A stretch of DNA of 64,000 nt from an uncultured Duodenibacillus sp. (GTDB lineage Bacteria > Pseudomonadota > Gammaproteobacteria > Burkholderiales > Burkholderiaceae_F): the NCBI GenBank assembly GCA_944390745.1, contig CALXQK010000005.1, positions 124,001 to 188,000 on the forward strand, written 5' to 3'. The first letter of the stretch is position 1, and every line of letters begins with the position of its first letter. Positions 1 to 64,000 of this stretch are shown here, piece by piece. Both the position numbers and the translations under genes were made by a program. Under the pieces are notes generated by a model, which was not told the DNA's origin, made no database searches, and saw nothing but the letters and a program-made list of their open reading frames with translations.

Positions 1-157
1 GCGGCATGCCCGGCTGCGCAGCGCCGCGCGGACGGAAGACCTGGCATCGCATGCGCCAGGCGACAGCGCACAGACCGCCCATGGAGGCGCCCCTTGAGCT
101 GCTGCAAGGCTCAATGAGCCGGTTGAATCCGTCGCGGATGCTGATGAATCCGCAAGA

Positions 158-225
158 AGACGTTCCTGTTGGTTTTTCAGGGCGCGATCCCAAAAATTAA
201 CCAACAGGCAGCGTCTTTTTTCTTT
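158..225 (+). terminator. Rho-independent terminator of an upstream off-window gene
   Basis: A 9-bp perfect stem pairs CTGTTGGTT (166-174) with AACCAACAG (199-207). It extends outward by further pairs (GACG / CGTC) across a small internal loop and is followed by a long T-rich tract from about 213. The T tract is on the + strand, so it ends a transcript arriving from the left edge. No gene in 1-155 could be supported. Confidence 0.7.
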
Positions 226-229
226 TTAA

Positions 230-360
230 CCAACCGGCTGCGCCGATTCCTGCCTTCGCCGTGAAGCCTCGTTTCCGAGGCTTCATGCAAAAGCCAGGGT
301 GGAAATCGCGTCGCAGCAGCACCATGCGCACGCACCCGCGCCGGGAACGGGTGCGGGAGA
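230..360. other. Short non-coding stretch with a hairpin
   Basis: A perfect 10-bp inverted repeat, TGAAGCCTCG (262-271) and CGAGGCTTCA (276-285), has a 4-base loop but no T tract on either strand. It lies downstream of the leftward umuD-like gene and could act as a stabilising or Rho-associated 3' hairpin. Nothing else was recognised between 1 and 360. Confidence 0.4.
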
Positions 361-1008
361 CTACCTGCGGTAGCGCCGGCCCGAGCCCACCAGCACGCCC
401 TCAATCTGAAAGTCGTCGTACTCGCCGGGGTGAATGACCGGGTAGGCGCCGGAGGCGTTTTCAGGGTGCAGCTCCGGGACGCCGGCGACGATCTTCAGGC
501 GCTTGAGCGTGAAGTCTCCGTGCAGGTACGCCAAAACGATGTCGCCGCTTCGCGGCTCCACCGAGCGGTCGATGATGAGGATGTCGCCCTCGCGGATGCC
601 TGCGTCGATCATCGAGTCGCCCTGGGCCTCGACGATGTAGGTGGCGTCCTGGTGGCGCACGAAGTAGTCGTTCAGCGACAGCTCCTCGCTCGCGTAGTCA
701 AGCGCCGGAGACGGAAACCCGCAGACGGCGAGCATGTCGACGAACTTCACGGGCGGGTCGCCCGCGGCGACGCGGCGCACCGCGGGCGCCCTGCCGCGGA
801 TGCCCGCGCGCGCGGCCGACTCGATCAGCGGCCGCAGAAAGTCGGCGCCGCCAAGCTTGTGCGCTGCCTCGGCCACCTCCTCGGTGACGCGCACCTGCAG
901 GTTGACGCGATAGGGCGAGGCGCCCTTGCAGGGGCGCCCCCGCGGGCGGCGTCCCTCGGGGCGCTGCGGCTTTTGCGGCTCGGATCTGCGGCGGTTGGTC
1001 TCGGGCAT
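361..1008 (-). CDS. umuD: UmuD-like S24 self-cleaving protein with DNA-binding-like N-terminus
   Basis: The C-terminal ~120 residues match the UmuD/LexA S24 peptidase fold. The self-cleavage site CGFPSPA starts at C96-G97, the nucleophile is S132 (GDSMID) and the general base is K169 (FTLKRL). E. coli UmuD has only about 24 residues before the cleavage site; here there are about 96. They include an AT-hook-like RPRGRPCK (21-28) and a strand-helix-helix stretch (about 30-66) resembling ribbon-helix-helix DNA binders. In the family, RecA filaments trigger cleavage and the product activates Pol V. The extension suggests it also acts as a LexA-like repressor, as described for UmuDAb of Acinetobacter. 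The ATG at 1008 is chosen because upstream residues are low in complexity and run into the divergent promoter. It faces umuC. Confidence 0.88.
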   Translation of the reverse strand: MPETNRRRSEPQKPQRPEGRRPRGRPCKGASPYRVNLQVRVTEEVAEAAHKLGGADFLRPLIESAARAGIRGRAPAVRRVAAGDPPVKFVDMLAVCGFPSPALDYASEELSLNDYFVRHQDATYIVEAQGDSMIDAGIREGDILIIDRSVEPRSGDIVLAYLHGDFTLKRLKIVAGVPELHPENASGAYPVIHPGEYDDFQIEGVLVGSGRRYRR

Positions 1009-1142
1009 GGCGTGCTGAAGAGAAGGCAGGGGAAAACAGAGGCGGCAAGAAGCGGGGGACGACGAAAAATCGCCCCGGACCTTGACAGATGAAAATTGTG
1101 TGCGAAAAAATCGACTCCAGGATGATTTTCGCATGCAAAAAA
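1009..1142. promoter_or_regulatory. Divergent umuD/umuC control region with inverted repeat
   Basis: The region between the two divergent genes holds a -35-like TTGACA (1082-1087, + strand). It also holds an inverted repeat TGCGAAAA (1101-1108) / TTTTCGCA (1126-1133) with a 17-base spacer, AT-rich against a GC-rich background. No CTGT-N8-ACAG LexA box was found. The repeat is a plausible operator, perhaps for the N-terminal domain of the UmuD-like protein; that link is inference. If umuC started at 1089, the repeat would lie inside the gene, which favours a later start. Confidence 0.5.
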
Positions 1143-2477
1143 ATGAAGGCTCTCATCTTGAATCCGCCGGCAGGGACTTCTGCGCGCCTTTTTCTGCACA
1201 TGGACGCCAACGCCTTTTACTGCAGCTGCGAGCGGCTCTTTCGGCCGGAGCTGCGGCGCCGTCCCGTGGTCGTGCTCTCCAACAACGACGGCTGCATCGT
1301 GGCCCTCACGCGCGAGGCCAAGGCCCTGGGCCTGAAGCGCGGCGTGCCCTACTTCAAGGCGCGCGCCGTGCTTGAGGCCAACGGCGCGGCGGTCTTTTCC
1401 TCCAACTACGAGCTCTATCAGTCGATCTCCGGGCGCATGCAGCGCACGATTGCGGCCATGATTCCGGCCATGGAGTCCTATTCGATCGACGAGATCTTCG
1501 GCGACCTGACCGGACTCGGGCAGGGGAATGCGCAGGACTTGACGGACCTTGCGCAGCGCATCCGCGGGCGGGTGCGGCAGTGGGTGGGGATTCCGACCTG
1601 CGCGGGGATTGCCCCGACCAAGACGCTGGCCAAGCTGTGCGACCACTACGCCAAGACCTATCCGGCCTTTGACGGCGTCGTCAACTGGCTTGCGCTTGAC
1701 GAGGCGCGCCGCGAGCGCGCCATGGCCGCGACCCCGGTTGGGGAGGTCTGGGGCGTGGGCTCGCGCACGGAGGCGGCGCTTGCGGCCATGGGCGTTGAAA
1801 CGGCGCTCGATCTGGTGCGCATGGACCCCGGGCTCGTGCGGCGGCGCTTCGGGGTGGTTCTTGCGCGCACGCAGCGCGAGCTGCAGGGCGCAAGCTGCAT
1901 GCCGCTGCAGCCCGATGCCGCACCGCGGCAGCAGATCGTGCGCACGCGCAGCTTTGCCTCGGCGGTCGATTCGCTTGAGACGCTGATTGCCGCGGTGTCG
2001 GTGCACATGACCGATGCCGTGCGCTCGCTTCGCCGCCAGGGCAGTGCGGCGCGCACGGTGGGCGTGCTGTTTCACACCGATCCCTTTCAGGAGAAGGCGC
2101 CGCAGCACGGGGTGCTCGAGTCGCAGCGCCTGGAGCGGGCCTACGCCGATCTGCTGACGCTCACGCAGGCGGCCGCGGCGCTCGTGCGCCGCTTCTACCG
2201 CAAGGGCTTTGCCTACAGAAAGGCCGGGGTGTTTCTGACGGATCTTGAGCCCCGGGCGCAGGCCTTTCTTCCCGAGACGCTGTTTGATGGCGAGAAGCTT
2301 GCGGTGCTTGCGCGGCGCGAGCGCATGCAGGAGACGCTCGACGAGATTGCGCTGCGCTTCGGCAAGCGGGCGCTCACAACGGCCGCGGCCTTTCTGTCCA
2401 GGGACTGGATCATGCGGCGCGACCTTCTGAGTCCCTGTCCCACGACCAACTGGGACGACATCCTGCGCGTCAACTAG
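1143..2477 (+). CDS. umuC: DNA polymerase V catalytic subunit UmuC (Y family)
   Basis: Error-prone translesion DNA polymerase of the SOS response. Numbered from the 1143 ATG (444 residues; E. coli UmuC has 422), the metal-binding residues are D21 in MDANAFY and D116/E117 in YSIDE. SNNDGC and SSNYELY are typical of UmuC, and the little-finger and C-terminal regions are full length. Candidate starts are 1089, 1143 and 1200. The start at 1200 would cut just before the first strand, and 1089 would place the inverted repeat inside the gene, so 1143 is preferred with modest certainty. It is divergent from its UmuD-like partner rather than in the usual umuDC operon. Confidence 0.9.
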
Positions 2478-2615
2478 CGTTCATGGCGCCGCATCGCCCG
2501 AGGCGCCATGACGGGCAGAGCGGGCGCATTTTGCGCTACATTGTCTGCTCGCGCCCTGCGCCGCAGGGCAAGACGATTGTTTTCAACGAATCCTGCAGCC
2601 TCTAGCGAATCCTCC

Positions 2616-3656
2616 ATGCCCGAAAACAGCACTACGCCTTCAGCAGCTCCCGCCGGCGGCACGCATGCCGTGCTCGAGGCCGGCGCGGCGCTTGATCAAA
2701 ACCGCGTTAACTACGTCGCCGTCGACGCCGCAAGCGACGGGCAGCGGCTCGACAACTTTCTGCTGCGCGTTCTCAAGGGCGTGCCCAAGAGCCACATCTA
2801 CCGCATCGTGCGTGCGGGCGAGGTGCGCATCAACAAAAAGCGCGCCGCCGTCGACGCGCGTCTGGCCGAGGGCGACGTGGTGCGCCTGCCTCCGGTGCGC
2901 ATCTCGCAAAAGGCGCTTGAAAAGCCTCGTGCGCCGGCCGTTACCGAAAGGGAGCTGCCGACGCTTTTCGAGGATCGCGACCTGCTCGTCGTCAACAAGC
3001 CCGCGGGGCTGGCCTGCCACGGCGGCTCGGGCATTCAGTTCGGGCTCATCGAGCGGCTGCGCGCGCAGCGCCCGCAGGCCTCGTTCCTGGAGCTCGCGCA
3101 CCGGCTTGACCGGGACACCTCGGGCGCGCTGATCATCTGCAAGACGCGCAAGGCGCTCGTGCGCATTCATGAAATGCAGCGCGAGGGCCGCATCATGAAG
3201 CACTACCGGCTGCTCGTTGCCGGCGACTGGGTCAACGAGCGCCAGCACGTGCGGCTGCCCCTGGCCAGGTACACGCTGGCAAGCGGCGAGCGGCGCGTGC
3301 GCGTCGATCCCGAGCACGGACTGCGCGCGCACACCATCTTTTCCGTGATCCGGCGCTTTGGAACGACGACGTATCTTGATGCCGAGCTCAAGACCGGCCG
3401 CACGCACCAGATTCGCGTGCACGCCGCCGAAAGCGGCTTTCCCCTGGTGGGCGACGAAAAGTACGGCGACTACGCCTTCAACGACCAGGTGAGAAAGGGG
3501 CTTCTGGGCGTGCGGTTTTCGCGGATGTTCCTGCACGCCTGGCGGCTGGACTTCCCGCACCCGGTCTCGGGCGAGCCCATCAACATCGTGGCGCCCCTGC
3601 CTGCTGAACTTGAGGCGCTTCTTGCTGCGCTTGAAGCGCAGGGCAGCGCGCAGTAG
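2616..3656 (+). CDS. rluC: 23S rRNA pseudouridine synthase, RluC/RluD family
   Basis: Isomerises specific uridines of 23S rRNA to pseudouridine. The order is an N-terminal S4-like RNA-binding domain (about 38-95, with QRLDNFLL and RINKKRA) followed by the RluA-type catalytic domain. Catalytic D165 lies in HRLDRDTSG, and GRTHQIRVH is the usual late motif. The ATG at 2616 is chosen over 2508 because the 36 residues before it are arginine-rich and unlike the family. RluC fits better than RluD because it sits beside a HAD phosphatase rather than a lipoprotein gene, but the exact uridine targets cannot be read from sequence. Confidence 0.88.
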   Translation: MPENSTTPSAAPAGGTHAVLEAGAALDQNRVNYVAVDAASDGQRLDNFLLRVLKGVPKSHIYRIVRAGEVRINKKRAAVDARLAEGDVVRLPPVRISQKALEKPRAPAVTERELPTLFEDRDLLVVNKPAGLACHGGSGIQFGLIERLRAQRPQASFLELAHRLDRDTSGALIICKTRKALVRIHEMQREGRIMKHYRLLVAGDWVNERQHVRLPLARYTLASGERRVRVDPEHGLRAHTIFSVIRRFGTTTYLDAELKTGRTHQIRVHAAESGFPLVGDEKYGDYAFNDQVRKGLLGVRFSRMFLHAWRLDFPHPVSGEPINIVAPLPAELEALLAALEAQGSAQ

Positions 3657-3738
3657 GCGGGCTTTGTGCCGGGGCGCTGCGCGCAGCGCCCCCTCTGAAC
3701 GACTTTTTTTTCAATCCCAAGCCGAACAAAGGAATTTC

Positions 3739-4401
3739 ATGGCCCGAAAGAATTACGGTCTCTACGTCTTTGACTGGGACGGCACGGTGATGGACACGAC
3801 CGGCCTCATCGCCCGCGGCATCCAGGAGGCCGCCCGCAGCCTGGGACTCAGGGTGCCGAGTCTGGAGCTTGCGCGCTCGGTGATCGGGCTTGGCGCGGCC
3901 GACTCCATGCGCATCGTCAATCCCGACTGCCCCCGCGAGCGCTGGGAGGAGTATGCCGCGGCCTACAAGCGCTGGTACATCAGCCGCGAGGCGCAGGTCG
4001 AGGTGATGGCCGGACTTGAGGATCTTCTCAAGACCATGCGCGGGCGCGGCATGCGGCTGGCGGTCGCCACGGGCAAGTCTCGCGCGGGGCTCAACCGCGT
4101 GTTTGCGCTCACCGGCATTGAGCCCCTCTTTGAGGAGACGATCACGGCCGACGAGTCCTTCTCCAAGCCCAATCCGGCGATGCTTCTGGAGCTGTCCGAC
4201 CGAACGGGCGTGGCGGTCTCGGACATGGTGATGATCGGCGACAGCGTGCACGACATGCAGCTTGCGCAAAACGCCGGAGCCGACGCCGTGGGCGTCACCT
4301 GGGGCGCCTGCGCTCGGCGCGACCTTCTGGCGCTGCCGCACGCGGCCGTGGTTGATACGGTGGCTGAACTTTCCGACTGGATTCTCGGGCCTGCGGCCTG
4401 A
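3739..4401 (+). CDS. HAD-superfamily phosphatase (phosphoglycolate-phosphatase-like)
   Basis: A 220-residue HAD hydrolase. Motif I is FDWDGTVMD with nucleophile D12 and acid/base D14, motif II is a Thr in the VATGKS segment, motif III is K in SKPNP, and motif IV is GDSVHD. A helical cap domain lies between motifs I and II. AAAGGA lies about 6 bases before the ATG at 3739. The gene is 80 bases downstream of rluC on the same strand and converges on the methyltransferase gene with only 2 bases between the stops. The substrate is unknown; small phosphosugars or phosphoglycolate are typical for this branch. Confidence 0.85.
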   Translation: MARKNYGLYVFDWDGTVMDTTGLIARGIQEAARSLGLRVPSLELARSVIGLGAADSMRIVNPDCPRERWEEYAAAYKRWYISREAQVEVMAGLEDLLKTMRGRGMRLAVATGKSRAGLNRVFALTGIEPLFEETITADESFSKPNPAMLLELSDRTGVAVSDMVMIGDSVHDMQLAQNAGADAVGVTWGACARRDLLALPHAAVVDTVAELSDWILGPAA

Positions 4402-4403
4402 GT

Positions 4404-5252
4404 CTAGCGGCGCGTCCCGCGCCTCCGGGCAGGGGCGCGGTCGCTGCGGCTCTTTCCTGCACCTTCCGCGCCGTGCCTTTGCGGGCGTGAAGCGCCTGCA
4501 CCCTGCGGCCTGCGGCCGGCTGCAGGCGCATGCGCCGCAAGCACGGCAAAGACGGTCGGAAGCTTGGGCAGCGTGCCGAGATGCGCCTTCCATTCGCGCG
4601 CCGTGAGCGTGCGGATGGATTCGTCGGCGCCCGTGACGTCGACTGCCGCCGTGATGCGCGTGTCGGGCGCGAGCACCTCGGTCATCGCCTCGAGCATCCG
4701 GTTGTTTCGATAGGGCGTCTCAATAAAAAGCTGCGTTTCGCCGTCGGGTCCCGCGCTGCGACAGCGGCTGTCGCGCTCAAGCGCGCGCAGCGCCTCGGCG
4801 CGCTCGGCCTCGTCAATGGGAAGATAGCCCAGGAAGCGAAAGCGCTGGCCGTTCATGCCGCTCGCCATGAGCGTGAGCAGAATCGAGCAGGGTCCCACCA
4901 TCGGGCGCACGCGGATGCCAAGCGAGCCGGCGCGCGCGACAAGTCCCGCACCGGGGTCGGCCACGCCCGGGCAGCCCGACTCCGAGACGATCGCCGTATC
5001 CGTCCCCTCGGCAACGGGCGCAAGCCACGCGTCGTACTGCGTGCGGTCAGGTTCGTGGCCAATTTCAATGATCTCGAGCCCGGCAATCGGCCCGGGGTGC
5101 GCGATGGCCTTTAAAAAGGCGCGCGCCGAGCGGGCGTTTTCCGCAAGAAACCGCCGGCAGCCGCGCGCGGCCTCAAGCGTTTCCTCAGGCAGCGTCTGCG
5201 CCGGGGCCGTCAGGCTGATGCGGTTGGGAATGAGATAAAGCGTGCCCGGCAT
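4404..5252 (-). CDS. SAM-dependent methyltransferase, RsmI-like (tetrapyrrole methylase fold)
   Basis: A 282-residue member of the tetrapyrrole methylase superfamily close to RsmI, the 2'-O-methylase of 16S rRNA C1402. Visible elements are the N-terminal TLYLIPNRIS strand, SESGCPGVADPG (the SAM-site loop), VGPCSILLTLMASG, and the ETPYRNNRMLEAM segment typical of RsmI relatives. It starts 11 bases after the maf stop, so the two are probably co-transcribed. It is a shorter paralogue type seen next to maf in betaproteobacteria rather than canonical RsmI. The last ~30 residues are a low-complexity Arg/Ala/Gly tail. Confidence 0.8.
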   Translation of the reverse strand: MPGTLYLIPNRISLTAPAQTLPEETLEAARGCRRFLAENARSARAFLKAIAHPGPIAGLEIIEIGHEPDRTQYDAWLAPVAEGTDTAIVSESGCPGVADPGAGLVARAGSLGIRVRPMVGPCSILLTLMASGMNGQRFRFLGYLPIDEAERAEALRALERDSRCRSAGPDGETQLFIETPYRNNRMLEAMTEVLAPDTRITAAVDVTGADESIRTLTAREWKAHLGTLPKLPTVFAVLAAHAPAAGRRPQGAGASRPQRHGAEGAGKSRSDRAPARRRGTRR

Positions 5253-5263
5253 GGCCTTTCTTC

Positions 5264-5860
5264 TCAGGCCTTGAGTCCGGCCAGAACGGGAACGCCCGCA
5301 CGAGCGAGCATGCCGGTGAGCCGCATCAGGGGCAGCCCGATGAGGCTTGTGGGGTCGTCGCTTGCAACCGACTCCATGAGCGCAATGCCGAGCCGCTCGA
5401 TCTTGGCGCTGCCCGCACAGTCGTAGGGCTGCTCGCGGCGCACGTAGTCCTCGATCGTCTCGCGCGAGAGGCTGCGCATCGTGATCACGGTGTCGCTCAC
5501 CGTGTCCTCAACGGAGCCGTCGGCATGCACGACCGCCACGGCGGTGTGAAACACCACGCGCCGGCCCTGCATGTCCTCGAGCTGCGCGACGGCCCTTTCA
5601 AAGCTGCCGGGCTTGCCGAGCGCACGTCCCTCGAGGTCGCAGACCTGGTCCGAGCCGATGACGACCGCGCCGGGGCAGGCCGCGGCAACGGCCTGCGCCT
5701 TGGCGCGCGCCAGGCGCAGCGCAAGCGCTGCGGGCGCCTCGCCCGCAAGCGGCGTTTCGTTCACATCCGGGCTCATCGTGCGGTAGGGCACGCCCAGACG
5801 GTCAAGAAGTTCACGGCGGTATCGCGAGGATGACGCCAGAATCAGATCGATGTTTGCCAT
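5264..5860 (-). CDS. yceF: Maf/YceF-family nucleotide pyrophosphatase
   Basis: A house-cleaning nucleoside triphosphate pyrophosphatase of 198 residues. The Maf signature SSSRYRRELL is at residues 10-19, with the VNETP motif and catalytic D71 in GSDQV. The GSDQVCDLEG and YDCAGSAK signatures match E. coli YceF, which hydrolyses 7-methyl-GTP, rather than YhdE (dTTP/UTP). The ATG at 5860 precedes a Maf-typical IDLILASSS strand. It is divergent from the DUF177 gene with 57 bases between starts and is followed by the RsmI-like gene. Confidence 0.88.
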   Translation of the reverse strand: MANIDLILASSSRYRRELLDRLGVPYRTMSPDVNETPLAGEAPAALALRLARAKAQAVAAACPGAVVIGSDQVCDLEGRALGKPGSFERAVAQLEDMQGRRVVFHTAVAVVHADGSVEDTVSDTVITMRSLSRETIEDYVRREQPYDCAGSAKIERLGIALMESVASDDPTSLIGLPLMRLTGMLARAGVPVLAGLKA

Positions 5861-5917
5861 AATGCGTGCAATTCTAACTTGGGGACGCCCGCGCGCCTGC
5901 GGCCGCCGAATCTGGAC

Positions 5918-6430
5918 ATGCAGTACACCGATATTTTTGAACTCTCCCGCACCCGCGGCGAGCTCTCGGGAGAGCTCGCCGCGCAGGATCTCCCGGCGCT
6001 GGCCTCGCTCATTGATCCCGGGTGCGGGGGCGCGCTGGTGCATTGGTCTGCCGTCGGCACGGCCGGCCGCAACGACCTTCCCGGAGCCGATCTCACGATC
6101 GATGCGCAGATCACCACGCGCTGCGTGCGCTGCGGCGAGCCCGTGACGCTTGTGATCAGGAAGACCGTTCCCTTCCTGTTCGTCAAGAGCGAGAAGGAGG
6201 CCGACGCCATTCCCATTGAGGACGACGGCGACTATGAGATCGTCGTGGGCTCGCGCAAGTTTGATCTGGCCGCCTGGGTCGAGGAGGAGCTCATCCTGTC
6301 GCTGCCGGCCTTTGCCCAGCACGACGACTGCGCGCCGCCCGCCGAACACATGCACGATGAGGGCGATCCGGCCGAGGCCGAGCGCGCCAACCCCTTTGCC
6401 TGCCTGGCCGAACTCAAGAGGCGCCGCTAG
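5918..6430 (+). CDS. yceD: DUF177 (YceD) protein, 23S rRNA accumulation factor
   Basis: A 170-residue YceD/DUF177 protein, linked in E. coli to 23S rRNA accumulation. The DUF177 core is visible: TRCVRCGEPV, a run of acidic residues, and VVGSRKFDLAAWVEEELIL followed by an acidic histidine-containing tail. The family usually ends near a Cys-x2-Cys pair; here CVRC is kept. The ATG at 5918 is chosen over 5879. In most proteobacteria rpmF (L32) follows directly, but here a minus-strand gene of the integrase locus follows 28 bases later. Confidence 0.82.
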   Translation: MQYTDIFELSRTRGELSGELAAQDLPALASLIDPGCGGALVHWSAVGTAGRNDLPGADLTIDAQITTRCVRCGEPVTLVIRKTVPFLFVKSEKEADAIPIEDDGDYEIVVGSRKFDLAAWVEEELILSLPAFAQHDDCAPPAEHMHDEGDPAEAERANPFACLAELKRRR

Positions 6431-6457
6431 GGCGCCTGGACGGGCGCGCTCCTGCGC

Positions 6458-6856
6458 CTAGTTTTTCTCGTCCGGCCCGGGGGCGTTGTCAAACGGGCCG
6501 CAGCACGGATCGTGCCAGTCGTCGATTGCGCGCGTCCCCGGAAAGTCCAAGTCGTACGCATCGTATGCATCGTGCGAATCATGCGGATCGTGCGCACGGG
6601 GCGAACGACCCGGCCCGGGGAAGGGGCGGTCAAAACCCTCCTCAAGCGGATCCCCAAAGGCGCAATGTCCGCCGGCCGGTCCCATGGGGCCGGGCGTTGC
6701 GGCGCCCTCGGGAAGCGTTTGACGCGCTGCCGGGCGATTGCGGCCCGCGCCCGCGGGAATGGATTCAATCAATTCCGCCAGACAAATCAGAAGGCGGCTG
6801 AACCATTCCAGAAGCGTCAGATAGGCGTTTGTGACCGGGTTGAGGCGTTTTGCCAT
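6458..6856 (-). CDS. Hypothetical small acidic protein downstream of recombinase
   Basis: No family recognised. The 132-residue product has an N-terminal amphipathic or hydrophobic helix (about 10-30, AYLTLLEWFSRLLICLAEL), a Pro/Gly-rich middle, and an acidic tail with Asp-His and Ala-Tyr-Asp repeats (HDPHDSHDAYDAYDLD). It lies 13 bases after the recombinase stop on the same strand, so co-transcription is likely. Start options are 6856 and 6868. It may be a small membrane-attached accessory protein. Coding is moderately supported by an open frame between two well-defined genes. Confidence 0.5.
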   Translation of the reverse strand: MAKRLNPVTNAYLTLLEWFSRLLICLAELIESIPAGAGRNRPAARQTLPEGAATPGPMGPAGGHCAFGDPLEEGFDRPFPGPGRSPRAHDPHDSHDAYDAYDLDFPGTRAIDDWHDPCCGPFDNAPGPDEKN

Positions 6857-6869
6857 GGGGTGTCTCAAG

Positions 6870-8558
6870 CTACAGGGGCGCCATTTTCTTCATGGCCTCG
6901 GCCACCTGCGACTCCTCGGGCGTGAGATAGCGGCTCGTGGTGCCGATCGAGGCGTGGCCCATGGCGTTTTGCACGATGTTGATGTCCATGGCCTTCAGGG
7001 CCGTCGTGGCAAACGTGTGCCGCAGCCAGTGCGTGGAGCTTGCGCGAAGCTTGGCGGCGTCGGCTGCCGACGTCTCCTCAACCTCGCGCGCGGCGGCTTC
7101 AAAGAAGTCCGTGAGCACGCGGTAGAGTCCCGAGCGCGAGATGCCTGTCGCGGGCAGCGCCGGAATGCTCCCGGCGTCGTCGTCCGCTTTTTCTCTTTTT
7201 TTCCTGCCGCGCCGGCCGAGTCCCGCAATGAGGGGCACGGCCGGATCGCAGGCCGAGAGCTCGCCCAGGCCGCGCGCCTCGAGGTAGCGGTTGATCGCCG
7301 CAAGCGTCTCGTCAGGCACGGGCAGCCGGCGCACCTTGTCGCCCTTGCCCACGATTTCAATGACCATCATGTCCTCGTCGCCGATGCGCCGCATCACGAT
7401 CCAGCCCGTGCGGGCGTTGATCATTTCCGAGGCGCGCATGCCGAGCCCCTTGCCGAGCGAGAGTATGACGCGCATGCGCCGCGCGGCCAGCGAATCCCCG
7501 AGACGCTCGAGGTGCGCCGTCACCTCCTGCCACTGCCGGGGCGTGAGCGAGCGGTCCGCAAAGGCGCTCGGCGCCCCCTCGCCGGCGAGAAAGTGCACCT
7601 TCGTGCTCACCTGGTCGAAGGGGTTGAAGCGCAGGTATCCGGTCTTGGTGAGAAATCCGAAGAGAATGCGCACAACCGTCAGCGCCGTGCGGCGGCTGGA
7701 AATTGAAAGCGGTCCGTTGAAGGGGCGCCAGTCGCCTGACAGCCGCGCGGCGTTCTTGGGGCCGATCCAGGCGGTCTGCGGAAGTCTCCAGGATGCGCTC
7801 CACTGCGCAGGCTCCCGGCGGCCGAGCTCCTCGAGCCACACGGGGTAGAGGGCGGCATCCTCGGCCGAGATTGAGCTCAGGGCCTTGCCGCGCTCGAGCG
7901 TGCACCACAGCAGGAACCGCTCGGCCTCCTTCTTGTACTGCGCCATCGTGTTGACGTTGGCCGCCCGCGCCTTGAGCCAGGCGGCAATCGCCTGCAGGTC
8001 GTTTTGCGCCGAAAGCGATCCGCCCTCGCGGCCGCGGTTGACGCCTGCAGCGCCCGAAAGCGCATGCGCGTCGAGCCCGCCTAAGGCCGCCGGCAGCGGC
8101 CCCCCGGGCTTCTGCGCGAGGGGAAGGGGGATGGAAAGGCCGCCTGAGGCCGCCTCGTCGGGGAGCGCGGCCAGAACCGCGTCGAGATCCTGGGCGCGGG
8201 CGCTGATGATCTCCCGGGCGTCGTCCGCGGCCTCGGGCATCAGTTCGGGCGGAATGCGGCCCGGCGGGTAGAAGCGCGCGGTGATTTCACCCACCTCGCG
8301 GCTGTGTTCGGCAAGCCAGTCGGCCAGCCGCGCGGCGTCGTCCTGATCGATGCCCTGCGTCGAGCGAAACCAGTTGCCGCCGAGGTTGGCGATGCACTCA
8401 TAAAGGTCGTCGGCGCACGCAATGTCGAGTTTCGAGAGGGGCGCAAGCGTGCGGCGCGCCAGGTCGTCGGGAAGAACGTCGGCCAGGGGGCGCGCGGCGA
8501 AGTCGTCAAGGCGCGCGGCCGCAGACTGCGGCGGGGCGCTCAAGTCAGGCGTGTTCAA
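6870..8558 (-). CDS. Tyrosine recombinase with DUF3701-like N-terminal domain
   Basis: A 562-residue phage-integrase-family recombinase. All catalytic residues are present: R375 (GMRASEM), the strand lysine in GKGDKVR, H510-x2-R513 (HWLRHTFA), H535 (MGHASIG) and nucleophile Y544 (SRYLTP). The first ~120 residues resemble the DUF3701 domain found in long Burkholderiales integrases, followed by a SAM-like core-binding domain. It uses a TTG start (TTG at 8558) with no clear Shine-Dalgarno, so the exact start is uncertain. No attachment repeats, phage structural genes or transposon ends were found. Chromosomal maintenance or inversion is as plausible as mobility. Confidence 0.85.
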   Translation of the reverse strand: MNTPDLSAPPQSAAARLDDFAARPLADVLPDDLARRTLAPLSKLDIACADDLYECIANLGGNWFRSTQGIDQDDAARLADWLAEHSREVGEITARFYPPGRIPPELMPEAADDAREIISARAQDLDAVLAALPDEAASGGLSIPLPLAQKPGGPLPAALGGLDAHALSGAAGVNRGREGGSLSAQNDLQAIAAWLKARAANVNTMAQYKKEAERFLLWCTLERGKALSSISAEDAALYPVWLEELGRREPAQWSASWRLPQTAWIGPKNAARLSGDWRPFNGPLSISSRRTALTVVRILFGFLTKTGYLRFNPFDQVSTKVHFLAGEGAPSAFADRSLTPRQWQEVTAHLERLGDSLAARRMRVILSLGKGLGMRASEMINARTGWIVMRRIGDEDMMVIEIVGKGDKVRRLPVPDETLAAINRYLEARGLGELSACDPAVPLIAGLGRRGRKKREKADDDAGSIPALPATGISRSGLYRVLTDFFEAAAREVEETSAADAAKLRASSTHWLRHTFATTALKAMDINIVQNAMGHASIGTTSRYLTPEESQVAEAMKKMAPL

Positions 8559-8645
8559 TTTGAGGCAGTGCTTGACTAAAATACAAATCTTGACCGCAGG
8601 ACCGGCTCAAAGGCGTTTGCGCCGGTTTTCGCGGTTTTGAAGGCG

Positions 8646-8651
8646 ATTATA
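8646..8651 (-). promoter_or_regulatory. Consensus -10 element upstream of the recombinase
   Basis: A perfect TATAAT on the minus strand, about 90 bases upstream of the recombinase start, inside the divergent region 8559-8760. No good -35 is found at 16-18 bases, so activity may need an activator. Confidence 0.4.
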
Positions 8652-8760
8652 AGTTTTGTGCAAATGCCGCACGCAGGGGCCGCACGGCGTCGTGCGGCTC
8701 CGTGCCCCGGGCATGGAGGGCTTTGCTGATGAAAAGCCCCGCTCAAGAGGAAGGGTCATC

Positions 8761-9711
8761 GTGACGCTTGCTGTTTTCGACATTGAATATGAGGGACTGC
8801 GCCGCCGGGAGACGACGTCGGGCAATCCCGCCGTGGCCGAGTCCGTCATCGGACTTGACGCCATGCTCACCAACGCCGGCCGCGCCCTTTTCGGCTATCT
8901 GGTCGAACCCGAGGTGGACGTGCGCGCAACGCAGAACGTGGGCTCCTTTGAGGTGGATCTCGGCTTTAATGCCAACTACGGCATGGCGCGGCGCGCCTCG
9001 CTTGCGGGCGTGCCGCAGTACATCGACCCGCAGCCGGCGGTCGTGATCGAGGCGCTCGGACTGCGCGCGCCCGATCTTGCCGATGCGCCCGAGGCCGAGC
9101 GGCCCGAGGGCTGGGTCGACGGGCTCATTCCGTTCCTGATGCGTCTCAACGGGCGCCGTATCGACCGCGTGTTTCTCACCGGCGAGCAGGTCGACGTCGA
9201 GGTGGGCGACGAGGTGCTTCACATTTCGGTCAACACCTACCGGCTGCTGCGCCACATCGGCGTGCGCAGGGGGCTGCAGCACCTGGTGAGCGCCATTGCC
9301 GATCCGGACATCTCGCGCATTCTCTTCTGCGACCGGCAGACGCACGAGACGGTGCTTGAGCTTGACGCCGGCGACATTGTCTCGCTTGCCCTGGTCGAGG
9401 ATCGCGAGGTGCCGCTTGTCGACGAGGTGCGCACGATGGCTCTTTCGCTGGCCGCCCCCGTTTTTCGCAGCGACGCCTGCTGGACCTTCACCGACGGCCT
9501 GCAGACCATCCGCGCGCGCATGTGCGACGAGGAGTTTCTGCATACGATCGACTGCGGCGTCTTCGGCCTGCGGCCCGGTGAAATCCTCATCGTCAACATG
9601 CACGTCACCACGGTGCAGAAGGTCGACACTGGGCTTGAGAGCACCTACGAGATCATTCGCGTGATCGACCACCGCAAGCCCGGCAAGCACATCCTGATTC
9701 CGGGCATCTGA
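8761..9711 (+). CDS. Hypothetical protein with C-terminal beta-barrel-like domain
   Basis: 316 residues, function unknown. The GTG at 8761 is chosen because AGAGGAAGG (8746-8754) is a strong Shine-Dalgarno, and the product then begins TLAVFDIEYEGL. The N-terminal half looks like a small alpha/beta unit with a helix resembling uncharacterised DUF7946-type proteins. The C-terminal ~110 residues (WTFTDGLQTIRARMCDE through ILIVNMHV and YEIIRVIDHRK) look like a five-stranded barrel found in the same families. There are no signal peptide, membrane helices or catalytic motifs. It is divergent from the recombinase; an accessory or phage-derived origin is possible. Confidence 0.65.
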   Translation: MTLAVFDIEYEGLRRRETTSGNPAVAESVIGLDAMLTNAGRALFGYLVEPEVDVRATQNVGSFEVDLGFNANYGMARRASLAGVPQYIDPQPAVVIEALGLRAPDLADAPEAERPEGWVDGLIPFLMRLNGRRIDRVFLTGEQVDVEVGDEVLHISVNTYRLLRHIGVRRGLQHLVSAIADPDISRILFCDRQTHETVLELDAGDIVSLALVEDREVPLVDEVRTMALSLAAPVFRSDACWTFTDGLQTIRARMCDEEFLHTIDCGVFGLRPGEILIVNMHVTTVQKVDTGLESTYEIIRVIDHRKPGKHILIPGI

Positions 9712-9756
9712 CGGGCTCGGGCAGGGGCGATTGTCTTTTTTCGGGAGAATGAATTG

Positions 9757-11724
9757 ATGTCTCGCAGCCGACCCCGGGGCAGGATTCAGACGGCGGCGGC
9801 CGGCCTTGCCCTTGCCCTGTCGCTGAGCTCCGCGGCCTGCGCCTTTGACACGCAGCCCTCGGTGGTGATTCTCCCCGAGAGCGCGCTGCCGGCGCTTTCA
9901 AACCTTGCCAGGGATGCCGGGCCCCGGACCGGGGACGCGCAGCCGGAGAAGGCCCCGGCGCCGGCGCCGGCCCCTGCGGCGGGCGACGACAATCAGCTCG
10001 TCATGCCCTTTTTCAGCCGGCCCATGCGCATCGGCGTGCAGCTTGACTTCGCCGACTACAACAAGGGCGAGGCCTACCGCCTGACCCGCGAGCAGCTCGA
10101 GCGCGTCTTCGGGCGCAAGAACGTGGAGTTCGTGCCGCTCAACGTCGAGCAGCTCGTCAACGCCATCGTCGACAACGGCGTTGACTTTCTCATTCTCGAC
10201 GCGGGCTTTTATACGCGCTACGAAACCACCAACGGCCTCAAGGCCGTGGCCTCGGTCTGGCCGCTGAGCTCGGCCGATCCGAGCGTGGGGGCGGGGTCGC
10301 TTTTCATCGCCCGCGCCGACGACAAGTCGATCGTCACGCCGCGCGACATCGGCGGCAAGGTTCTCGCCGCCTACTATCCCACGAGCTTTACGGGCTATCT
10401 GGTGGGGCTGCGCGACCTCTATCAGCGCGGCGTGGTGATTGAGTCGCTGCGCGACAAGACCATCTTTCTGGGCGACGAGCCCGAGCGCATTGTCGAGGCC
10501 GTCGAGGGGGGACGGGCCGATGCGGGCATTCTGCCTGCCTGCGAGTTTGAGCGGCTCGCCAACGAGGGGCGGCTGGATCGCTCGAGGTTTCACCTGATCG
10601 GTCTGCGCGACTCGGGCCTCAAGCAGTGCGCGCACTCCACGGAGCTTTACCCGAGCTACTATTTTTCCTCGCTTTCGGGCACCGACCAGATGCTGAGAAA
10701 GGCGATCGGAACGGCGCTTTTCACGATGCAGACCGGAATCGAGGCCGTTGACTGGAGCCTTCCGGCCAACAACCGCGCCGTGCATGATCTGCTCTTTGAC
10801 CTCAAGGTCGGCCCGTATGCCAACCTCGCCGCCTGGAGGCTGTCGACCTTTGCCAAGGAGCAGTCGACGACGGTGATGATTTTTCTGGGCGTGTGCCTTC
10901 TGATCATCTTCTACGCTGGGTCGCTGTCGGTTCTCGTGCGCCGCCGCACCAAGCTTCTGGCGCAGGCCATTGCAGACCGCGAGCGCATCGAGCGTGAGGC
11001 GGCCGCAAGCCGCGACCACATCGCCAACCTTGAGCGCACCGGCATCGTGGGCCAGATGTCGACCATGATCGCCCACGAGCTCAAGCAGCCGCTCGGGGCC
11101 ATCACGAACTTCGCCAACGGTCTGCTGCGCCGCAGCCGGCGCGGCGCGATCGATCCCAAGCTGCTCACCGAGGTTCTTGAGGAGATCGTCATGCAGGGCA
11201 CGCGCGCAAGCGAAATCGTCAACCGCGTGCGCGCCTACGCCAAGCACCAGAACCCCAAGCTCGTCATGGAGGACATGAGCGTCTCGATCAACCGCGCCAT
11301 TGAGACCTTCGTGCGCTCGCGCCGCACCGAGGCTCCCGTGGTGCGGCAGATCATTCCCTATCTGTGGGCCGAGATCGACGGCTGGGAGATTGAGCTTGCC
11401 GTGCTCAACATCCTCAAGAACGCCGCCGACGCCATCGAGGGCATTCCCGACGCCGAGATCCGCGTCGAGGTCAAGCCCGAGGACCGCTTCTGGCGCATCG
11501 AGGTCTCCGACAATGGTCCGAAGGTGACGCAGGAGGATGTGGACCGCTTCATGATGCCTCTGGTCACCACCAAGGAAAACGGCATGGGGCTTGGGATATC
11601 AATCGTCGCAAACATCGCCGAGCGGCACCACGGCCGGCTCATCGGACTGGCCAATCCCGAGCGCGGCGTGACGATCTGCCTAGACATTCCGCGCGCCGTG
11701 ATGCCTGAGCATACGGCGATCTAG
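9757..11724 (+). CDS. Sensor histidine kinase with PhnD-like periplasmic domain (TtrS-like)
   Basis: A 655-residue membrane kinase. In order: a signal peptide ending near CAFD, an Ala-Pro-rich linker (about 65-80), a periplasmic PhnD-type substrate-binding domain (about 90-365), one membrane helix (about 373-394), a short coiled coil, a HisKA domain with phospho-acceptor H440 (MIAHELKQP), and a HATPase domain with the N box (NILKNAADA), DNG and TKENGMGLGI. This is the architecture of TtrS, the tetrathionate sensor. No response regulator or tetrathionate reductase gene is in the window, so its ligand and partner are unknown. The ATG at 9757 follows GGGAG and is preferred to the TTG at 9754. 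Confidence 0.85.
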   Translation: MSRSRPRGRIQTAAAGLALALSLSSAACAFDTQPSVVILPESALPALSNLARDAGPRTGDAQPEKAPAPAPAPAAGDDNQLVMPFFSRPMRIGVQLDFADYNKGEAYRLTREQLERVFGRKNVEFVPLNVEQLVNAIVDNGVDFLILDAGFYTRYETTNGLKAVASVWPLSSADPSVGAGSLFIARADDKSIVTPRDIGGKVLAAYYPTSFTGYLVGLRDLYQRGVVIESLRDKTIFLGDEPERIVEAVEGGRADAGILPACEFERLANEGRLDRSRFHLIGLRDSGLKQCAHSTELYPSYYFSSLSGTDQMLRKAIGTALFTMQTGIEAVDWSLPANNRAVHDLLFDLKVGPYANLAAWRLSTFAKEQSTTVMIFLGVCLLIIFYAGSLSVLVRRRTKLLAQAIADRERIEREAAASRDHIANLERTGIVGQMSTMIAHELKQPLGAITNFANGLLRRSRRGAIDPKLLTEVLEEIVMQGTRASEIVNRVRAYAKHQNPKLVMEDMSVSINRAIETFVRSRRTEAPVVRQIIPYLWAEIDGWEIELAVLNILKNAADAIEGIPDAEIRVEVKPEDRFWRIEVSDNGPKVTQEDVDRFMMPLVTTKENGMGLGISIVANIAERHHGRLIGLANPERGVTICLDIPRAVMPEHTAI

Positions 11725-11782
11725 TTTTATGCGCGCGGGCTGGCGCCTTTTCTCTGGACAAGCAAAACAACTGCGGCTCGTA

Positions 11783-13272
<1,490 letters not shown>

Positions 13273-13482
13273 ATCCTGCGCCTGAGGGCGCCGGTCTCGT
13301 CAGCAGAGGCGGGCGCCCGAAGGCTTCGGCAGCCGCCGGCATTTCCAGTGCCGGCAACAAAGCCCCGACGGGCATTGGTCTCTTTAGCGGAGCAATGCCT
13401 TGAAGGGCTTGATTTTTGGTGCGGGCGCACCCACATAGTTGCAGCATACGCAGACTCGCGTTTACTGATGGAGGCCATCAAA

Positions 13483-14499
13483 ATGGGGGCGGCAACAAAG
13501 TATTCCGACCATGATGCAGGAGACAGTTCCTACAACCACAGCGCCGAGCAGGTGCGCCTGAGCGTTCTCGGGCTGGCTGTTGTTCTGACGCTGGGGTTTT
13601 CGGCTGTCGAGCTGGTGGGCGGCTACTACGCCAATTCGCTTGCGCTGATCGGTGATGCCGGACACATGGCCACCGACTCGGCCAGTCTTCTTTTTGCGCT
13701 CATCGCCAACTGGATCTCCCGGCGCGGCGCTGATGCCGATCACAGCTTCGGGCACGGCCGCATTGAAGTGCTCGCTGCGTTCTTGAATGGCCTGGTGATG
13801 CTCGGCGTCGTGGGCTGGATCTTCTACGAGGCCGTCGGTCGTCTGGAGAATCCGCCGGCCGTGGCGGGCGGATCGGTGATGATCGTGGCCGTGATCGGCC
13901 TCATCATCAACATCGGCGTGGCCTGGTCGCTGTCGCGCGACAAAAAGAACGTCAACACCCGCGCGGCGCTTCTGCACGTGATGGGCGACCTGCTCGGGTC
14001 GCTTGCCGCCATTGCCGCCGGCGCCCTGGTGTACTTCGGCGGCGAGTCCTTTGCGCTCGCCGATCCGATTCTGTCGTTCTTCGTGGGACTTCTCGTCCTG
14101 CGCGGCACGTACGGCGTTCTCAAGGAGTCGAGCGCCGTGCTTCTGGATGCGGTGCCCGAAAACGTTAACTATTTTGACGTGGGCGATGCGCTCTCAAAAA
14201 TCGAGGGCGTGCGTCACGTGCACGATCTGCATGTCTGGACGCTCGCGCCGGGCCACGGCTCGGTGACCGCACATCTGCTGATGGACGACGACGTGGACTG
14301 GAAGAAGGTTCTCGACGATGCGCGTGCGATGATCGAGCGCGAGTTCGGAATCGACCACATCACGCTGCAGCCCGAGTGGACCGAGGGCGAGTGCCGCTGG
14401 GAGTGCGTCAACGGCGTGTGCGCCGCACGACCGGCGCCCCGGACGGATGCCGGCGCCGGCACGGGCGAGGGCGCAGCGCAGGTCCCGGGGGCGCAGTGA
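13483..14499 (+). CDS. Cation diffusion facilitator (CzcD/ZitB-type) metal exporter
   Basis: A 338-residue proton-coupled exporter of divalent metals such as Zn2+. Six membrane helices are evident, with the metal-site motif D58-x2-H61-x3-D65 (GDAGHMATD) in helix II and HVMGD in helix V. A cytoplasmic C-terminal domain carries HVHDLHVW. A Cys-rich end (CRWECVNGVC) and an Ala/Gly tail follow. GGAGG at 13470-13474 sits 8 bases before the ATG at 13483; the ATG at 13468 would overlap it, so 13483 is preferred. The ~200-base leader (13273-13482) may carry regulation, but no known riboswitch was recognised. Confidence 0.88.
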   Translation: MGAATKYSDHDAGDSSYNHSAEQVRLSVLGLAVVLTLGFSAVELVGGYYANSLALIGDAGHMATDSASLLFALIANWISRRGADADHSFGHGRIEVLAAFLNGLVMLGVVGWIFYEAVGRLENPPAVAGGSVMIVAVIGLIINIGVAWSLSRDKKNVNTRAALLHVMGDLLGSLAAIAAGALVYFGGESFALADPILSFFVGLLVLRGTYGVLKESSAVLLDAVPENVNYFDVGDALSKIEGVRHVHDLHVWTLAPGHGSVTAHLLMDDDVDWKKVLDDARAMIEREFGIDHITLQPEWTEGECRWECVNGVCAARPAPRTDAGAGTGEGAAQVPGAQ

Positions 14500-14544
14500 G
14501 CTGCGCGTCCCGGGCCGGAAAACTTTTTTTGAGCGAGCACTGCG

Positions 14545-16002
14545 ATGCAGGACATACTGATCAACTGTTCTCCGCGCGAGACCCGCGTGGCCGTGCTGGT
14601 CGACGGCATTCTTGAGGATCTGCACATCGAGCGCGTCGCAAGCCGCGGCCTTGTCGGCAATGTCTACATGGGGCGCGTGCTGCGGGTGCTGCCCGGCATG
14701 CAGTCCGCCTTTGTCGACATCGGCCTTGAGCGGACGGCCTTTCTGCACATTCTCGACATCGAGGGCGCAAGGCTTGAAAACGGCGACTACAAGCCGATTG
14801 AAAAGATGCTCACGGACGGACAGCGCCTGCTCGTGCAGGTGTCCAAGGATCCGATCGGCACCAAGGGGGCGAGGCTCACGACCACGATCTCGCTTGCCGG
14901 GCACAAGCTCGTGTACCTGCCGCAGGATGCGCACATCGGCGTGAGCCAGCGCATCGAGGACGAGGCGCGGCGCGAGAGTCTGCGCGAGCAGTGCGCGCGG
15001 CTGCGTCCGCCGCAGGAAAAGGGCGGCTACATCGTGCGCACATGCGCCGAGGAAAGTGCGCTTGACGACGAGTTTGTCGAGGACATGCGCTATCTGTCCG
15101 CACTCTGGAAGTCGATCTGCGCGGCCGCCGACAAGGCGCCGGCGCCGAGCCTTCTGTATGAGGATCTGCCGCTCGCAAGGCGCGTGCTTCGCGACCTGGT
15201 GCAGGCCGAGACGAGCCACATCTACGTCGACAGCCGCCAGACCTTTGAAAGCCTCAAGGAGTTTGCGCGCCGCTACGTCCCGTCGGCACTCAAGCTCATC
15301 CTGCACTACACGGGCGAGCGGCCTCTTTTTGAGGCCTACGGCGTCGACGAGGAGATCGAGCGGGCGCTCGGGCGTCGCGTGCCGCTCAAGTCCGGCGGCT
15401 ACCTGGTCGTGGACCAGACCGAGGCGATGACGACAATCGACGTCAACACCGGGGGCTTTGTCGGCAAGCGCGATTTTTCGCAGACAGTCTTCAAGACCAA
15501 TCTTGAGGCCGCGCAGACCATTGCGCGGCAGCTGCGGTTGCGCAATCTCGGCGGCATCATCATCATCGACTTCATCGACATGGCAAGCGACGCGCACCGC
15601 GCGGCGGTTCTCTCGGAACTGCGCCGCGCCGCCGCAAGCGACCGCACCAAGCTCACGATTTCGGAATTCACCGAGCTCGGCCTCGTGGAGATGACCCGCA
15701 AGCGCACCCGCGAGAGTCTTGCGCACGTGCTCTGCGAGCCCTGTCCGGTCTGCGGCGGCCGCGGCGAGATCAAGACCGCCCGCACGGTCTGCTACGAGAT
15801 CATGCGCGAGATCGTGCGCGTCTACCGGCAGTACCGCGACGCGCGCTCCTTCAAGGTGCTCGCAAGCCAGACGGTGATCGACACCTTCCTTGAGGAGGAG
15901 TCCGCGGCGCTCAACCTTCTGCAGGACTTCGTGGAAAAGCCCGTGAGCCTTGAGGTCGAGCCCGTCTACACGCAGGAGCAGTACGACGTGGTGATTGCCT
16001 AG
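14545..16002 (+). CDS. rng: Ribonuclease G
   Basis: An endoribonuclease that matures the 5' end of 16S rRNA and turns over some mRNAs. At 485 residues it matches RNase G and lacks the long C-terminal scaffold of RNase E. It starts MQDILINCSPRETRVA, has an S1 domain (about 35-125, GNVYMGRVLRVLPGMQSAF), the metal-binding aspartates in TIDVNTGGFVG and IIIDFIDM, and the zinc-link CPVCGG. In many gammaproteobacteria rng is next to maf; here maf is elsewhere and the neighbour is the CDF exporter, 45 bases upstream. Confidence 0.95.
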   Translation: MQDILINCSPRETRVAVLVDGILEDLHIERVASRGLVGNVYMGRVLRVLPGMQSAFVDIGLERTAFLHILDIEGARLENGDYKPIEKMLTDGQRLLVQVSKDPIGTKGARLTTTISLAGHKLVYLPQDAHIGVSQRIEDEARRESLREQCARLRPPQEKGGYIVRTCAEESALDDEFVEDMRYLSALWKSICAAADKAPAPSLLYEDLPLARRVLRDLVQAETSHIYVDSRQTFESLKEFARRYVPSALKLILHYTGERPLFEAYGVDEEIERALGRRVPLKSGGYLVVDQTEAMTTIDVNTGGFVGKRDFSQTVFKTNLEAAQTIARQLRLRNLGGIIIIDFIDMASDAHRAAVLSELRRAAASDRTKLTISEFTELGLVEMTRKRTRESLAHVLCEPCPVCGGRGEIKTARTVCYEIMREIVRVYRQYRDARSFKVLASQTVIDTFLEEESAALNLLQDFVEKPVSLEVEPVYTQEQYDVVIA

Positions 16003-16654
16003 GCGCGGTTCTCCCGCGATCCTGGGCGCGCTGCATCTGAATTTCCAGAGAGCGGCGGCCATGCCGGCCGAATGCTCCCCGGCCATATCGAATGCCTGGC
16101 GCTGATCCGGGCTTGAAGTCGCTATGCGCCATGCGGGCGTTGCGGCAGCCCTCGAGCCCGGCGATCTGACAGCCCTGTGCATGGCGCCCGGCCATGCCTT
16201 TGCAAAGGATCGGCGCAGAGCCGCCGGAGAAAGCCTGTCGGGGACGCTCAAGGCTGGGACTGCTCTTGCGCCTCGCGCTGGGCGACATCCGGAATGATTT
16301 CTTCTTCTTTCTAGCAGTCCGTATCCGGCACCTTGTTTCTGATGAATCAAGGGGTGAATTGATCCGGCCGCCGCGTCCGGTCATGAGGGCCTGGAAGAAA
16401 TTGAAGGATTTAATAGTCTTTACAAGAGCTCTTAAATCGACGCTGATGCCAGGCCTGGATTTCCAGGCGAACGGGAAGGCTCTTCAGTTTAGGCCCTGGA
16501 GACTGGACTTAAGATGCCGCTGGCGGACCCCAACCATCATCAGGCATGCAGACTTCGAGAAGCCGGTCGGGGAGGGGAAGTCGGCTGTTTGAGACTCGAA
16601 GGGAGTTAAGGGAGGCGTGGTCAGCGCGAGGCGCGGCACGTGCGGGGCACGGAC
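16003..16654. other. Non-coding stretch without a supported gene
   Basis: About 650 bases after rng with no convincing coding frame. The open frames present give Arg-rich, low-complexity products without recognisable domains. No tRNA, insertion sequence end or terminator with a T tract was seen directly after rng. It may be decayed coding sequence. Confidence 0.5.
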
Positions 16655-16800
16655 AAAAAAAGGCCTGACCAGGGAGAGGTCAGGCTCTAAATACAGCAAA
16701 TTTCAATGCTCGCTTTCGAAGAGGGAGGGCTTCGAAAACGGCCCCTCGGGAATTTGCTGCACAGGGAGGCAACCAGGCTGTCGCCTACTGCACTACGCAC
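16655..16800 (-). ncRNA. Candidate structured small RNA with its own terminator
   Basis: On the minus strand, a -10-like TACGAT (16809-16804) is followed by about 145 bases rich in helices. Hairpin 1 pairs AGGC..GCCT (about 16788 to 16768). A long arm pairs CAGCAAATT with AATTTGCTG (about 16758/16692) and encloses a second arm pairing TTTCGAAG with CTTCGAAA around 16735-16706. A final stem GCCTGACC/GGTCAGGC (16663-16685) is followed by seven T residues (16661-16655), a classic intrinsic terminator. No protein frame fits. It does not show the signatures of RNase P RNA, tmRNA or SRP RNA, and is not obviously 6S RNA. Confidence 0.5.
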
Positions 16801-16913
16801 TTTATCGTATTTTTCATGGTTTTTGGGTAGTTTCCCATAAGTAAAAACCCTGATTTTTCTTCGTCCGTCTGTCTTTGAAACCGGTGTTTTTCGGCTGCAA
16901 TCCTGATGCAAAT

Positions 16914-16989
16914 GCGCAACGGACGGATGCGCCGGAGGTTGAAAATCAAGCCTTCGGGAATCAACCGGCAGGTTTGCAGAGCGTTGCGC
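16914..16989. repeat. Nested inverted repeats upstream of nrdD
   Basis: An outer stem pairs GCGCAACG (near 16914) with CGTTGCGC (near 16982). An inner stem pairs GCC..GGTTGA with TCAACCGGC (about 16931-16970), with a 3-base bulge. The structure could form in RNA from either strand. It may be the 5' part of a longer minus-strand RNA or part of the nrdD control region. Confidence 0.4.
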
Positions 16990-17028
16990 CGATGCTTCAA
17001 ACCCCGGGATTGTCCTGAGTGTTGACAG

Positions 17029-17079
17029 GCACAAGATGTTGTGCATGAGGTCAATGCGCATCCCCACCGATGGTATATT
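17029..17079 (+). promoter_or_regulatory. nrdD control region: NrdR-like palindrome and -10 element
   Basis: GCACAA-GATG-TTGTGC (17029-17044) is a 16-bp palindrome with the CACAA/TTGTG arms and length of NrdR boxes. NrdR is the family's nucleotide-sensing repressor of ribonucleotide reductase genes. A convincing second box at the usual ~31-base spacing was not found. TATATT (17074-17079) is a good -10 candidate about 165 bases before nrdD. TTGACA (17022-17027) overlaps the palindrome but has no -10 at the right spacing. Confidence 0.45.
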
Positions 17080-17244
17080 TCAAAACCTCAGCCCCACGCC
17101 ATGCGCATGCCTTCCCGTCGGGACGGCCGGCGGGCGGGGACTGCGTTGACAGCAGCGTGCAGACCGCCCGCGCAGGCGCGCCTTGAGCGTTTTGCGGCGC
17201 TGTCCCTGGGAAAACAAAAACAAGATTGTGGAGATGAACGAAGT

Positions 17245-19305
17245 ATGGCCACTGAGCTCAAGTATCTGATCAAGCGCGACGGCTCCGTGAAGGATTTTGA
17301 TGCGTCCAAGATTGCGCGCGCCATCGAGCGCGCGGGCAAGGCCACCGGCGAATTCGGGGCGGCCCGCGCCGAGGAGATCACCGAGCAGCTGGTGCTGCCC
17401 AGGCTCGCCTCGCTCAACCTTGCCACGCCGCACATCGAGCAGATCCAGGACGCCGTCGAGCACGCTCTTTTTGAGGCGGGCTTTTTTGCGACGCTTCGCG
17501 CCTACATCGTCTATCGCGAGCAGCGCGCCAAGAGCCGCGACGCCAAGAAGAGCTGGGTCGACGTTGAATCCTCGATCAACGAGTACCTCGATCAGGTCGA
17601 CTGGCGCGTCAACGCCAACGCCAACCAGGGCTACAGCCTGGGCGGCCTCATTCTCAACGTCTCGGGCAAGGTGATCGCCAACTACTGGCTGAGCTACATC
17701 TATACGCCCGAGATTGGCCTGGCGCACCGCAACGCCGACTTTCACATCCACGATCTCGACATGCTCTCGGGCTACTGCGCGGGCTGGAGTCTGCGCACGC
17801 TGCTCAACGAGGGCTTCAACGGCGTTCCCGGCAAGGTTGAGGCCGGCGCCCCGAAGCACCTGTCCTCGGCCACCGGGCAGATCGTCAACTTCCTGGGCAC
17901 GATGCAGAACGAGTGGGCGGGCGCCCAGGCCTTCAGCTCGTTTGACACCTACATGGCCCCCTTCATCCGCAAGGACAACGTCCCCTACGAGGAGGTGGTG
18001 CAGTGCATGCAGGAGATGATCTACAACCTCAACGTGCCGAGCCGCTGGGGTACGCAGACGCCCTTCACGAATCTCACCTTCGACTGGACGTGCCCCGAGG
18101 ACCTCAAGGGCCAGCACCCGCTCATCGGCGGCGAGGAGATGCCCTTTACGTACGGCGACCTGCAGCACGAGATGGACATGATCAACCGCGCCTACATCGA
18201 GGTCATGATGAAGGGCGACGCCAAGGGGCGCGTGTTCACATTCCCGATTCCGACCTACAACATCACGCCCGACTTCGACTGGGACAGCCCCAACGTGCTG
18301 CCGCTGTTTGAAATGACGGCGCGCTATGGCCTGCCGTACTTCCAGAACTTCATCAACTCCGAGCTCAAGCCCAACATGATCCGCTCGATGTGCTGCCGTC
18401 TGCAGCTTGATCTGCGCGAGCTGCTCAAGCGCGGCAACGGGCTCTTCGGCTCGGCCGAGCAGACCGGGTCGCTCGGCGTGGTGACGATCAACTGCGCGCG
18501 CCTCGGATACCTCTTCAAGGGCAATGAGAAGGCGCTCTACGACCGGCTCGATCATCTGCTTGAGCTGGCGCGCCAGTCGCTTGAGATCAAGCGCAAGGTC
18601 ATCCAGCACCACATCGACCAGGGGCTTTTCCCGTACACCAAGCGCTATCTGGGCACCCTGCGCAATCATTTCTCGACCATCGGCGTCAACGGCATCAACG
18701 AGATGATCCGCAACTTCTACGACGACGCGCACGACATCACCGATGCGGTCGGACACGCCTTTGCGCTCAAGGTGCTCGATCATGTGCGCGAGCGTCTCGT
18801 GCAGTTTCAAACCGAGACCGACCACATGTACAACCTTGAGGCCACGCCCGCCGAGGGCACGACCTATCGCTTTGCCAAGGAGGACAGGAAGCGCTTCCCG
18901 GACATCCTGCAGGCCGGAACGGCGAAGAATCCGTACTACACGAACTCCTCGCAGCTTCCGGTGGGCTTTACCGATGATCCCTTCGAGGCGCTCGAGATGC
19001 AGGAGGACCTGCAGAAGAAGTACACGGGCGGCACCGTGCTGCACCTCTACATGAACGAGGCGATCAGCTCGGCCGAGGCCTGCCGCGATCTGGTGCGCCG
19101 CACGCTCACGCGCTTCAAGCTGCCCTACATCACGGTGACGCCCACCTTCTCGATCTGCCCCAAGCACGGCTATCTCTCCGGGCGCCACGACTTCTGCCCG
19201 CTGTGCGACGCCGAGCTCATCGCGGCCAAGAAGGCCAGAATCGCCCAGGCCCGGCACGAGGCCGAGCGCGCCGCGCAGATGCAGGCGCCCGCGGCGCACG
19301 CATAG
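17245..19305 (+). CDS. nrdD: Anaerobic ribonucleoside-triphosphate reductase NrdD lacking the glycyl-radical end
   Basis: Reduces ribonucleoside triphosphates to deoxynucleotides without oxygen. The 686-residue product has an N-terminal ATP-cone (about 1-95) and the ten-stranded barrel with the MIRSMCCRLQL cysteine region. It ends with a zinc-ribbon-like CPKHGY...CPLC motif and a 30-residue Ala-rich tail. The motif RVxGY that holds the radical glycine in normal NrdD is absent; it is on the next gene. The ATG at 17245 follows GGAGAT and gives the typical MATELKYLIKRDG beginning. The next gene starts 176 bases later with its own Shine-Dalgarno, so this is a split, not a simple frameshift. Confidence 0.92.
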   Translation: MATELKYLIKRDGSVKDFDASKIARAIERAGKATGEFGAARAEEITEQLVLPRLASLNLATPHIEQIQDAVEHALFEAGFFATLRAYIVYREQRAKSRDAKKSWVDVESSINEYLDQVDWRVNANANQGYSLGGLILNVSGKVIANYWLSYIYTPEIGLAHRNADFHIHDLDMLSGYCAGWSLRTLLNEGFNGVPGKVEAGAPKHLSSATGQIVNFLGTMQNEWAGAQAFSSFDTYMAPFIRKDNVPYEEVVQCMQEMIYNLNVPSRWGTQTPFTNLTFDWTCPEDLKGQHPLIGGEEMPFTYGDLQHEMDMINRAYIEVMMKGDAKGRVFTFPIPTYNITPDFDWDSPNVLPLFEMTARYGLPYFQNFINSELKPNMIRSMCCRLQLDLRELLKRGNGLFGSAEQTGSLGVVTINCARLGYLFKGNEKALYDRLDHLLELARQSLEIKRKVIQHHIDQGLFPYTKRYLGTLRNHFSTIGVNGINEMIRNFYDDAHDITDAVGHAFALKVLDHVRERLVQFQTETDHMYNLEATPAEGTTYRFAKEDRKRFPDILQAGTAKNPYYTNSSQLPVGFTDDPFEALEMQEDLQKKYTGGTVLHLYMNEAISSAEACRDLVRRTLTRFKLPYITVTPTFSICPKHGYLSGRHDFCPLCDAELIAAKKARIAQARHEAERAAQMQAPAAHA

Positions 19306-19382
19306 GGCGGGGAATGTTTTTCGGACGCGGCGGCCGCCGGGTCGACCTGCCGCAGTCGTCCGCGTCCATGGCAAAATGGCGT

Positions 19383-19462
19383 CCGCTCCCCCGCGGGGAG
19401 CGGAGCGCCGGCACCCGAGGTTTTCAGGGTGCGCGTTTTCACCTGCGGGCCTTCCTGCAGGT
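19383..19462 (+). promoter_or_regulatory. Three hairpins between nrdD and the radical-domain gene
   Basis: Successive perfect stems: CCGCTCCCC/GGGGAGCGG (19383-19403), GCACCC/GGGTGC (19411-19432) and ACCTGC/GCAGGT (19441-19462). None has a T tract. The last ends 4 bases before the AGGAGG of the small gene. They may protect or process the mRNA so that the small radical subunit is made at a different level from NrdD; this is inference. Confidence 0.45.
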
Positions 19463-19481
19463 TGTTAGGAGGAAGCAAAAA

Positions 19482-19658
19482 ATGGCTCAGCAAGAACAAA
19501 ACGACATCAAGCTCAAGGACAGCGAACGCCAGCCCTGCGAGGTCTGGACGCGCGTGATGGGCTACCACCGCCCGGTGCAGTCCTTCAACATCGGCAAGAA
19601 GGGTGAGTTTGAGGAGCGCAAGTACTTCGTTGAGTCGAAGTGCGGCTGCTCGAAGTAG
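19482..19658 (+). CDS. nrdD: Separate glycyl-radical domain of class III ribonucleotide reductase
   Basis: A 58-residue protein matching only the C-terminal tail of NrdD: EVWTRVMGYHRPVQSFNIG followed by KKGEFEERKYF, ending ESKCGCSK. G27 in RVMGY is the expected radical glycine, activated by NrdG. AGGAGG (19467-19472) lies 9 bases before the ATG, so it is efficiently translated as its own protein. It sits between nrdD and nrdG, in the order expected for one enzyme cut in two. By analogy with GrcA (YfiD), which supplies a radical domain to damaged pyruvate formate-lyase, it should dock onto NrdD. Alone it has no catalytic barrel. Confidence 0.88.
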   Translation: MAQQEQNDIKLKDSERQPCEVWTRVMGYHRPVQSFNIGKKGEFEERKYFVESKCGCSK

Positions 19659-19702
19659 CCCGGCCTTGCTGACGGCGCAGCGCACCCTGCGCCTGAACGC
19701 CT

Positions 19703-20443
19703 ATGGATGAAACTATTCAAGCGGGCCCTGCGCCCGCTTCGCGTCTGCGGGTGGCTGCCGTCACCCCGTTTACGAGCCTTGACTACCCCGGAAAGCTTTC
19801 GGCGGTGGTCTTTGTGCGCGGCTGCCCCTGGCACTGCGTCTATTGCCACAATCCCTGGATGCAGCAGCGCGCCCCCGCCGAGGGCGACGAGAGCTGGGAG
19901 CGCGTCGAGCGGCTCATTGCCCGGCGCCGGGGGCTGCTTGACGCCGTCGTCTTCTCCGGCGGCGAGCCCTGCATGGATCCGGCCCTTGCCGCCGCCATGG
20001 ACGTGGTGCGCGCCCACGGCATGGCTGTCGGCCTGCACACGGGCGGCGCCTACCCGCACCATCTCGCGCAGGTCATCGACCGCGTGAGCTGGGTCGGACT
20101 TGACGTCAAGGGGGTGCCCGGAGACGAGGCGCACTTTGAGCGCGTGCTGCGCGTGCGCTCCGGCGCCCGGGCCTTTCTTGAGTCCTACGACATTGTGAGA
20201 AGCTCGGGCGTGGAGTTCGAAGCGCGCAGCACCGTGCACCCGGCGCTCTTTTCGCCCGAGCAGATTCTTGCCGCGGCCGAGTGGCTCGCCGCGCACGGCA
20301 CCCGCTGCTATGCCCTGCAGATCTACCGCAAGGCGCCGGGGCTTGAGACGGGACTCGACCCCGTCACCGGCGACTGGCCTGGAGCGGCCCTGGAGGAAAA
20401 GCTCCGGGGCATGTTTGAGCGCTTCGTCGTGCGGCGCGGGTAG
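19703..20443 (+). CDS. nrdG: Anaerobic ribonucleotide reductase activating protein NrdG (radical SAM)
   Basis: A radical-SAM enzyme that cleaves S-adenosylmethionine and abstracts hydrogen from the NrdD glycine. The [4Fe-4S] cysteines are C41, C45 and C48 (CPWHCVYC), followed by the FSGGEP SAM-binding motif near residue 93 and the GLDVKG segment. Its 246 residues are of the longer type seen in betaproteobacteria. It begins 45 bases after the small radical-domain gene and completes the nrdD - radical domain - nrdG unit. Confidence 0.9.
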   Translation: MDETIQAGPAPASRLRVAAVTPFTSLDYPGKLSAVVFVRGCPWHCVYCHNPWMQQRAPAEGDESWERVERLIARRRGLLDAVVFSGGEPCMDPALAAAMDVVRAHGMAVGLHTGGAYPHHLAQVIDRVSWVGLDVKGVPGDEAHFERVLRVRSGARAFLESYDIVRSSGVEFEARSTVHPALFSPEQILAAAEWLAAHGTRCYALQIYRKAPGLETGLDPVTGDWPGAALEEKLRGMFERFVVRRG

Positions 20444-20455
20444 GGCCCGGGGAGA

Positions 20456-21824
20456 CTATCGCCAGAGAAAGGCGAGCGGAACGGCGGCGCCCAGCCCCTC
20501 AAGCCGCTGCACGCTCTGTCCGCAGTAGAGCACGATGCAGGCCACGCGCCGGTCTCGCACAAGTCCCCGGAACCTTGCAAGGTCTGAAAAGTCGCCGGGA
20601 TCAACGCGCTCCGAGGTTGACGTCCGGATCGCGGTCAAGTCCGAGGTCTGCGCATTTTCGAGCAGAAATTCAACCGACAGCCCCGTGCGCAGCGCAAAGT
20701 AGCTCAGCCGCCACTGCGGCCGCTGGTCGATGAGCGCGCCGAGTTGCGCGCGCGTCCAGCCGCTGATGAGGCGCTCGACCACGGTCTGCGAGCCCTCGGG
20801 CAGGGCCGTGGGGTCGACGCTGCAAAAGCCGAGAAGCCCGCAAAGCCAGCCCGAGTCCGAAACGTAGCACCGGTCGCTGCGAACCGCACGATCGATCCCG
20901 AGCCCCGCCTCCCAGGGACTGAGCCGATCGATCATGTAAAGCGCCTCAAGCGCCTCGAGACAGCGCCGCACGAGCGGACGCCCGATGCCCAGAATCGAGG
21001 ACAGCTGCGAGAGGTTCAGGACCTCGCCCGAGGCCGCGCCCGCCATTCGAAACACCTTTCTGAGCGTCAGGGAGCTGCGCACCTTGCTCACGAACTGCAG
21101 GTCCTTGCCGCAGATTCTGCGCACGAGATGGTGAAAGAAGTCGTGGCGCTCGTCGGCCGTCCCGAACCGTCCGTCCCGAACCGTCCGTCCGGGTAGCCCC
21201 CGCGCATGGCCTCCTCAAGCACGAGATCGCGGTTTGACTGGTCGTGCGAGAGCATGCCGGGAAAGTCAAGCGCCAGAAGCCGCTCGGGGAAGTCATTGTC
21301 AACGCCGTAGAACTCTCCCCGGGCGACCGTGCGCATCCGCACCCGCAGGAGATTCTTTCCGTCAGGCGCGCCCGCGTCCGCAGCAATGAGGCGCTGCGGA
21401 TCGGCGTTGACGGCCGCGGCCACGAGCCCCGGCGCACGGAAGTCCGGCGAGGCGGTCTCATCTGCGGCCCAGGATGCCAGCACCGACAGCAAGTGCGGCG
21501 CCCGGTGCGCGTGATCAACGATCAGCACCGGGCTTTAGGCATAGTTCGAGAGAAATGTCTTGGGGCTGTTGTCGGCGGCAGCGGCAAGCATCGGGCTGTC
21601 GAGGTCGGCAACGGGCGCGCCCTTGAGCACCTCGGTAAAGATCGTCTGCATGCCGCAGCCTCGCGGCCCCTCAAGAAAAAGCGCCGAGCGCTGCCGCCCT
21701 GCAGCGCCTCTTCAACGAACTGCTGCACGGGCGCCTCGGCCCAGCGGCGGTATGGGTCGGCGCGCTGCACAAAGAGTTCCTGCAGCGGCAGGCCGGATCG
21801 AAAGCCACGGGGCTTCGCCGGCAT
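20456..21824 (-). pseudogene. AAA_14/DUF4143-type ATP-binding protein, multiply disrupted
   Basis: Remnant of an AAA_14 ATPase with C-terminal DUF4143 domain. Read in order on the minus strand: residues near DPYRRWAEAP; a frame change at about 21671-21685; a Walker A relic GPRGCGMQT, with Met where Lys is needed; LDSPMLAAAADNSPKTFLSN; an in-frame TAA at 21537-21535; a Walker B-like LIVDHAHRAP; then a second frame shift. That shift is caused by a tandem 14-base duplication (21161-21188). Removing one copy restores GRFGTADERHDFFHHLVRR and the rest of the DUF4143 part to 20456. It lies head to head with the adhesin remnant. Confidence 0.8.
21161..21188. repeat. 14-base tandem duplication causing a frameshift
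   Basis: CCCGAACCGTCCGT occurs twice in direct tandem (21161-21174 and 21175-21188). Fourteen is not a multiple of three, and deletion of one copy rejoins the two open frames of the ATPase remnant exactly. Confidence 0.9.
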
Positions 21825-21875
21825 TTCCTCGGGCAGCGCGAGGTTGTAGCGCCCGTTCTCCGGCGTCGCGCCGTC

Positions 21876-23865
21876 TTGCCCGCGAAATACACGAACGCCT
21901 TTGTTTTGGCGGGCGGCGTCACAAACGACAGTGAAAACACGCCGCTGTCCGTTTCCGGCTCGGTCGGGGTGGTTTCGCAAAATGCCGCGTCGTCCGTGAC
22001 CATCGGGCGGGGCGCCCGGATCAACGGCGCCGACGTTGCCGTTCATTCCTCCTCCAACAACGAGGGCGTCGCCATGGGCGGCTATCTCGACAACTTCCTC
22101 GGCATTGCGCTGCCCAACCGCGACAACGCCAGGGCGGTCGGCGCGACCGTCATTTATCAGGAATTTTCCGGCGGCTCCTCCGTCACCGTGCAGGAGGGCT
22201 CGGAGATTGAATCCGACACGAACATCCGTCTGCAAAGCGATGCAAACGTTGACGCGGCCACGATTGCCGCGAGTGCGGGCATCAACTCGGGCGGCCTGAC
22301 GCTCTCGGGCATTGCTGCCGTGACGAAGGCCGAGGGCGGCAACCTCGTTGCGATCGACGACGAGGCCGTGCTCAAGGCCGGCACGGAGGCTGGAAATGCC
22401 ATCGAGGCTCTTGCCAGGCGCAGCGACAGCCTGCAGACGGTTGCGGGCGGCCTCAATATCGGCAAGTCGGGCTCGGGCGGCTCCAACGCCTCCGTGGGCG
22501 CGGGCGTGGCCGTCAATCTCGGCGGCCTCACCAACGCCGTTGAGCTCAAGGACAAACAACTTCTCTGCGGGCGGCGGTTCGGTCATTCGCGGCAGAAAGT
22601 CCGCTGACATTGAAGCCGCAGGCAGCGTGCCGCTTCGCGACGACGTTCTGGTGACGGCCGACGAGACGGTCAGCATCAGGGCCGAGGCGGGCGGCATCGC
22701 TCTTGAAGGCTCCGTGACGGTGGGCGATGAGACGACTGACGAGAATTCAGCCCACGTGGTGCTCGCTGCCCGGGACGACATCGAGCAGTCGGTGACGCAG
22801 GGCGACGGCGGCGTGCGCGCAGCGGCGCTTGAGGCCTCGTCGTCCCAGGGCTCGATTGCGCTTGGCGCCGGCCGCGACGAAGCCGCCGGCTCGGACGGCA
22901 ACGCCTTCTCCACGGCGGTTCTTGATTCGGCGGGCGATATTGTCCTTGCCTCCTCGGGCCGCGACACGCTGCTTGAGGTCAACGCCGAAAACCAGGGCAT
23001 GGTCAACGGAGACCTCAAGCTCTACGGAGAGGACAACGGCTTTAAGTTCGAAAACGAACTGACGGTCAGGGGCGATGCGCTCATTGATGCGGCAGCCGTT
23101 CACGGCGTGGGGATCGAGGCCGAAAAGGCGCTTGAGATCGTCGCGGCGCACCACGACGACTCCCGCGGACCGGACAGCATCACCGGCATCGACTTCACCG
23201 GCGATCTTGAGGGCTCGCACGTGACGCTCATCACCGACAACGGCGACATTCACACCGGCGCGGTTTCCTCGACCGAGGGCTTTGTCAACATCTATCGGCT
23301 GGGAACGTCTGAAAGGGGCGGCGTCACGGTGGGCGGCGGCTCGTCGGCTCATACGGCGGCGATCTACAACGGCAGCGGGGATGTGAACGTTGCCGGCGAC
23401 TTCACCGCAGCCTATACGCTGTACGTGCTGACAGCGGCAGGCGGCGCCGCAGCCGGCGCCGAGCACCTGCATTCGCTCATCAGCAAGGCGGCTGCGGTGG
23501 GCGGCGCCGATCCGCTGACAAGCGTGATTCGCGATGCCCTCATCGACGTGGGCGGCGTCGCAGGGATGCGGCCGGGCATGCTGCCGCATCTCGACTTCAG
23601 TGTGCCTGCGCTTGAGGACGCCGATGTCGCACGGGTCTCTCCCTTCTTCCTCTTTGAGGTTGATGCGCGCGCGCCTGTCGACTCCTTCTTCTTCCTGCAT
23701 CTGCGGCCTGACGCCCAGTCGGCCAAGCCTGATGAGGAAAAGGAGAGCGGCGTTCTCGAGGAAGGCCTTCCGGGACATCCCGGCGGCGTCATCCGCGACC
23801 TGCGCGTGCAGGCCGATCCGATGCCCCGGGGCCTGACTCTGGAGTCTGAGGAGGAGGTTCTGTAG
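21876..23865 (+). pseudogene. Filamentous hemagglutinin/LktA-like adhesin, 5'-truncated and frameshifted
   Basis: The product has the repetitive Gly/Ala/Asp/Val-rich beta-helix pattern of large secreted adhesins and LktA-family leukotoxin-like proteins (for example SVTIGRGARINGADVAV, NASVGAGVAVNLGG). No signal peptide or secretion domain precedes it: the frame opens abruptly with a TTG in mid-repeat next to the ATPase remnant. The frame breaks at about 22548: ELKD in one frame continues as NNFSAGGGSVIRG in the next, to the stop at 23863. The C-terminal ~150 residues are non-repetitive and acidic at the end. It is most likely the 3' end of a once much larger gene. Confidence 0.72.
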
Positions 23866-23877
23866 AGTCCCGGGAAT

Positions 23878-23926
23878 CCGGCGCCTGGAGGCGATCGCTT
23901 CAGATCAGTCTCCGGGCGCCGGTTTT
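23878..23926 (+). terminator. Terminator of the adhesin remnant
   Basis: CCGGCGCC-t-GGAG pairs with CTCC-g-GGCGCCGG (23878-23890 with 23910-23922) and is followed by TTTT. It ends 60 bases after the adhesin stop and before the convergent P-type ATPase gene. Confidence 0.6.
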
Positions 23927-23939
23927 CCTTGCCCGCGAT

Positions 23940-26516
23940 TCAAGCGCCGACCATGCGGTCGACCTTTGCGGAGGCCTTCATGAGCCGCAGGCCCCAGGCC
24001 ACCACGATCAGGCACACGCCCGTGTCGGCAAAGACGGCCATCCACATCGAGGCGTATCCTGCGAGCGCCAGCAGCGCAAAGACCACCTTCACCGACAGCG
24101 CAAAGACGATGTTTTCGATGAGCGTGCGGTGCGTGAGTTCCGACAGGCGCTTGAACCAGGCAATCTTTTCAATGTCGTCGTCCATGAGCGCCACGTCGGC
24201 GGCCTCAATGGCGGTGTCGGCGCCCTTGATCCCCATGGCAAAGCCGATGCGGGCGCGCGTGAGCGCCGGGGCGTCGTTGATGCCGTCGCCCGCCATGGCC
24301 GTTGGAGCCTCGGCTTCAAGGCGTTCAATCTCCGCGAGCTTCTGCTCGGGCAGCAGGTCCGCGCGCACGTGTTCGATTCCGGCCTGCGCTGCAATCGTCT
24401 GCGCGGCGCGGGCGTTGTCGCCGGTCAGAAGCCAGGGCGTGAGGCCCGCGGCCTTCATGGCGGCGATGGCCCGCGCGGCGTTGGGCTTGAGGGTGTCGGC
24501 AACGATGAAGACGGCAAGAACCCCGAACATGTCCGAGAGCGCCGCGGCCGACTTGCCCTCGCGGTAGGCTTCGTCAAAGGCCCGGCGCACCGCGGCGTCG
24601 GCCACGCCGTGCTCCTCAAGCCACCTGAGGTTGGTGAGCCGGATGCGGGCGCCCTCAACCACGCCCTCGGTTCCGTAGCCCGGCAGCGCCTTGAACTCCT
24701 TGACAAGCAGGGGCTCGAGCCCCTCGGCCTGGCCCTTTTCGGCAATGGCGCGGCTCACCGGGTGCGAACTCATCGCCGCAAGACTTGCGCCGAGCCCGAG
24801 CGCGCGGCCTGCGGCGGCGGGGCTGATTGCAACAGCCCGATCGAAGACGGGTTTCCCTCGGGTGATCGTTCCCGTCTTGTCGAGCGCAACATTTCTCAGG
24901 TTGCGGCCTTCCTCGAGATAGACCCCGCCCTTGATGAGAATGCCGCGGCGTGCGGCAAGCGACAGGGCCGAGACAATCGTCACCGGCGTGGAGATCACCA
25001 GCGCGCAGGGGCAGGCGATGACAAGAAGCACAAGCGCGCGGTAAATCCATGTGACCCAGGGATCGTGCGTGACGAGCGGCCCGAGCACGGCCGTTGCCAG
25101 CGCCAGCGCAAAGACGGTGGGCGTATAGCGCGCGGCGAAGCGATCGACAAAGCGCTGCAGCGGAGCCTTCTTCTGTTCGGCTTCCTCGACCGAGCGAATG
25201 ATGCGCGCGCTCATCGAGTCGGAGGCCGCAGCCGTGGCGCGCACGGTGAGCGCCGCCTCAAGCGTCAGCGCGCCGGCAAAGACGCGGCTTCCGGGCTGCT
25301 TGGCCGCGGGCATCGACTCGCCGGTGATCATCGACTCGTCCATGGCGCCCGTGCCCTCGATCACCACGCCGTCAAGAGCGGCGCGCTCGCCCGGCTCCGT
25401 GCGAAAGACCGTTCCTGCCGGAACGCTCTGCGCGGGCACCCGCTTCCAGGTGTTCTGAATGCTGGCAAGCACCGTCTCGGGGGCGACGTCAAGCAGCCCG
25501 CGGATGGCGTTCTTGGCGCGAACCATGCTCATCGACTCGATGGCCTCGCCGATTTCAAAGAGCACCATCACCATGGCCGCCTCGGGCCAGGCGCCGAGCA
25601 CGGCCGCGCCCACCACGGCCACGGACATCAGGGTGCTCATGTTGAAGATGAGCCGCACCAGGCACAGCAGCCCCTTCTTGATGGTGCCCAGTCCCGCCAG
25701 AAGAATGGCTGCGGCCGAACAGGCGATGATGGCCCATTGCGGGGCGCCGCCCCAGAGTTCAAGCACCTCGGCGGCCGCGGCAAGGACCAGCCCCAGACCG
25801 AGCCGTCCCCAGGGAATCCTGGTCTCGGGGGCGGCGCTGCGCGGCTTTCCCACACGGACAATCGATGCTTCCCAGCCCGCGGCAGAGAGCTTTTCAAGAA
25901 GCGCAAAGGCGCGCTCGCCCTCGATTTGAAAGCGCAGCGTGCGCCCGGTCTTGTCGACGGCGGCATCAAGCCCGATCAGACCGAGCACTGCATCGACGTC
26001 GGCGTCGCTCTTCATGTTCTCCACGCGCATCGTCACCTCGGAGCGCACGTCCTCGGCAAGCTCCTCGCAGGGCATGCCGAGCGCCTCGATCGTGGCCCGG
26101 ATGCGCGCCGGGTCGGCGGTCTCGGTGAGAACAAAGCTCGCCGTGCGCAGCGCCGTGTCAAAGCGCATCGAGATGATGTCCGCGTTGTCGGCGAGCGCCC
26201 GCTCGATCTGTCCGGTCTCGGCCGGACAGCACATGTCGGGCACGCGTAGCCTCAGCCTTCGCCCGCAGGGCGCCTCGTTGAGCGGCTCCTCGGAGAGGAC
26301 CGTGCTTTCCATGCCGGTTTGCATGACGGCCTTCTGGATGTCGGCGGCCGATGCTTCAGCGGTCACGACAAACTCTGCCGTGCGCGAGGCCGTGTCGAAC
26401 CTCATTTCAAGGACGACCGGGTTGTCCTTCAGGGCGCGTTCGATCTGCCCGGTTTCAACCGGGCAGTCCATGTCGGGGACGCGAAGGCGCAGAAGCTTTT
26501 TCGGAGTTTGGGTCAT
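23940..26516 (-). CDS. cadA: Heavy-metal P1B-type ATPase (CadA/ZntA-type)
   Basis: Exports Zn2+/Cd2+/Pb2+-type soft metals using ATP. It has 858 residues. Two HMA-like N-terminal domains (about 8-70 and 78-145) carry DMDCPVETG and DMCCPAETG instead of the classic CxxC. The ion site is C502-P503-C504 (ACPCAL), the phosphorylated aspartate is D546 in DKTGTITRG, and TGDNARA and GDGINDAPAL are present. A third, more divergent N-terminal domain may fill about 160-215. The upstream promoter carries a MerR-type dyad, and a CadR-like MerR gene lies two genes upstream. The exact metal is not certain from sequence. Confidence 0.9.
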   Translation of the reverse strand: MTQTPKKLLRLRVPDMDCPVETGQIERALKDNPVVLEMRFDTASRTAEFVVTAEASAADIQKAVMQTGMESTVLSEEPLNEAPCGRRLRLRVPDMCCPAETGQIERALADNADIISMRFDTALRTASFVLTETADPARIRATIEALGMPCEELAEDVRSEVTMRVENMKSDADVDAVLGLIGLDAAVDKTGRTLRFQIEGERAFALLEKLSAAGWEASIVRVGKPRSAAPETRIPWGRLGLGLVLAAAAEVLELWGGAPQWAIIACSAAAILLAGLGTIKKGLLCLVRLIFNMSTLMSVAVVGAAVLGAWPEAAMVMVLFEIGEAIESMSMVRAKNAIRGLLDVAPETVLASIQNTWKRVPAQSVPAGTVFRTEPGERAALDGVVIEGTGAMDESMITGESMPAAKQPGSRVFAGALTLEAALTVRATAAASDSMSARIIRSVEEAEQKKAPLQRFVDRFAARYTPTVFALALATAVLGPLVTHDPWVTWIYRALVLLVIACPCALVISTPVTIVSALSLAARRGILIKGGVYLEEGRNLRNVALDKTGTITRGKPVFDRAVAISPAAAGRALGLGASLAAMSSHPVSRAIAEKGQAEGLEPLLVKEFKALPGYGTEGVVEGARIRLTNLRWLEEHGVADAAVRRAFDEAYREGKSAAALSDMFGVLAVFIVADTLKPNAARAIAAMKAAGLTPWLLTGDNARAAQTIAAQAGIEHVRADLLPEQKLAEIERLEAEAPTAMAGDGINDAPALTRARIGFAMGIKGADTAIEAADVALMDDDIEKIAWFKRLSELTHRTLIENIVFALSVKVVFALLALAGYASMWMAVFADTGVCLIVVAWGLRLMKASAKVDRMVGA

Positions 26517-26567
26517 GGCTGCCGCAGGGCGCGCTGCACGCGCCCCTGATGTGTTGAACGATGATCA

Positions 26568-26599
26568 AATTTCAAACCCTTGAGCTGCTTCAAGGTCAA
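26568..26599 (-). promoter_or_regulatory. MerR-type operator/promoter of the P-type ATPase
   Basis: On the minus strand, a -35 TTGACC (26599-26594) is followed by a 19-20-base spacer and a -10-like GAAATT. The spacer holds the dyad ACCTTGA-N6-TCAAGGGT (26596-26576). A long spacer with a central dyad is the hallmark of promoters twisted open by MerR-family activators. It lies about 55-80 bases before the ATPase start. Confidence 0.65.
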
Positions 26600-26641
26600 G
26601 GCTTCGGCAGGCCTTTTTGTCCAAGGAAGTTGTTCTACATC

Positions 26642-26656
26642 AAATGAGAATCATTT
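26642..26656. promoter_or_regulatory. Fur-box-like palindrome
   Basis: AAATGA-GAA-TCATTT (26642-26656) resembles the core of Fur boxes (AATGAGAATCATT). It sits about 45 bases upstream of the -35 of the P-type ATPase promoter and downstream of the previous terminator. Fur or another metal regulator may bind there; this is a pattern match only. Confidence 0.45.
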
Positions 26657-26671
26657 TTTATCCAGAGCAAT

Positions 26672-26696
26672 AAAAAAGGGCGGCGCAGGGCTGCCC
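26672..26696 (-). terminator. Terminator after the DUF2569-like gene
   Basis: On the minus strand, GGGCAGC pairs with GCCGCCC (26696-26678, one G-T pair) and is followed by TTTTTT. It lies 20 bases after the stop of the DUF2569-like gene and separates the merR unit from the ATPase gene. Confidence 0.7.
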
Positions 26697-26715
26697 TCGA
26701 GAGGACTGTTCGCGG

Positions 26716-27282
26716 TCAGAGCCTTCGCACCTTGTCCTGGTTTTCCGAAACCAGCCTGCGGCCGCGGGGCGTTCCGTAGGTGAGTGCCACGCGCGGGCTC
26801 GCCGCGAAATACACCGTCCAGAAGATCGCCCAGCCGAAGAGCTGCAGCATCGAGGCCTGCGTGAGCGCAAGCTTGAAGAACCAGCTCTGAAACATCGCCA
26901 CGCCCGGGCCCATGATCCAGAGCATCACGATGGTGGAGGCAACGGCCGCGGGCGTGCGCTGCACGGCGATCTGATAGATCGTCATGGCTCCGAGCAGGAT
27001 GGCGAGCACCGTGGGCAGCACGGCCACCGAGGCCTGCGTCATCATCTCGACGCTGCGCACGAGCATGAAGAAGAATTCGCTTGAGATGAAGGTGGTTTCC
27101 CAGACGGCGCGCAGCAGCCAGGCGGTTTGTCCGAGCACGAAGAGCCACAGCAGGCCTCCAAAGCCGCTTCTGATGTTGGGCGAGGTGAGCGCAGGCGGCC
27201 GGGTGCGGGCATAGCTGCCGATGATCCAGGTGGGCAGAACCACGATGAAGACGATGATTGCGGTGATGAGAACGGTTTTCAT
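26716..27282 (-). CDS. DUF2569-like four-helix membrane protein
   Basis: A 188-residue protein with four to five predicted membrane helices (around 2-22, 35-60, 75-100, 105-130, 135-155). A Gly-Gly-Leu at the start of the second helix and an ASPRVALTYG end resemble the DUF2569/YdgK family, whose function is unknown. The ATG at 27282 (MKTVLITAII) is preferred to a TTG 33 bases upstream that overlaps the merR stop. It follows the MerR gene by 29 bases on the same strand and is probably co-transcribed, linking it to metal stress by context only. A paralogue-like gene is at 39311. Confidence 0.68.
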   Translation of the reverse strand: MKTVLITAIIVFIVVLPTWIIGSYARTRPPALTSPNIRSGFGGLLWLFVLGQTAWLLRAVWETTFISSEFFFMLVRSVEMMTQASVAVLPTVLAILLGAMTIYQIAVQRTPAAVASTIVMLWIMGPGVAMFQSWFFKLALTQASMLQLFGWAIFWTVYFAASPRVALTYGTPRGRRLVSENQDKVRRL

Positions 27283-27311
27283 GAAGCAGGTGGTGTTGTG
27301 AGGGTCTTTGC

Positions 27312-27776
27312 TCAATCGGGCTTGCCGCCCTTGCCCTCAAGTTCTGGCTCAAGGAAGTGCTCGCAGCAGACGCAGCTCGAGTGGTCGTACTGCTCAAGGG
27401 TCTGCAGAATGCCGCACAAGCCGTCGCTGTGCGCCCCGGTGCAGCGGTGCGAGAGCTCCTGAAGCCGGCCGCGCAGATTTTCAAGCTGCGCGATGCGGCT
27501 GTCGATCTCTGCAAGGTGCCTTTCAATCAGGGCGTGCACGCGTGCGCAGCGCTCGGGCGTGTCGGCCTCAAAGGACGTCAGCTCGCCGATGTCCTCAAGC
27601 GTCATGCCCAGCAGCCGGCAGTGCCGGATGAAGTGAAGCCGCGCCAGATGCTCCTCGCCGTAGTCGCGGTAATTGTTGGCCAGACGCTGCGCCGCAGGCA
27701 GCAGACCGCGGGCCTCGTAGAAGCGGATGGTTTCGGCGGTGACGCCCGAGCGCCTTGCCAGGTCTCCGATGCGCAT
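27312..27776 (-). CDS. MerR-family metal-responsive regulator (CadR/PbrR-like)
   Basis: A 154-residue activator. The N-terminal winged helix starts MRIGDLARRSGVTAETIRFY, followed by a dimer coiled coil. The C-terminal metal loop is RCTGAHSDGLCGIL, then a Cys/His-rich end (HSSCVCCEH) as in CadR/PbrR proteins that sense Cd2+, Pb2+ or Zn2+. The ATG at 27776 is the usual family start; the frame continues 33 codons upstream with unlike residues. It likely controls the P-type ATPase through the dyad at 26576-26596. Confidence 0.88.
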   Translation of the reverse strand: MRIGDLARRSGVTAETIRFYEARGLLPAAQRLANNYRDYGEEHLARLHFIRHCRLLGMTLEDIGELTSFEADTPERCARVHALIERHLAEIDSRIAQLENLRGRLQELSHRCTGAHSDGLCGILQTLEQYDHSSCVCCEHFLEPELEGKGGKPD

Positions 27777-27913
27777 GATGGTTCCGCCTGCGGCGGCCGG
27801 TTGATGACAGGATGGGTTGGTCGGGGCGCGCCGGGCTGTCAAGTCCCTGCGCGCCGCGACAGGAGATTGTGCCAAAAAGAAGGTCGAAAAAACCGGGAGG
27901 CCTGCCGTCGTCG

Positions 27914-28765
27914 TCAGAAGGTGACGTGATCGGGGTCAAGTCCCGAGAAGCCCGTCTGCGGCAGATTGTCAAGCCGCTGCATTTCCTCCTCGGTCAGGCT
28001 GAAGCCGAAGAGATCGGCGTTTTGCACGCGCCGCTCATGGTTGAGCGACTTGGGCAGCGCCGCCGCGCCGTGCTGCAGGCACCAGCGCAGCGCCGCCTGG
28101 GCGCTTGTCACGCCGTGGGCGGCGGCGATTTCCTTGAGAACCGGATGCGCGATGAGCGCGCCCCGGCCCAGCGGCGACCAGGCCTCGATCTGAATGCCGC
28201 GCTTCATGCAGAACTCCACCGTCGGGCGCTGCATGTAGCCCGGATGAAACTCAATCTGATTGACCATGGGGGCAATGGTGGCGCGGGCCAGCAGCGGCAC
28301 GAGATGGTGCACGAGGAAGTTGCTCACGCCGATGGCGCGCACGCAGCCGCTCTTGTAGAGATCCTCCATGGCGCGCCACGTGCCCGAGTTGATGCTCTGC
28401 CAGGTCATGGGTTCGCCGCGCGCAGCCGGCCAGTGAATCAAATAGAGATCGAGATAGTCGAGCCCGAGGGTCTCGAGCGTGCGGTTGAATGCCGCAATGG
28501 TTCCGTCGTAGCCTCTGTCGGTGTTCCAGAGCTTGCTGGTGACGAAGAGCTTTTCGCGCGGCAGGCCGCAGGTGCGGACCGCGCGTCCCACGCCGCGCTC
28601 GTTGCCGTAGATGTGGGCGGTGTCAATGTGGCGATAGCCGATTTCAATGGCGTCGCGGATGTGCGCGACGAGCTCATCGTCGTCAGGTATCTGCCAGGTC
28701 CCGAAGCCGATGCAGGGGATCCGCACGCCGTTGGACAATTTAAAACCGCTTGCGATGGTGGGCAC
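27914..28765 (-). CDS. Aldo/keto reductase
   Basis: An NADPH-dependent carbonyl reductase of 283 residues in the AKR5/2,5-diketogluconate reductase-like branch. The catalytic tetrad is complete: D48, Y53 (HIDTAHIYGNE), K78 (VTSKLW) and H111 (LIHWP). The C-terminal IPKS-type cofactor motif appears as LPKSLN. It starts with GTG at 28765, preceded by AGGAGA. It stands alone, 137 bases upstream of merR on the same strand, with no hint of its substrate. Confidence 0.88.
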   Translation of the reverse strand: MPTIASGFKLSNGVRIPCIGFGTWQIPDDDELVAHIRDAIEIGYRHIDTAHIYGNERGVGRAVRTCGLPREKLFVTSKLWNTDRGYDGTIAAFNRTLETLGLDYLDLYLIHWPAARGEPMTWQSINSGTWRAMEDLYKSGCVRAIGVSNFLVHHLVPLLARATIAPMVNQIEFHPGYMQRPTVEFCMKRGIQIEAWSPLGRGALIAHPVLKEIAAAHGVTSAQAALRWCLQHGAAALPKSLNHERRVQNADLFGFSLTEEEMQRLDNLPQTGFSGLDPDHVTF

Positions 28766-28874
28766 TCTAATCTCCTGTCTGCTGCTGCGCCTGCCCCGTT
28801 TGACAAAGGGGGGTCTCGGCGGCCGTCATTGTATCAAACCGACTCCGGCGCAATGGCGCAGGCGCCCCGGCGCT

Positions 28875-29267
28875 CTAGCGGGCCTTGTCCCCGGAAAAGC
28901 GCCGCGCCGAGCAGCAGCGCGGCAGCATCATCGAGGGCTCGTCGGCGTGCCCATGCGCGCAGGCATCAAGATCCGGAAGCGCCGCCACAAGCTGCAGCCG
29001 CACCTCAAGATGCGGTCGCATCAGGGGGTCCTTTCCAAGGGCTGCGGCAAGCGCCTTGACAAAGGGCTCGGAGAGCGCCTGCTGCAGCGCTGCGACGCTG
29101 GCAGCCTCGGCGCGGATGGGCGCCTTGCGGTCGAAGTCCGCGCACAGCGCATCAAATGTCTGGCGTTCGTGGTCAAAGGCGACAAGCACGTCGGCGCGGA
29201 TCGGAAATCCGAGCTGCACGGCAAGCTTCCAAAGCGGCAGACGCACGGGATAGGCGGGTGCGGTCAT
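28875..29267 (-). CDS. Hypothetical protein, 130 residues
   Basis: No family recognised. The product begins MTAPAYPVRLPLWKLAVQLG, is mostly helical, has no signal peptide or membrane helix, and ends in a Cys/Arg-rich tail (PRCCSARRFSGDKAR). GGAGG lies about 10 bases before the ATG at 29267. It is upstream of the aldo/keto reductase on the same strand (109 bases apart) and divergent from the coiled-coil protein gene. The good start and clean open frame support coding. Confidence 0.5.
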   Translation of the reverse strand: MTAPAYPVRLPLWKLAVQLGFPIRADVLVAFDHERQTFDALCADFDRKAPIRAEAASVAALQQALSEPFVKALAAALGKDPLMRPHLEVRLQLVAALPDLDACAHGHADEPSMMLPRCCSARRFSGDKAR

Positions 29268-29528
29268 GGGGCGGGGCCTCCGGAAAGTCGTTGTCTTGAG
29301 GGCGGCGCTGCGCTCGGGCGCAGCGTCCTGCAAAGATAACAGTTTTATGAGGGCCGGCGCATCAGGGCGGCCGCCTGTGCGCCGTGCAAGGGAAAAAATT
29401 CGACCTCCCGACTGGGCGTGCGGGCGGCATCATGATTAGACTATCGGCGCCCGTCGCGGCGGACTTTTTCCATCGGCTCCGTTGCGGCGCGTTCCATACC
29501 AGCAAGCAGCTACTACTCAGGCACCACC

Positions 29529-30905
29529 ATGGCAGTCAATGAAATCACCGGCGTCGTCGTCTCGACTCTGGCCTGCGTCATCGCCGCGGCAGGCTTCGGC
29601 TGGCAGATGCTGCGCCGGCGCAACCGCCGCACGGGCGCGGCGCGTCCCTCGAGCCTTGCGCGCGACGCCAGCGGCCGCCCCGTTCCCAACGCCCAGCCCT
29701 CCGAGGGCGCCGTCAGGAAGCCCCGGGCGGTCTTTGACTTTGAATCGGCTTGCGTCAAGCGCCCCACGATGCTTGCCGTGACCGCCATGCGCGGCGACGC
29801 GTCGGCAAGCGAGCTCTTCATTCAGCGCGCCTTCAAGATCGACCGCGAGTTCTGGCACGAGCTTGAGGTTTCGCCCTACGAAATGCGTCGTCTGGACTGC
29901 CTTTTTGCGCAGGCCAACAAGCTTGCCTGGGTGCCGGGCAGTGCCTTTGAGCGGCACATCTTTTCCGTGAGCTTCTCGCCGGTTCTTGAGGGGGCGCTCA
30001 AGCAGGGCTACCACCCGCGCGTCAACGCCACGGCCGCCGATCTGCAGATCTGCGCCATTGATGAAACAGGCTGCATGATGGGCGAGCCCATGCAGATGCC
30101 CGACCACGCCTGGGGGGAGCCGGCGCGCATCCACGCGCTCTGGTGCGCGCTCAATCCCGCCGACAAGCTCCATGAACTCGATGCCGAGCTTGTCAAGGAG
30201 CTTGACATTCTCAAGGATCGCGTCGAGTCGCTTGCCGAACATGTCGCGGCGCTCACCGCCCGCATCTGGCAGCAGCGCTTTGACAGTCTTCATGAACTTG
30301 CCGAGGACCTCCGGCGGCTGGGCGCCGAGGGCGGACAGGCCGCCGAGCGGCATGAAAAGATCGATGCCATCGTCGCCGAGGTGCGGGCCGACGCCGATCG
30401 AATTGATGCGGCGGTGGCCCAGGGCGCGCGCAGCGTTCATACGCTTGAGGACGCCGATCAGGCGCTGGTGCACGCCATTGCCTACATGTACGTGCGCGAG
30501 CTCACGGTTCGCGTGCTGCGCGTGTGCGCGCTGCTGCGCGTGATCTCAGGCGACACCTTTGCGCATGAGGTGCACTGCGCCAACCACATCATGAGCGACC
30601 TTGAGGCGTTTACCGACGTGCGGCCGCTCATTGCCGCGGCTGCGGCCGTTGCGCACGCGCCGCTTGAAAGCGAAAGCCATCGTGCGATGCGCGACGGCGA
30701 GGTTGAGCGCGCAGGAGCCATCGCGCGCCACTCGCGCGAGCTCGAGCGGCTGCACGATGCCCTCGAGAAGGAGCTGCGCGCGCAGGCAAAGGCGCTGCAG
30801 GCGCGCGTCGACCAGTGCCTGCTGTGGCAGACGCACCCGCGCCGCTATGCCGTGCGTCTGAGCGACGAGGGCCGAATCGAGAAGATGTTCGTGCTCGACG
30901 CCTGA
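29529..30905 (+). CDS. Hypothetical membrane-anchored coiled-coil protein
   Basis: A 458-residue protein, function unknown. One N-terminal membrane helix (about 7-27) is followed by a basic Arg-rich stop-transfer (MLRRRNRR) and a compact domain (about 75-215). Long helical, probably coiled-coil, stretches follow (about 215-300 and 385-440). It contains no enzyme motif. The orientation suggests a short periplasmic N-terminus and a cytoplasmic body. It is a single gene, converging on the LysR gene (13 bases between the stops). Confidence 0.6.
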   Translation: MAVNEITGVVVSTLACVIAAAGFGWQMLRRRNRRTGAARPSSLARDASGRPVPNAQPSEGAVRKPRAVFDFESACVKRPTMLAVTAMRGDASASELFIQRAFKIDREFWHELEVSPYEMRRLDCLFAQANKLAWVPGSAFERHIFSVSFSPVLEGALKQGYHPRVNATAADLQICAIDETGCMMGEPMQMPDHAWGEPARIHALWCALNPADKLHELDAELVKELDILKDRVESLAEHVAALTARIWQQRFDSLHELAEDLRRLGAEGGQAAERHEKIDAIVAEVRADADRIDAAVAQGARSVHTLEDADQALVHAIAYMYVRELTVRVLRVCALLRVISGDTFAHEVHCANHIMSDLEAFTDVRPLIAAAAAVAHAPLESESHRAMRDGEVERAGAIARHSRELERLHDALEKELRAQAKALQARVDQCLLWQTHPRRYAVRLSDEGRIEKMFVLDA

Positions 30906-30918
30906 GGCCAGTGCTGGC

Positions 30919-31962
30919 TTAACGCGCCTCGCCGGCGTCCGTGCCCACGGCCATGAATTTCGAGAGAATCGGCTTGCGCGAGGTGAGCTCCGGCAGCCAG
31001 CGGCGCTCGAGCATCTCGCGGTAGAGGGCGCTGATGCGCTCGACAATGGGCAGGTAGGAGGTCGTTCGCGCCGCCGCCCAGAGCGTTTTTTCAATGCGCG
31101 CCTCGCCGGTGGAGTGCACGGTGATGTTTTCGAGCTGCTCGCGCACGCACCAGAGGCTTGTCGGCGGCAGAATCGTCCAGCCCAGCCCCCGGGTGACGGC
31201 GTTGGTCACCGACTGCGTGCTCTCGACCACGACGCGCCGGTGCACGCTGATGCCGAGAATGCGCAGCATCGCCTGGGCGCGCCGCCAGTCGAGCGACTCC
31301 CTGCGGTTGGAGATGAAGGGCAGCGTCAGGTGCGCGCGCAGCGCCGACAGCGGCAGCAGGTCCGCGTCAATCGAGTCGGTCCTCGGGTGCACGATAAGAT
31401 AGCATTCGGTGACAAGACGCTCGGCCAGCAGGCGGTCTTCAACCGAAATGTCCGGAGCCACGGCGACGTCAAGCTTTCCGTCATGAAAGTCCTTGAGCGT
31501 TTTTGCAATGAGCCCCCACTGCGCGTCGAAATTCTCCACAAGCGGAATTAGCGCGGCTTCAAGCTCGCTGCTGGCGTAGCTCGCGGCGCTTTCCGTGATT
31601 CCAAAGCGAAGCGTCCGGATCTGCCCGGTCTGCACCGATTCGACGGCGCGAAGAAAGTGCTGTGAGGCGCTGACCACGTCCTGCGACAGCGCGAGAACCT
31701 GACGGCCCGCGTCAGTGAGCTGCGGCGGGCGCCCCGACCGGTCGATGAGGGTGATGCGCAGCTCGCGCTCCAGACGCGCAACAGCCTGCGAGACCGCCGA
31801 CTGCGTCAGTCCGAGCCGGCGCGCCGCCTCGGAAAAGGAGCGCAGCTGCGCGGCCTTGATGAAGATGTTGAGCTGCGCGGGCTGCACCGCGTGCAGATCG
31901 AGGGCCGCAGCCGGCGGTGCGGAACAGCCGGCGTGCGGCAAGGACTCAAGCTTGGGCTGCAT
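30919..31962 (-). CDS. LysR-family transcriptional regulator
   Basis: A 347-residue regulator. The winged HTH (about 28-90) reads SFSEAARRLGLTQSAVSQAV, followed by a linker helix and a periplasmic-binding-like effector domain. The 30-residue N-terminal extension (MQPKLESLPHAGCSAPPAA) is unusual. An ATTAG-N5-CTAAT site lies 70 bases upstream. There is no divergent protein-coding gene in the usual place, so its target and effector are unknown. Confidence 0.85.
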   Translation of the reverse strand: MQPKLESLPHAGCSAPPAAALDLHAVQPAQLNIFIKAAQLRSFSEAARRLGLTQSAVSQAVARLERELRITLIDRSGRPPQLTDAGRQVLALSQDVVSASQHFLRAVESVQTGQIRTLRFGITESAASYASSELEAALIPLVENFDAQWGLIAKTLKDFHDGKLDVAVAPDISVEDRLLAERLVTECYLIVHPRTDSIDADLLPLSALRAHLTLPFISNRRESLDWRRAQAMLRILGISVHRRVVVESTQSVTNAVTRGLGWTILPPTSLWCVREQLENITVHSTGEARIEKTLWAAARTTSYLPIVERISALYREMLERRWLPELTSRKPILSKFMAVGTDAGEAR

Positions 31963-32031
31963 CCTTGGTCATGGGCGCCCTGCGGCGCCTTTCTCAAGCC
32001 CCTGGGCCGATAAGGCTGGGAAAATGTTAAC

Positions 32032-32048
32032 CATTAGAGCGGCTAATG
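32032..32048. promoter_or_regulatory. LysR-type operator candidate
   Basis: CATTAG-AGCGG-CTAATG is a perfect dyad containing the T-N11-A pattern recognised by LysR regulators. It lies in an AT-rich patch 70 bases upstream of the lysR start, the usual place for autoregulation. Confidence 0.55.
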
Positions 32049-32302
32049 ATAAACCGCTTCCTTGAGATCTTCTCTAGCATGCACGGCGCAGACGGTTTGG
32101 ACCAGGATCTTTCGCCGCAGATCTCCTCGCTGCCGGCGATGCTCCTTCTTTGAAGAGCCCCGGGCGCACTGCACGCAGGAAGGACTCGGTAGGCCTGCGC
32201 GCCGTGCCGGGGCCAAACAAAGGCGTCTGCATCCGGAAATTTTCAGGCGAAATGCCCGGGCAGGCTTGCAGAAGACCTGCCCAGGGCTTTCTCTCCGGCT
32301 TC

Positions 32303-32353
32303 AAGACCTGCGTGAACAGGACGCACAGACGCCTGCGCAGGTCTTATTTTTTG
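32303..32353 (+). terminator. Orphan intrinsic terminator
   Basis: AAGACCTGCG (32303-32312) pairs perfectly with CGCAGGTCTT (32336-32345) and is followed by ATTTTTTG. It faces the plus strand, where no protein gene precedes it. It could end a short transcript starting near the LysR-type operator. Confidence 0.6.
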
Positions 32354-32488
32354 CCCGGGGCGAGCCCTCCCGCCGGAAGGGCTTGTGCCGCCGGCCTCAA
32401 GCGGGGAGTGCCTTGCAGACGAAATGAAAGCGGCCGACAGCGGGATTCGCCTGCACAGTCGGCCGGTGGTTGAGGTCGAGGTCTTCAA

Positions 32489-33952
32489 TCAGCGCGAGCA
32501 GCTCGCGCGCATCTCGTTGAGAATGGCTGCGGCCTCAGGGGCGATGTCGCTGGCGGTCATTCCCGCCCAGACGTCGTCGGCGGCCGCGCCGTGCAGGTAC
32601 ACCGCGCCGAGCGCAGCGCTCACAAGGTCAAACTGCTGGGCAAAGAACGCGCCCAGCATGCCGCTCAGAACATCGCCCGAGCCCGCTGTGGCAAGCGAGG
32701 CGCCTCCCGTGGGGTTGATCCAGGCCCGGGAGCTGCGAAGCGCAATGACGCTGCCGGCGCCCTTGAGAATGGAGATGGCGCCCGTCTGCAGAGAGAGCTC
32801 GCGGCAGGCTGCGATCCGGTCGGCGAGCACCTTTTCAACGGTTGTGCCGAGAATGGCCGCGGCCTCGCCCGGATGCGGCGTGATCACCGTGTGCGAGCGG
32901 CGGGCAAGCACCGCGTCCTGCAGCTTCTGATCCTGCGCGAGGATGCGAAGCGCGTCGGCGTCAAGAATGAGCACCGCGGGACTGGCAACCGCCGCCTCAA
33001 GCCGGGCGTGCGCCTTGTCGGAAAATCCAAGGCCGCAGCCCACCACGTTGCAGGTGGTCTTGCTGAGGTCAATTTCTCCGGCGGCAAACATCAGCTCGGG
33101 GCAGAGCATGTCAAAGGCTGGCGCCCGCTCGCTCATCAGCTCGACGGTCACGCGTCCGGCTCCGAGCGTGAGCGCGGCGCGCGCGGCAAGAATGGCGGCT
33201 CCGACTGTGCCGTCGGCTCCTCCAACCACGCCCACGTGTCCGAAGGTGCCCTTGTGGGTGTTGCGGGCGCGGCGCTCGCAGATGTGCCGGAAGTCGCTTG
33301 CGTCGACGACGCCGAGCGTGGAGAGGGGAACCGAGACGTCAAGCTCGTTGACGAAGATCTCGCCCGAAGCATCGGCGCCCTCGCACATGTAGCAGCCCGC
33401 CTTGGGCGCGAGCATCGCCATCGTGATGTCGGCCTGGCAGCCCTTGATGCCGCCCGCCCAGTGCCCGGTCATGGCGTCGAGTCCCGAGGGAATGTCGATG
33501 GAGACGCGCAGCGACCGGCGCTCGTTGAACCACATCGCCGCATCGAGATAGTCGCCCGAGAGCGCCTTCTTCATGCCGGTGCCGAAAAGGGCGTCGACCA
33601 CCACGTCGGCCTTGTCGGCGGTGTAGGGATCAGCGATCACGGTGCCGCCGGCCGCCGTCCAGGCGTCGAACATCAGGCGGGCATCCTCGGCGCGGGGCTT
33701 GTCGCAGCCGATGAGCGCGCAGGTGACGCGCTTGCCCTTGTTCTTGAGAAAGAGCGCGGCGGCAAATCCGTCGCCGCCGTTGTTGCCCGGGCCGCAGATG
33801 ATGACGATGTGCTGCGCCTCGGGGCGAACCTCGAGGATCTTTTCAGCAACGGCGCGGCCGGCCCGGCGCATCAGTTCGCCCTGCGGCAGGACATTGTTGT
33901 AGCGGTGTTCGAGAGCGGCGAGCTCGTCGAGGTTGAGAATTTGCTGAGCCAT
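32489..33952 (-). CDS. nnr: Bifunctional NAD(P)H-hydrate epimerase/dehydratase
   Basis: Repairs hydrated NAD(P)H. It has 487 residues. The N-terminal YjeF_N epimerase domain (about 1-215) carries GPGNNGGDGFAAA and DALFGTG. The C-terminal ADP/ATP-dependent dehydratase (ribokinase-like, about 230-487) carries HVGVVGGADGTVGAAILAAR, TPHPGEAA and GSGDVLSGML. Both domains look intact. The ATG at 33952 gives MAQQILNLDEL; the frame upstream is proline/arginine-rich and unlike the family. Confidence 0.92.
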   Translation of the reverse strand: MAQQILNLDELAALEHRYNNVLPQGELMRRAGRAVAEKILEVRPEAQHIVIICGPGNNGGDGFAAALFLKNKGKRVTCALIGCDKPRAEDARLMFDAWTAAGGTVIADPYTADKADVVVDALFGTGMKKALSGDYLDAAMWFNERRSLRVSIDIPSGLDAMTGHWAGGIKGCQADITMAMLAPKAGCYMCEGADASGEIFVNELDVSVPLSTLGVVDASDFRHICERRARNTHKGTFGHVGVVGGADGTVGAAILAARAALTLGAGRVTVELMSERAPAFDMLCPELMFAAGEIDLSKTTCNVVGCGLGFSDKAHARLEAAVASPAVLILDADALRILAQDQKLQDAVLARRSHTVITPHPGEAAAILGTTVEKVLADRIAACRELSLQTGAISILKGAGSVIALRSSRAWINPTGGASLATAGSGDVLSGMLGAFFAQQFDLVSAALGAVYLHGAAADDVWAGMTASDIAPEAAAILNEMRASCSR

Positions 33953-34507
33953 GGTGATCAAACGCGAAAAAGCCTCACGCGGCTGACGGTGAAAACCGTC
34001 CCGGTGAAGCATCCTGAAACGAAACGACTGCCCTGCAAGGCGCAGGAACCGCCCTGAGCAGGCAAACGGCCCCCTGCCGGCGCCGCAGGGCGCCTTTGGG
34101 ACGGAGCGGCAGTCGCCTGCCTGTCCCGGACCCGCGTCGTGCAAGGGAGGATCTGCCGAAGGCGCATCGAGGTGCAAGTGCGGGCGGCTTTGCGCACCGG
34201 CCCCGGGCAAATCGAGAGGCTTTGGCGCAGCGGCCCGGCGCAAGGCTGCGGGCAGGGCCCGGTGCGCCCCGTCCGGCGCCCGCAATTGTAGACCACGTGC
34301 GGTCGATCAAGGGGCGCAGAAAAGCGCCGCGGACGCCCCGGGAAAAGGATGGGGCGCGGGCGCTTCACTTATAATCCTCAGATTGACCCGAGGCAGGCGC
34401 CGCAGGCGGTTCAAGGGCCGCCGGATGCCGCTGCAGCCGCCTCGCCTCCCGGTGCATCTGCGCCGGATTTCCCCGCCTTTTTCCTACGGTTTTTTTTCGA
34501 GCCATTT
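33953..34507. promoter_or_regulatory. Divergent nnr/purL intergenic region with purL -10
   Basis: 555 bases with no supported gene. A perfect TATAAT at 34371-34376 would start transcription near 34382, about 125 bases before purL. The matching -35 position (GGATGG) is weak. No known purine riboswitch was recognised. The rest is GC-rich with scattered short inverted repeats. Confidence 0.5.
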
Positions 34508-37500
34508 ATGTCCAACGCATCCGTCGTCTTCACGATTCCCGGTTCCTGTGCTTTGTCGGCATTCCGAGCCGAACGGCTTCTCGCGCGCCTTCAGGCGGCC
34601 GCGGGCGCCGTGACCGCCGTGAGCGGCCGCTACATCCATTTTGTTCATGCCGCCCGCGCTCTGGAAGAAGCCGAATCCCGGCGTCTCGAGACGCTTCTTG
34701 ACTATGGCGATCCGGCTGAGGATGTCCGCGGCGACGTCCAGTTTCTTGTGGTGCCCCGTCTGGGCACCATCAGCCCCTGGGCTTCAAAGGCAAGCGACAT
34801 CGTGCACAACACGGGCATTGATGCCGTGCTGCGCGTCGAGCGCGGCGTGCTCTATTCGCTGACGCTTGCCGAGGGCGCCGTTCTTTCCGATGCCGAGCGC
34901 GAGGCGGCAGCGGCGCTGCTGCACGACCGCATGACCGAGACGGTCCTTGGGGCCGATGCCGATCCCGAGCAGCTTTTTGCCGACGTCAAGGGTAAGCCCA
35001 TGGCCGTCGTCGACATTGTCTCGGGCGGCCGCGCGGCACTGGAGAAGGCCAACGTTGACCTTGGCCTGGCGCTGGCTCCCGACGAGATTGATTATCTTCT
35101 TGACGCCTTCGGCAAGGCGCGGCGCAACCCGACCGACGTCGAGCTCATGATGTTTGCGCAGGCCAACTCCGAGCACTGCCGGCACAAGATCTTCAACGCC
35201 AGGTTCACCATCGACGGCGTGGATCAGGACAAGACGCTCTTCGGCATGATCCGCGAGACGCACAAGAAGTCGCCGCGCGGCACGATCGTCGCCTATTCGG
35301 ACAATGCGGCCGTCTTTGAGGGTCCCACCGTCACGAGGCTTTATCCGCGCCCCACGCGGGAGGATCTGTTCGGCGCGAAGTTCGAGGAGCGCCTTGAGCC
35401 CGTGCACACGGTCTTCAAGGTGGAGACGCACAACCACCCGACGGCGATCAGCCCGTTTCCCGGCGCCTCCACCGGCTCGGGCGGCGAGATTCGCGACGAA
35501 GGCGCCACGGGCCGCGGCGCGCGTCCCAAGGCGGGCCTTTGCGGCTTCTCGGTCTCGGCCCTGCACCTGCCGCAAAAGCCCCAGGAATGGGAAGACGACA
35601 AGGACACGACCGGCCTTGCCGCCGACGGCGCAGGCGAGGTCTACGGCGCGCCCGGGCGCATCGCCACGCCGCTTTCAATCATGACCGACGGCCCGCTCGG
35701 GGCGGCGGCCTTCAACAACGAATTCGGCCGCCCGAACATCCTCGGCTACTTCCGCGTCTTTGAGTCGCGCGTGGGCGAGGTGCGCTACGGCTATCACAAG
35801 CCGATCATGCTCGCGGGCGGCATCGGAAACATCCGCGAGGACCAGACGGCCAAGCACACGCTTGAGCCCGGAACGCTTCTCATCGTGCTCGGCGGCCCCG
35901 GCATGCGCATCGGTCTTGGCGGCGGCGCGGCGAGCTCCATGACCTCGGGCTCGAACGCGGCAAGCCTTGACTTCGACAGCGTGCAGCGCGGCAACCCCGA
36001 GATGGAGCGCCGGGCGCAGGAAGTGATCGACCGCTGCTGGGCAAGCGGCGCGGACAACCCCATCCTTGCCATTCACGACATTGGTGCGGGCGGACTTTCC
36101 AATGCCATGCCCGAGCTTGCGGACCTCTCCGGCCACGGCGCGCACCTCTCGCTTGAGAAGGTGCCCGTCGAGGAAAAGGGCATGAGCCCCCTTGAGGTCT
36201 GGTGCAACGAAAGCCAGGAGCGCTATGCGATCGCCATTGCGCCCGAGTCGCTTGAAAAGTTCGACGCCTTCTGCCGCCGCGAGCGCTGCCCTTATGCTGT
36301 GCTCGGCACCATCAGCGAGGACGGCAATCTCGTGGTCGACGGCCGCACGGGTGAGGACCGCGCCGTGGACATGCCCATGGACGTGCTGCTCGGAAAGCCC
36401 CCGCGCATGCACCGCGACGTCAAGACCGTGCACCGCACGCTCACCGACTTCAACCCTGGAAAGACGACCCTCAGGGAGGCGCTCTACAAGGTGCTGCGCC
36501 ATCCCACAGTCGCCAACAAGAGCTTTCTGATTACGATCGGCGACCGGACCGTGGGCGGGCTGGTGTCGCGCGACCAGATGGTGGGCCCCTGGCAGGTCCC
36601 GGTGGCCGACTGCGCGGTGACCAACGTCAACTTCAAGGGCTATGAGGGCGAGGCGATGGCCGTGGGCGAGCGCACGCCCGTGGCCGTGATCGACTCGGCC
36701 GCCGCGAGCCGCATGGCCATCGGCGAGGCGATCATGAACATCGCTGCCGCCGACATCGATCTGCCGCTTGTGAAGCTTTCGGCCAACTGGATGGCCGCCT
36801 GCGGCGCCGAGGGCGAGGATGCCAAGCTCTTTGCCGCCGTGCAGGCGGCAAGCCGGTTCTGCCAGGATCTGGGCATTTCCATCCCCGTCGGCAAGGACTC
36901 CTGCTCGATGCGCACGGCCTGGCAGGACGGCGACGAGAAGAAGTGCGTCACGAGCCCCGTGTCGCTCATCGCCTCGGCGGCCGCCCCCGTGACCGACGTG
37001 CGCCTGACGCTTACCCCGCAGCTGCGCATGGACCAGCCCACGGTGCTGCTTGCCTTTGACCTTTCCGGCGGCGCCAACCGCATGGGCGCCTCGATCCTGG
37101 CCCAGACCCTGCAGAGCTTCGGATGCGAGGCTCCCGACGTGGCCGACAGCTCGGTGCTTGCCCGCTTTGTGAAGCTTTTAAGAAAGCTGACGCTTGCGGG
37201 CTGCGTGTTCGCCTACCATGACCGCAGCGACGGCGGTCTGGCGACGACGCTTGCTGAAATGATGTTTGCCTCGCACTGCGGCATGACGATTGATCTTGAT
37301 CCGCTGCTTGCGGTGAGCAAGAGGGATCCGTCTGCCCTTGAGGTGCTCTTTAATGAAGAGCTCGGCGCCGTGATCCAGATCCCGGCCGACCGCCTGCGCG
37401 ACGTGCGCGCGGCGGTGAAGTCCGCGGGCCTGGAGTCGTGCTCGGCCATCATCGGCACGCCCGACCAGAGCAACGTGCTCAAGGTCAACGCCGGCGGCCG

Positions 37501-38467
37501 CGAAATCCTGCACGAGCGCCGCACCGACATGATGGCCGCATGGTGCGAGGTGAGCCACGCCATCGCCCGCGGCCGCGACAACCCGGCCTGCGCCGAGAGC
37601 GAGTTTGCGGTGCAGACGAGCGCCTCGGCCCGCGGACTGTATGTAAAGACCACGTTTGATCCGCAGCAGCGCGTCTCCGGTCCGTTCATCCACAACGGGC
37701 AGGCGCGTCCGCGCATGGCCGTGCTGCGCGAGCAGGGCGTCAACTCCCACGTGGAGCTTGCGGCTGCCTTCACCTGCGCGGGCTTTGATGTCTATGACGT
37801 GCACATGACGGACCTTCTGGCCGGCCGTGTCAGTCTCTCCGAGTTCTGCGGTCTCGGCGTGGCGGGCGGCTTCTCCTACGGCGACGTGCTCGGCGCCGGC
37901 GGCGGCTGGGCCAAGACGATTCTGCACAATGCGCGGCTCTCGGACATGTTCGCCGAATTCTTCAACCGCCGCGACACCTTCGCGCTCGGCATCTGCAACG
38001 GCTGCCAGATGATGAGCCATCTGCACTCGCTCATCCCGGGCGCCGAGCACTGGCCGAACTTTGTGCGCAACCGCTCCGAGCAGTTTGAGGCTCGGCTTGT
38101 GCAGGTGCGCATCGAGCCGAGCCCCTCGATTCTGTTTGCCGGCATGGACGGCAGCTCGATGCCGATCGTCAACAGCCACGGCGAGGGCCGCGTGCAGTGG
38201 CGCACGGCCGAGGACGCCGAACGCTGCCTTGTTGCCGCGCGCTACGTTGACGGCGAGGGTAACCCCACCGAGGTCTATCCCCTCAACCCCAACGGCTCGG
38301 CCGGCGGCGTCACGAGCGTCACCACGCCCGACGGGCGCTTTACGATCATCATGCCGCATCCGGAGCGCACGCACCGGACGGTGCAGATGTCCTGGCATCC
38401 GCGCCAGGCCGGGGAGTTCTCGGGCTGGATGCGCATGTTCGACAACGCCCGCGCCTGGGTGGGCTAG
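34508..38467 (+). CDS. purL: Phosphoribosylformylglycinamidine synthase (large type)
   Basis: Fourth step of purine synthesis: FGAR plus glutamine plus ATP to FGAM. The 1319-residue single-chain form contains an N-terminal PurS-like domain, a linker, and two AIRS-like domains ([10 protein letters not shown] and [16 protein letters not shown] near the front). The C-terminal glutamine amidotransferase has nucleophile C1163 ([10 protein letters not shown]) and the late PHPERTHR motif. The ATG at 34508 gives [13 protein letters not shown] strong terminator follows the stop, so it is a single-gene unit. Confidence 0.96.
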
Positions 38468-38539
38468 GGACCCGGCCCTGATCTGCGCCCGCGGCTTTGC
38501 TCAAGCCCCGGGTGCGGATCGTCCGGGCGGTCATTCATT

Positions 38540-38577
38540 CCGGCGCTGCCCCGGGCACCAGGGCAGCGCCGGTTTTT
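38540..38577 (+). terminator. purL terminator
   Basis: A perfect 12-bp stem pairs CCGGCGCTGCCC (38540-38551) with GGGCAGCGCCGG (38561-38572), with a 9-base loop and TTTTT. Confidence 0.85.
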
Positions 38578-38639
38578 CGGCTGGTTCTGGGCAAGCGCAT
38601 TGAGCGGGGCGCAGCGCCGGCGACAAGGGGGAGGGCGAG

Positions 38640-39272
38640 TTGACCTTTGGGATGGAATTCGGAGTCTGGAGCACGTTCTTTGCAGCCAGTCTTCTTCTGG
38701 CCGTTGCGCCGGGACCGGACAACCTCTTTGTGCTCGTTCAGTCGGCCTCGCTCGGCGCCCGCGCCGGACTCTGGGTCGTGCTTGGGCTTCTGGGCGGCAT
38801 CGTGCTTCAGACCTTCGCCGCGGCTCTGGGCATTGCCGCGGTGGTGGCCGCGAGCCCCATGCTCTTCTGGGGCATCCGCATTCTCGGCGCGGCCTATCTC
38901 ATCTACCTTGCCGTCATGGCCTGGAGGGCGGGGGAGGCCTCGGGCTCGGGCGTGTATCAAACGACCTCGGGCCTGGCGCTCTGGCGCAGGGGCTTTGTGA
39001 TGAACGTCACCAACCCCAAGGTGCAGATCTTTTTTCTGGCGTTTTTCCCGCAGTTCGTGGCGCCCGGGTCGGACACCTGGCAGACGGCCGCGCAGATGGT
39101 GGTGATGGGCGTGACGTTCGGCATCGCCACGGCCGTTGTCTTTGCGCTCGTGGCGGTCTTTGCGGGCAGGCTGGCCGACCGGCTGCGCACCCCGCGCGTG
39201 CAGTTCTTCATGAACCGCGTGAGCGCCGTGATCTTCGTTCTTCTTGCCGCGGGGACGCTGCTTTCCTCTTAG
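38640..39272 (+). CDS. LysE/RhtB-family amino-acid exporter
   Basis: A 210-residue inner-membrane exporter with five to six helices. The family signature is LLLAVAPGPDNLFVLVQSAS near residue 18-37, followed by GAAYLIYLAVMAWR and NVTNPKVQIFFLAFFPQF. These are typical of RhtB-type threonine/homoserine exporters, although the substrate is not certain. A TTG at 38640 follows a GGGGGAGGG ribosome site and is preferred; the alternative is the ATG at 38652. It is 38 bases upstream of a membrane protein gene and likely co-transcribed with it. Confidence 0.85.
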   Translation: MTFGMEFGVWSTFFAASLLLAVAPGPDNLFVLVQSASLGARAGLWVVLGLLGGIVLQTFAAALGIAAVVAASPMLFWGIRILGAAYLIYLAVMAWRAGEASGSGVYQTTSGLALWRRGFVMNVTNPKVQIFFLAFFPQFVAPGSDTWQTAAQMVVMGVTFGIATAVVFALVAVFAGRLADRLRTPRVQFFMNRVSAVIFVLLAAGTLLSS

Positions 39273-39310
39273 CGCCCGGGGCCGTTTCGCTGTCGAAAAA
39301 AGGTTTTCTC

Positions 39311-39910
39311 ATGTCCGCAGCAGCTTCAGGCAGTCCGCTCGAGTCTCTGACAGAAACCGCCTCCATGGGCGACGTCCTCTGGGGCGCCGTGAGCATTGTC
39401 GTGCTCGTCTTTTTCTTTGCCCTCATCCTGCACTCGATCTGGAAGGCCGCCCGGGCCGTGCCGCCGGCCGTCGATCGGGCGCCGGGCGGCGTGCGAGGAG
39501 GCCTTCTTGCGGTGGTCGCGTATCTGCTTGCGCTCGGACTCTTTCGGCTTGCCTCGGCGACCAACATCACGGGCTACCTCAACGCCTCGGCCGGTGCCGA
39601 TGCAACGCTTGCGATGCACTTCAAGTTCGCAGGGCCCGCAGTGCTTGCGGCCGTTCTTGCCTTCATTGCCTGCCGCAGGCTTGCCTGTTCGCGCCGCCCG
39701 TCGGATCCGGCTGCCGCCTCGGTCATCGTCTGGCTTGTCTCGGTCGGCTACGCCTGGCTTGAGCCCGTGATCCTGGGTCAGCAGCCCGCCTCTCTCGGGA
39801 CGCTTGCCGCTCTGTCGGTCTTCTCCGCGGCCGCAACGCTTTATCTCTTCTTCTCGCCCCGGGCCAGGCACACCTACGGGTTTTTATGCGGTCCCGGCGA
39901 CCGGTCCTGA
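39311..39910 (+). CDS. DUF2569-like membrane protein
   Basis: A 199-residue protein with five predicted helices (around 22-45, 60-80, 102-120, 135-155, 162-182). GGVRGGLLAVVAYLLALGLF and an FSPRARHTYGF end resemble the DUF2569 family and the gene at 26716. Function unknown. It follows the LysE-family gene by 38 bases and probably shares its transcript. Confidence 0.6.
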   Translation: MSAAASGSPLESLTETASMGDVLWGAVSIVVLVFFFALILHSIWKAARAVPPAVDRAPGGVRGGLLAVVAYLLALGLFRLASATNITGYLNASAGADATLAMHFKFAGPAVLAAVLAFIACRRLACSRRPSDPAAASVIVWLVSVGYAWLEPVILGQQPASLGTLAALSVFSAAATLYLFFSPRARHTYGFLCGPGDRS

Positions 39911-39959
39911 GCCTTGCGCCTGCCGCACTTATGCTCCACCAACTCCGACAAACACCCTA

Positions 39960-39983
39960 GGCGTTTTTACGCCGTTGTTTTTT
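39960..39983 (+). terminator. Weak terminator after the membrane protein gene
   Basis: GGCGT (39960-39964) pairs with ACGCC (39969-39973) around a TTTT loop, followed by GTTGTTTTTT. The stem is short, so the call is tentative. Confidence 0.45.
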
Positions 39984-40022
39984 CAATTGGAGCACTTAGC
40001 ATTACGGGAAATTTCGAAAATG

Positions 40023-40042
40023 CACTATGTGTGTGCATAGTG
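40023..40042. promoter_or_regulatory. Palindrome upstream of trpF
   Basis: CACTATG-TGTGTG-CATAGTG is a perfect 7-bp inverted repeat in an AT-rich patch about 95 bases before trpF. It could be an operator or RNA hairpin. No Trp-codon leader peptide was recognised. Confidence 0.4.
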
Positions 40043-40134
40043 TCGGAAAACAACAACAAAGGGGCGACGCCGGCGCCGACGGCTGCGCAGCGCGCCCTCC
40101 GACGGTGCGGCACTGTTTTGAAGATAGGACGATC

Positions 40135-40839
40135 ATGCTTTTTTCCCAGAAGGCGGCCGATGACACGGACCGCATTCGCGTCAAGATTTGCGGGCTGACC
40201 CGCGAGGACGACGTTGTGACGGCCATCGAGGCCGGGGCCGACGCCGTGGGCTTTGTCTGCTACCCGGGAAGCTCGCGCTACGTCACGCCCTCACGGCTGA
40301 TGGCGCTCACGTCGCTTGTTCCTGAATCCGTTTCGATTGTCCTCGTCTTCGTCAATCCGACCAGCGAGGAGGTGCGCGAGCATCTTGCGCTGTTTCCGCG
40401 CGTCATCCTGCAGTTTCACGGCAGCGAGTCGCGCCCGTTCTGCGACCAGTTCCACGTGCCCTACATCAAGGCCGTGCAGGTGCGCACCTCTGAAGACCTG
40501 CTCTGTGCCCAGAACGAATACCCGATGGCCAATGCGCTGGTTGCCGACACCCCGGGCGAGGCCCACGGCGGCACGGGCGAGACCTTCAACTGGGATGCAG
40601 TGGCTGCGGTTCGCGACCAGATCCACAAGCCGCTCATCGTGGCGGGCGGCCTGCGCGAGCAGAACGTTCGCGAGGCGATCACGCGCATGCGTCCCTGGGC
40701 CGTGGATGTGGCCAGCGGCGTGGAAACCGCCCGCGGCATCAAGGATCACGACAAGATCCTTTCCTTCATGCAGGCCGTGCGCCGCGGCGGGGACGTCAAT
40801 GCTGCGCTCTTGCAAAGCGAGGATGTCGCGGCCTGCTGA
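40135..40839 (+). CDS. trpF: Phosphoribosylanthranilate isomerase
   Basis: Third step of tryptophan synthesis, opening the sugar ring of PRA to CdRP. It is a 234-residue TIM barrel. The catalytic Cys is C19 in KICGLT, the barrel carries GFVCYPGSSRYV, and the catalytic Asp is in LVADTPG. The phosphate-binding end reads VAGGLREQNV and DVASGVE. The ATG at 40135 has AGGA 6 bases upstream. It is not next to trpB/trpA. It converges on the PIN gene with 12 bases between the stops. Confidence 0.93.
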   Translation: MLFSQKAADDTDRIRVKICGLTREDDVVTAIEAGADAVGFVCYPGSSRYVTPSRLMALTSLVPESVSIVLVFVNPTSEEVREHLALFPRVILQFHGSESRPFCDQFHVPYIKAVQVRTSEDLLCAQNEYPMANALVADTPGEAHGGTGETFNWDAVAAVRDQIHKPLIVAGGLREQNVREAITRMRPWAVDVASGVETARGIKDHDKILSFMQAVRRGGDVNAALLQSEDVAAC

Positions 40840-40851
40840 CGGGGCGCTTCC

Positions 40852-41457
40852 TCAGGCCGGCTCTGCCTCACGCTGTGAGGGCGTGCGCACGATAAGCCCC
40901 AGGCCCGAGAGCCTGCGGGCAGCCCGCGCAAGCAGCTTGTCCTTGGTGTAGAGGATGTCGGCGTGCGCCGCACAGGCGGCCTCGAGAAACTTCTGATCGT
41001 CTGCATCCCGGCACCGCACAGGCGCCTCGGCCTGCGGGGCCACGATGCTGCAGCGCTGCGCGTAGGCGCGCACAAGCGTAAGCTGCTCTTCGGCGCTCAG
41101 TCCAAAGGCCGGACGCGAGACGACGTCGGCAAGCTCCTCCAGACAGGCCGCGCTCGTGACGGGCGCGGCAAGTCCTTCGCGCAGATCCTCGGCCAGACGC
41201 CGGCACTGCGCATCCTTCCAGAAGTAAAGGTCCAGAACCACGTTGGTGTCGAGCACCACGACGCAGGCGCCGGGCTGCCGGCTGCTTGATAGCGCCCCGG
41301 GCTTCAATTCCCGGGCGCGGGCCTCAAGAACCGCAGGGTAGGCGGCAAGCTGCCCGAATCGTGCGCCGTCGTCCCCGCAGCCAGGGTCCTCGTGGCCGTC
41401 AGGCCGGCAGCCTTCGGCGCGCGACCGGTCGCGCGCCGAGGCTTCGGACTTATCCAT
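40852..41457 (-). CDS. PIN-domain protein (putative RNase toxin type)
   Basis: The PIN nuclease fold covers residues about 65-195 of 201. The metal-site acids are D70 (VVVLDTN), the E in LEELAD, and the D residues in [15 protein letters not shown] is typical of the putative toxin-antitoxin PIN family. The first ~65 residues are an extra, acidic, low-complexity segment. The ATG overlaps the acnA stop (ATGGATAA, 8 bases), so translation is probably coupled to aconitase. No antitoxin gene is adjacent. A later GTG start at the PIN domain itself cannot be excluded. Confidence 0.72.
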
Positions 41458-44149
41458 TTGCGATCTGCTCGAGCATGAAGGGCAGAATCCCGTTGGCCTT
41501 GAGGTAGACGAGCTCCACCGGCGTATCGATGCGCACGCGCAGCGTCGTCGTCGTGCTCGTGCCGTCAGCGCGATGAATGACGAGCTCGACCGTGCCGCGG
41601 GGCTTGATGTCGTCAAGACCGATGATGTCGAACGTCTCGGCTCCCGTGATGCCGAGCGAGGCCGCATCCTCACCCTGCATGAACTCAAGCGGCAGCACGC
41701 CCATGCCCACCAGGTTGGAGCGATGGATGCGCTCAAAGCTCTTGACGATCACGGCCTTGACGCCGAGCAGCTTGGTGCCCTTGGCCGCCCAGTCGCGGCT
41801 TGATCCCGTTCCGTATTCCTCTCCGCCGAAGACGACGCAGGGGGTGCCGCGCTCGATGTAGGCGCGGCTCGCCTCAAACATGCGCATCACGCGTCCCTCG
41901 GGCTGCAGGACGGTCCAGCCGCCCTCAACGCGCGTGCCGTCGTCCCTCACGGGCACTATCAGGTTCTTGATGCGCACGTTGGCAAAGGCCCCGCGCATCA
42001 TCACCTCGTGGTTTCCGCGCCGCGATCCGAAGCTGTTGAAGTCCTCCGGGGCAACGCCGTGCGCCTTGAGCCAGTCGGCCGCGGCGCTGTCGACCGTGAT
42101 GCGCCCGGCCGGGGAGATGTGGTCGGTCGTGAGCGCGTCGCCGTAGATGCCCAGCGCCCGTGCGCCCAGAATGTCGCCCGTCGACTGCGGCGCGTCAAAA
42201 AACGGCGCCCTGGCGATATAGGTCGACTCAGGCCAGTTGTAGCAGGGGCCGGAAACGCTGCCGATTGCCTTCCACAGATCGCCCGGATCGGTCTGAATCT
42301 TGATGTAGGACCTGGCAAAGGTCTCCGGATCCTGGGCCGCGGGCAGCAGCGCGCGGATCTCCTCGGGCGTGGGCCAGATCATCGACAGCGTCACGGGGTT
42401 GCCCTCGGCGTCACGGCCGATCGCATCGCGCGTGAGGTCGACCTTCATGCTGCCGGCGATGGCATAGGCAACCACCAGAGCGGGGCTCGCAAGGAAGTTC
42501 GCGCGCACCAGCGGATGAATGCGCGCCTCGAAGTTGCGGTTCCCGCTCAGGACCGCGGCAACGGCAAGCTTCTTGTCGCGGATGGCGCTGCTGATGTCCG
42601 AAGGCAGCGTTCCCGCATTTCCAATGCAGGTCGTGCAGCCGTAGGCCGCAACCGAAAAGCCCAGCTTCTCAAGGTAGGGAAGCAGCCCCGTCTTTTTCAG
42701 ATACTCCGTCACCACGCGGCTTCCGGGGGCAAGACTCGTCTTGACCCGCGGATGCACCGCAAGGCCGCGCTCGACCGCCTTCTTGGCAAGCAGTCCCGCG
42801 CCGATCAGAACCGAGGGGTTGGAGGTGTTGGTGCAGGAGGTGATGGCCGCAATCACGATGTCGCCGTGCGCCAGCGGCCCGGTTTTGGTTTGCGCGGTCG
42901 TTTCGGACTCGGCCGCGGGAACGCCCAGACCGCCCTGGTCGACCGGGCGCGTGAGCATCGCGTCAAAGGCCTGGGCGGCCTCCGAGAGCGCAATGCGCTC
43001 CTGGGGCTTGCGCGGGCCGGCGATCGAGGGACGGATCTTTCCGAGGTCGATCTCGACCACCTCGGTGTAGTCGATGTCGCCCGCAAGCGGAATTCCAAAG
43101 AGCCCCTGGGCCTTGAAGTACCTTTCGATGAGCTCGACCTGTTCGCTGCTGCGGGCGGTCTGGCGCAGATAGTCGATGGTTTTTTCATCAACGCCGAAGT
43201 AGCCCATGGTGGCGCCGTACTCAGGCGCCATGTTGGCGATCGTGGCGCGCTCGGGCACGGAGAGCGAGGCGGCGCCGAGGCCGAAGAATTCGACGAACTT
43301 TCCCACCACCTTGTGCGCACGAAGCGCCTGCGTGATGAAAAGCGCCGCATCCGTCGTGGTGCACTCCGGGTGAAGCTTGCCGGTGAGGTGCACGCCGACC
43401 ACGTCGGGCGCAAGCATGTAGATCGGGCGCCCGAGCATGGCCGCCTCGGCCTCGATGCCGCCCACGCCCCAGCCGATGATGCCCAGGCCGTTGATCATCA
43501 CGGTGTGGCTGTCGGTGCCCACGACGCTGTCGGGCCACACAAGGCCGGCGTCGTTTTGAAAGACCCCGCGCGCGAGGTGCTCAAGGTTGACCTGATGGCA
43601 GATGCCGAAGCCCGGGGGCACGATGCCGAACGTCTTGAAAGCCTGCATGCCCCACTTCAGAAACCCGTAGCGCTCCTGATTGCGCTTGAATTCAATCTTC
43701 ATGTTTTCTTCAAGCGCCGTGGGCGAGCTGCTGCGGTCGATCATGACGGAATGGTCGACCACGAGGTCCACGGGCACGAGGGGCTCAATCCTGCAGGGAT
43801 CAATGCCGCGGCTGCGGGCGGCCTCGCGCATGCTGGCGATGTCGACGAGAAGCGGCACGCCGGTGAGGTCCTGCAGCAGCACGCGGCTCACCACAAAGGG
43901 CGTCTCCTCGCGCCGCCCCCGGGCGCTCCAGCCCGCAAGCCGCAGCACGGCGTCCTCGTCAATGGCCGTCCCGTCGCAGTTTCTCAGCACGCTCTCGAGA
44001 ACGATGCGGATGGTTGCAGGCACGCGCGAAAGCGCGCGTCCGGTCTCCTCGGCAAGCCTGGGCAGGCTGTAGAAGCTGTAGGACCGACCGCAGGCCGCAA
44101 GGGGCGCAAGGCAGCGCTCGCGAAGGGCGCAGGCAGTGCTGTCAGACAT
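41450..44149 (-). CDS. acnA: Aconitate hydratase A
   Basis: Interconverts citrate and isocitrate with a [4Fe-4S] cluster. At 899 residues it is AcnA/IRP-type. Cluster ligands lie in [11 protein letters not shown] and [32 protein letters not shown] is the substrate-binding segment, and the C-terminal swivel domain has [13 protein letters not shown] and [14 protein letters not shown]. The ATG at 44149 follows AGGAG. It is upstream of and overlapping the PIN gene. Confidence 0.95.
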
Positions 44150-44627
44150 GGTGCGTGTTCTCCTGTTGTATTCAAGCCGTCCCGCGTGCGGGCGGGAGCC
44201 GGCGTGGTTGTTCTTCACGGCCTGCGAGGGACAGGCGCAGATCGCTTCATTCTAAGAAAAAGAGCCCCGCCCTGGCGGCCGCGGGCGGCCGCAGCAGGAA
44301 ACGGATGCAAAAAAAGGCGTCCTGCATCAATTTGCCTTCGTCATGCGCCCTAGGCGAAAACCTTGATGCCGGTCAATGAAGGCGTCCTGCCTCGGGTTTC
44401 CGGCCGCAGGCGGCCGTGTCATCAAACCTTCATCGATTTGCAGGAAAAGCGTCTTGATTTTGCAATTGAGCTGTCAAAGAGCATCGTAAAAATACGGCGT
44501 GACAACCGGGCCGCCCGTCTTCGGCGCCTCCCGGTGAAGCCGGGAAAGTTCGGCGCATCAATCCCTGGGGAGCACCCCGCCTGCCGGACTTTCACCCCAA
44601 TGACCTGACACTGACGAATCAATCACG
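44150..44627. other. Divergent acnA / peptide ABC importer intergenic region
   Basis: 478 bases with no gene. The 10-base string GGCGTCCTGC occurs twice (near 44317 and 44384). An AT-rich segment around 44450-44500 is the likely promoter of the importer operon, but the -35/-10 spacing is ambiguous. No known riboswitch recognised. Confidence 0.4.
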
Positions 44628-46175
44628 ATGAAGCTCAAGACCATTGCCCAGGCCGTTTTTGCAACCGCCGCCATTGCCGGCTCCCAGTGCGCCCTTGCCG
44701 GCCCCGACAACATGATCGTGGCCGTGCAACAGCTGCCCGTGACGGTTGAGCCGCAGGGCATCAACAACAACGTGCTCGACCGCGTTGCCTATTCCATTTA
44801 CGAAACGCTCATCCGCGCCGATCTCAAGACCGGCGAGCTTCACCCGGGGCTTGCCGAGAGCTGGAGGCGCATATCGCCCGAGTCGGTGGAGTTCAAGCTG
44901 CGCAGGGGCGTGAAGTTTCATGACGGCACCGACCTTACTGCCGACGACGTGGTCTTTACCTTTGGTCCGGAGCGCTTCATGGGCAAGGACGCCCCGGGGC
45001 GCGCGGCTGCCGTGGAGTTTCTGGGCGGCCTGAAGTCCGTTGAAAAGATCGACGACTACACGGTGCGCGTGACGATGAGCGGGCCTGATCCCCTGATTGA
45101 GCGCCGCTTCTCGGCGCGCATGTCCGAAATCATCAGCGAGGACGGCTGGAAGAAGGCCGGCGGCTGGGACAACTGGATCAAGAAGCCCATCGGCACCGGG
45201 CCCTACCGCATCACGAGCTTCAAGGTCGGCAACCGCCTGGAGCTTGAGCGCTTCGATGGCTACTGGTCGGACAAGGCGCCCGCCGCAAAGCTCACCTTTG
45301 TGGAGGTTCCCGAGCTCTCCTCGCGCGTGGCCGGTCTGCGCTCGGGCGAGTTCGACCTCATCACCGAGGTTCCGCCCGACCAGGTCAAGCCCCTCATGAA
45401 CGACGGAAAGATCGACGTCGTCGGCGGCCCGATCGACAACATCTACGGCATCGTCTTCGACGCGAAGTCCAATCCCGTTCTTGCCGACCCCAGAATGCGC
45501 CAGGCCATCATCCACGCCATCGACCGCGACCTGCTCGTGAAGGCGCTCTTTGCCGGCCAGACGACCCCGGCCAACAGCTTCCAGCTCAAGACCTTCGGCG
45601 AGCTGTATCTGCCCGGGTTCGACAAGAAGCGCTACGACCCCGAGCTTGCCCGAAAGCTCATCAAGGAGGCGGGCTACAAGGGCGAGCCGATCGTCTGGCG
45701 CATTCAGCCCGCGTACTACACGCTTGAGATGACCGTCACGCAGGCCATTGCCGGCATGCTCAAGCAGGCGGGCCTCAACGTGCGCATCGACGTCAAGGAA
45801 AACTGGACGCAGGTCGAGGCCGCGGGCAAGGACCGCATCCTCAACAACGCAAGCTTCTCGGCCTTCTTCCCGGATCCCTCGAGCCAGCTGTGGCGCCGCA
45901 TGAAGCCGGGCAGCTTCTGGGACGCCGAGGGCTACTTCCCCGAGAGCCCCGAGTACAAGCGCTTCTGCGAGCTCGGCAAGGTTCTTGACACCGAGATCGA
46001 TCCCTCCCGGCGCAAGGCGGTCTGGGCCGAGATGCTCAGGCTCTTTGACGCCAATCCCTACGCCTGCCCGCTCTACACGCTGCCGATGATCTACGCCAAG
46101 CAAAAGAACATCGAGTGGCAGCCGGGCACCCAGGGCTCGCTTGACCTGAGCGCGGCCAACCTCAGGTTCAAGTAG
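44628..46175 (+). CDS. ABC transporter substrate-binding protein (SBP_5, peptide-type)
   Basis: The periplasmic receptor of the importer. It has 515 residues with a signal peptide cleaved near ALAG (about residue 25), then the SBP_5 fold of DppA/OppA: SWRRISPESVEFKLRRGVKF, DLTADDVVFTF, and IKKPIGTGPYRI. Dipeptides, oligopeptides or nickel-type ligands are all possible for the family. It is first in a five-gene operon with a fused ATPase, two permeases and a phosphodiesterase. Confidence 0.9.
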   Translation: MKLKTIAQAVFATAAIAGSQCALAGPDNMIVAVQQLPVTVEPQGINNNVLDRVAYSIYETLIRADLKTGELHPGLAESWRRISPESVEFKLRRGVKFHDGTDLTADDVVFTFGPERFMGKDAPGRAAAVEFLGGLKSVEKIDDYTVRVTMSGPDPLIERRFSARMSEIISEDGWKKAGGWDNWIKKPIGTGPYRITSFKVGNRLELERFDGYWSDKAPAAKLTFVEVPELSSRVAGLRSGEFDLITEVPPDQVKPLMNDGKIDVVGGPIDNIYGIVFDAKSNPVLADPRMRQAIIHAIDRDLLVKALFAGQTTPANSFQLKTFGELYLPGFDKKRYDPELARKLIKEAGYKGEPIVWRIQPAYYTLEMTVTQAIAGMLKQAGLNVRIDVKENWTQVEAAGKDRILNNASFSAFFPDPSSQLWRRMKPGSFWDAEGYFPESPEYKRFCELGKVLDTEIDPSRRKAVWAEMLRLFDANPYACPLYTLPMIYAKQKNIEWQPGTQGSLDLSAANLRFK

Positions 46176-46205
46176 TCCGCGCCGGGCCGCAGGAGGCCCG
46201 TTCCC

Positions 46206-46239
46206 ATGGGTTCGTCTCGAGCGCTCGGGACGAACCCAT
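46206..46239 (+). promoter_or_regulatory. Intercistronic hairpin after the binding-protein gene
   Basis: A perfect 11-bp stem pairs ATGGGTTCGTC (46206-46216) with GACGAACCCAT (46229-46239). It has no T tract and lies in the 92-base gap between the binding protein and ATPase genes. Such hairpins commonly stabilise the upstream message so the binding protein is made in excess. Confidence 0.6.
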
Positions 46240-46267
46240 TTCCCGCAACCAACTCCATCCAACGTCC

Positions 46268-48478
46268 ATGACGCAACCAGTCACCCAACCTCAGGCGCTT
46301 CTGGGCATCCGAGGCCTGCGCACGTCGTTCGGCGCAACCGAGGTGCTCCACGGCGTCGATCTCGACATTCTGCCGGGCGAAGTGCTCACGCTCATCGGCG
46401 AGTCGGGCTCGGGCAAGTCCGTGCTCGCCCGGTCGATTCTCGGCCTTGCCGGCAAGAACGCACGAACAAGCGGCCGGATTGTCTTTGGCGGGCGCAATCT
46501 TCTTGAGCTCTCGCAGCCCGAGATTCACAAGCTGCGCGGCGCCGACATCGGCATCATCGTTCAGGACGCCATGGCCGCGCTCAACCCCATGCGCACGATC
46601 GGCCACCAGCTTTGCGAGACGATCGCCTACCGCCATCCCGACTATCGCGAGAGTTCGGAGAACAAGACCGCGCTCATCGCAAGCGCCCGCGTGCGCGAGC
46701 TTGCTGTGGGCTTTCTCAGGCGCGTGGGCATCACCGCCCCGGAAAAGCGCATGACGAGCTACGCGCACCAGCTCTCCGGAGGCATGCGCCAGCGGGTGAT
46801 GATTGCGCTTGCGCTTGTCGGCGCGCCAAAGCTTCTGATTGCCGACGAGCCCACCACGGCTCTTGACGTGGTCGTGCAGCGCGAGATCCTCAGGCAGCTG
46901 CGCGAGATCGTCAAGAGCGAGTCGATGAGCATGCTGCTCGTGACGCACGACCTGCACCTGGCGCGCGACGTCGCCGACCGGGTCGCCGTCATGTATGCCG
47001 GCCACATTCTTGAGACGGGGCCGGTGCCGCGCGTGCTGCCCAATCCCGCGCATCCCTACACCGAGGGGCTTCTCGACGCCATGCCCGACATGCAAAGCGA
47101 GAAGGGGACGCTGCAGCCCATCAAGGGCGAGATTCCCCCGCCCGACAAGCTCGGTCACGGCTGCCCCTTTGCCGGGCGCTGCCCGATTACGCGCGTGAAG
47201 TGCCGCATGGAGCTGCCGCCCATGCAGCCCGTTGAGCCGGGCTGGAGCTCGCGCTGCATGGAGGCGCACTGCCATGCCGCCGACCTCACCGAGGCCTTCA
47301 GGAGCCAGGAGCTCAAGCGCGACCGCAATGTCGTGCGCAACCTCGACAAGAGCGAAAGGATCGTGCGCACCATCGAGCAGGAGCAGGGCATGGCCGCCGG
47401 CACCGAGCAGGCGGCTGCGGAGTCGCTCTTTGACGTCGATGCCGAGCCCCTGGTGACGGCGCAGATTCCCAGACACTGCTACTACACCCGCAGGGGGTTC
47501 TTCGGCCGCAAAAAGCCCTGGAACGTGCTCGAGGACATCGACATCACGATTCACAAGGGCGAGGTTCTCGGTCTGGTTGGAGAGTCGGGATGCGGCAAGT
47601 CCTCGCTTGCGCGCCTGATGCTCGGACTGGTCCGGCCCACGACCGGCACGGTGCTCTTTGACGGAGAGCCTTACCCCGAGCCGCGCTCGAGCGCCTGGCG
47701 CGCCCAGAGGCCCCTGGCGCAGATGATCTACCAGGATCCTTTCTCGTGCTTTGACGAGCGGCTCACGGTTCTTGAGCAGGTGGCCGAGCCGCTCATCGTG
47801 CACAAGGGGCTGAGCGCGCCGCAGGCCCAGGTTGCCGCCATGCGCGTACTGAAGGCCGCGGGGCTTCCCGAGCACCACGCCGTCAAGCGCCCGGGCGTCA
47901 TGTCGGGCGGACAGCTGCAGCGCGCGGCCATTGCCCGCGCCATCGTCATGAAGCCGCAGCTGCTCGTCTGCGACGAGCCCGTCGCCTCGCTTGACGTCTC
48001 CATCCAGGCGCAGGTGCTCGAGCTTCTGGGCAACCTCAGAAGCGCCACGGGCATGTCGATGCTCTTTGTGTCGCACAACCTCAATGTCGTGCGCTACATC
48101 TGCGACCGGGTGATCGTGATGTACCTCGGGCGCATCGTCGAGGAGGGGCCCGTTGACGCGGTCTTCCGGCAGCCGGTGCATCCCTACACGAGGCTGCTGA
48201 CGGCCTGCACGCCCGGAGCCGACGCGCGCGTGATCAGCATCTATCCGCAGGGCTCGATGCCGAGCCCCATCGAGCGCCCGGCGGGGTGCGTCTTTGCCAA
48301 CCGCTGTCCGCTCGCGGGCGAGCGCTGCCGCAGGGAGGTGCCCGAACTTTCGGCGATTGGAGGCGAGCGACGCATCGCCTGCCATGAGGCGGCCCGCGCC
48401 GCACGGCTTGGGGACCAGGGACCTGCCGCAGCAGAGGCCGCCCTTGCGGCGGCAAATTATGTCAAGGAGGCGGCATAG
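46268..48478 (+). CDS. Fused dual ATPase of peptide-type ABC importer (DppD-DppF type)
   Basis: Two ABC ATPase domains in one 736-residue chain, as in GsiA. Domain 1 has Walker A GESGSGKS (44-51), signature LSGGMRQRV and Walker B LLIADEPTTALD. Domain 2 has GESGCGKS (438-445), MSGGQLQRA and LLVCDEPVASLD. Each domain is followed by an oligopeptide-type C-terminal cysteine region (CPFAGRCPITRVKC and CVFANRCPLAGERC), which in this family can bind an iron-sulfur cluster. It drives import through the two permeases that follow. Confidence 0.92.
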   Translation: MTQPVTQPQALLGIRGLRTSFGATEVLHGVDLDILPGEVLTLIGESGSGKSVLARSILGLAGKNARTSGRIVFGGRNLLELSQPEIHKLRGADIGIIVQDAMAALNPMRTIGHQLCETIAYRHPDYRESSENKTALIASARVRELAVGFLRRVGITAPEKRMTSYAHQLSGGMRQRVMIALALVGAPKLLIADEPTTALDVVVQREILRQLREIVKSESMSMLLVTHDLHLARDVADRVAVMYAGHILETGPVPRVLPNPAHPYTEGLLDAMPDMQSEKGTLQPIKGEIPPPDKLGHGCPFAGRCPITRVKCRMELPPMQPVEPGWSSRCMEAHCHAADLTEAFRSQELKRDRNVVRNLDKSERIVRTIEQEQGMAAGTEQAAAESLFDVDAEPLVTAQIPRHCYYTRRGFFGRKKPWNVLEDIDITIHKGEVLGLVGESGCGKSSLARLMLGLVRPTTGTVLFDGEPYPEPRSSAWRAQRPLAQMIYQDPFSCFDERLTVLEQVAEPLIVHKGLSAPQAQVAAMRVLKAAGLPEHHAVKRPGVMSGGQLQRAAIARAIVMKPQLLVCDEPVASLDVSIQAQVLELLGNLRSATGMSMLFVSHNLNVVRYICDRVIVMYLGRIVEEGPVDAVFRQPVHPYTRLLTACTPGADARVISIYPQGSMPSPIERPAGCVFANRCPLAGERCRREVPELSAIGGERRIACHEAARAARLGDQGPAAAEAALAAANYVKEAA

Positions 48479-48480
48479 CC

Positions 48481-49398
48481 ATGGCTGCACTGCTTTTTCG
48501 CATCATCGGCAGGTCGGTTCTGACGCTGCTGCTTCTGACCGCCTGCGTATTCTTCGTGCTTCACATGACGGGCGACCCGGCGCGCCTGATGCTCGGCAGC
48601 GACGCCTCGGCCGAGGCGCTTGCCGCCTTCCGGCGCCAGTGGGGACTTGACCGCCCGCTCTGGGAGCAGTTTGCAATCTACCTCTGGAACGCCCTGTCGC
48701 TGGACATGGGAAAGAGCTACGCCACGGGGCTTCCCGTGAAGGACGTCTTCATGCAGGCGCTCGGGCCCACGCTCGACCTGATGATTCCCACGGCGATCGT
48801 GACGCTTCTGATCGGCATCCCGGCGGGCGTGTTTGCGGCGCTGCGCCGCAACACAGCCGCCGACCGCGCCATGATGGTCGGTTCGGTCATGGGCTACGCG
48901 ATTCCCAACTTCTTCATGGGCATCGTGCTCATCCTCATCTTCTCGATCTGGCTGGGGTGGCTGCCGTCCTACGGCAACGGGACTGCACTGCACTACATCA
49001 TGCCCATCGTGACGATGGCCACGACCGAGGCGGCGATCTTCTCGCGCTACGCCCGCAGCGCCATGATCGAGTCGATGCGTCTGCCGAGCGTCAAGGCCGC
49101 CATCATGCGCGGTCTGCCGCGCCGGCGCATCATCTGGCTGCATGCGCTTCCCAACGCCATGCTCTCAATTCTGACGATCCTTGGGTTTTTCCTCGGCACG
49201 CTCGTTGCGGGCGCGGTGATCACCGAGACGGTCTTCTCCTGGCCGGGCGTGGGCAAGCTGCTCGTGCAGTCGGTCGCCAACCGCGACATTCCCGTCGTGC
49301 AGATGATCGTTCTGGCCACGGGCGCCTCGCTCATTGCAGCCAATCTCCTGATGGACGTGCTTGCGCTCGTCTTCAACCCCCGGCTGAGAAAGGGCTAG
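48481..49398 (+). CDS. ABC transporter permease (DppB-type)
   Basis: A 305-residue inner-membrane subunit with six helices. The N-terminal pattern FRIIGRSVLTLLLLTACVFF, a GDPA motif and an EAA-type loop (RSAMIESMRLPSVKAAIMRG) that contacts the ATPase are characteristic. It starts 2 bases after the ATPase stop, so translation is coupled. Confidence 0.9.
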   Translation: MAALLFRIIGRSVLTLLLLTACVFFVLHMTGDPARLMLGSDASAEALAAFRRQWGLDRPLWEQFAIYLWNALSLDMGKSYATGLPVKDVFMQALGPTLDLMIPTAIVTLLIGIPAGVFAALRRNTAADRAMMVGSVMGYAIPNFFMGIVLILIFSIWLGWLPSYGNGTALHYIMPIVTMATTEAAIFSRYARSAMIESMRLPSVKAAIMRGLPRRRIIWLHALPNAMLSILTILGFFLGTLVAGAVITETVFSWPGVGKLLVQSVANRDIPVVQMIVLATGASLIAANLLMDVLALVFNPRLRKG

Positions 49399-49455
49399 GC
49401 CCATCCTTCATATGACGACCGTTCAAGGAATTCTTCACACCAAGGCACTTGCGAA

Positions 49456-50301
49456 ATGGCTACCGCAATCTTGAATTCACTCATGGCGAGACGACCGGCT
49501 CCGCTTGCGGCGACGGCCGCGGCCATTCTCACCGTCCTTTTCCTAGGCGGCCTGCTGGCGCCCTGGATTGCGCCCTACGGGCTTGAGGACATGGACCTGA
49601 TGGCGCGCCTCGTGCCGCCGCTCACAAGCTCCGCGCACATTCTCGGCACCGATGAGCTCGGGCGCGACGTGCTCACGCGGCTTCTCTACTCCCTGCGGCT
49701 TTCCTTCGTGCTCGCTGTCTGCGGCACGCTCATCGGCGCGGTCCTGGGAACCGCCCTGGGCTTTCTTGCAGCGCGCTTCGGGGGCGTGGTCGACGACCTC
49801 GTCAACGTGGGCGTGGACTTCACCGCATCGCTGCCCTTCATTATTCTGGCGCTCACGATTCTTGCCTTTCTCGGCACGGACGTCTCCGTGATCATCGTGA
49901 TCATGGCCGTCTACGGGTGGGACCGGTACGCCAAGCTCTCGCGCAATCTCGCGCGCTCGGCCTACACCGAGGGCTATGCGGGCGCCCTTGAGGGCCTGGG
50001 CATCCCGACGCGCCGCATCCTGATTCGCCACATCCTGCCCAACATCGCCAGCGCCCTCGTGGTGAACATGACGCTCAACTTTCCCGGAATGATTCTTCTG
50101 GAGACGAGCCTGTCGTTTCTCGGCGTGGGCGTGCAGCCTCCGATGAGCTCGCTTGGCACGATGCTGGGCTTTGGACGCGACTACCTCACCACCGCGTGGT
50201 GGATTGCCGTCGTTCCGGGCGTGACCATCGTCGTCTCGACGCTTTCCATGTCGATTCTGGGCGACTGGGTGCAGCAAAGGCTTGAGCCGCAGTCGCGATG
50301 A
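49456..50301 (+). CDS. ABC transporter permease (DppC-type)
   Basis: A 281-residue second permease with an N-terminal helix, the GTDELGRDVLTRLLY motif of DppC/OppC, and an EAA loop (ARSAYTEGYAGALEGLGIP). It completes the SBP-ATPase-permease-permease importer. The start at 49456 lies 57 bases after the DppB-type gene. Confidence 0.9.
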   Translation: MATAILNSLMARRPAPLAATAAAILTVLFLGGLLAPWIAPYGLEDMDLMARLVPPLTSSAHILGTDELGRDVLTRLLYSLRLSFVLAVCGTLIGAVLGTALGFLAARFGGVVDDLVNVGVDFTASLPFIILALTILAFLGTDVSVIIVIMAVYGWDRYAKLSRNLARSAYTEGYAGALEGLGIPTRRILIRHILPNIASALVVNMTLNFPGMILLETSLSFLGVGVQPPMSSLGTMLGFGRDYLTTAWWIAVVPGVTIVVSTLSMSILGDWVQQRLEPQSR

Positions 50302-50367
50302 CCGCCATCTAAGGCAGCTTTCTTTTCAAACGCTTCGTGCGCAGCGCACATGAGAAACTAGGACCCT

Positions 50368-51891
50368 ATGAAACCCAACAAGATTCTGCTCGTGGGCTTT
50401 GACGGCCTGCGTCCCTGCGACATCACCCACGAGGTGATGCCCAATCTCGCACGCTTTCGCGAGGAGTCGCACTGCTGGGAGAACTACCTTGCGAGTTTTC
50501 CGACGGAAACCTACGTCAACCACCCGGTGATTTTCTCGGGCTTCAGACCCTGCCGCCACGGCATCATCGCCAACAGCTTCTTCAACCCGAACGCCGGCGG
50601 CAGAGCCGCGATCTTCTCGGGCTGGGACCTTGAGAGCGTGACGGCCCAGGACGCCGCGCAGCCCGAAGGGCTCTACGCGGTGAAGGACATGGGCGAGCTG
50701 CTCGCCGCCCACGGCCGCAGGTTGCGCATCCTGTGCTCGAACTCCGTGGGGAGCACGCGGCTGCAGCACATGCACGCCGCGCGCTATGAAGGGCACCTCA
50801 ACGCCTGCATTCACCAGCTCGAGGCCGCCGAGCCCGCCGTCGAGCGCGAGCGTCTCCTGAAGGATCACCCGGGCCGCATTCCGCTCGTCTTTCCCGATTT
50901 TGACGCGCAAAAGACGATGGTCGACCTCTTCTTTGACCACGAGCTGCGCGAGGGCGCCGGGTCGCTTGCCGACGTGACGGTGCTCTGGATCGGGGAGCCC
51001 GATCATTCAAGCCACGAGCTCGGCTTGAAAAGCGAGGCCACTGAAAGCGCCCGCGCCCACGCCGACGGGCTCTTCGGGCGCGTGCTGCAGTGGTGGAGGT
51101 CCGAGGGGCGTCGAAGCAACGTGCAGCTTGTGACCCTTTCGGACCACGGGCACGCTGAGATTGCCGGCTTTGTCGACTATGCCGAGATTCTGCGCAGCGC
51201 GGGACTCAATGTCGTCACCGGAGCCGAGCTTCGCAGGGGCGCGGCTGCCGAGGCTGCTGACGTCGTGATCGTGGGCGACTACGCCGCCGGCCTCTGGGTG
51301 AAGGACAAGTCGACGGAAAACCTCGCGCGCATCGCGCGCACGCTCGCAGCCGACCCCGGCGTGGGCCTTGTCTTCTCGCAGCCCGATCCCGCGCACCGCG
51401 ACGCCGTGGCCGGGCGCGTGCCGGGAACGCTTTCCGAGGCGCTGGTCTTCAGCGACAGCGTGCGCGGTCCGGACCTGCGCGTGGTCGGCCGCGGCGACAA
51501 CGCCTCGGGCCGCATCATCTGCGGACGCGACTACAACATCGGCTGCGGCAATCACGGCGGTCTGACGCCGCACGAGGTGCACGCGCACCTTGCCCTTGCC
51601 GGCAGCGCCTTTGTCGAGGGCGGACGCCGCCACAAGGCTCCGGCCGGGCATGATGATCTTGCCAAGACCCTCCTGGCGATTCTGGGAATCGCGCTTCCTG
51701 CCTCGCCCGCGCGCGAGCTCGAGGAGGCGATGAACGAGGGCATTGATGAGGACTACGGCGTCTTCACGCTGCGCCTGTCGCAGGGGCGGCTTGCCATGTC
51801 GGTCGAGCAGGCGCACTACGCCGGCCGCCGCTACGTGCTGAGCGCGCAGCGCGAGGACGGATCGCTGCCCGCAGCCGCGACCCTGCGGTAA
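50368..51891 (+). CDS. Alkaline-phosphatase-superfamily phosphodiesterase
   Basis: A 507-residue metal-dependent phosphodiesterase/nucleotide pyrophosphatase type. Metal ligands and nucleophile: D12 (GFDGLR), T46 (FPTETYVNHP), a DHSSHELG segment, SDHGHAE and GNHGG near the end. There is no signal peptide, so it acts in the cytoplasm. As the last gene of the importer operon, it may process a phosphodiester-containing ligand after uptake, or the importer may serve glycerophospho- or nucleotide-type compounds. Both are inference. Confidence 0.82.
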   Translation: MKPNKILLVGFDGLRPCDITHEVMPNLARFREESHCWENYLASFPTETYVNHPVIFSGFRPCRHGIIANSFFNPNAGGRAAIFSGWDLESVTAQDAAQPEGLYAVKDMGELLAAHGRRLRILCSNSVGSTRLQHMHAARYEGHLNACIHQLEAAEPAVERERLLKDHPGRIPLVFPDFDAQKTMVDLFFDHELREGAGSLADVTVLWIGEPDHSSHELGLKSEATESARAHADGLFGRVLQWWRSEGRRSNVQLVTLSDHGHAEIAGFVDYAEILRSAGLNVVTGAELRRGAAAEAADVVIVGDYAAGLWVKDKSTENLARIARTLAADPGVGLVFSQPDPAHRDAVAGRVPGTLSEALVFSDSVRGPDLRVVGRGDNASGRIICGRDYNIGCGNHGGLTPHEVHAHLALAGSAFVEGGRRHKAPAGHDDLAKTLLAILGIALPASPARELEEAMNEGIDEDYGVFTLRLSQGRLAMSVEQAHYAGRRYVLSAQREDGSLPAAATLR

Positions 51892-51931
51892 GGGTCAATC
51901 CGGGCGGGGCCTTGAGTTGTTCCGCCCTCTG

Positions 51932-51968
51932 AAAAAACAAAAGCCGGCGGCCCAGGGCCGCCGGTTTT
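51932..51968. terminator. Bidirectional terminator between the importer operon and mdh
   Basis: CCGGCGGCC (51944-51952) pairs perfectly with GGCCGCCGG (51956-51964). TTTT follows on the plus strand, and AAAAAACAAAA precedes it, giving a T tract on the minus strand for mdh. Confidence 0.8.
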
Positions 51969-52027
51969 CGCATCCGCAGCCAGCACGCGGGGCAGGGCGC
52001 CCCGGCCGTGCCGACCGACAGGATTGA

Positions 52028-53014
52028 TCAGCCGAAGAGGTGCTTGACGGCGGCGATTTCGCCCTCGAGCTCGGCCACGGTCTTGGAGAGCTTCTCCTTG
52101 CTGAAGTCATCAAAGGGCAGGTCCTTGACGATCTCATAGCCGCCCTTGCTGTCGCAGACGCACGGGAAGCCGCAGATCACGCCCTCGGGCACGCCGTAGC
52201 TGCCGTCGGAGGGCACGCCCATCGTCACCCACTCGCCGTTGCTGCCGAGGAACCAGTCGCGCATGTGGTCGATGGCAGCCGAGGCGGCGCTCGCCGCCGA
52301 GCTCGCGCCGCGGGCCTCGATGATCGCCGCGCCGCGCTTGGCGACGGTCGGAATGAAGACGTCGCGGTACCAGGCGTCCTCAAAGCACTCGGCCGCAGGC
52401 TTGCCGTCGATTGTGCAGAAGCGGATGTCGGGGTACATCGAGGTCGAGTGGTTGCCCCAGACGGCCATCTTCTTGATGCCCGTGACGGGAACGCCCGTCT
52501 TGTCCGAGAGCTGCGACAGGGACCGGTTGTGGTCAAGGCGCAGCATCGCCGAGAAGCACTTGGGCGAGAGCGACGGAGCCGACTTCATGGCGATCCAGGC
52601 GTTGGTGTTGCAGGGGTTGCCGACGACGAGCACCTTGACGTCGCGGCTGGCAACGGCGTCAAGCGCCTTGCCCTGAACCGTGAAGATGGCGCCGTTGGCG
52701 CTCAGAAGCTCGGCGCGCTCCATGCCCTTGGTGCGGGGACGGGCGCCCACGAGGAAGGCCGCGTCGGCGTCCTTGAAGGCCACCATCGGATCGGCCGTGG
52801 CCGTCATGCCGGCAAGAAGCGGGAAGGCGCAGTCGGAAAGCTCCATCATCACGCCCTTGAGGCGCTGCGCGCTCTCGGGGGTGTCGCGCTCAAGCATCTG
52901 CAGGATGACAGGCTGCTCGGGGCCGAACAGATCGCCCGCAGCAATGCGAAAGAGCAGGGAGTATCCGATATTGCCGGCAGGGCCGGTCACGGCCACGCGA
53001 ATGGGGTTCTTCAT
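52028..53014 (-). CDS. mdh: Malate dehydrogenase
   Basis: NAD-dependent oxidation of malate to oxaloacetate. It has 328 residues, of the lactate-dehydrogenase-like group common in betaproteobacteria. The Rossmann motif is [23 protein letters not shown] and the catalytic His-containing [12 protein letters not shown] are present, and [13 protein letters not shown] holds the mobile-loop arginines. The ATG at 53014 is followed by a typical [14 protein letters not shown] beginning. It converges on the importer operon across a bidirectional terminator. Confidence 0.95.
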
Positions 53015-53352
53015 TTTTCAGTTTCTCCTAACGAGCGCCCGGGGGCGCTGGATGGGCATATCAGTCTGCAGGCGCAGAATGTGCGGCACGGCCGCACGTG
53101 CGCCGTCAAAAAATAGGTCGACCGGTCTGGGGACGGGAAAAAGCCTTCACCGTCCGGGCGCCGTCTATGGAGGACCCGAACCGCCGACAGGCATTATGCT
53201 AGCGGGAATGCGTCGGGTTGGCCTAGGCAGTTGTGCTTATTCGCGCCGTTTTGGGGCTGCCGCAAGGTCCCTGCATGTACCGAACGGATGATCCCTGAAA
53301 CAAAAGAGGCCGGAGAAAAAACTCCGGCCTGCGGCTGCGGCATCGGGCAGGG
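53015..53352. other. mdh leader and ppsR terminator region
   Basis: 338 bases. A minus-strand CATAAT about 180 bases before mdh is a possible -10, without a good -35. The AGGCCGGAG/CTCCGGCCT hairpin at 53307-53330 is the ppsR terminator. No gene or known riboswitch was recognised. Confidence 0.4.
53300..53330 (-). terminator. ppsR terminator
   Basis: On the minus strand, AGGCCGGAG pairs perfectly with CTCCGGCCT (53330-53322 with 53315-53307) and is followed by CTTTTGTTTC. It lies 22 bases past the ppsR stop. Confidence 0.65.
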
Positions 53353-54249
53353 CTACTCGCGCAGCTTGTTGCCGACGCCCTGCAGATTGAGCTTGGCGAT
53401 GATGGTCGCGGCAATTTCCTCAATCGACTTGGTGGTCGAGTTGAGCCAGTGAATGCCGTTCTCGCTCATGAGACGCTCGGCGGCGGCGATTTCCTCGCGG
53501 CAGTTCTCGATGCTCGCGTAGCGCGAGTTGGGCCGGCGCTCATTGCGGATTTCCGAGAGACGCTCGGGCTTGATCGACAGCCCAAAGAGCTTGTGGCGCA
53601 GCGGCTGCAGAGCCTCGGGAAGCGAGTCGCGGTCGAAGTCCTCGGGAATGAGCGGGTAGTTGGCAACCTTGATGCCGAACTGCATGGCCAGAAAAAGCGA
53701 GGTGGGGGTCTTGCCTGAGCGCGAGACGCCCACAAGAATCACCTCGGCCTCGTCAAGCCCGCGGTTGGTCTGGCCGTCGTCGTGGGTGAGCGTGTAGTCG
53801 ATGGCCTCGATGCGCTTGTTGTAGCGCTCCTCGTTCTTGATCTTGTGCGTGGCGCCCACCGTGTGCACGCTCTTCATGCCGAGCTCGCGCTCAAGCGGCC
53901 CCACAAATGAACGGAAGAGCTCGATCTGAAAGCCGTCGCAGGCCGAGATGAAGGCGCGCGAGAGGTTGGGATCGACGAAGGTGGAGAACACCAGCGGCCG
54001 CACGCCCTTGCGGCGGTGCACGGCGTTGATTTTTTCCGCGGTCTGGCGTGCCTTTTCAACCGTGTCGATGAACGGGATGCGCTGCCGGTCGTAGCTGAGG
54101 TCCGGAAACTGCGTCATCACCGAGTGCGCGAGCGTCTCGGCCGTGATGGCCGTGCCGTCGCTCACAATGAACACGGGGCGCCACTGTTCGGCCGGGGTGT
54201 CGGCGCTGCCGGCGGCAGTTCCGGGGGTGGAGGTGGTTTCTGCAGTCAT
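53353..54249 (-). CDS. ppsR: PEP synthase regulatory protein (bifunctional kinase/pyrophosphorylase)
   Basis: A DUF299 protein of 298 residues that inactivates PEP synthase by ADP-dependent phosphorylation of a threonine and reactivates it by Pi-dependent removal. It begins the domain with FIVSDGTAITAETL. The P-loop-like GVSRSGKTPTSLFLA is the nucleotide site, and PNSRYAS is the late motif. The ATG at 54249 is preferred to 54294 because of the family's short N-terminus. It is divergent from its target, ppsA. Confidence 0.93.
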   Translation of the reverse strand: MTAETTSTPGTAAGSADTPAEQWRPVFIVSDGTAITAETLAHSVMTQFPDLSYDRQRIPFIDTVEKARQTAEKINAVHRRKGVRPLVFSTFVDPNLSRAFISACDGFQIELFRSFVGPLERELGMKSVHTVGATHKIKNEERYNKRIEAIDYTLTHDDGQTNRGLDEAEVILVGVSRSGKTPTSLFLAMQFGIKVANYPLIPEDFDRDSLPEALQPLRHKLFGLSIKPERLSEIRNERRPNSRYASIENCREEIAAAERLMSENGIHWLNSTTKSIEEIAATIIAKLNLQGVGNKLRE

Positions 54250-54572
54250 TCCGAAAACCTCTTGAAAACGGTGCAGTTGCCTGAAAGAGGGCATTGTAGC
54301 GCGTGTCGGTTCTGTCCTTGATTTTTGGCGCGTTGATTTTCAAGCATGAAAACCACTGTCTCTTTTTAAGGGGTCTCCCGATGAGTTGCGGATCACTTTC
54401 ACATGCCCGGCGGGGCGCAGCGGAATTTTTGTCCGCTCGGGACGGATTGTGATTTTCGCTCCCGGGGCCGTGTCGTTAGAATACGGGCAGTTTTCCATGA
54501 CGTTCCTTGCCGCGGAGCGCTCTTTTTTTTATGCGCGGCTCGTGCGGGGCGCGTACATTTTCAGAGGATCAA
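54250..54572. promoter_or_regulatory. Divergent ppsR/ppsA control region
   Basis: 323 bases with no gene. A -10-like TAGAAT preceded by TGTCGT (54477-54482) is about 90 bases before ppsA; the nearest TTGTGA is 24 bases upstream, so the -35 is unclear. Several AT-rich blocks (54360, 54425, 54530) could bind regulators. Confidence 0.4.
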
Positions 54573-56951
<2,379 letters not shown>

Positions 56952-56977
56952 CCGCCTCTTGCTGAAGGCTTGAGAAA

Positions 56978-57014
56978 ACCGGCTCCGGTCCCTCAGGGTC
57001 CGGAGACGGTTTTT
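56978..57014 (+). terminator. ppsA terminator
   Basis: ACCG-g-CTCCGG pairs with CCGGAG-a-CGGT (56978-56988 with about 57000-57010) and is followed by TTTTT. It lies 26 bases past the ppsA stop. Confidence 0.75.
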
Positions 57015-57042
57015 GCTTCAGGCGCCGCTGCGGCCGCGCCGG

Positions 57043-58557
57043 TCAGGGCTCCTGGCGCGCGGATTCCTGCGGTCCCCAGGCGCTGAAGTCGTGCCGCAGC
57101 ACGTAGCCAATGCGCGAGACCGCCGAGAGAATCTGGCTTTCGGTATAAAACCCAAAGCCCAGCACCAGGCCCTTTTGCGGGGGATGGTTGTGATAGAAGG
57201 AGCTCAGGTGCCGCGTCTCCACGCCCTGCTCAAGGCAAAGCCGCTGCAGGGCCGCATCGTCGATGTCCTGGTTGTGGAATCGAAAGACGACGTGCATGCC
57301 CTGTTCGCCTGAGGAAAATTCCCCCCAGTCGCCGAACTCGCGCCGGCAGGCGGCCAGAAGGTAGGTTCTGCGGGCTTCGAAGATCTGCCGCATGTGCTTG
57401 ATGTGCGGCTCGTAGAAGCCCTCGTGGATGTACTGCGCCACCGCCGCCTGATAAAGCTCCTGTCCCTGGCGGTCAATGAGCAGCCGCAGCCCTGAAAAGA
57501 GGTCGACGAGCTGCTCGGGCACGATCAGGTACCCAAGGCGCAGTCCGGGGAAGAGCACCTTGGAGAAGGTGCCCACATAGATCACGTTCTCCCCGGTGTC
57601 CATCCCCTGAAGCGAGGGGTAGGGCAGGTTGCCGCCGTAGCGCAGCTCGCTGTCGTAGTCGTCCTCAATGATCCAGGCCCCGGACTCGCACGCCCATCTG
57701 AGCACCTCATGGCGGCGCTTGAGGCTCATCATCATGCCCAGAGGGCATTGGTGCGAGGGCGTGAGATAGACGCCGCGCGCATCGGGAGCCATCGACAGGC
57801 CGGCCTTGAGGTTGAGTCCCTCGGCGTCAATGGGCGTAAAGATGGGCTTGAGGCCGCACAGCTCGGCGGTGCCGTGCAGCAGCGGATAGCCCGGATCCTC
57901 AAAAAGAACCGCGTCTCCGGCATTGAAGAGTCCCAGCAGCGTCATGGTGAGCCCCAGCTGGCTTCCCGAGGTGACGATCACCTGCTCGGGCCTGGCGCGC
58001 ACGCCCCGCAGCCTGCTCGCGATGCGGCAGATTTCCGCCTTGAGGGCGTCGAGTCCCGAGGGGTGCGAGTACACCATGTCGAGCATCGAGCGGCGGTTGA
58101 CGCGCTGCAGGATGGCGGCAAACTCCTTTCCGGGATTGGCCTCGGGCGAGGTGCCGACAATCGCCAGCGGAACGTTCTTTTGCGGCAGCAACTCCTGCAT
58201 GGCGTTGGCCAGCAGCGCCCGGTAGCGGCTCACCGGCTTTTGCGCGGCGTTCTTTTTCTCGCAGATGGGAGGCTGTGCGCGGGCGGGCAGGTCGACCGAG
58301 ACAAAGGAGCCGCGGCTGCGGGCGGTCTTGATGTAGCCCTCGGCAACGAGCAGCGCATATGCCGCATCGACTGTTGCGCGCGCAACGCCCAGGGCCGAGG
58401 CGATTCGCCGAATCGGCATCAGGTTGTCGCCTGGCCTGAGCGCCCCGTTGACGATGGCCTTGATGATGCCGTCGGCAATCTGTCGGTCAAGGGGGATGCC
58501 GCTGCTGCGGTCGAGCGCGATGTCGGCGCGCATGAGTTCGTGCTTGGGGCGAGCCAT
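57043..58557 (-). CDS. MocR/PdxR-family regulator (GntR HTH fused to aminotransferase fold)
   Basis: A 504-residue regulator. The N-terminal winged HTH (about 8-80) reads PIRRIASALGVARATVDAAY. A ~60-residue linker leads to a class I aminotransferase-like domain with the PLP lysine in VGTFSKVLFPGLRLGY and YLTPSHQCPLG. Members use PLP as effector and control vitamin B6, taurine, GABA or amino-acid genes. The ATG at 58557 gives MARPKHELMRADIALDRSSG. It is downstream of and co-directional with ggt, which may or may not be its target. Confidence 0.88.
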   Translation of the reverse strand: MARPKHELMRADIALDRSSGIPLDRQIADGIIKAIVNGALRPGDNLMPIRRIASALGVARATVDAAYALLVAEGYIKTARSRGSFVSVDLPARAQPPICEKKNAAQKPVSRYRALLANAMQELLPQKNVPLAIVGTSPEANPGKEFAAILQRVNRRSMLDMVYSHPSGLDALKAEICRIASRLRGVRARPEQVIVTSGSQLGLTMTLLGLFNAGDAVLFEDPGYPLLHGTAELCGLKPIFTPIDAEGLNLKAGLSMAPDARGVYLTPSHQCPLGMMMSLKRRHEVLRWACESGAWIIEDDYDSELRYGGNLPYPSLQGMDTGENVIYVGTFSKVLFPGLRLGYLIVPEQLVDLFSGLRLLIDRQGQELYQAAVAQYIHEGFYEPHIKHMRQIFEARRTYLLAACRREFGDWGEFSSGEQGMHVVFRFHNQDIDDAALQRLCLEQGVETRHLSSFYHNHPPQKGLVLGFGFYTESQILSAVSRIGYVLRHDFSAWGPQESARQEP

Positions 58558-58702
58558 GGGCGTGAGAAGGGAGAAGAAAGCCTGGGACAGGCGGTTGAGC
58601 TCTGGTTGGGCGGCTGTTTTCAGACCCGGCCGCGCCGAGTCGATCTTAGCCGTTTTTAGGAGGTTTCTGGCCGGGCGTCCTGCACGGGCGCAGAGAAACA
58701 AG

Positions 58703-58739
58703 GACCGGCCGGAGGCGCCTTCAAGCCTTCCGGCCGGTC
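58703..58739 (-). terminator. Hairpin between ggt and the MocR gene
   Basis: GACCGGCCGGA (58703-58713) pairs perfectly over 11 bp with TCCGGCCGGTC (58729-58739). On the minus strand it is followed by CTTGTTTC, a poor T tract. A second hairpin, GTCGTTC/GAACGAC, lies around 58764-58783. Either may end the ggt transcript. Confidence 0.45.
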
Positions 58740-58799
58740 GAGACGAAGGGCGCCGGGGGTCGTTCGTTCATGAACGACTCCCGGAGTTTTCTTCGGGTG

Positions 58800-60488
58800 C
58801 TACCAGGCCGCCACGCAGCCGTCGGTGCGCCATTCCGTGCCGCCGGCGAGCGTGCCGTCTTCGGTGCGGATGATGATTTCACCGCGCCCGAACGAGCTTC
58901 TCTTGGCGTCGTAGCCGATGTCGTGGCCCATCTTCTTGAGCCAGCGAACGTCCTCGGCCGGGAACCCGGGCTCAACAGAGATCTTCATTCCCTTGTCCCA
59001 GCGCCAGCGCGGAGCGTCGAGCGCCTGCTGCGGGTTCATGGCGAAGTCGACCATGTTCATGACGACCTGCACGTGCCCCTGTGGCTGCATGAAGCCGCCC
59101 ATCACGCCGAACGGGCCGACGGCCTTGCCGTCCTTGGTGAGAAAGCCCGGGATGATCGTGTTGTACGGCCGCTTGCCGCCGGCAACGATGTTGGGATGGT
59201 CGGGGTCGAGCGTAAAGCCGCTGGCGCGGTTGTTGAGCGCAATGCCCGTGCCGGGAACAACGACGCCCGAGCCGAAGCCCGAGTAGTTGCTCTGGATGAA
59301 GGAGACCATGTTGCCTTCACCGTCAGCCGTTGCGAGGTACACCGTGCTTGGCACGTCGAAGTTGCTCGCCTTCGGGGGCTGGGCCGTCGTGCCGATGAGC
59401 TTTCTGCGGTTTTCTCCGTAGCTCTTGTCGATCATCTGCGCCACGGGCACCTTTTCAAAGCGCTGGTCGGCGACGTACTTGAGCGAGTCGGCAAAGGCGA
59501 GCTTCATGGCCTCGATCTGCTTGTGGTAGGTCTGGGGATCGCGCTTGTCGAACTTGTAGCCGTCGAGGATGTTGAGCGCCATGAGCGCGGTGATGCCCTG
59601 GCCGTTGGGCGGAATCTCCCAGACGTCGTAGCCGTGGTAGTTGACCTTGATGGGATCCACCCACTCGGGCTCGACCGCCTTGAGGTCCTCCATCGTGATG
59701 AGTCCGCCCGTGGCCCTGGCGGCGGCAACAATCTTCTGCGCGATTTCACCGCTGTAGAAGGCCTCGGCATTGGTCTTGCCGATCAGCTCAAGGGTCCTCG
59801 CATGGTCGGGCAGCTTCCAGAGCGCGCCGGGCTTGGGCAGTTCGCCGTTTTTCGTAAAGACCTTCGCCCACTCCTTGAACTCAGGTCCCTTCTGGGCGAG
59901 GAACTTCGGAGCGCCGTCGTTCCAGAGGAAGGAGACGTTGGGCTGAACGGTGAAGCCGTCGCGGGCGTATGCCACTGCCGGCGCGAGCGTTTCAGAAAGC
60001 GGGAGCTTGCCGAAGCGCCTGGAGAGCACCGCCCAGGTTCTGGGCGCCGCAGGCACCGTGGCGGCGTCCCAGCCGAGCTTGGGAACGGCGTCCTTACCCT
60101 TGAAGTGCTCCGGGGTCATCGCCTTCGGGGCCTTGCCGCTGCCGTTGATGCCGTACATCTTTCCGTTGATCCAGAGGATGGCGAAGTTGTCGCTGCCGAT
60201 GCCGTTTCCGGTGGGTTCAACAACGGTGAGCGCCGCCGCGGTCGCAATGGCCGCGTCGACGGCGTTGCCGCCCTTCTTGAGGATCTCCAGCCCGGCCTGC
60301 GCGGCCAGGGGATTGCCTGTGGCGACCATGCCCTTGCTGCCGAAGACGACGTTGCGCTGAGATGGGTACGGGTAGTAGAGCGCGTCGTTGAGGGGTGCGA
60401 CGGGCGAGGCCGTCTGGGCAAGCGCAATGCCCGAGCACAAAACCGCAGCTCCGAGCGCCGCAAGCTTGATTTGAAAATGCTGCTGCAT
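58800..60488 (-). CDS. ggt: Gamma-glutamyltransferase
   Basis: A periplasmic Ntn-hydrolase that cleaves gamma-glutamyl bonds of glutathione and related peptides. It has 562 residues with a signal peptide (cut near IALAQT, about residue 25). It is self-processed before a threonine, here T382 in PSTVYLATADGEGN, which frees the small subunit. NYSGFGSG and GGKRPYNT follow as the substrate-binding segments. AAGGAGG before the ATG at 60488 is a near-perfect ribosome site. The products would feed amino-acid uptake. Confidence 0.93.
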   Translation of the reverse strand: MQQHFQIKLAALGAAVLCSGIALAQTASPVAPLNDALYYPYPSQRNVVFGSKGMVATGNPLAAQAGLEILKKGGNAVDAAIATAAALTVVEPTGNGIGSDNFAILWINGKMYGINGSGKAPKAMTPEHFKGKDAVPKLGWDAATVPAAPRTWAVLSRRFGKLPLSETLAPAVAYARDGFTVQPNVSFLWNDGAPKFLAQKGPEFKEWAKVFTKNGELPKPGALWKLPDHARTLELIGKTNAEAFYSGEIAQKIVAAARATGGLITMEDLKAVEPEWVDPIKVNYHGYDVWEIPPNGQGITALMALNILDGYKFDKRDPQTYHKQIEAMKLAFADSLKYVADQRFEKVPVAQMIDKSYGENRRKLIGTTAQPPKASNFDVPSTVYLATADGEGNMVSFIQSNYSGFGSGVVVPGTGIALNNRASGFTLDPDHPNIVAGGKRPYNTIIPGFLTKDGKAVGPFGVMGGFMQPQGHVQVVMNMVDFAMNPQQALDAPRWRWDKGMKISVEPGFPAEDVRWLKKMGHDIGYDAKRSSFGRGEIIIRTEDGTLAGGTEWRTDGCVAAW

Positions 60489-60788
60489 TCAAGAACCTCC
60501 TTGTGAAATGAGTGTTCAAATGAGCCTTCCTGGAAAAGCTCCGGGCCGCCTGCGCGATGCCTCCGGAGAACGTCCGGAGTCTTGTCCGGCGCACAAGATA
60601 CGCCGCAGGCAGCTTCGGGGCGTGCCCGACATCGGGTATGCCCGACTGCCAGTTTCCTCTAGGGAGTTTCGGCAGGTTTTGTCATGAAGGGGACGCCCGG
60701 ACGCTGCGCGGTATACTCAGCTCGCGTCCCGGTGAACCACGCATCGCGTTTTGGGGCGCGCAGGACGTTTTGGATGCTTTTTTTTCCT
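60489..60788. other. Divergent region between ggt and the small-protein gene
   Basis: 300 bases without a gene. A TATACT at 60712-60717 is a plausible -10 for the rightward small gene, 72 bases before its start. TTGTCA at 60679-60684 is 27 bases away, too far for a standard -35. Confidence 0.4.
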
Positions 60789-61061
60789 ATGCGTGAGATC
60801 AGACCCCAGGAAGTCGATCGGGTGATGCAGGCGCTGCCGCCCGAGGCGCGGCTTGCGCTCAACACCATGGCCGAGCTGCAGAACCGTCCGGCCGAGGACG
60901 TGCTGCGCGACGAAATCCGGCACTACATCGAGGGCAAGGTTCCGGCCATTGACATTGACGCCGCCATGGAGGGCATCAAGTCCACTGCCTATGAGGCGGG
61001 CTATCTGATCGGGCGGCTGCGCAGCTTTGCGCGGCGCATGAGCGATGACGACGAGGACTGA
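60789..61061 (+). CDS. Small helical protein, possibly DNA-binding
   Basis: A 90-residue protein, no certain family. It is rich in helix: MREIRPQEVDRVMQALPPEA, then ALNTMAELQNRPAEDVLRDE and a second half YEAGYLIGRLRSFARRMSDDDED. The order suggests a small helix-turn-helix or ribbon-helix-helix type, but no strand is clear. The ATG at 60789 is preferred to 60684 because the upstream residues lack structure. It has its own strong terminator, so it is a single-gene unit. Confidence 0.6.
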   Translation: MREIRPQEVDRVMQALPPEARLALNTMAELQNRPAEDVLRDEIRHYIEGKVPAIDIDAAMEGIKSTAYEAGYLIGRLRSFARRMSDDDED

Positions 61062-61105
61062 CAGGTCCTCCCTCCGGCGGCTGCGCCCGAAGCGAGACGC
61101 GCACC

Positions 61106-61143
61106 CTCCTGCGGGCCCGGGCCCGCAGGAGACGGTCTTTTTT
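61106..61143 (+). terminator. Strong terminator with a 26-base perfect palindrome
   Basis: CTCCTGCGGGCCC/GGGCCCGCAGGAG (61106-61131) is a perfect palindrome followed by ACGGTC and TTTTTT. It ends the small-protein gene and lies before the convergent rsgA stop. Confidence 0.7.
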
Positions 61144-61165
61144 CCCAGGACAGCTCTGCGGGGTT

Positions 61166-62110
61166 TTATGGTCTGCGGTTTTTGATTTCGGCCATGAGCG
61201 CGCAGTAAAAGTCGTAGCGCTCGGGGCGAATCTTTCCGTCGGCAAGCGCCGCGCGCACCGAGCAGCCGGGCTCGGCCGTGTGGGTGCAGTTGTAGAAGCG
61301 GCATCCCTCGGCATGGCGCGCGATGTCGGGCATGGCGCCGAGCAGCCCGAGGGCGTCAATGTGGGCCAGACCGAACTCCTGAAAGCCGGGGCTGTCGATC
61401 ACGGCGTTTTCCCTTCCGGCAAACGTGCTCTGATAAAGGGTCGTCGTCGTGGTCGTCTGCTTGCCGAGGTTGAGCGCGTGCGAGTACTCCTGCGTGCGCG
61501 CTGCGGCCTCGGGGCAGAGGGTGTTGAGAATCGTGCTTTTCCCCATTCCCGACTGCCCGACGAGAAGCACGGTCTTTCCGGCGAAGCGCGCGGCGATTTG
61601 CTCGGCGGCCTTCTCGCCGTCGCAGACGGCGCTCACGGCAATCACGTCTTCCCCGCAGTCGTCCTGCATCAGGCGGCAGAAGTCCTCCATGCGCGCGGCG
61701 TCCTCGACAAGGTCGGTCTTGTTGCGGATGAGCAGAACGGGAATGTTCTCGCAGCGGGCCGCAATGACGGCCTTCCAGACAAACCAGGGGTTGAAGGCCG
61801 GCCGCTGGGCAAAGACCACCGCCACCAGGTCGAGGTTGGCGGCGAGCTCCTTGATGCGCCAGGCATCGCTGCGGTACAGAAGGTTTCGCCGCTCGAGCAC
61901 CCGCTCGATGGCGACCACGTTGCCGTGGGGCTCGGAGCACAGGACGTTGTCTCCTGCGACCACGTCGCTCTTCTTGCCGCGGCGGTGGGCTTCAAAGGTT
62001 CGGCCCGAGGCATCGGTCACAAAATGATGCCGGCCGTGCGTGCGGGTGACGCGGGCAGGAAACGTCTGCCCCTCGACCGGGTCCTGCGATTTTTTTGCGG
62101 GTCTGGCCAT
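61166..62110 (-). CDS. rsgA: Small ribosomal subunit biogenesis GTPase RsgA
   Basis: A circularly permuted GTPase that proofreads late 30S assembly. It has 314 residues: an OB-fold N-terminus, G4 NKTDLVED before G1 (GQSGMGKSTILN) as expected for permutation, G3 DSPGFQEFG, and a zinc domain C-x4-C-x-H-x5-C (GCRFYNCTHTAEPGC). It starts 23 bases after the M48-like gene stop, and the two probably form an operon. Confidence 0.95.
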   Translation of the reverse strand: MARPAKKSQDPVEGQTFPARVTRTHGRHHFVTDASGRTFEAHRRGKKSDVVAGDNVLCSEPHGNVVAIERVLERRNLLYRSDAWRIKELAANLDLVAVVFAQRPAFNPWFVWKAVIAARCENIPVLLIRNKTDLVEDAARMEDFCRLMQDDCGEDVIAVSAVCDGEKAAEQIAARFAGKTVLLVGQSGMGKSTILNTLCPEAAARTQEYSHALNLGKQTTTTTTLYQSTFAGRENAVIDSPGFQEFGLAHIDALGLLGAMPDIARHAEGCRFYNCTHTAEPGCSVRAALADGKIRPERYDFYCALMAEIKNRRP

Positions 62111-62133
62111 AAGGCGAAGGTCTCGAAAGGACG

Positions 62134-63597
62134 TCAGGCGGTCATGGAAAAGCCGCGGCGGCGAAGGTTTGCCGCCTCGCGCAGCTTCTCGCTCTTGAGC
62201 TGCACGCGCAGCGCGAGCCGCTCATCGCGCGCAGCGCGCTCTCTGGCGAGCGCCTCATTGTAGAGCGCCGCGCGCGCCCGCATTTCGTCCTGGGCGGCGT
62301 TGGCCGTGTGGCGCCGGTCGCGCTTTTCGGCAAGCAGCGCCGCCTCAATGCGGTGCGTCACATGCGGCCTGCGATGATTGGCCAGAGAGTAGAAGCGGTT
62401 CGGAGTCAGGGTGCGCCGGAAGTCCCGGTGCAGCTTGGCCAGGGCGCGCGCCAGGGGCTTGGCGCCGACGGCCGTCACGGCATAGGCATCCTCGTCAAAG
62501 TCGAGCATGCGGGTGAAGCCGTGCACGAAAAAGACCGCCGGGTACAGGAACACGGGAACCACGGTGATCAGAAGCACAAACAAAAGCGCCGGGTTGACCG
62601 TGCCGTCCGTGAGCGCAAGTGAAGGCTCGATGTTGAGGGCCTCGTAAAAGAAGCTGTGTTCGGCAAGCCAGGCATATCCCCACCAGAACAGGCCCGTGAG
62701 GGTGCAGAAAAACGTCAGGCGCGCAGCGTTGTGCCAGCGGTTGACGCGTCCCACCGCGCAGGCGGCGACGGCCAGAATCTCCTCATCGGCGAGCTTTTCA
62801 ATCACGTGATTGAAGATCACCAGGCGAGCCCGCCCCGGGCGGCTTGCAAAGATGGCGTTGCCGTGACGCCAGCTCTGCGGGCGTGCGGCCGTGCAGATTT
62901 CCGCGTTCGAGCGCCCGAGCGCCTTGAGAAGCTTGGTGAGCTTGTCCTTGAGCGGCCCGTCGGCAAGAGGCCTGACGTCGCTTGAAAACGCAATGAACCA
63001 GTTGGGCGCGGCGATGATCTTCCAGAAGTACCAGCAGAAGGTGAGAAAGAATGCAAACACCCACCAGTGATACGAGGCCGAGACGCAGATGAAGGAAAAA
63101 GCGCACACGACGGGCAGGGCGGTAAACCAGCCGACGACGAGCTCGCGGATGCGGCGCAGAATCCAGACGTGCGAGGGAGTCTTTTCAAAGCCGTAGCGCT
63201 CGTTGATGCGAAAGTCGCGCCACCAGGCCACCGGCATGTCGATGATCGCCAGCAGCAGCGTGATCGAGGCAATCAGGATGCACTGGCTTGCCAGCCCCCG
63301 GCCGCTGACGGCCGTGATGCCGGCAAGAATGACGCTCAGCCCCCCGCCGAAGGTCAGCAGCACGGCAATGGCCGCGCCCAGAAGGGCGTTGACGAGGTCG
63401 CACTGCAGCAGCTCCCCGGAGTAGTCCACCGCCTTGCGGTGCTCCGCAAGCGAGATCCGGAAGCGAAATGCCGCCGGAACAATGTTGGCGGAGGCCTCGG
63501 AGGTGCGGACTTCAAAAATGGTCAGACACGTGTGCACGCACACGTAGAACACCACGAGGGCGACAAAAAATGCATTGAGTAGGGACGCAGTGTCCAT
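62134..63597 (-). CDS. Ste24/M48-like membrane protein lacking the zinc-protease motif
   Basis: A 487-residue multi-pass protein that aligns along its whole length with M48 (Ste24-type) endopeptidases. Visible are several N-terminal helices, INERYGFEKTPSHVW, RSNAEICTAARPQSWRHGNA, and RLVIFNHVIEKLADEEILAV. The active-site HExxH should follow; here residues 280-284 read CAVGR, so both zinc histidines and the catalytic glutamate are gone. FDEDAYA later takes the place of the usual EFEADxxA. It is therefore probably not a protease. It lies between rsgA and orn, where betaproteobacteria normally carry an M48 gene. Confidence 0.85.
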   Translation of the reverse strand: MDTASLLNAFFVALVVFYVCVHTCLTIFEVRTSEASANIVPAAFRFRISLAEHRKAVDYSGELLQCDLVNALLGAAIAVLLTFGGGLSVILAGITAVSGRGLASQCILIASITLLLAIIDMPVAWWRDFRINERYGFEKTPSHVWILRRIRELVVGWFTALPVVCAFSFICVSASYHWWVFAFFLTFCWYFWKIIAAPNWFIAFSSDVRPLADGPLKDKLTKLLKALGRSNAEICTAARPQSWRHGNAIFASRPGRARLVIFNHVIEKLADEEILAVAACAVGRVNRWHNAARLTFFCTLTGLFWWGYAWLAEHSFFYEALNIEPSLALTDGTVNPALLFVLLITVVPVFLYPAVFFVHGFTRMLDFDEDAYAVTAVGAKPLARALAKLHRDFRRTLTPNRFYSLANHRRPHVTHRIEAALLAEKRDRRHTANAAQDEMRARAALYNEALARERAARDERLALRVQLKSEKLREAANLRRRGFSMTA

Positions 63598-63758
63598 GAC
63601 AGGGTGTTGCTCGACAACAATAAAGACAACCCCTAAGGATAGCGGGTTCGGAAGCGCTCGAGGGCGTGGGCGGGCGAAATTCGCCGCGGCGGCATGCCGA
63701 GCCCGGCCGCGCGGTCTAAACTCACGACACCCTCAAAAAAATTCTTCCAAAGTTTCCT

Positions 63759-64000
63759 ATGACGACAACAATTGAAAAGGATCCCCGCTACAGCGACAGC
63801 AACCTCATCTGGGTCGACATGGAGATGACCGGGCTGCAGCCCGAGGTCAACTGCGTCATTGAGATTGCGGCGGTGATCACCGACGCACAGCTCAACATCC
63901 TGCATGAGTGCCCGGTCATTGCCGTTCATCAAAGCGAGCGCATCATGCGCAGCATGGACGCCTGGAACACCGCCACGCACGGCCGCTCGGGGCTCATCGA
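63759..64000 (+). CDS. orn: Oligoribonuclease (5' part, runs off the window)
   Basis: DEDD-family 3'-5' exonuclease that degrades 2-5-base RNA. The first 80 residues are present: [20 protein letters not shown], the first metal motif WVDMEMTGL, and [10 protein letters not shown]. The gene is divergent from the M48-like gene. The stop lies beyond the window edge. Confidence 0.95.

Follow-up and report, generated by a model that had tools for sequence, protein, structure and literature searches.

The window, by which we mean the whole 64,000-nucleotide stretch analysed here, very probably encodes an intact and obligate two-part class III ribonucleotide reductase, in which, judging from the sequences of the parts, a barrel subunit (NrdD) works with a detachable, glycine-bearing radical subunit of 58 residues. 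In the class III reductases described in the literature consulted, the radical glycine is part of the catalytic chain itself. A natural two-part form offers a direct route to the study of radical transfer, with radical and barrel open to being mixed, labelled and exchanged separately. It also bears on a question posed by Andorfer et al. 2021 (PMC8683613) in the part of the paper concerned, namely, whether glycyl radical enzymes beyond pyruvate formate-lyase also have spare-part proteins.

The window locus and its parts

The nrdD gene (17245..19305, + strand) codes for a barrel subunit of 686 aa (77.7 kDa) without a glycyl-radical motif. Its product scores 1137 bits against NF006126 (cut-off 548) and covers positions 2–529 of the Pfam NRDD model (PF13597; 583.7 bits, E 5e-175), and it has an ATP-cone at residues 7–95 (PF03477). 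The barrel domain that defines class III is present, as is the finger-loop cysteine, in SMCCRLQ; the pair C306–C307 is invariant across 33 aligned relatives, and an MCCR-type finger loop is described for NrdD in PMC9669993. The last recognizable element ahead of the split is a C-terminal metal ribbon, read from the sequence (codons 19156..19206, + strand). The sequence-only reading had called it a zinc ribbon; a ribbon it is, corrected to CPxHGY...CPxC, that is, three cysteines and a histidine (CPKHGY...CPLC; Cys638, His641, Cys651 and Cys654). The chain does stop shortly afterwards, 32 residues past Cys654 and not 30 as had been counted. R-V-x-G-Y is absent from the 686 residues, and no C-terminal glycyl-radical motif, which class III enzymes carry on the same chain, was found in NrdD.

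The motif sits on a separate 58-aa protein, CEVWTRVMGYHRPV, encoded at 19482..19658 (+ strand), with the radical Gly27 in RVMGY (codon 19560–19562). This protein covers positions 531–562 of NRDD (E 1.8e-8), and NrdD and the small protein are complementary portions of one Pfam family. Nine bases separate the ATG of the small gene from AGGAGG (19467..19472, + strand), its ribosome-binding site, and the gene has its own stop. It lies 176 bases downstream of nrdD (gap 19306..19481, + strand) and in a different reading frame, so the split cannot be reduced to one in-frame stop. It is followed by nrdG (19703..20443, + strand), whose 246-aa product is an NrdG2-type radical-SAM activase (TIGR02495, 167 bits, cut-off 131). 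The absence of RVxGY from NrdD, the motif-only gene with its AGGAGG and stop, and the nrdG gene behind it had all been read correctly from the sequence. The gap contains several predicted hairpins (RNA fold of 19300–19490, z −3.2) and, compared with the rest of the genome, is single copy and no genomic repeat. Neither promoter- nor terminator-like sites were found in 19200–19760, nor an FNR-type box (at least 8 of 10) in 16900–17260 and 19300–19720. Scattered FNR-type matches of 8–9 of 10 occur at four of 18 unlinked or remote copies of the small gene (L080, L081, L211 and L212).

Like the one-piece NrdDs of T. maritima, E. coli, L. lactis and T4, the window enzyme has a barrel, a metal ribbon, an NrdG partner and, by homology, an RVxGY-type loop; unlike theirs, its chain is interrupted after the ribbon, ahead of the loop. 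We infer that the small protein docks at the site that the C-terminal tail occupies in one-piece NrdDs. NrdG would place the radical on Gly27, from where the large subunit would take it up at its finger-loop cysteine. The AlphaFold model of a naturally fused relative (L149) has a pLDDT of 75.6, which stays below 50 in the glycyl tail (592–632).

The small protein resembles GrcA (YfiD) of E. coli and Y06I of phage T4 in being short, free-standing and made up of a glycyl-radical end only, in having copies in host and phage, and in its expected activation by the activase of its partner. The comparison with GrcA, drawn from the sequence alone, was apt and extends further than was proposed, to free-standing copies in chromosomes, prophage-like cassettes and virus contigs. 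However, pyruvate formate-lyase, the partner of GrcA and Y06I, has a glycine of its own, whereas the split NrdD has none, and the small protein would therefore be obligate, unlike GrcA. It is also no member of the GrcA family: at E up to 1, Pfam returned PF13597 and no other model, and NCBIfam gave NrdD models only. Among PDB sequences there was no relative of the small protein, the one match (E 0.9) being at chance level. In the class II pair NrdJa and NrdJb of Pseudomonas aeruginosa a C-terminal functional piece likewise occupies a separate gene, but, as presented in PMC5704485, the NrdJb piece is the cysteine-rich re-reduction domain of class II and not the radical site. Reductase subunits coded in pieces are also found in phages (Aeh1 nrdA, phiAS4 nrdD); in the cases treated in PMC3653736 the splits accompany homing endonucleases, inteins or introns, or else are breakages in single phages for which no explanation is given, whereas the window split spans several phyla.

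Conservation and history of the split

The enzyme occurs widely in the split arrangement, which is common to several phyla and not peculiar to the window genome. Three groups of genomes with window-type NrdD were sampled, namely, the family, the order (three genomes common to both) and Pseudomonas. A separate piece is present in 33 out of 33 genomes of the family (nrdD DNA read in 28; fused in none), in 24 out of 24 of the order (12 read in DNA) and in 13 out of 13 of Pseudomonas (three read in DNA); a search of related genomes was the check that the sequence-only reading had proposed, and the split is kept in all three groups. Among the best 80 related genome loci, 75 have a separate piece and 69 of these also hold nrdD; nrdG is present at 76 of the 80, as it is beside NrdD in the window. 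The intergenic stops of relatives were read directly in DNA, and the relative frame of the two genes varies; in one Pseudomonas genome (G170) they are parted by a single in-frame TGA, with a separate start for the small gene behind it. Selection on the gene is purifying, with dN/dS of 0–0.37 in the 13 of 18 comparisons for which dS could be computed, and conservation among relatives excludes a chance origin of the motif gene. The split form is also present in Cupriavidus necator H16, with a small gene of 66 aa between nrdD and nrdG; in this strain NrdDG is reported, in the account consulted, to be essential to complete denitrification. Furthermore, the PRK07111-type NrdD, which represents another subclass, is split at the same place in two genomes.

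Five of the best 80 loci with window-type NrdD are fused, and the enzyme thus does not depend on being split. In a quickly built tree of 86 NrdDs (rooted at the midpoint, branch support by SH-aLRT only), with an uncertain root and several long branches, the fused NrdDs nest among split ones (Actinomycetes with Acidiphilium, Simkaniaceae and the alphaproteobacterium SZUA-601). The labels fused and split change four times over this tree, and at least two of the changes are forced by starred branches. That the fused relatives represent the ancestral state was rejected, because they are scattered among split NrdDs; with the root unsure, this position makes re-fusion likelier than many splits. Long open frames, such as one of 823 aa in G016, were also considered as fusions and rejected, since a stop was present in each one checked in the DNA (L091–L093 and L310–L317, of which L316 is the same place as L093).

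Assembly in trans and alternative readings

Assembly of the enzyme in trans, as had been proposed from the sequence, is strongly supported by conservation in three groups, by genes that lie apart and by the published NrdDG-dependent phenotype. In four genomes (G001, G040, G015 and G115) nrdD and the sole small gene lie on different contigs or far apart, and assembly there must therefore be in trans. In G067 the small gene lies together with nrdG about 9 kb from nrdD, and in three Holosporaceae assemblies the small gene and nrdG share a contig and nrdD is on a different one. This separation of the genes argues against a joining of the halves into one polypeptide by programmed frameshifting, read-through or splicing, a reading that could appeal to eight loci in which both genes share a frame with a single intervening stop (L091, L093, L209, L220, L311, L312, L314 and L315). 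Frames vary among relatives, however, and the window small gene comes with a separate start and ribosome site, which leaves joining extremely improbable. It is practically excluded that the split stems from a sequencing error, a frameshift of recent date or the decay of a one-piece nrdD into a pseudogene, since conservation of the split in every sampled genome with window-type NrdD already refutes this. The frames that differ between relatives, the directly read stops and the purifying selection weigh on the same side, and the earlier argument from the 176-base gap and separate signals holds. In favour of error or decay one could cite records that lack annotation of the small gene and the second, full-length nrdD on contig C6 of the window genome (E. 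coli type, 720 aa, RVCGY), which has its own nrdG. The sequence-only reading had expected such a gene to overturn the split; it exists, yet the claim is unharmed, because the gene is of a different subclass.

The same full-length NrdD could be served by the small protein as a non-obligate regulator or repair factor, much as GrcA acts alongside a complete pyruvate formate-lyase, according to the part of PMC8683613 consulted. We regard this as highly improbable: the adjacent NrdD lacks the radical glycine, in P. frederiksbergensis (G138) the split pair are the only PF13597 proteins, and CEVWTRVMGY in the small protein is the kind of tail seen on fused NrdDs of the adjacent type (L076, L077, L161 and L193), unlike the RVCGYLGY tail of the second NrdD. 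The two-part enzyme need not be essential in the window genome, since this genome keeps the one-piece class III enzyme and a class I/II type large subunit, the latter seen as two partial matches within one 598-aa frame. Among 19 genomes tried, a class I/II large-subunit match was absent from G144, G148 and G155, for which assembly completeness is not given.

Free-standing and virus-borne copies

Extra copies of the small gene occur in chromosomes and in prophage-like cassettes. On uncultivated-virus contigs the piece usually stands alone, and the NrdD barrel is absent from 60 out of 60 chosen records. Such contigs provide nearly all of the support for free-standing copies in viruses, and virus-borne copies are nearly absent among deposited phage records. 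Among 50,697 of these, type 1 yielded three matches, namely, the short protein of ANMV-1 and two within longer products, an NrdD frame of 802 aa and a class III reductase annotated with 585 aa; type 2 yielded 14. Three of the 14 were inspected: AR1086-1 is fused, the match in MT835921 lies in a 380-aa frame and the small gene of EL753P1 is interrupted. Of the six matches inspected, ANMV-1 is the only one with an intact short copy and no barrel in the stretch read around it.

Oxygen cleaves glycyl radical enzymes at the radical glycine, and for this reason only the small protein would be lost to it. By analogy with GrcA, which takes the place of the oxygen-damaged part in pyruvate formate-lyase, we tentatively consider, at somewhat less than an even chance, that oxygen damage may cost the enzyme just this replaceable part, for which the free-standing chromosomal and viral copies could be spares; the literature consulted gave no experimental support for such repair in any reductase. 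The chances are about equal for and against the radical piece being an exchangeable cartridge that became detached at least twice independently, for which spare genes are kept and which many viruses carry alone to refill or repair the host reductase in anaerobic infection. If true, spare-part systems would not be confined to pyruvate formate-lyase among the glycyl radical enzymes. Phage takeover proteins are frequent inhibitors of host enzymes, and on this general ground the virus-borne copies might instead be decoys that block the host radical site. This is unlikely, given that R-V-M-G-Y is intact at 64 out of 64 type-1 virus loci although the glycine was in none of the six patterns used to search for them, and that host and virus copies share a nearly identical set of conserved positions. 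The occurrence of such copies in viruses suggests that the host dNTP supply may be managed by anaerobic phages through a gene of about 150–300 bases.

A lone small gene can be mistaken for a whole reductase. An 'oxygen-sensitive ribonucleotide reductase' was inferred in the section of the ANMV-1 paper concerned, and the GenBank nrdD of this virus is a protein of 144 aa comprising ribbon-like cysteines and the loop only; a viral scan with this protein as query found no relative. Members of the small-protein family are likewise contained in phrog_4132, listed as of unknown function, and in RefSeq as short products named nrdD, so that either a function is absent or only the name of the parent enzyme is given, with the split unstated. 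In some records the small gene is unannotated.

The glycyl-radical piece and its partner in the window

The window nrdD (17245–19305) encodes a 686-aa protein in which an ATP-cone, the NRDD barrel and an MCCR finger loop precede a CPKHGY...CPLC ribbon. The ribbon ends at Cys654 and is followed by 32 residues, and RVxGY is absent from the 686-aa protein, in essentials as the sequence-only reading had it. That reading also placed the radical motif on a separate gene with its own AGGAGG, beyond a 176-base gap and ahead of nrdG; the window DNA agrees on each point, and shows nrdD and the small gene in different frames. The small gene starts at 19482, is preceded by AGGAGG at 19467–19472 and encodes 58 aa (MAQQEQNDIKLKDSERQPCEVWTRVMGYHRPV...), and an NrdG2-type nrdG lies downstream from 19703. 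The small protein covers positions 531–562 of PF13597 and NrdD positions 2–529, so the former supplies the section that the latter is without. The gap (19306–19481) is present in a single copy in the genome and is predicted by RNA folding to form several stable hairpins (z −3.2).

The small protein would dock into the NrdD barrel and be activated by NrdG, the radical presumably passing to the finger-loop cysteine of NrdD. Class III enzymes are described as being cleaved by oxygen at the glycyl radical (PMC3019208) and, because cleavage falls there, the split would limit oxygen damage to a 7-kDa protein; that such confinement is the purpose of the split is conjecture. A comparable set of parts is encoded on pHG1 of Cupriavidus necator H16, namely, NrdD of 676 aa (76.19 kDa), a 66-aa piece and NrdG. 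The 1999 abstract of Siedow et al. reportedly gives NrdD as 76.2 kDa, which we take to be the mass of the C. necator chain without the glycine. Siedow et al. are cited on this NrdDG system in the CH34 genome paper, and complete denitrification by C. necator H16 reportedly depends on NrdDG. RefSeq names the short product nrdD, indicating that annotation pipelines detect it. Our search of the open-licence literature, in the parts available there, turned up no description of a class III reductase whose glycine sits on a separate protein.

Conservation, selection and probable assembly in trans

The split arrangement is conserved in related genomes, the comparison that the sequence-only reading had proposed. 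An NRDD match was found in 37 of 61 genomes of the family Burkholderiaceae_F. All 33 with window-type NrdD have a separate piece and none a fused form (match table tallied by hand); nrdD DNA was read in 28 of them, and G004, G045, G052, G053 and G060 are represented by match coordinates only, G053 and G060 being fragments. The remaining four comprise two NrdDs of other types (G031, G044) and two with a second split (G042, G058). In the order Burkholderiales, 26 of 80 genomes match: 24 are split (three shared with the family; DNA of 12 read) and two are fused, with an RRVCGYLG end and a short adjoining nrdG. Among 40 Pseudomonas genomes, 13 match and all 13 are split, 12 in two pieces and G170 with the halves in one frame, separated by a single TGA, and a small gene with its own start.

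The small gene is under selection. Compared over 43 codons with 18 relatives, 13 of which allowed dS to be computed, it gave dN/dS of 0 to 0.37; against the small gene of locus L104 it shows 11 base differences in 129, all of them silent.

In several genomes the parts lie far apart. In G001 nrdD is followed directly by nrdG, with no small gene between (L095), and in G040 nrdD lacks a downstream small gene (L094); the sole small gene of each adjoins a helicase gene that we read as dinG-like, in G040 ~1.3 Mb from nrdD on one contig. nrdD and the small gene are on separate contigs in G015 and G115, the small gene and nrdG are ~9 kb from nrdD in G067, and in the Holosporaceae G146–G148 nrdD is on one contig and the small gene with nrdG on another. 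With the parts so located, neither read-through nor frameshift can join the halves in these genomes; NrdD and the small protein would have to meet in trans, as had been anticipated.

Wider distribution, fused forms and a second split

A scan of genome contigs yielded at least 579 confirmed loci, of which the best 80 were classified: 75 have a separate piece (69 of these loci also hold nrdD, 6 do not) and 5 are fused. Among these 80, separate loci occur in Pseudomonadota, Thermodesulfobacteriota, Latescibacterota, Omnitrophota and Verrucomicrobiota; the fused ones are one from Chlamydiota, all three from Actinomycetota and one alphaproteobacterial. A Sulfuricurvum plasmid (Campylobacterota) also carries the split. 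The fused NrdD of alphaproteobacterium SZUA-601 (L167, 3–1679) has a C-terminal tandem of two glycyl-radical motifs, ~56 residues apart. In L167 and another fused NrdD (L149, 2752–4650), LTDEERE / LNDNERQ before CEVW resembles the N-terminus of the small protein, which is what the scar of a secondary fusion would look like.

The NrdD of G042 and G058 is of another type, PRK07111 (NF005497, 1051.7 bits), and is accompanied by an nrdG of the TIGR02491 type. This chain also ends past the ribbon, and a 52–53 aa gene with FERIRRITGYLVG (in G042, TAAGGAGAGCTCCCATG) follows immediately. Two NrdD subclasses are cut at the same place, by what we infer to be independent events. When 100 relatives of G042 were searched, the second type of piece (type 2; the window's kind is type 1) turned up in G042 and G058 only, G058 having an additional copy on a different contig.

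Extra and virus-borne copies

An extra, unlinked small gene accompanies the linked one in 9 of the 33 family genomes (G005, G008, G013, G023, G026, G034, G047, G051, G055); G033 has two nrdD loci with a piece at each, and one Geobacteraceae locus has two small genes. By-eye reading of neighbours placed the extra copies of G005, G013 and G026 in prophage-like lysis cassettes and revealed no phage-like neighbours for the other six. The G026 cassette (L086) recurs in a virus record (L006) with the same small protein, and its genes gave endolysin and Rz-like spanin matches on testing.

Searching virus contigs with the window small protein returned 64 type-1 loci (~56 distinct cores). In 62 the motif is in a non-NrdD frame and nrdD or nrdG was not found in the fetched flank; in 11 loci upstream sequence is <1 kb and could hide nrdD. 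Of the other two, L061 has nrdD ~2 kb from the small gene and L062 is below the length limit. RVMGY is kept in all 64, its glycine lying outside all six search patterns. Whole-record searches of 30 of these records detected the C-terminal piece only (within 513–562) in every case. For type 2 there are 253 virus relatives; the best 80 comprise 61 lone pieces (including stop-interrupted L303 and L305 and some near-copies), 7 alone with nrdD nearby and 12 fused, and 30 of the 61, picked for having no nrdD near, all gave the piece only. Many records of both types are fragments, which keeps these absences from being proof.

With one or two neighbour proteins tested per locus, a virion, packaging or lysis gene was found at 16 of 27 type-1 loci but at only 2 of 10 type-2 loci, which also gave one DNA polymerase and one integrase; viral nature is therefore better supported for type 1. 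Pooled type-1 neighbours (n = 110) include integrase, terminase, portal and tape-measure families, with up to 7 matches each. Deposited phage records hold only 3 (type 1) and 14 (type 2) matches, mostly fused or with the locus not read. In PHROGs the window small protein falls in phrog_4132, listed as of unknown function. The nrdD of archaeal virus ANMV-1 (L206, 2686–3120), interpreted in its paper as an oxygen-sensitive reductase where that gene is discussed (PMC4372165), encodes 144 aa with only ribbon-like cysteines and the glycyl loop.

Several virus loci show further peculiarities. Type-2 radical genes in L305 (1846–1974), L303 (4001–4156) and L306 (3925–4081; Eggerthella phage EL753P1) are interrupted at or next to the radical-glycine codon by a frame break or a short insertion containing a stop; EL753P1 has an NrdD of 952 aa whose chain ends past the ribbon. 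In L015, L047, L051–L053, L059, L065 and L066 a cysteine-rich N-terminal stretch (e.g. CAHLIE...C..C..Y) is added upstream of the radical motif. Frames of L041 and L062 are far longer when TGA is read as a residue, and these are probably viruses with recoded TGA; in L062 (3986–4110) a TGA falls at a conserved glycine of the small protein (N-x-G-K-K), so the codon perhaps specifies glycine.
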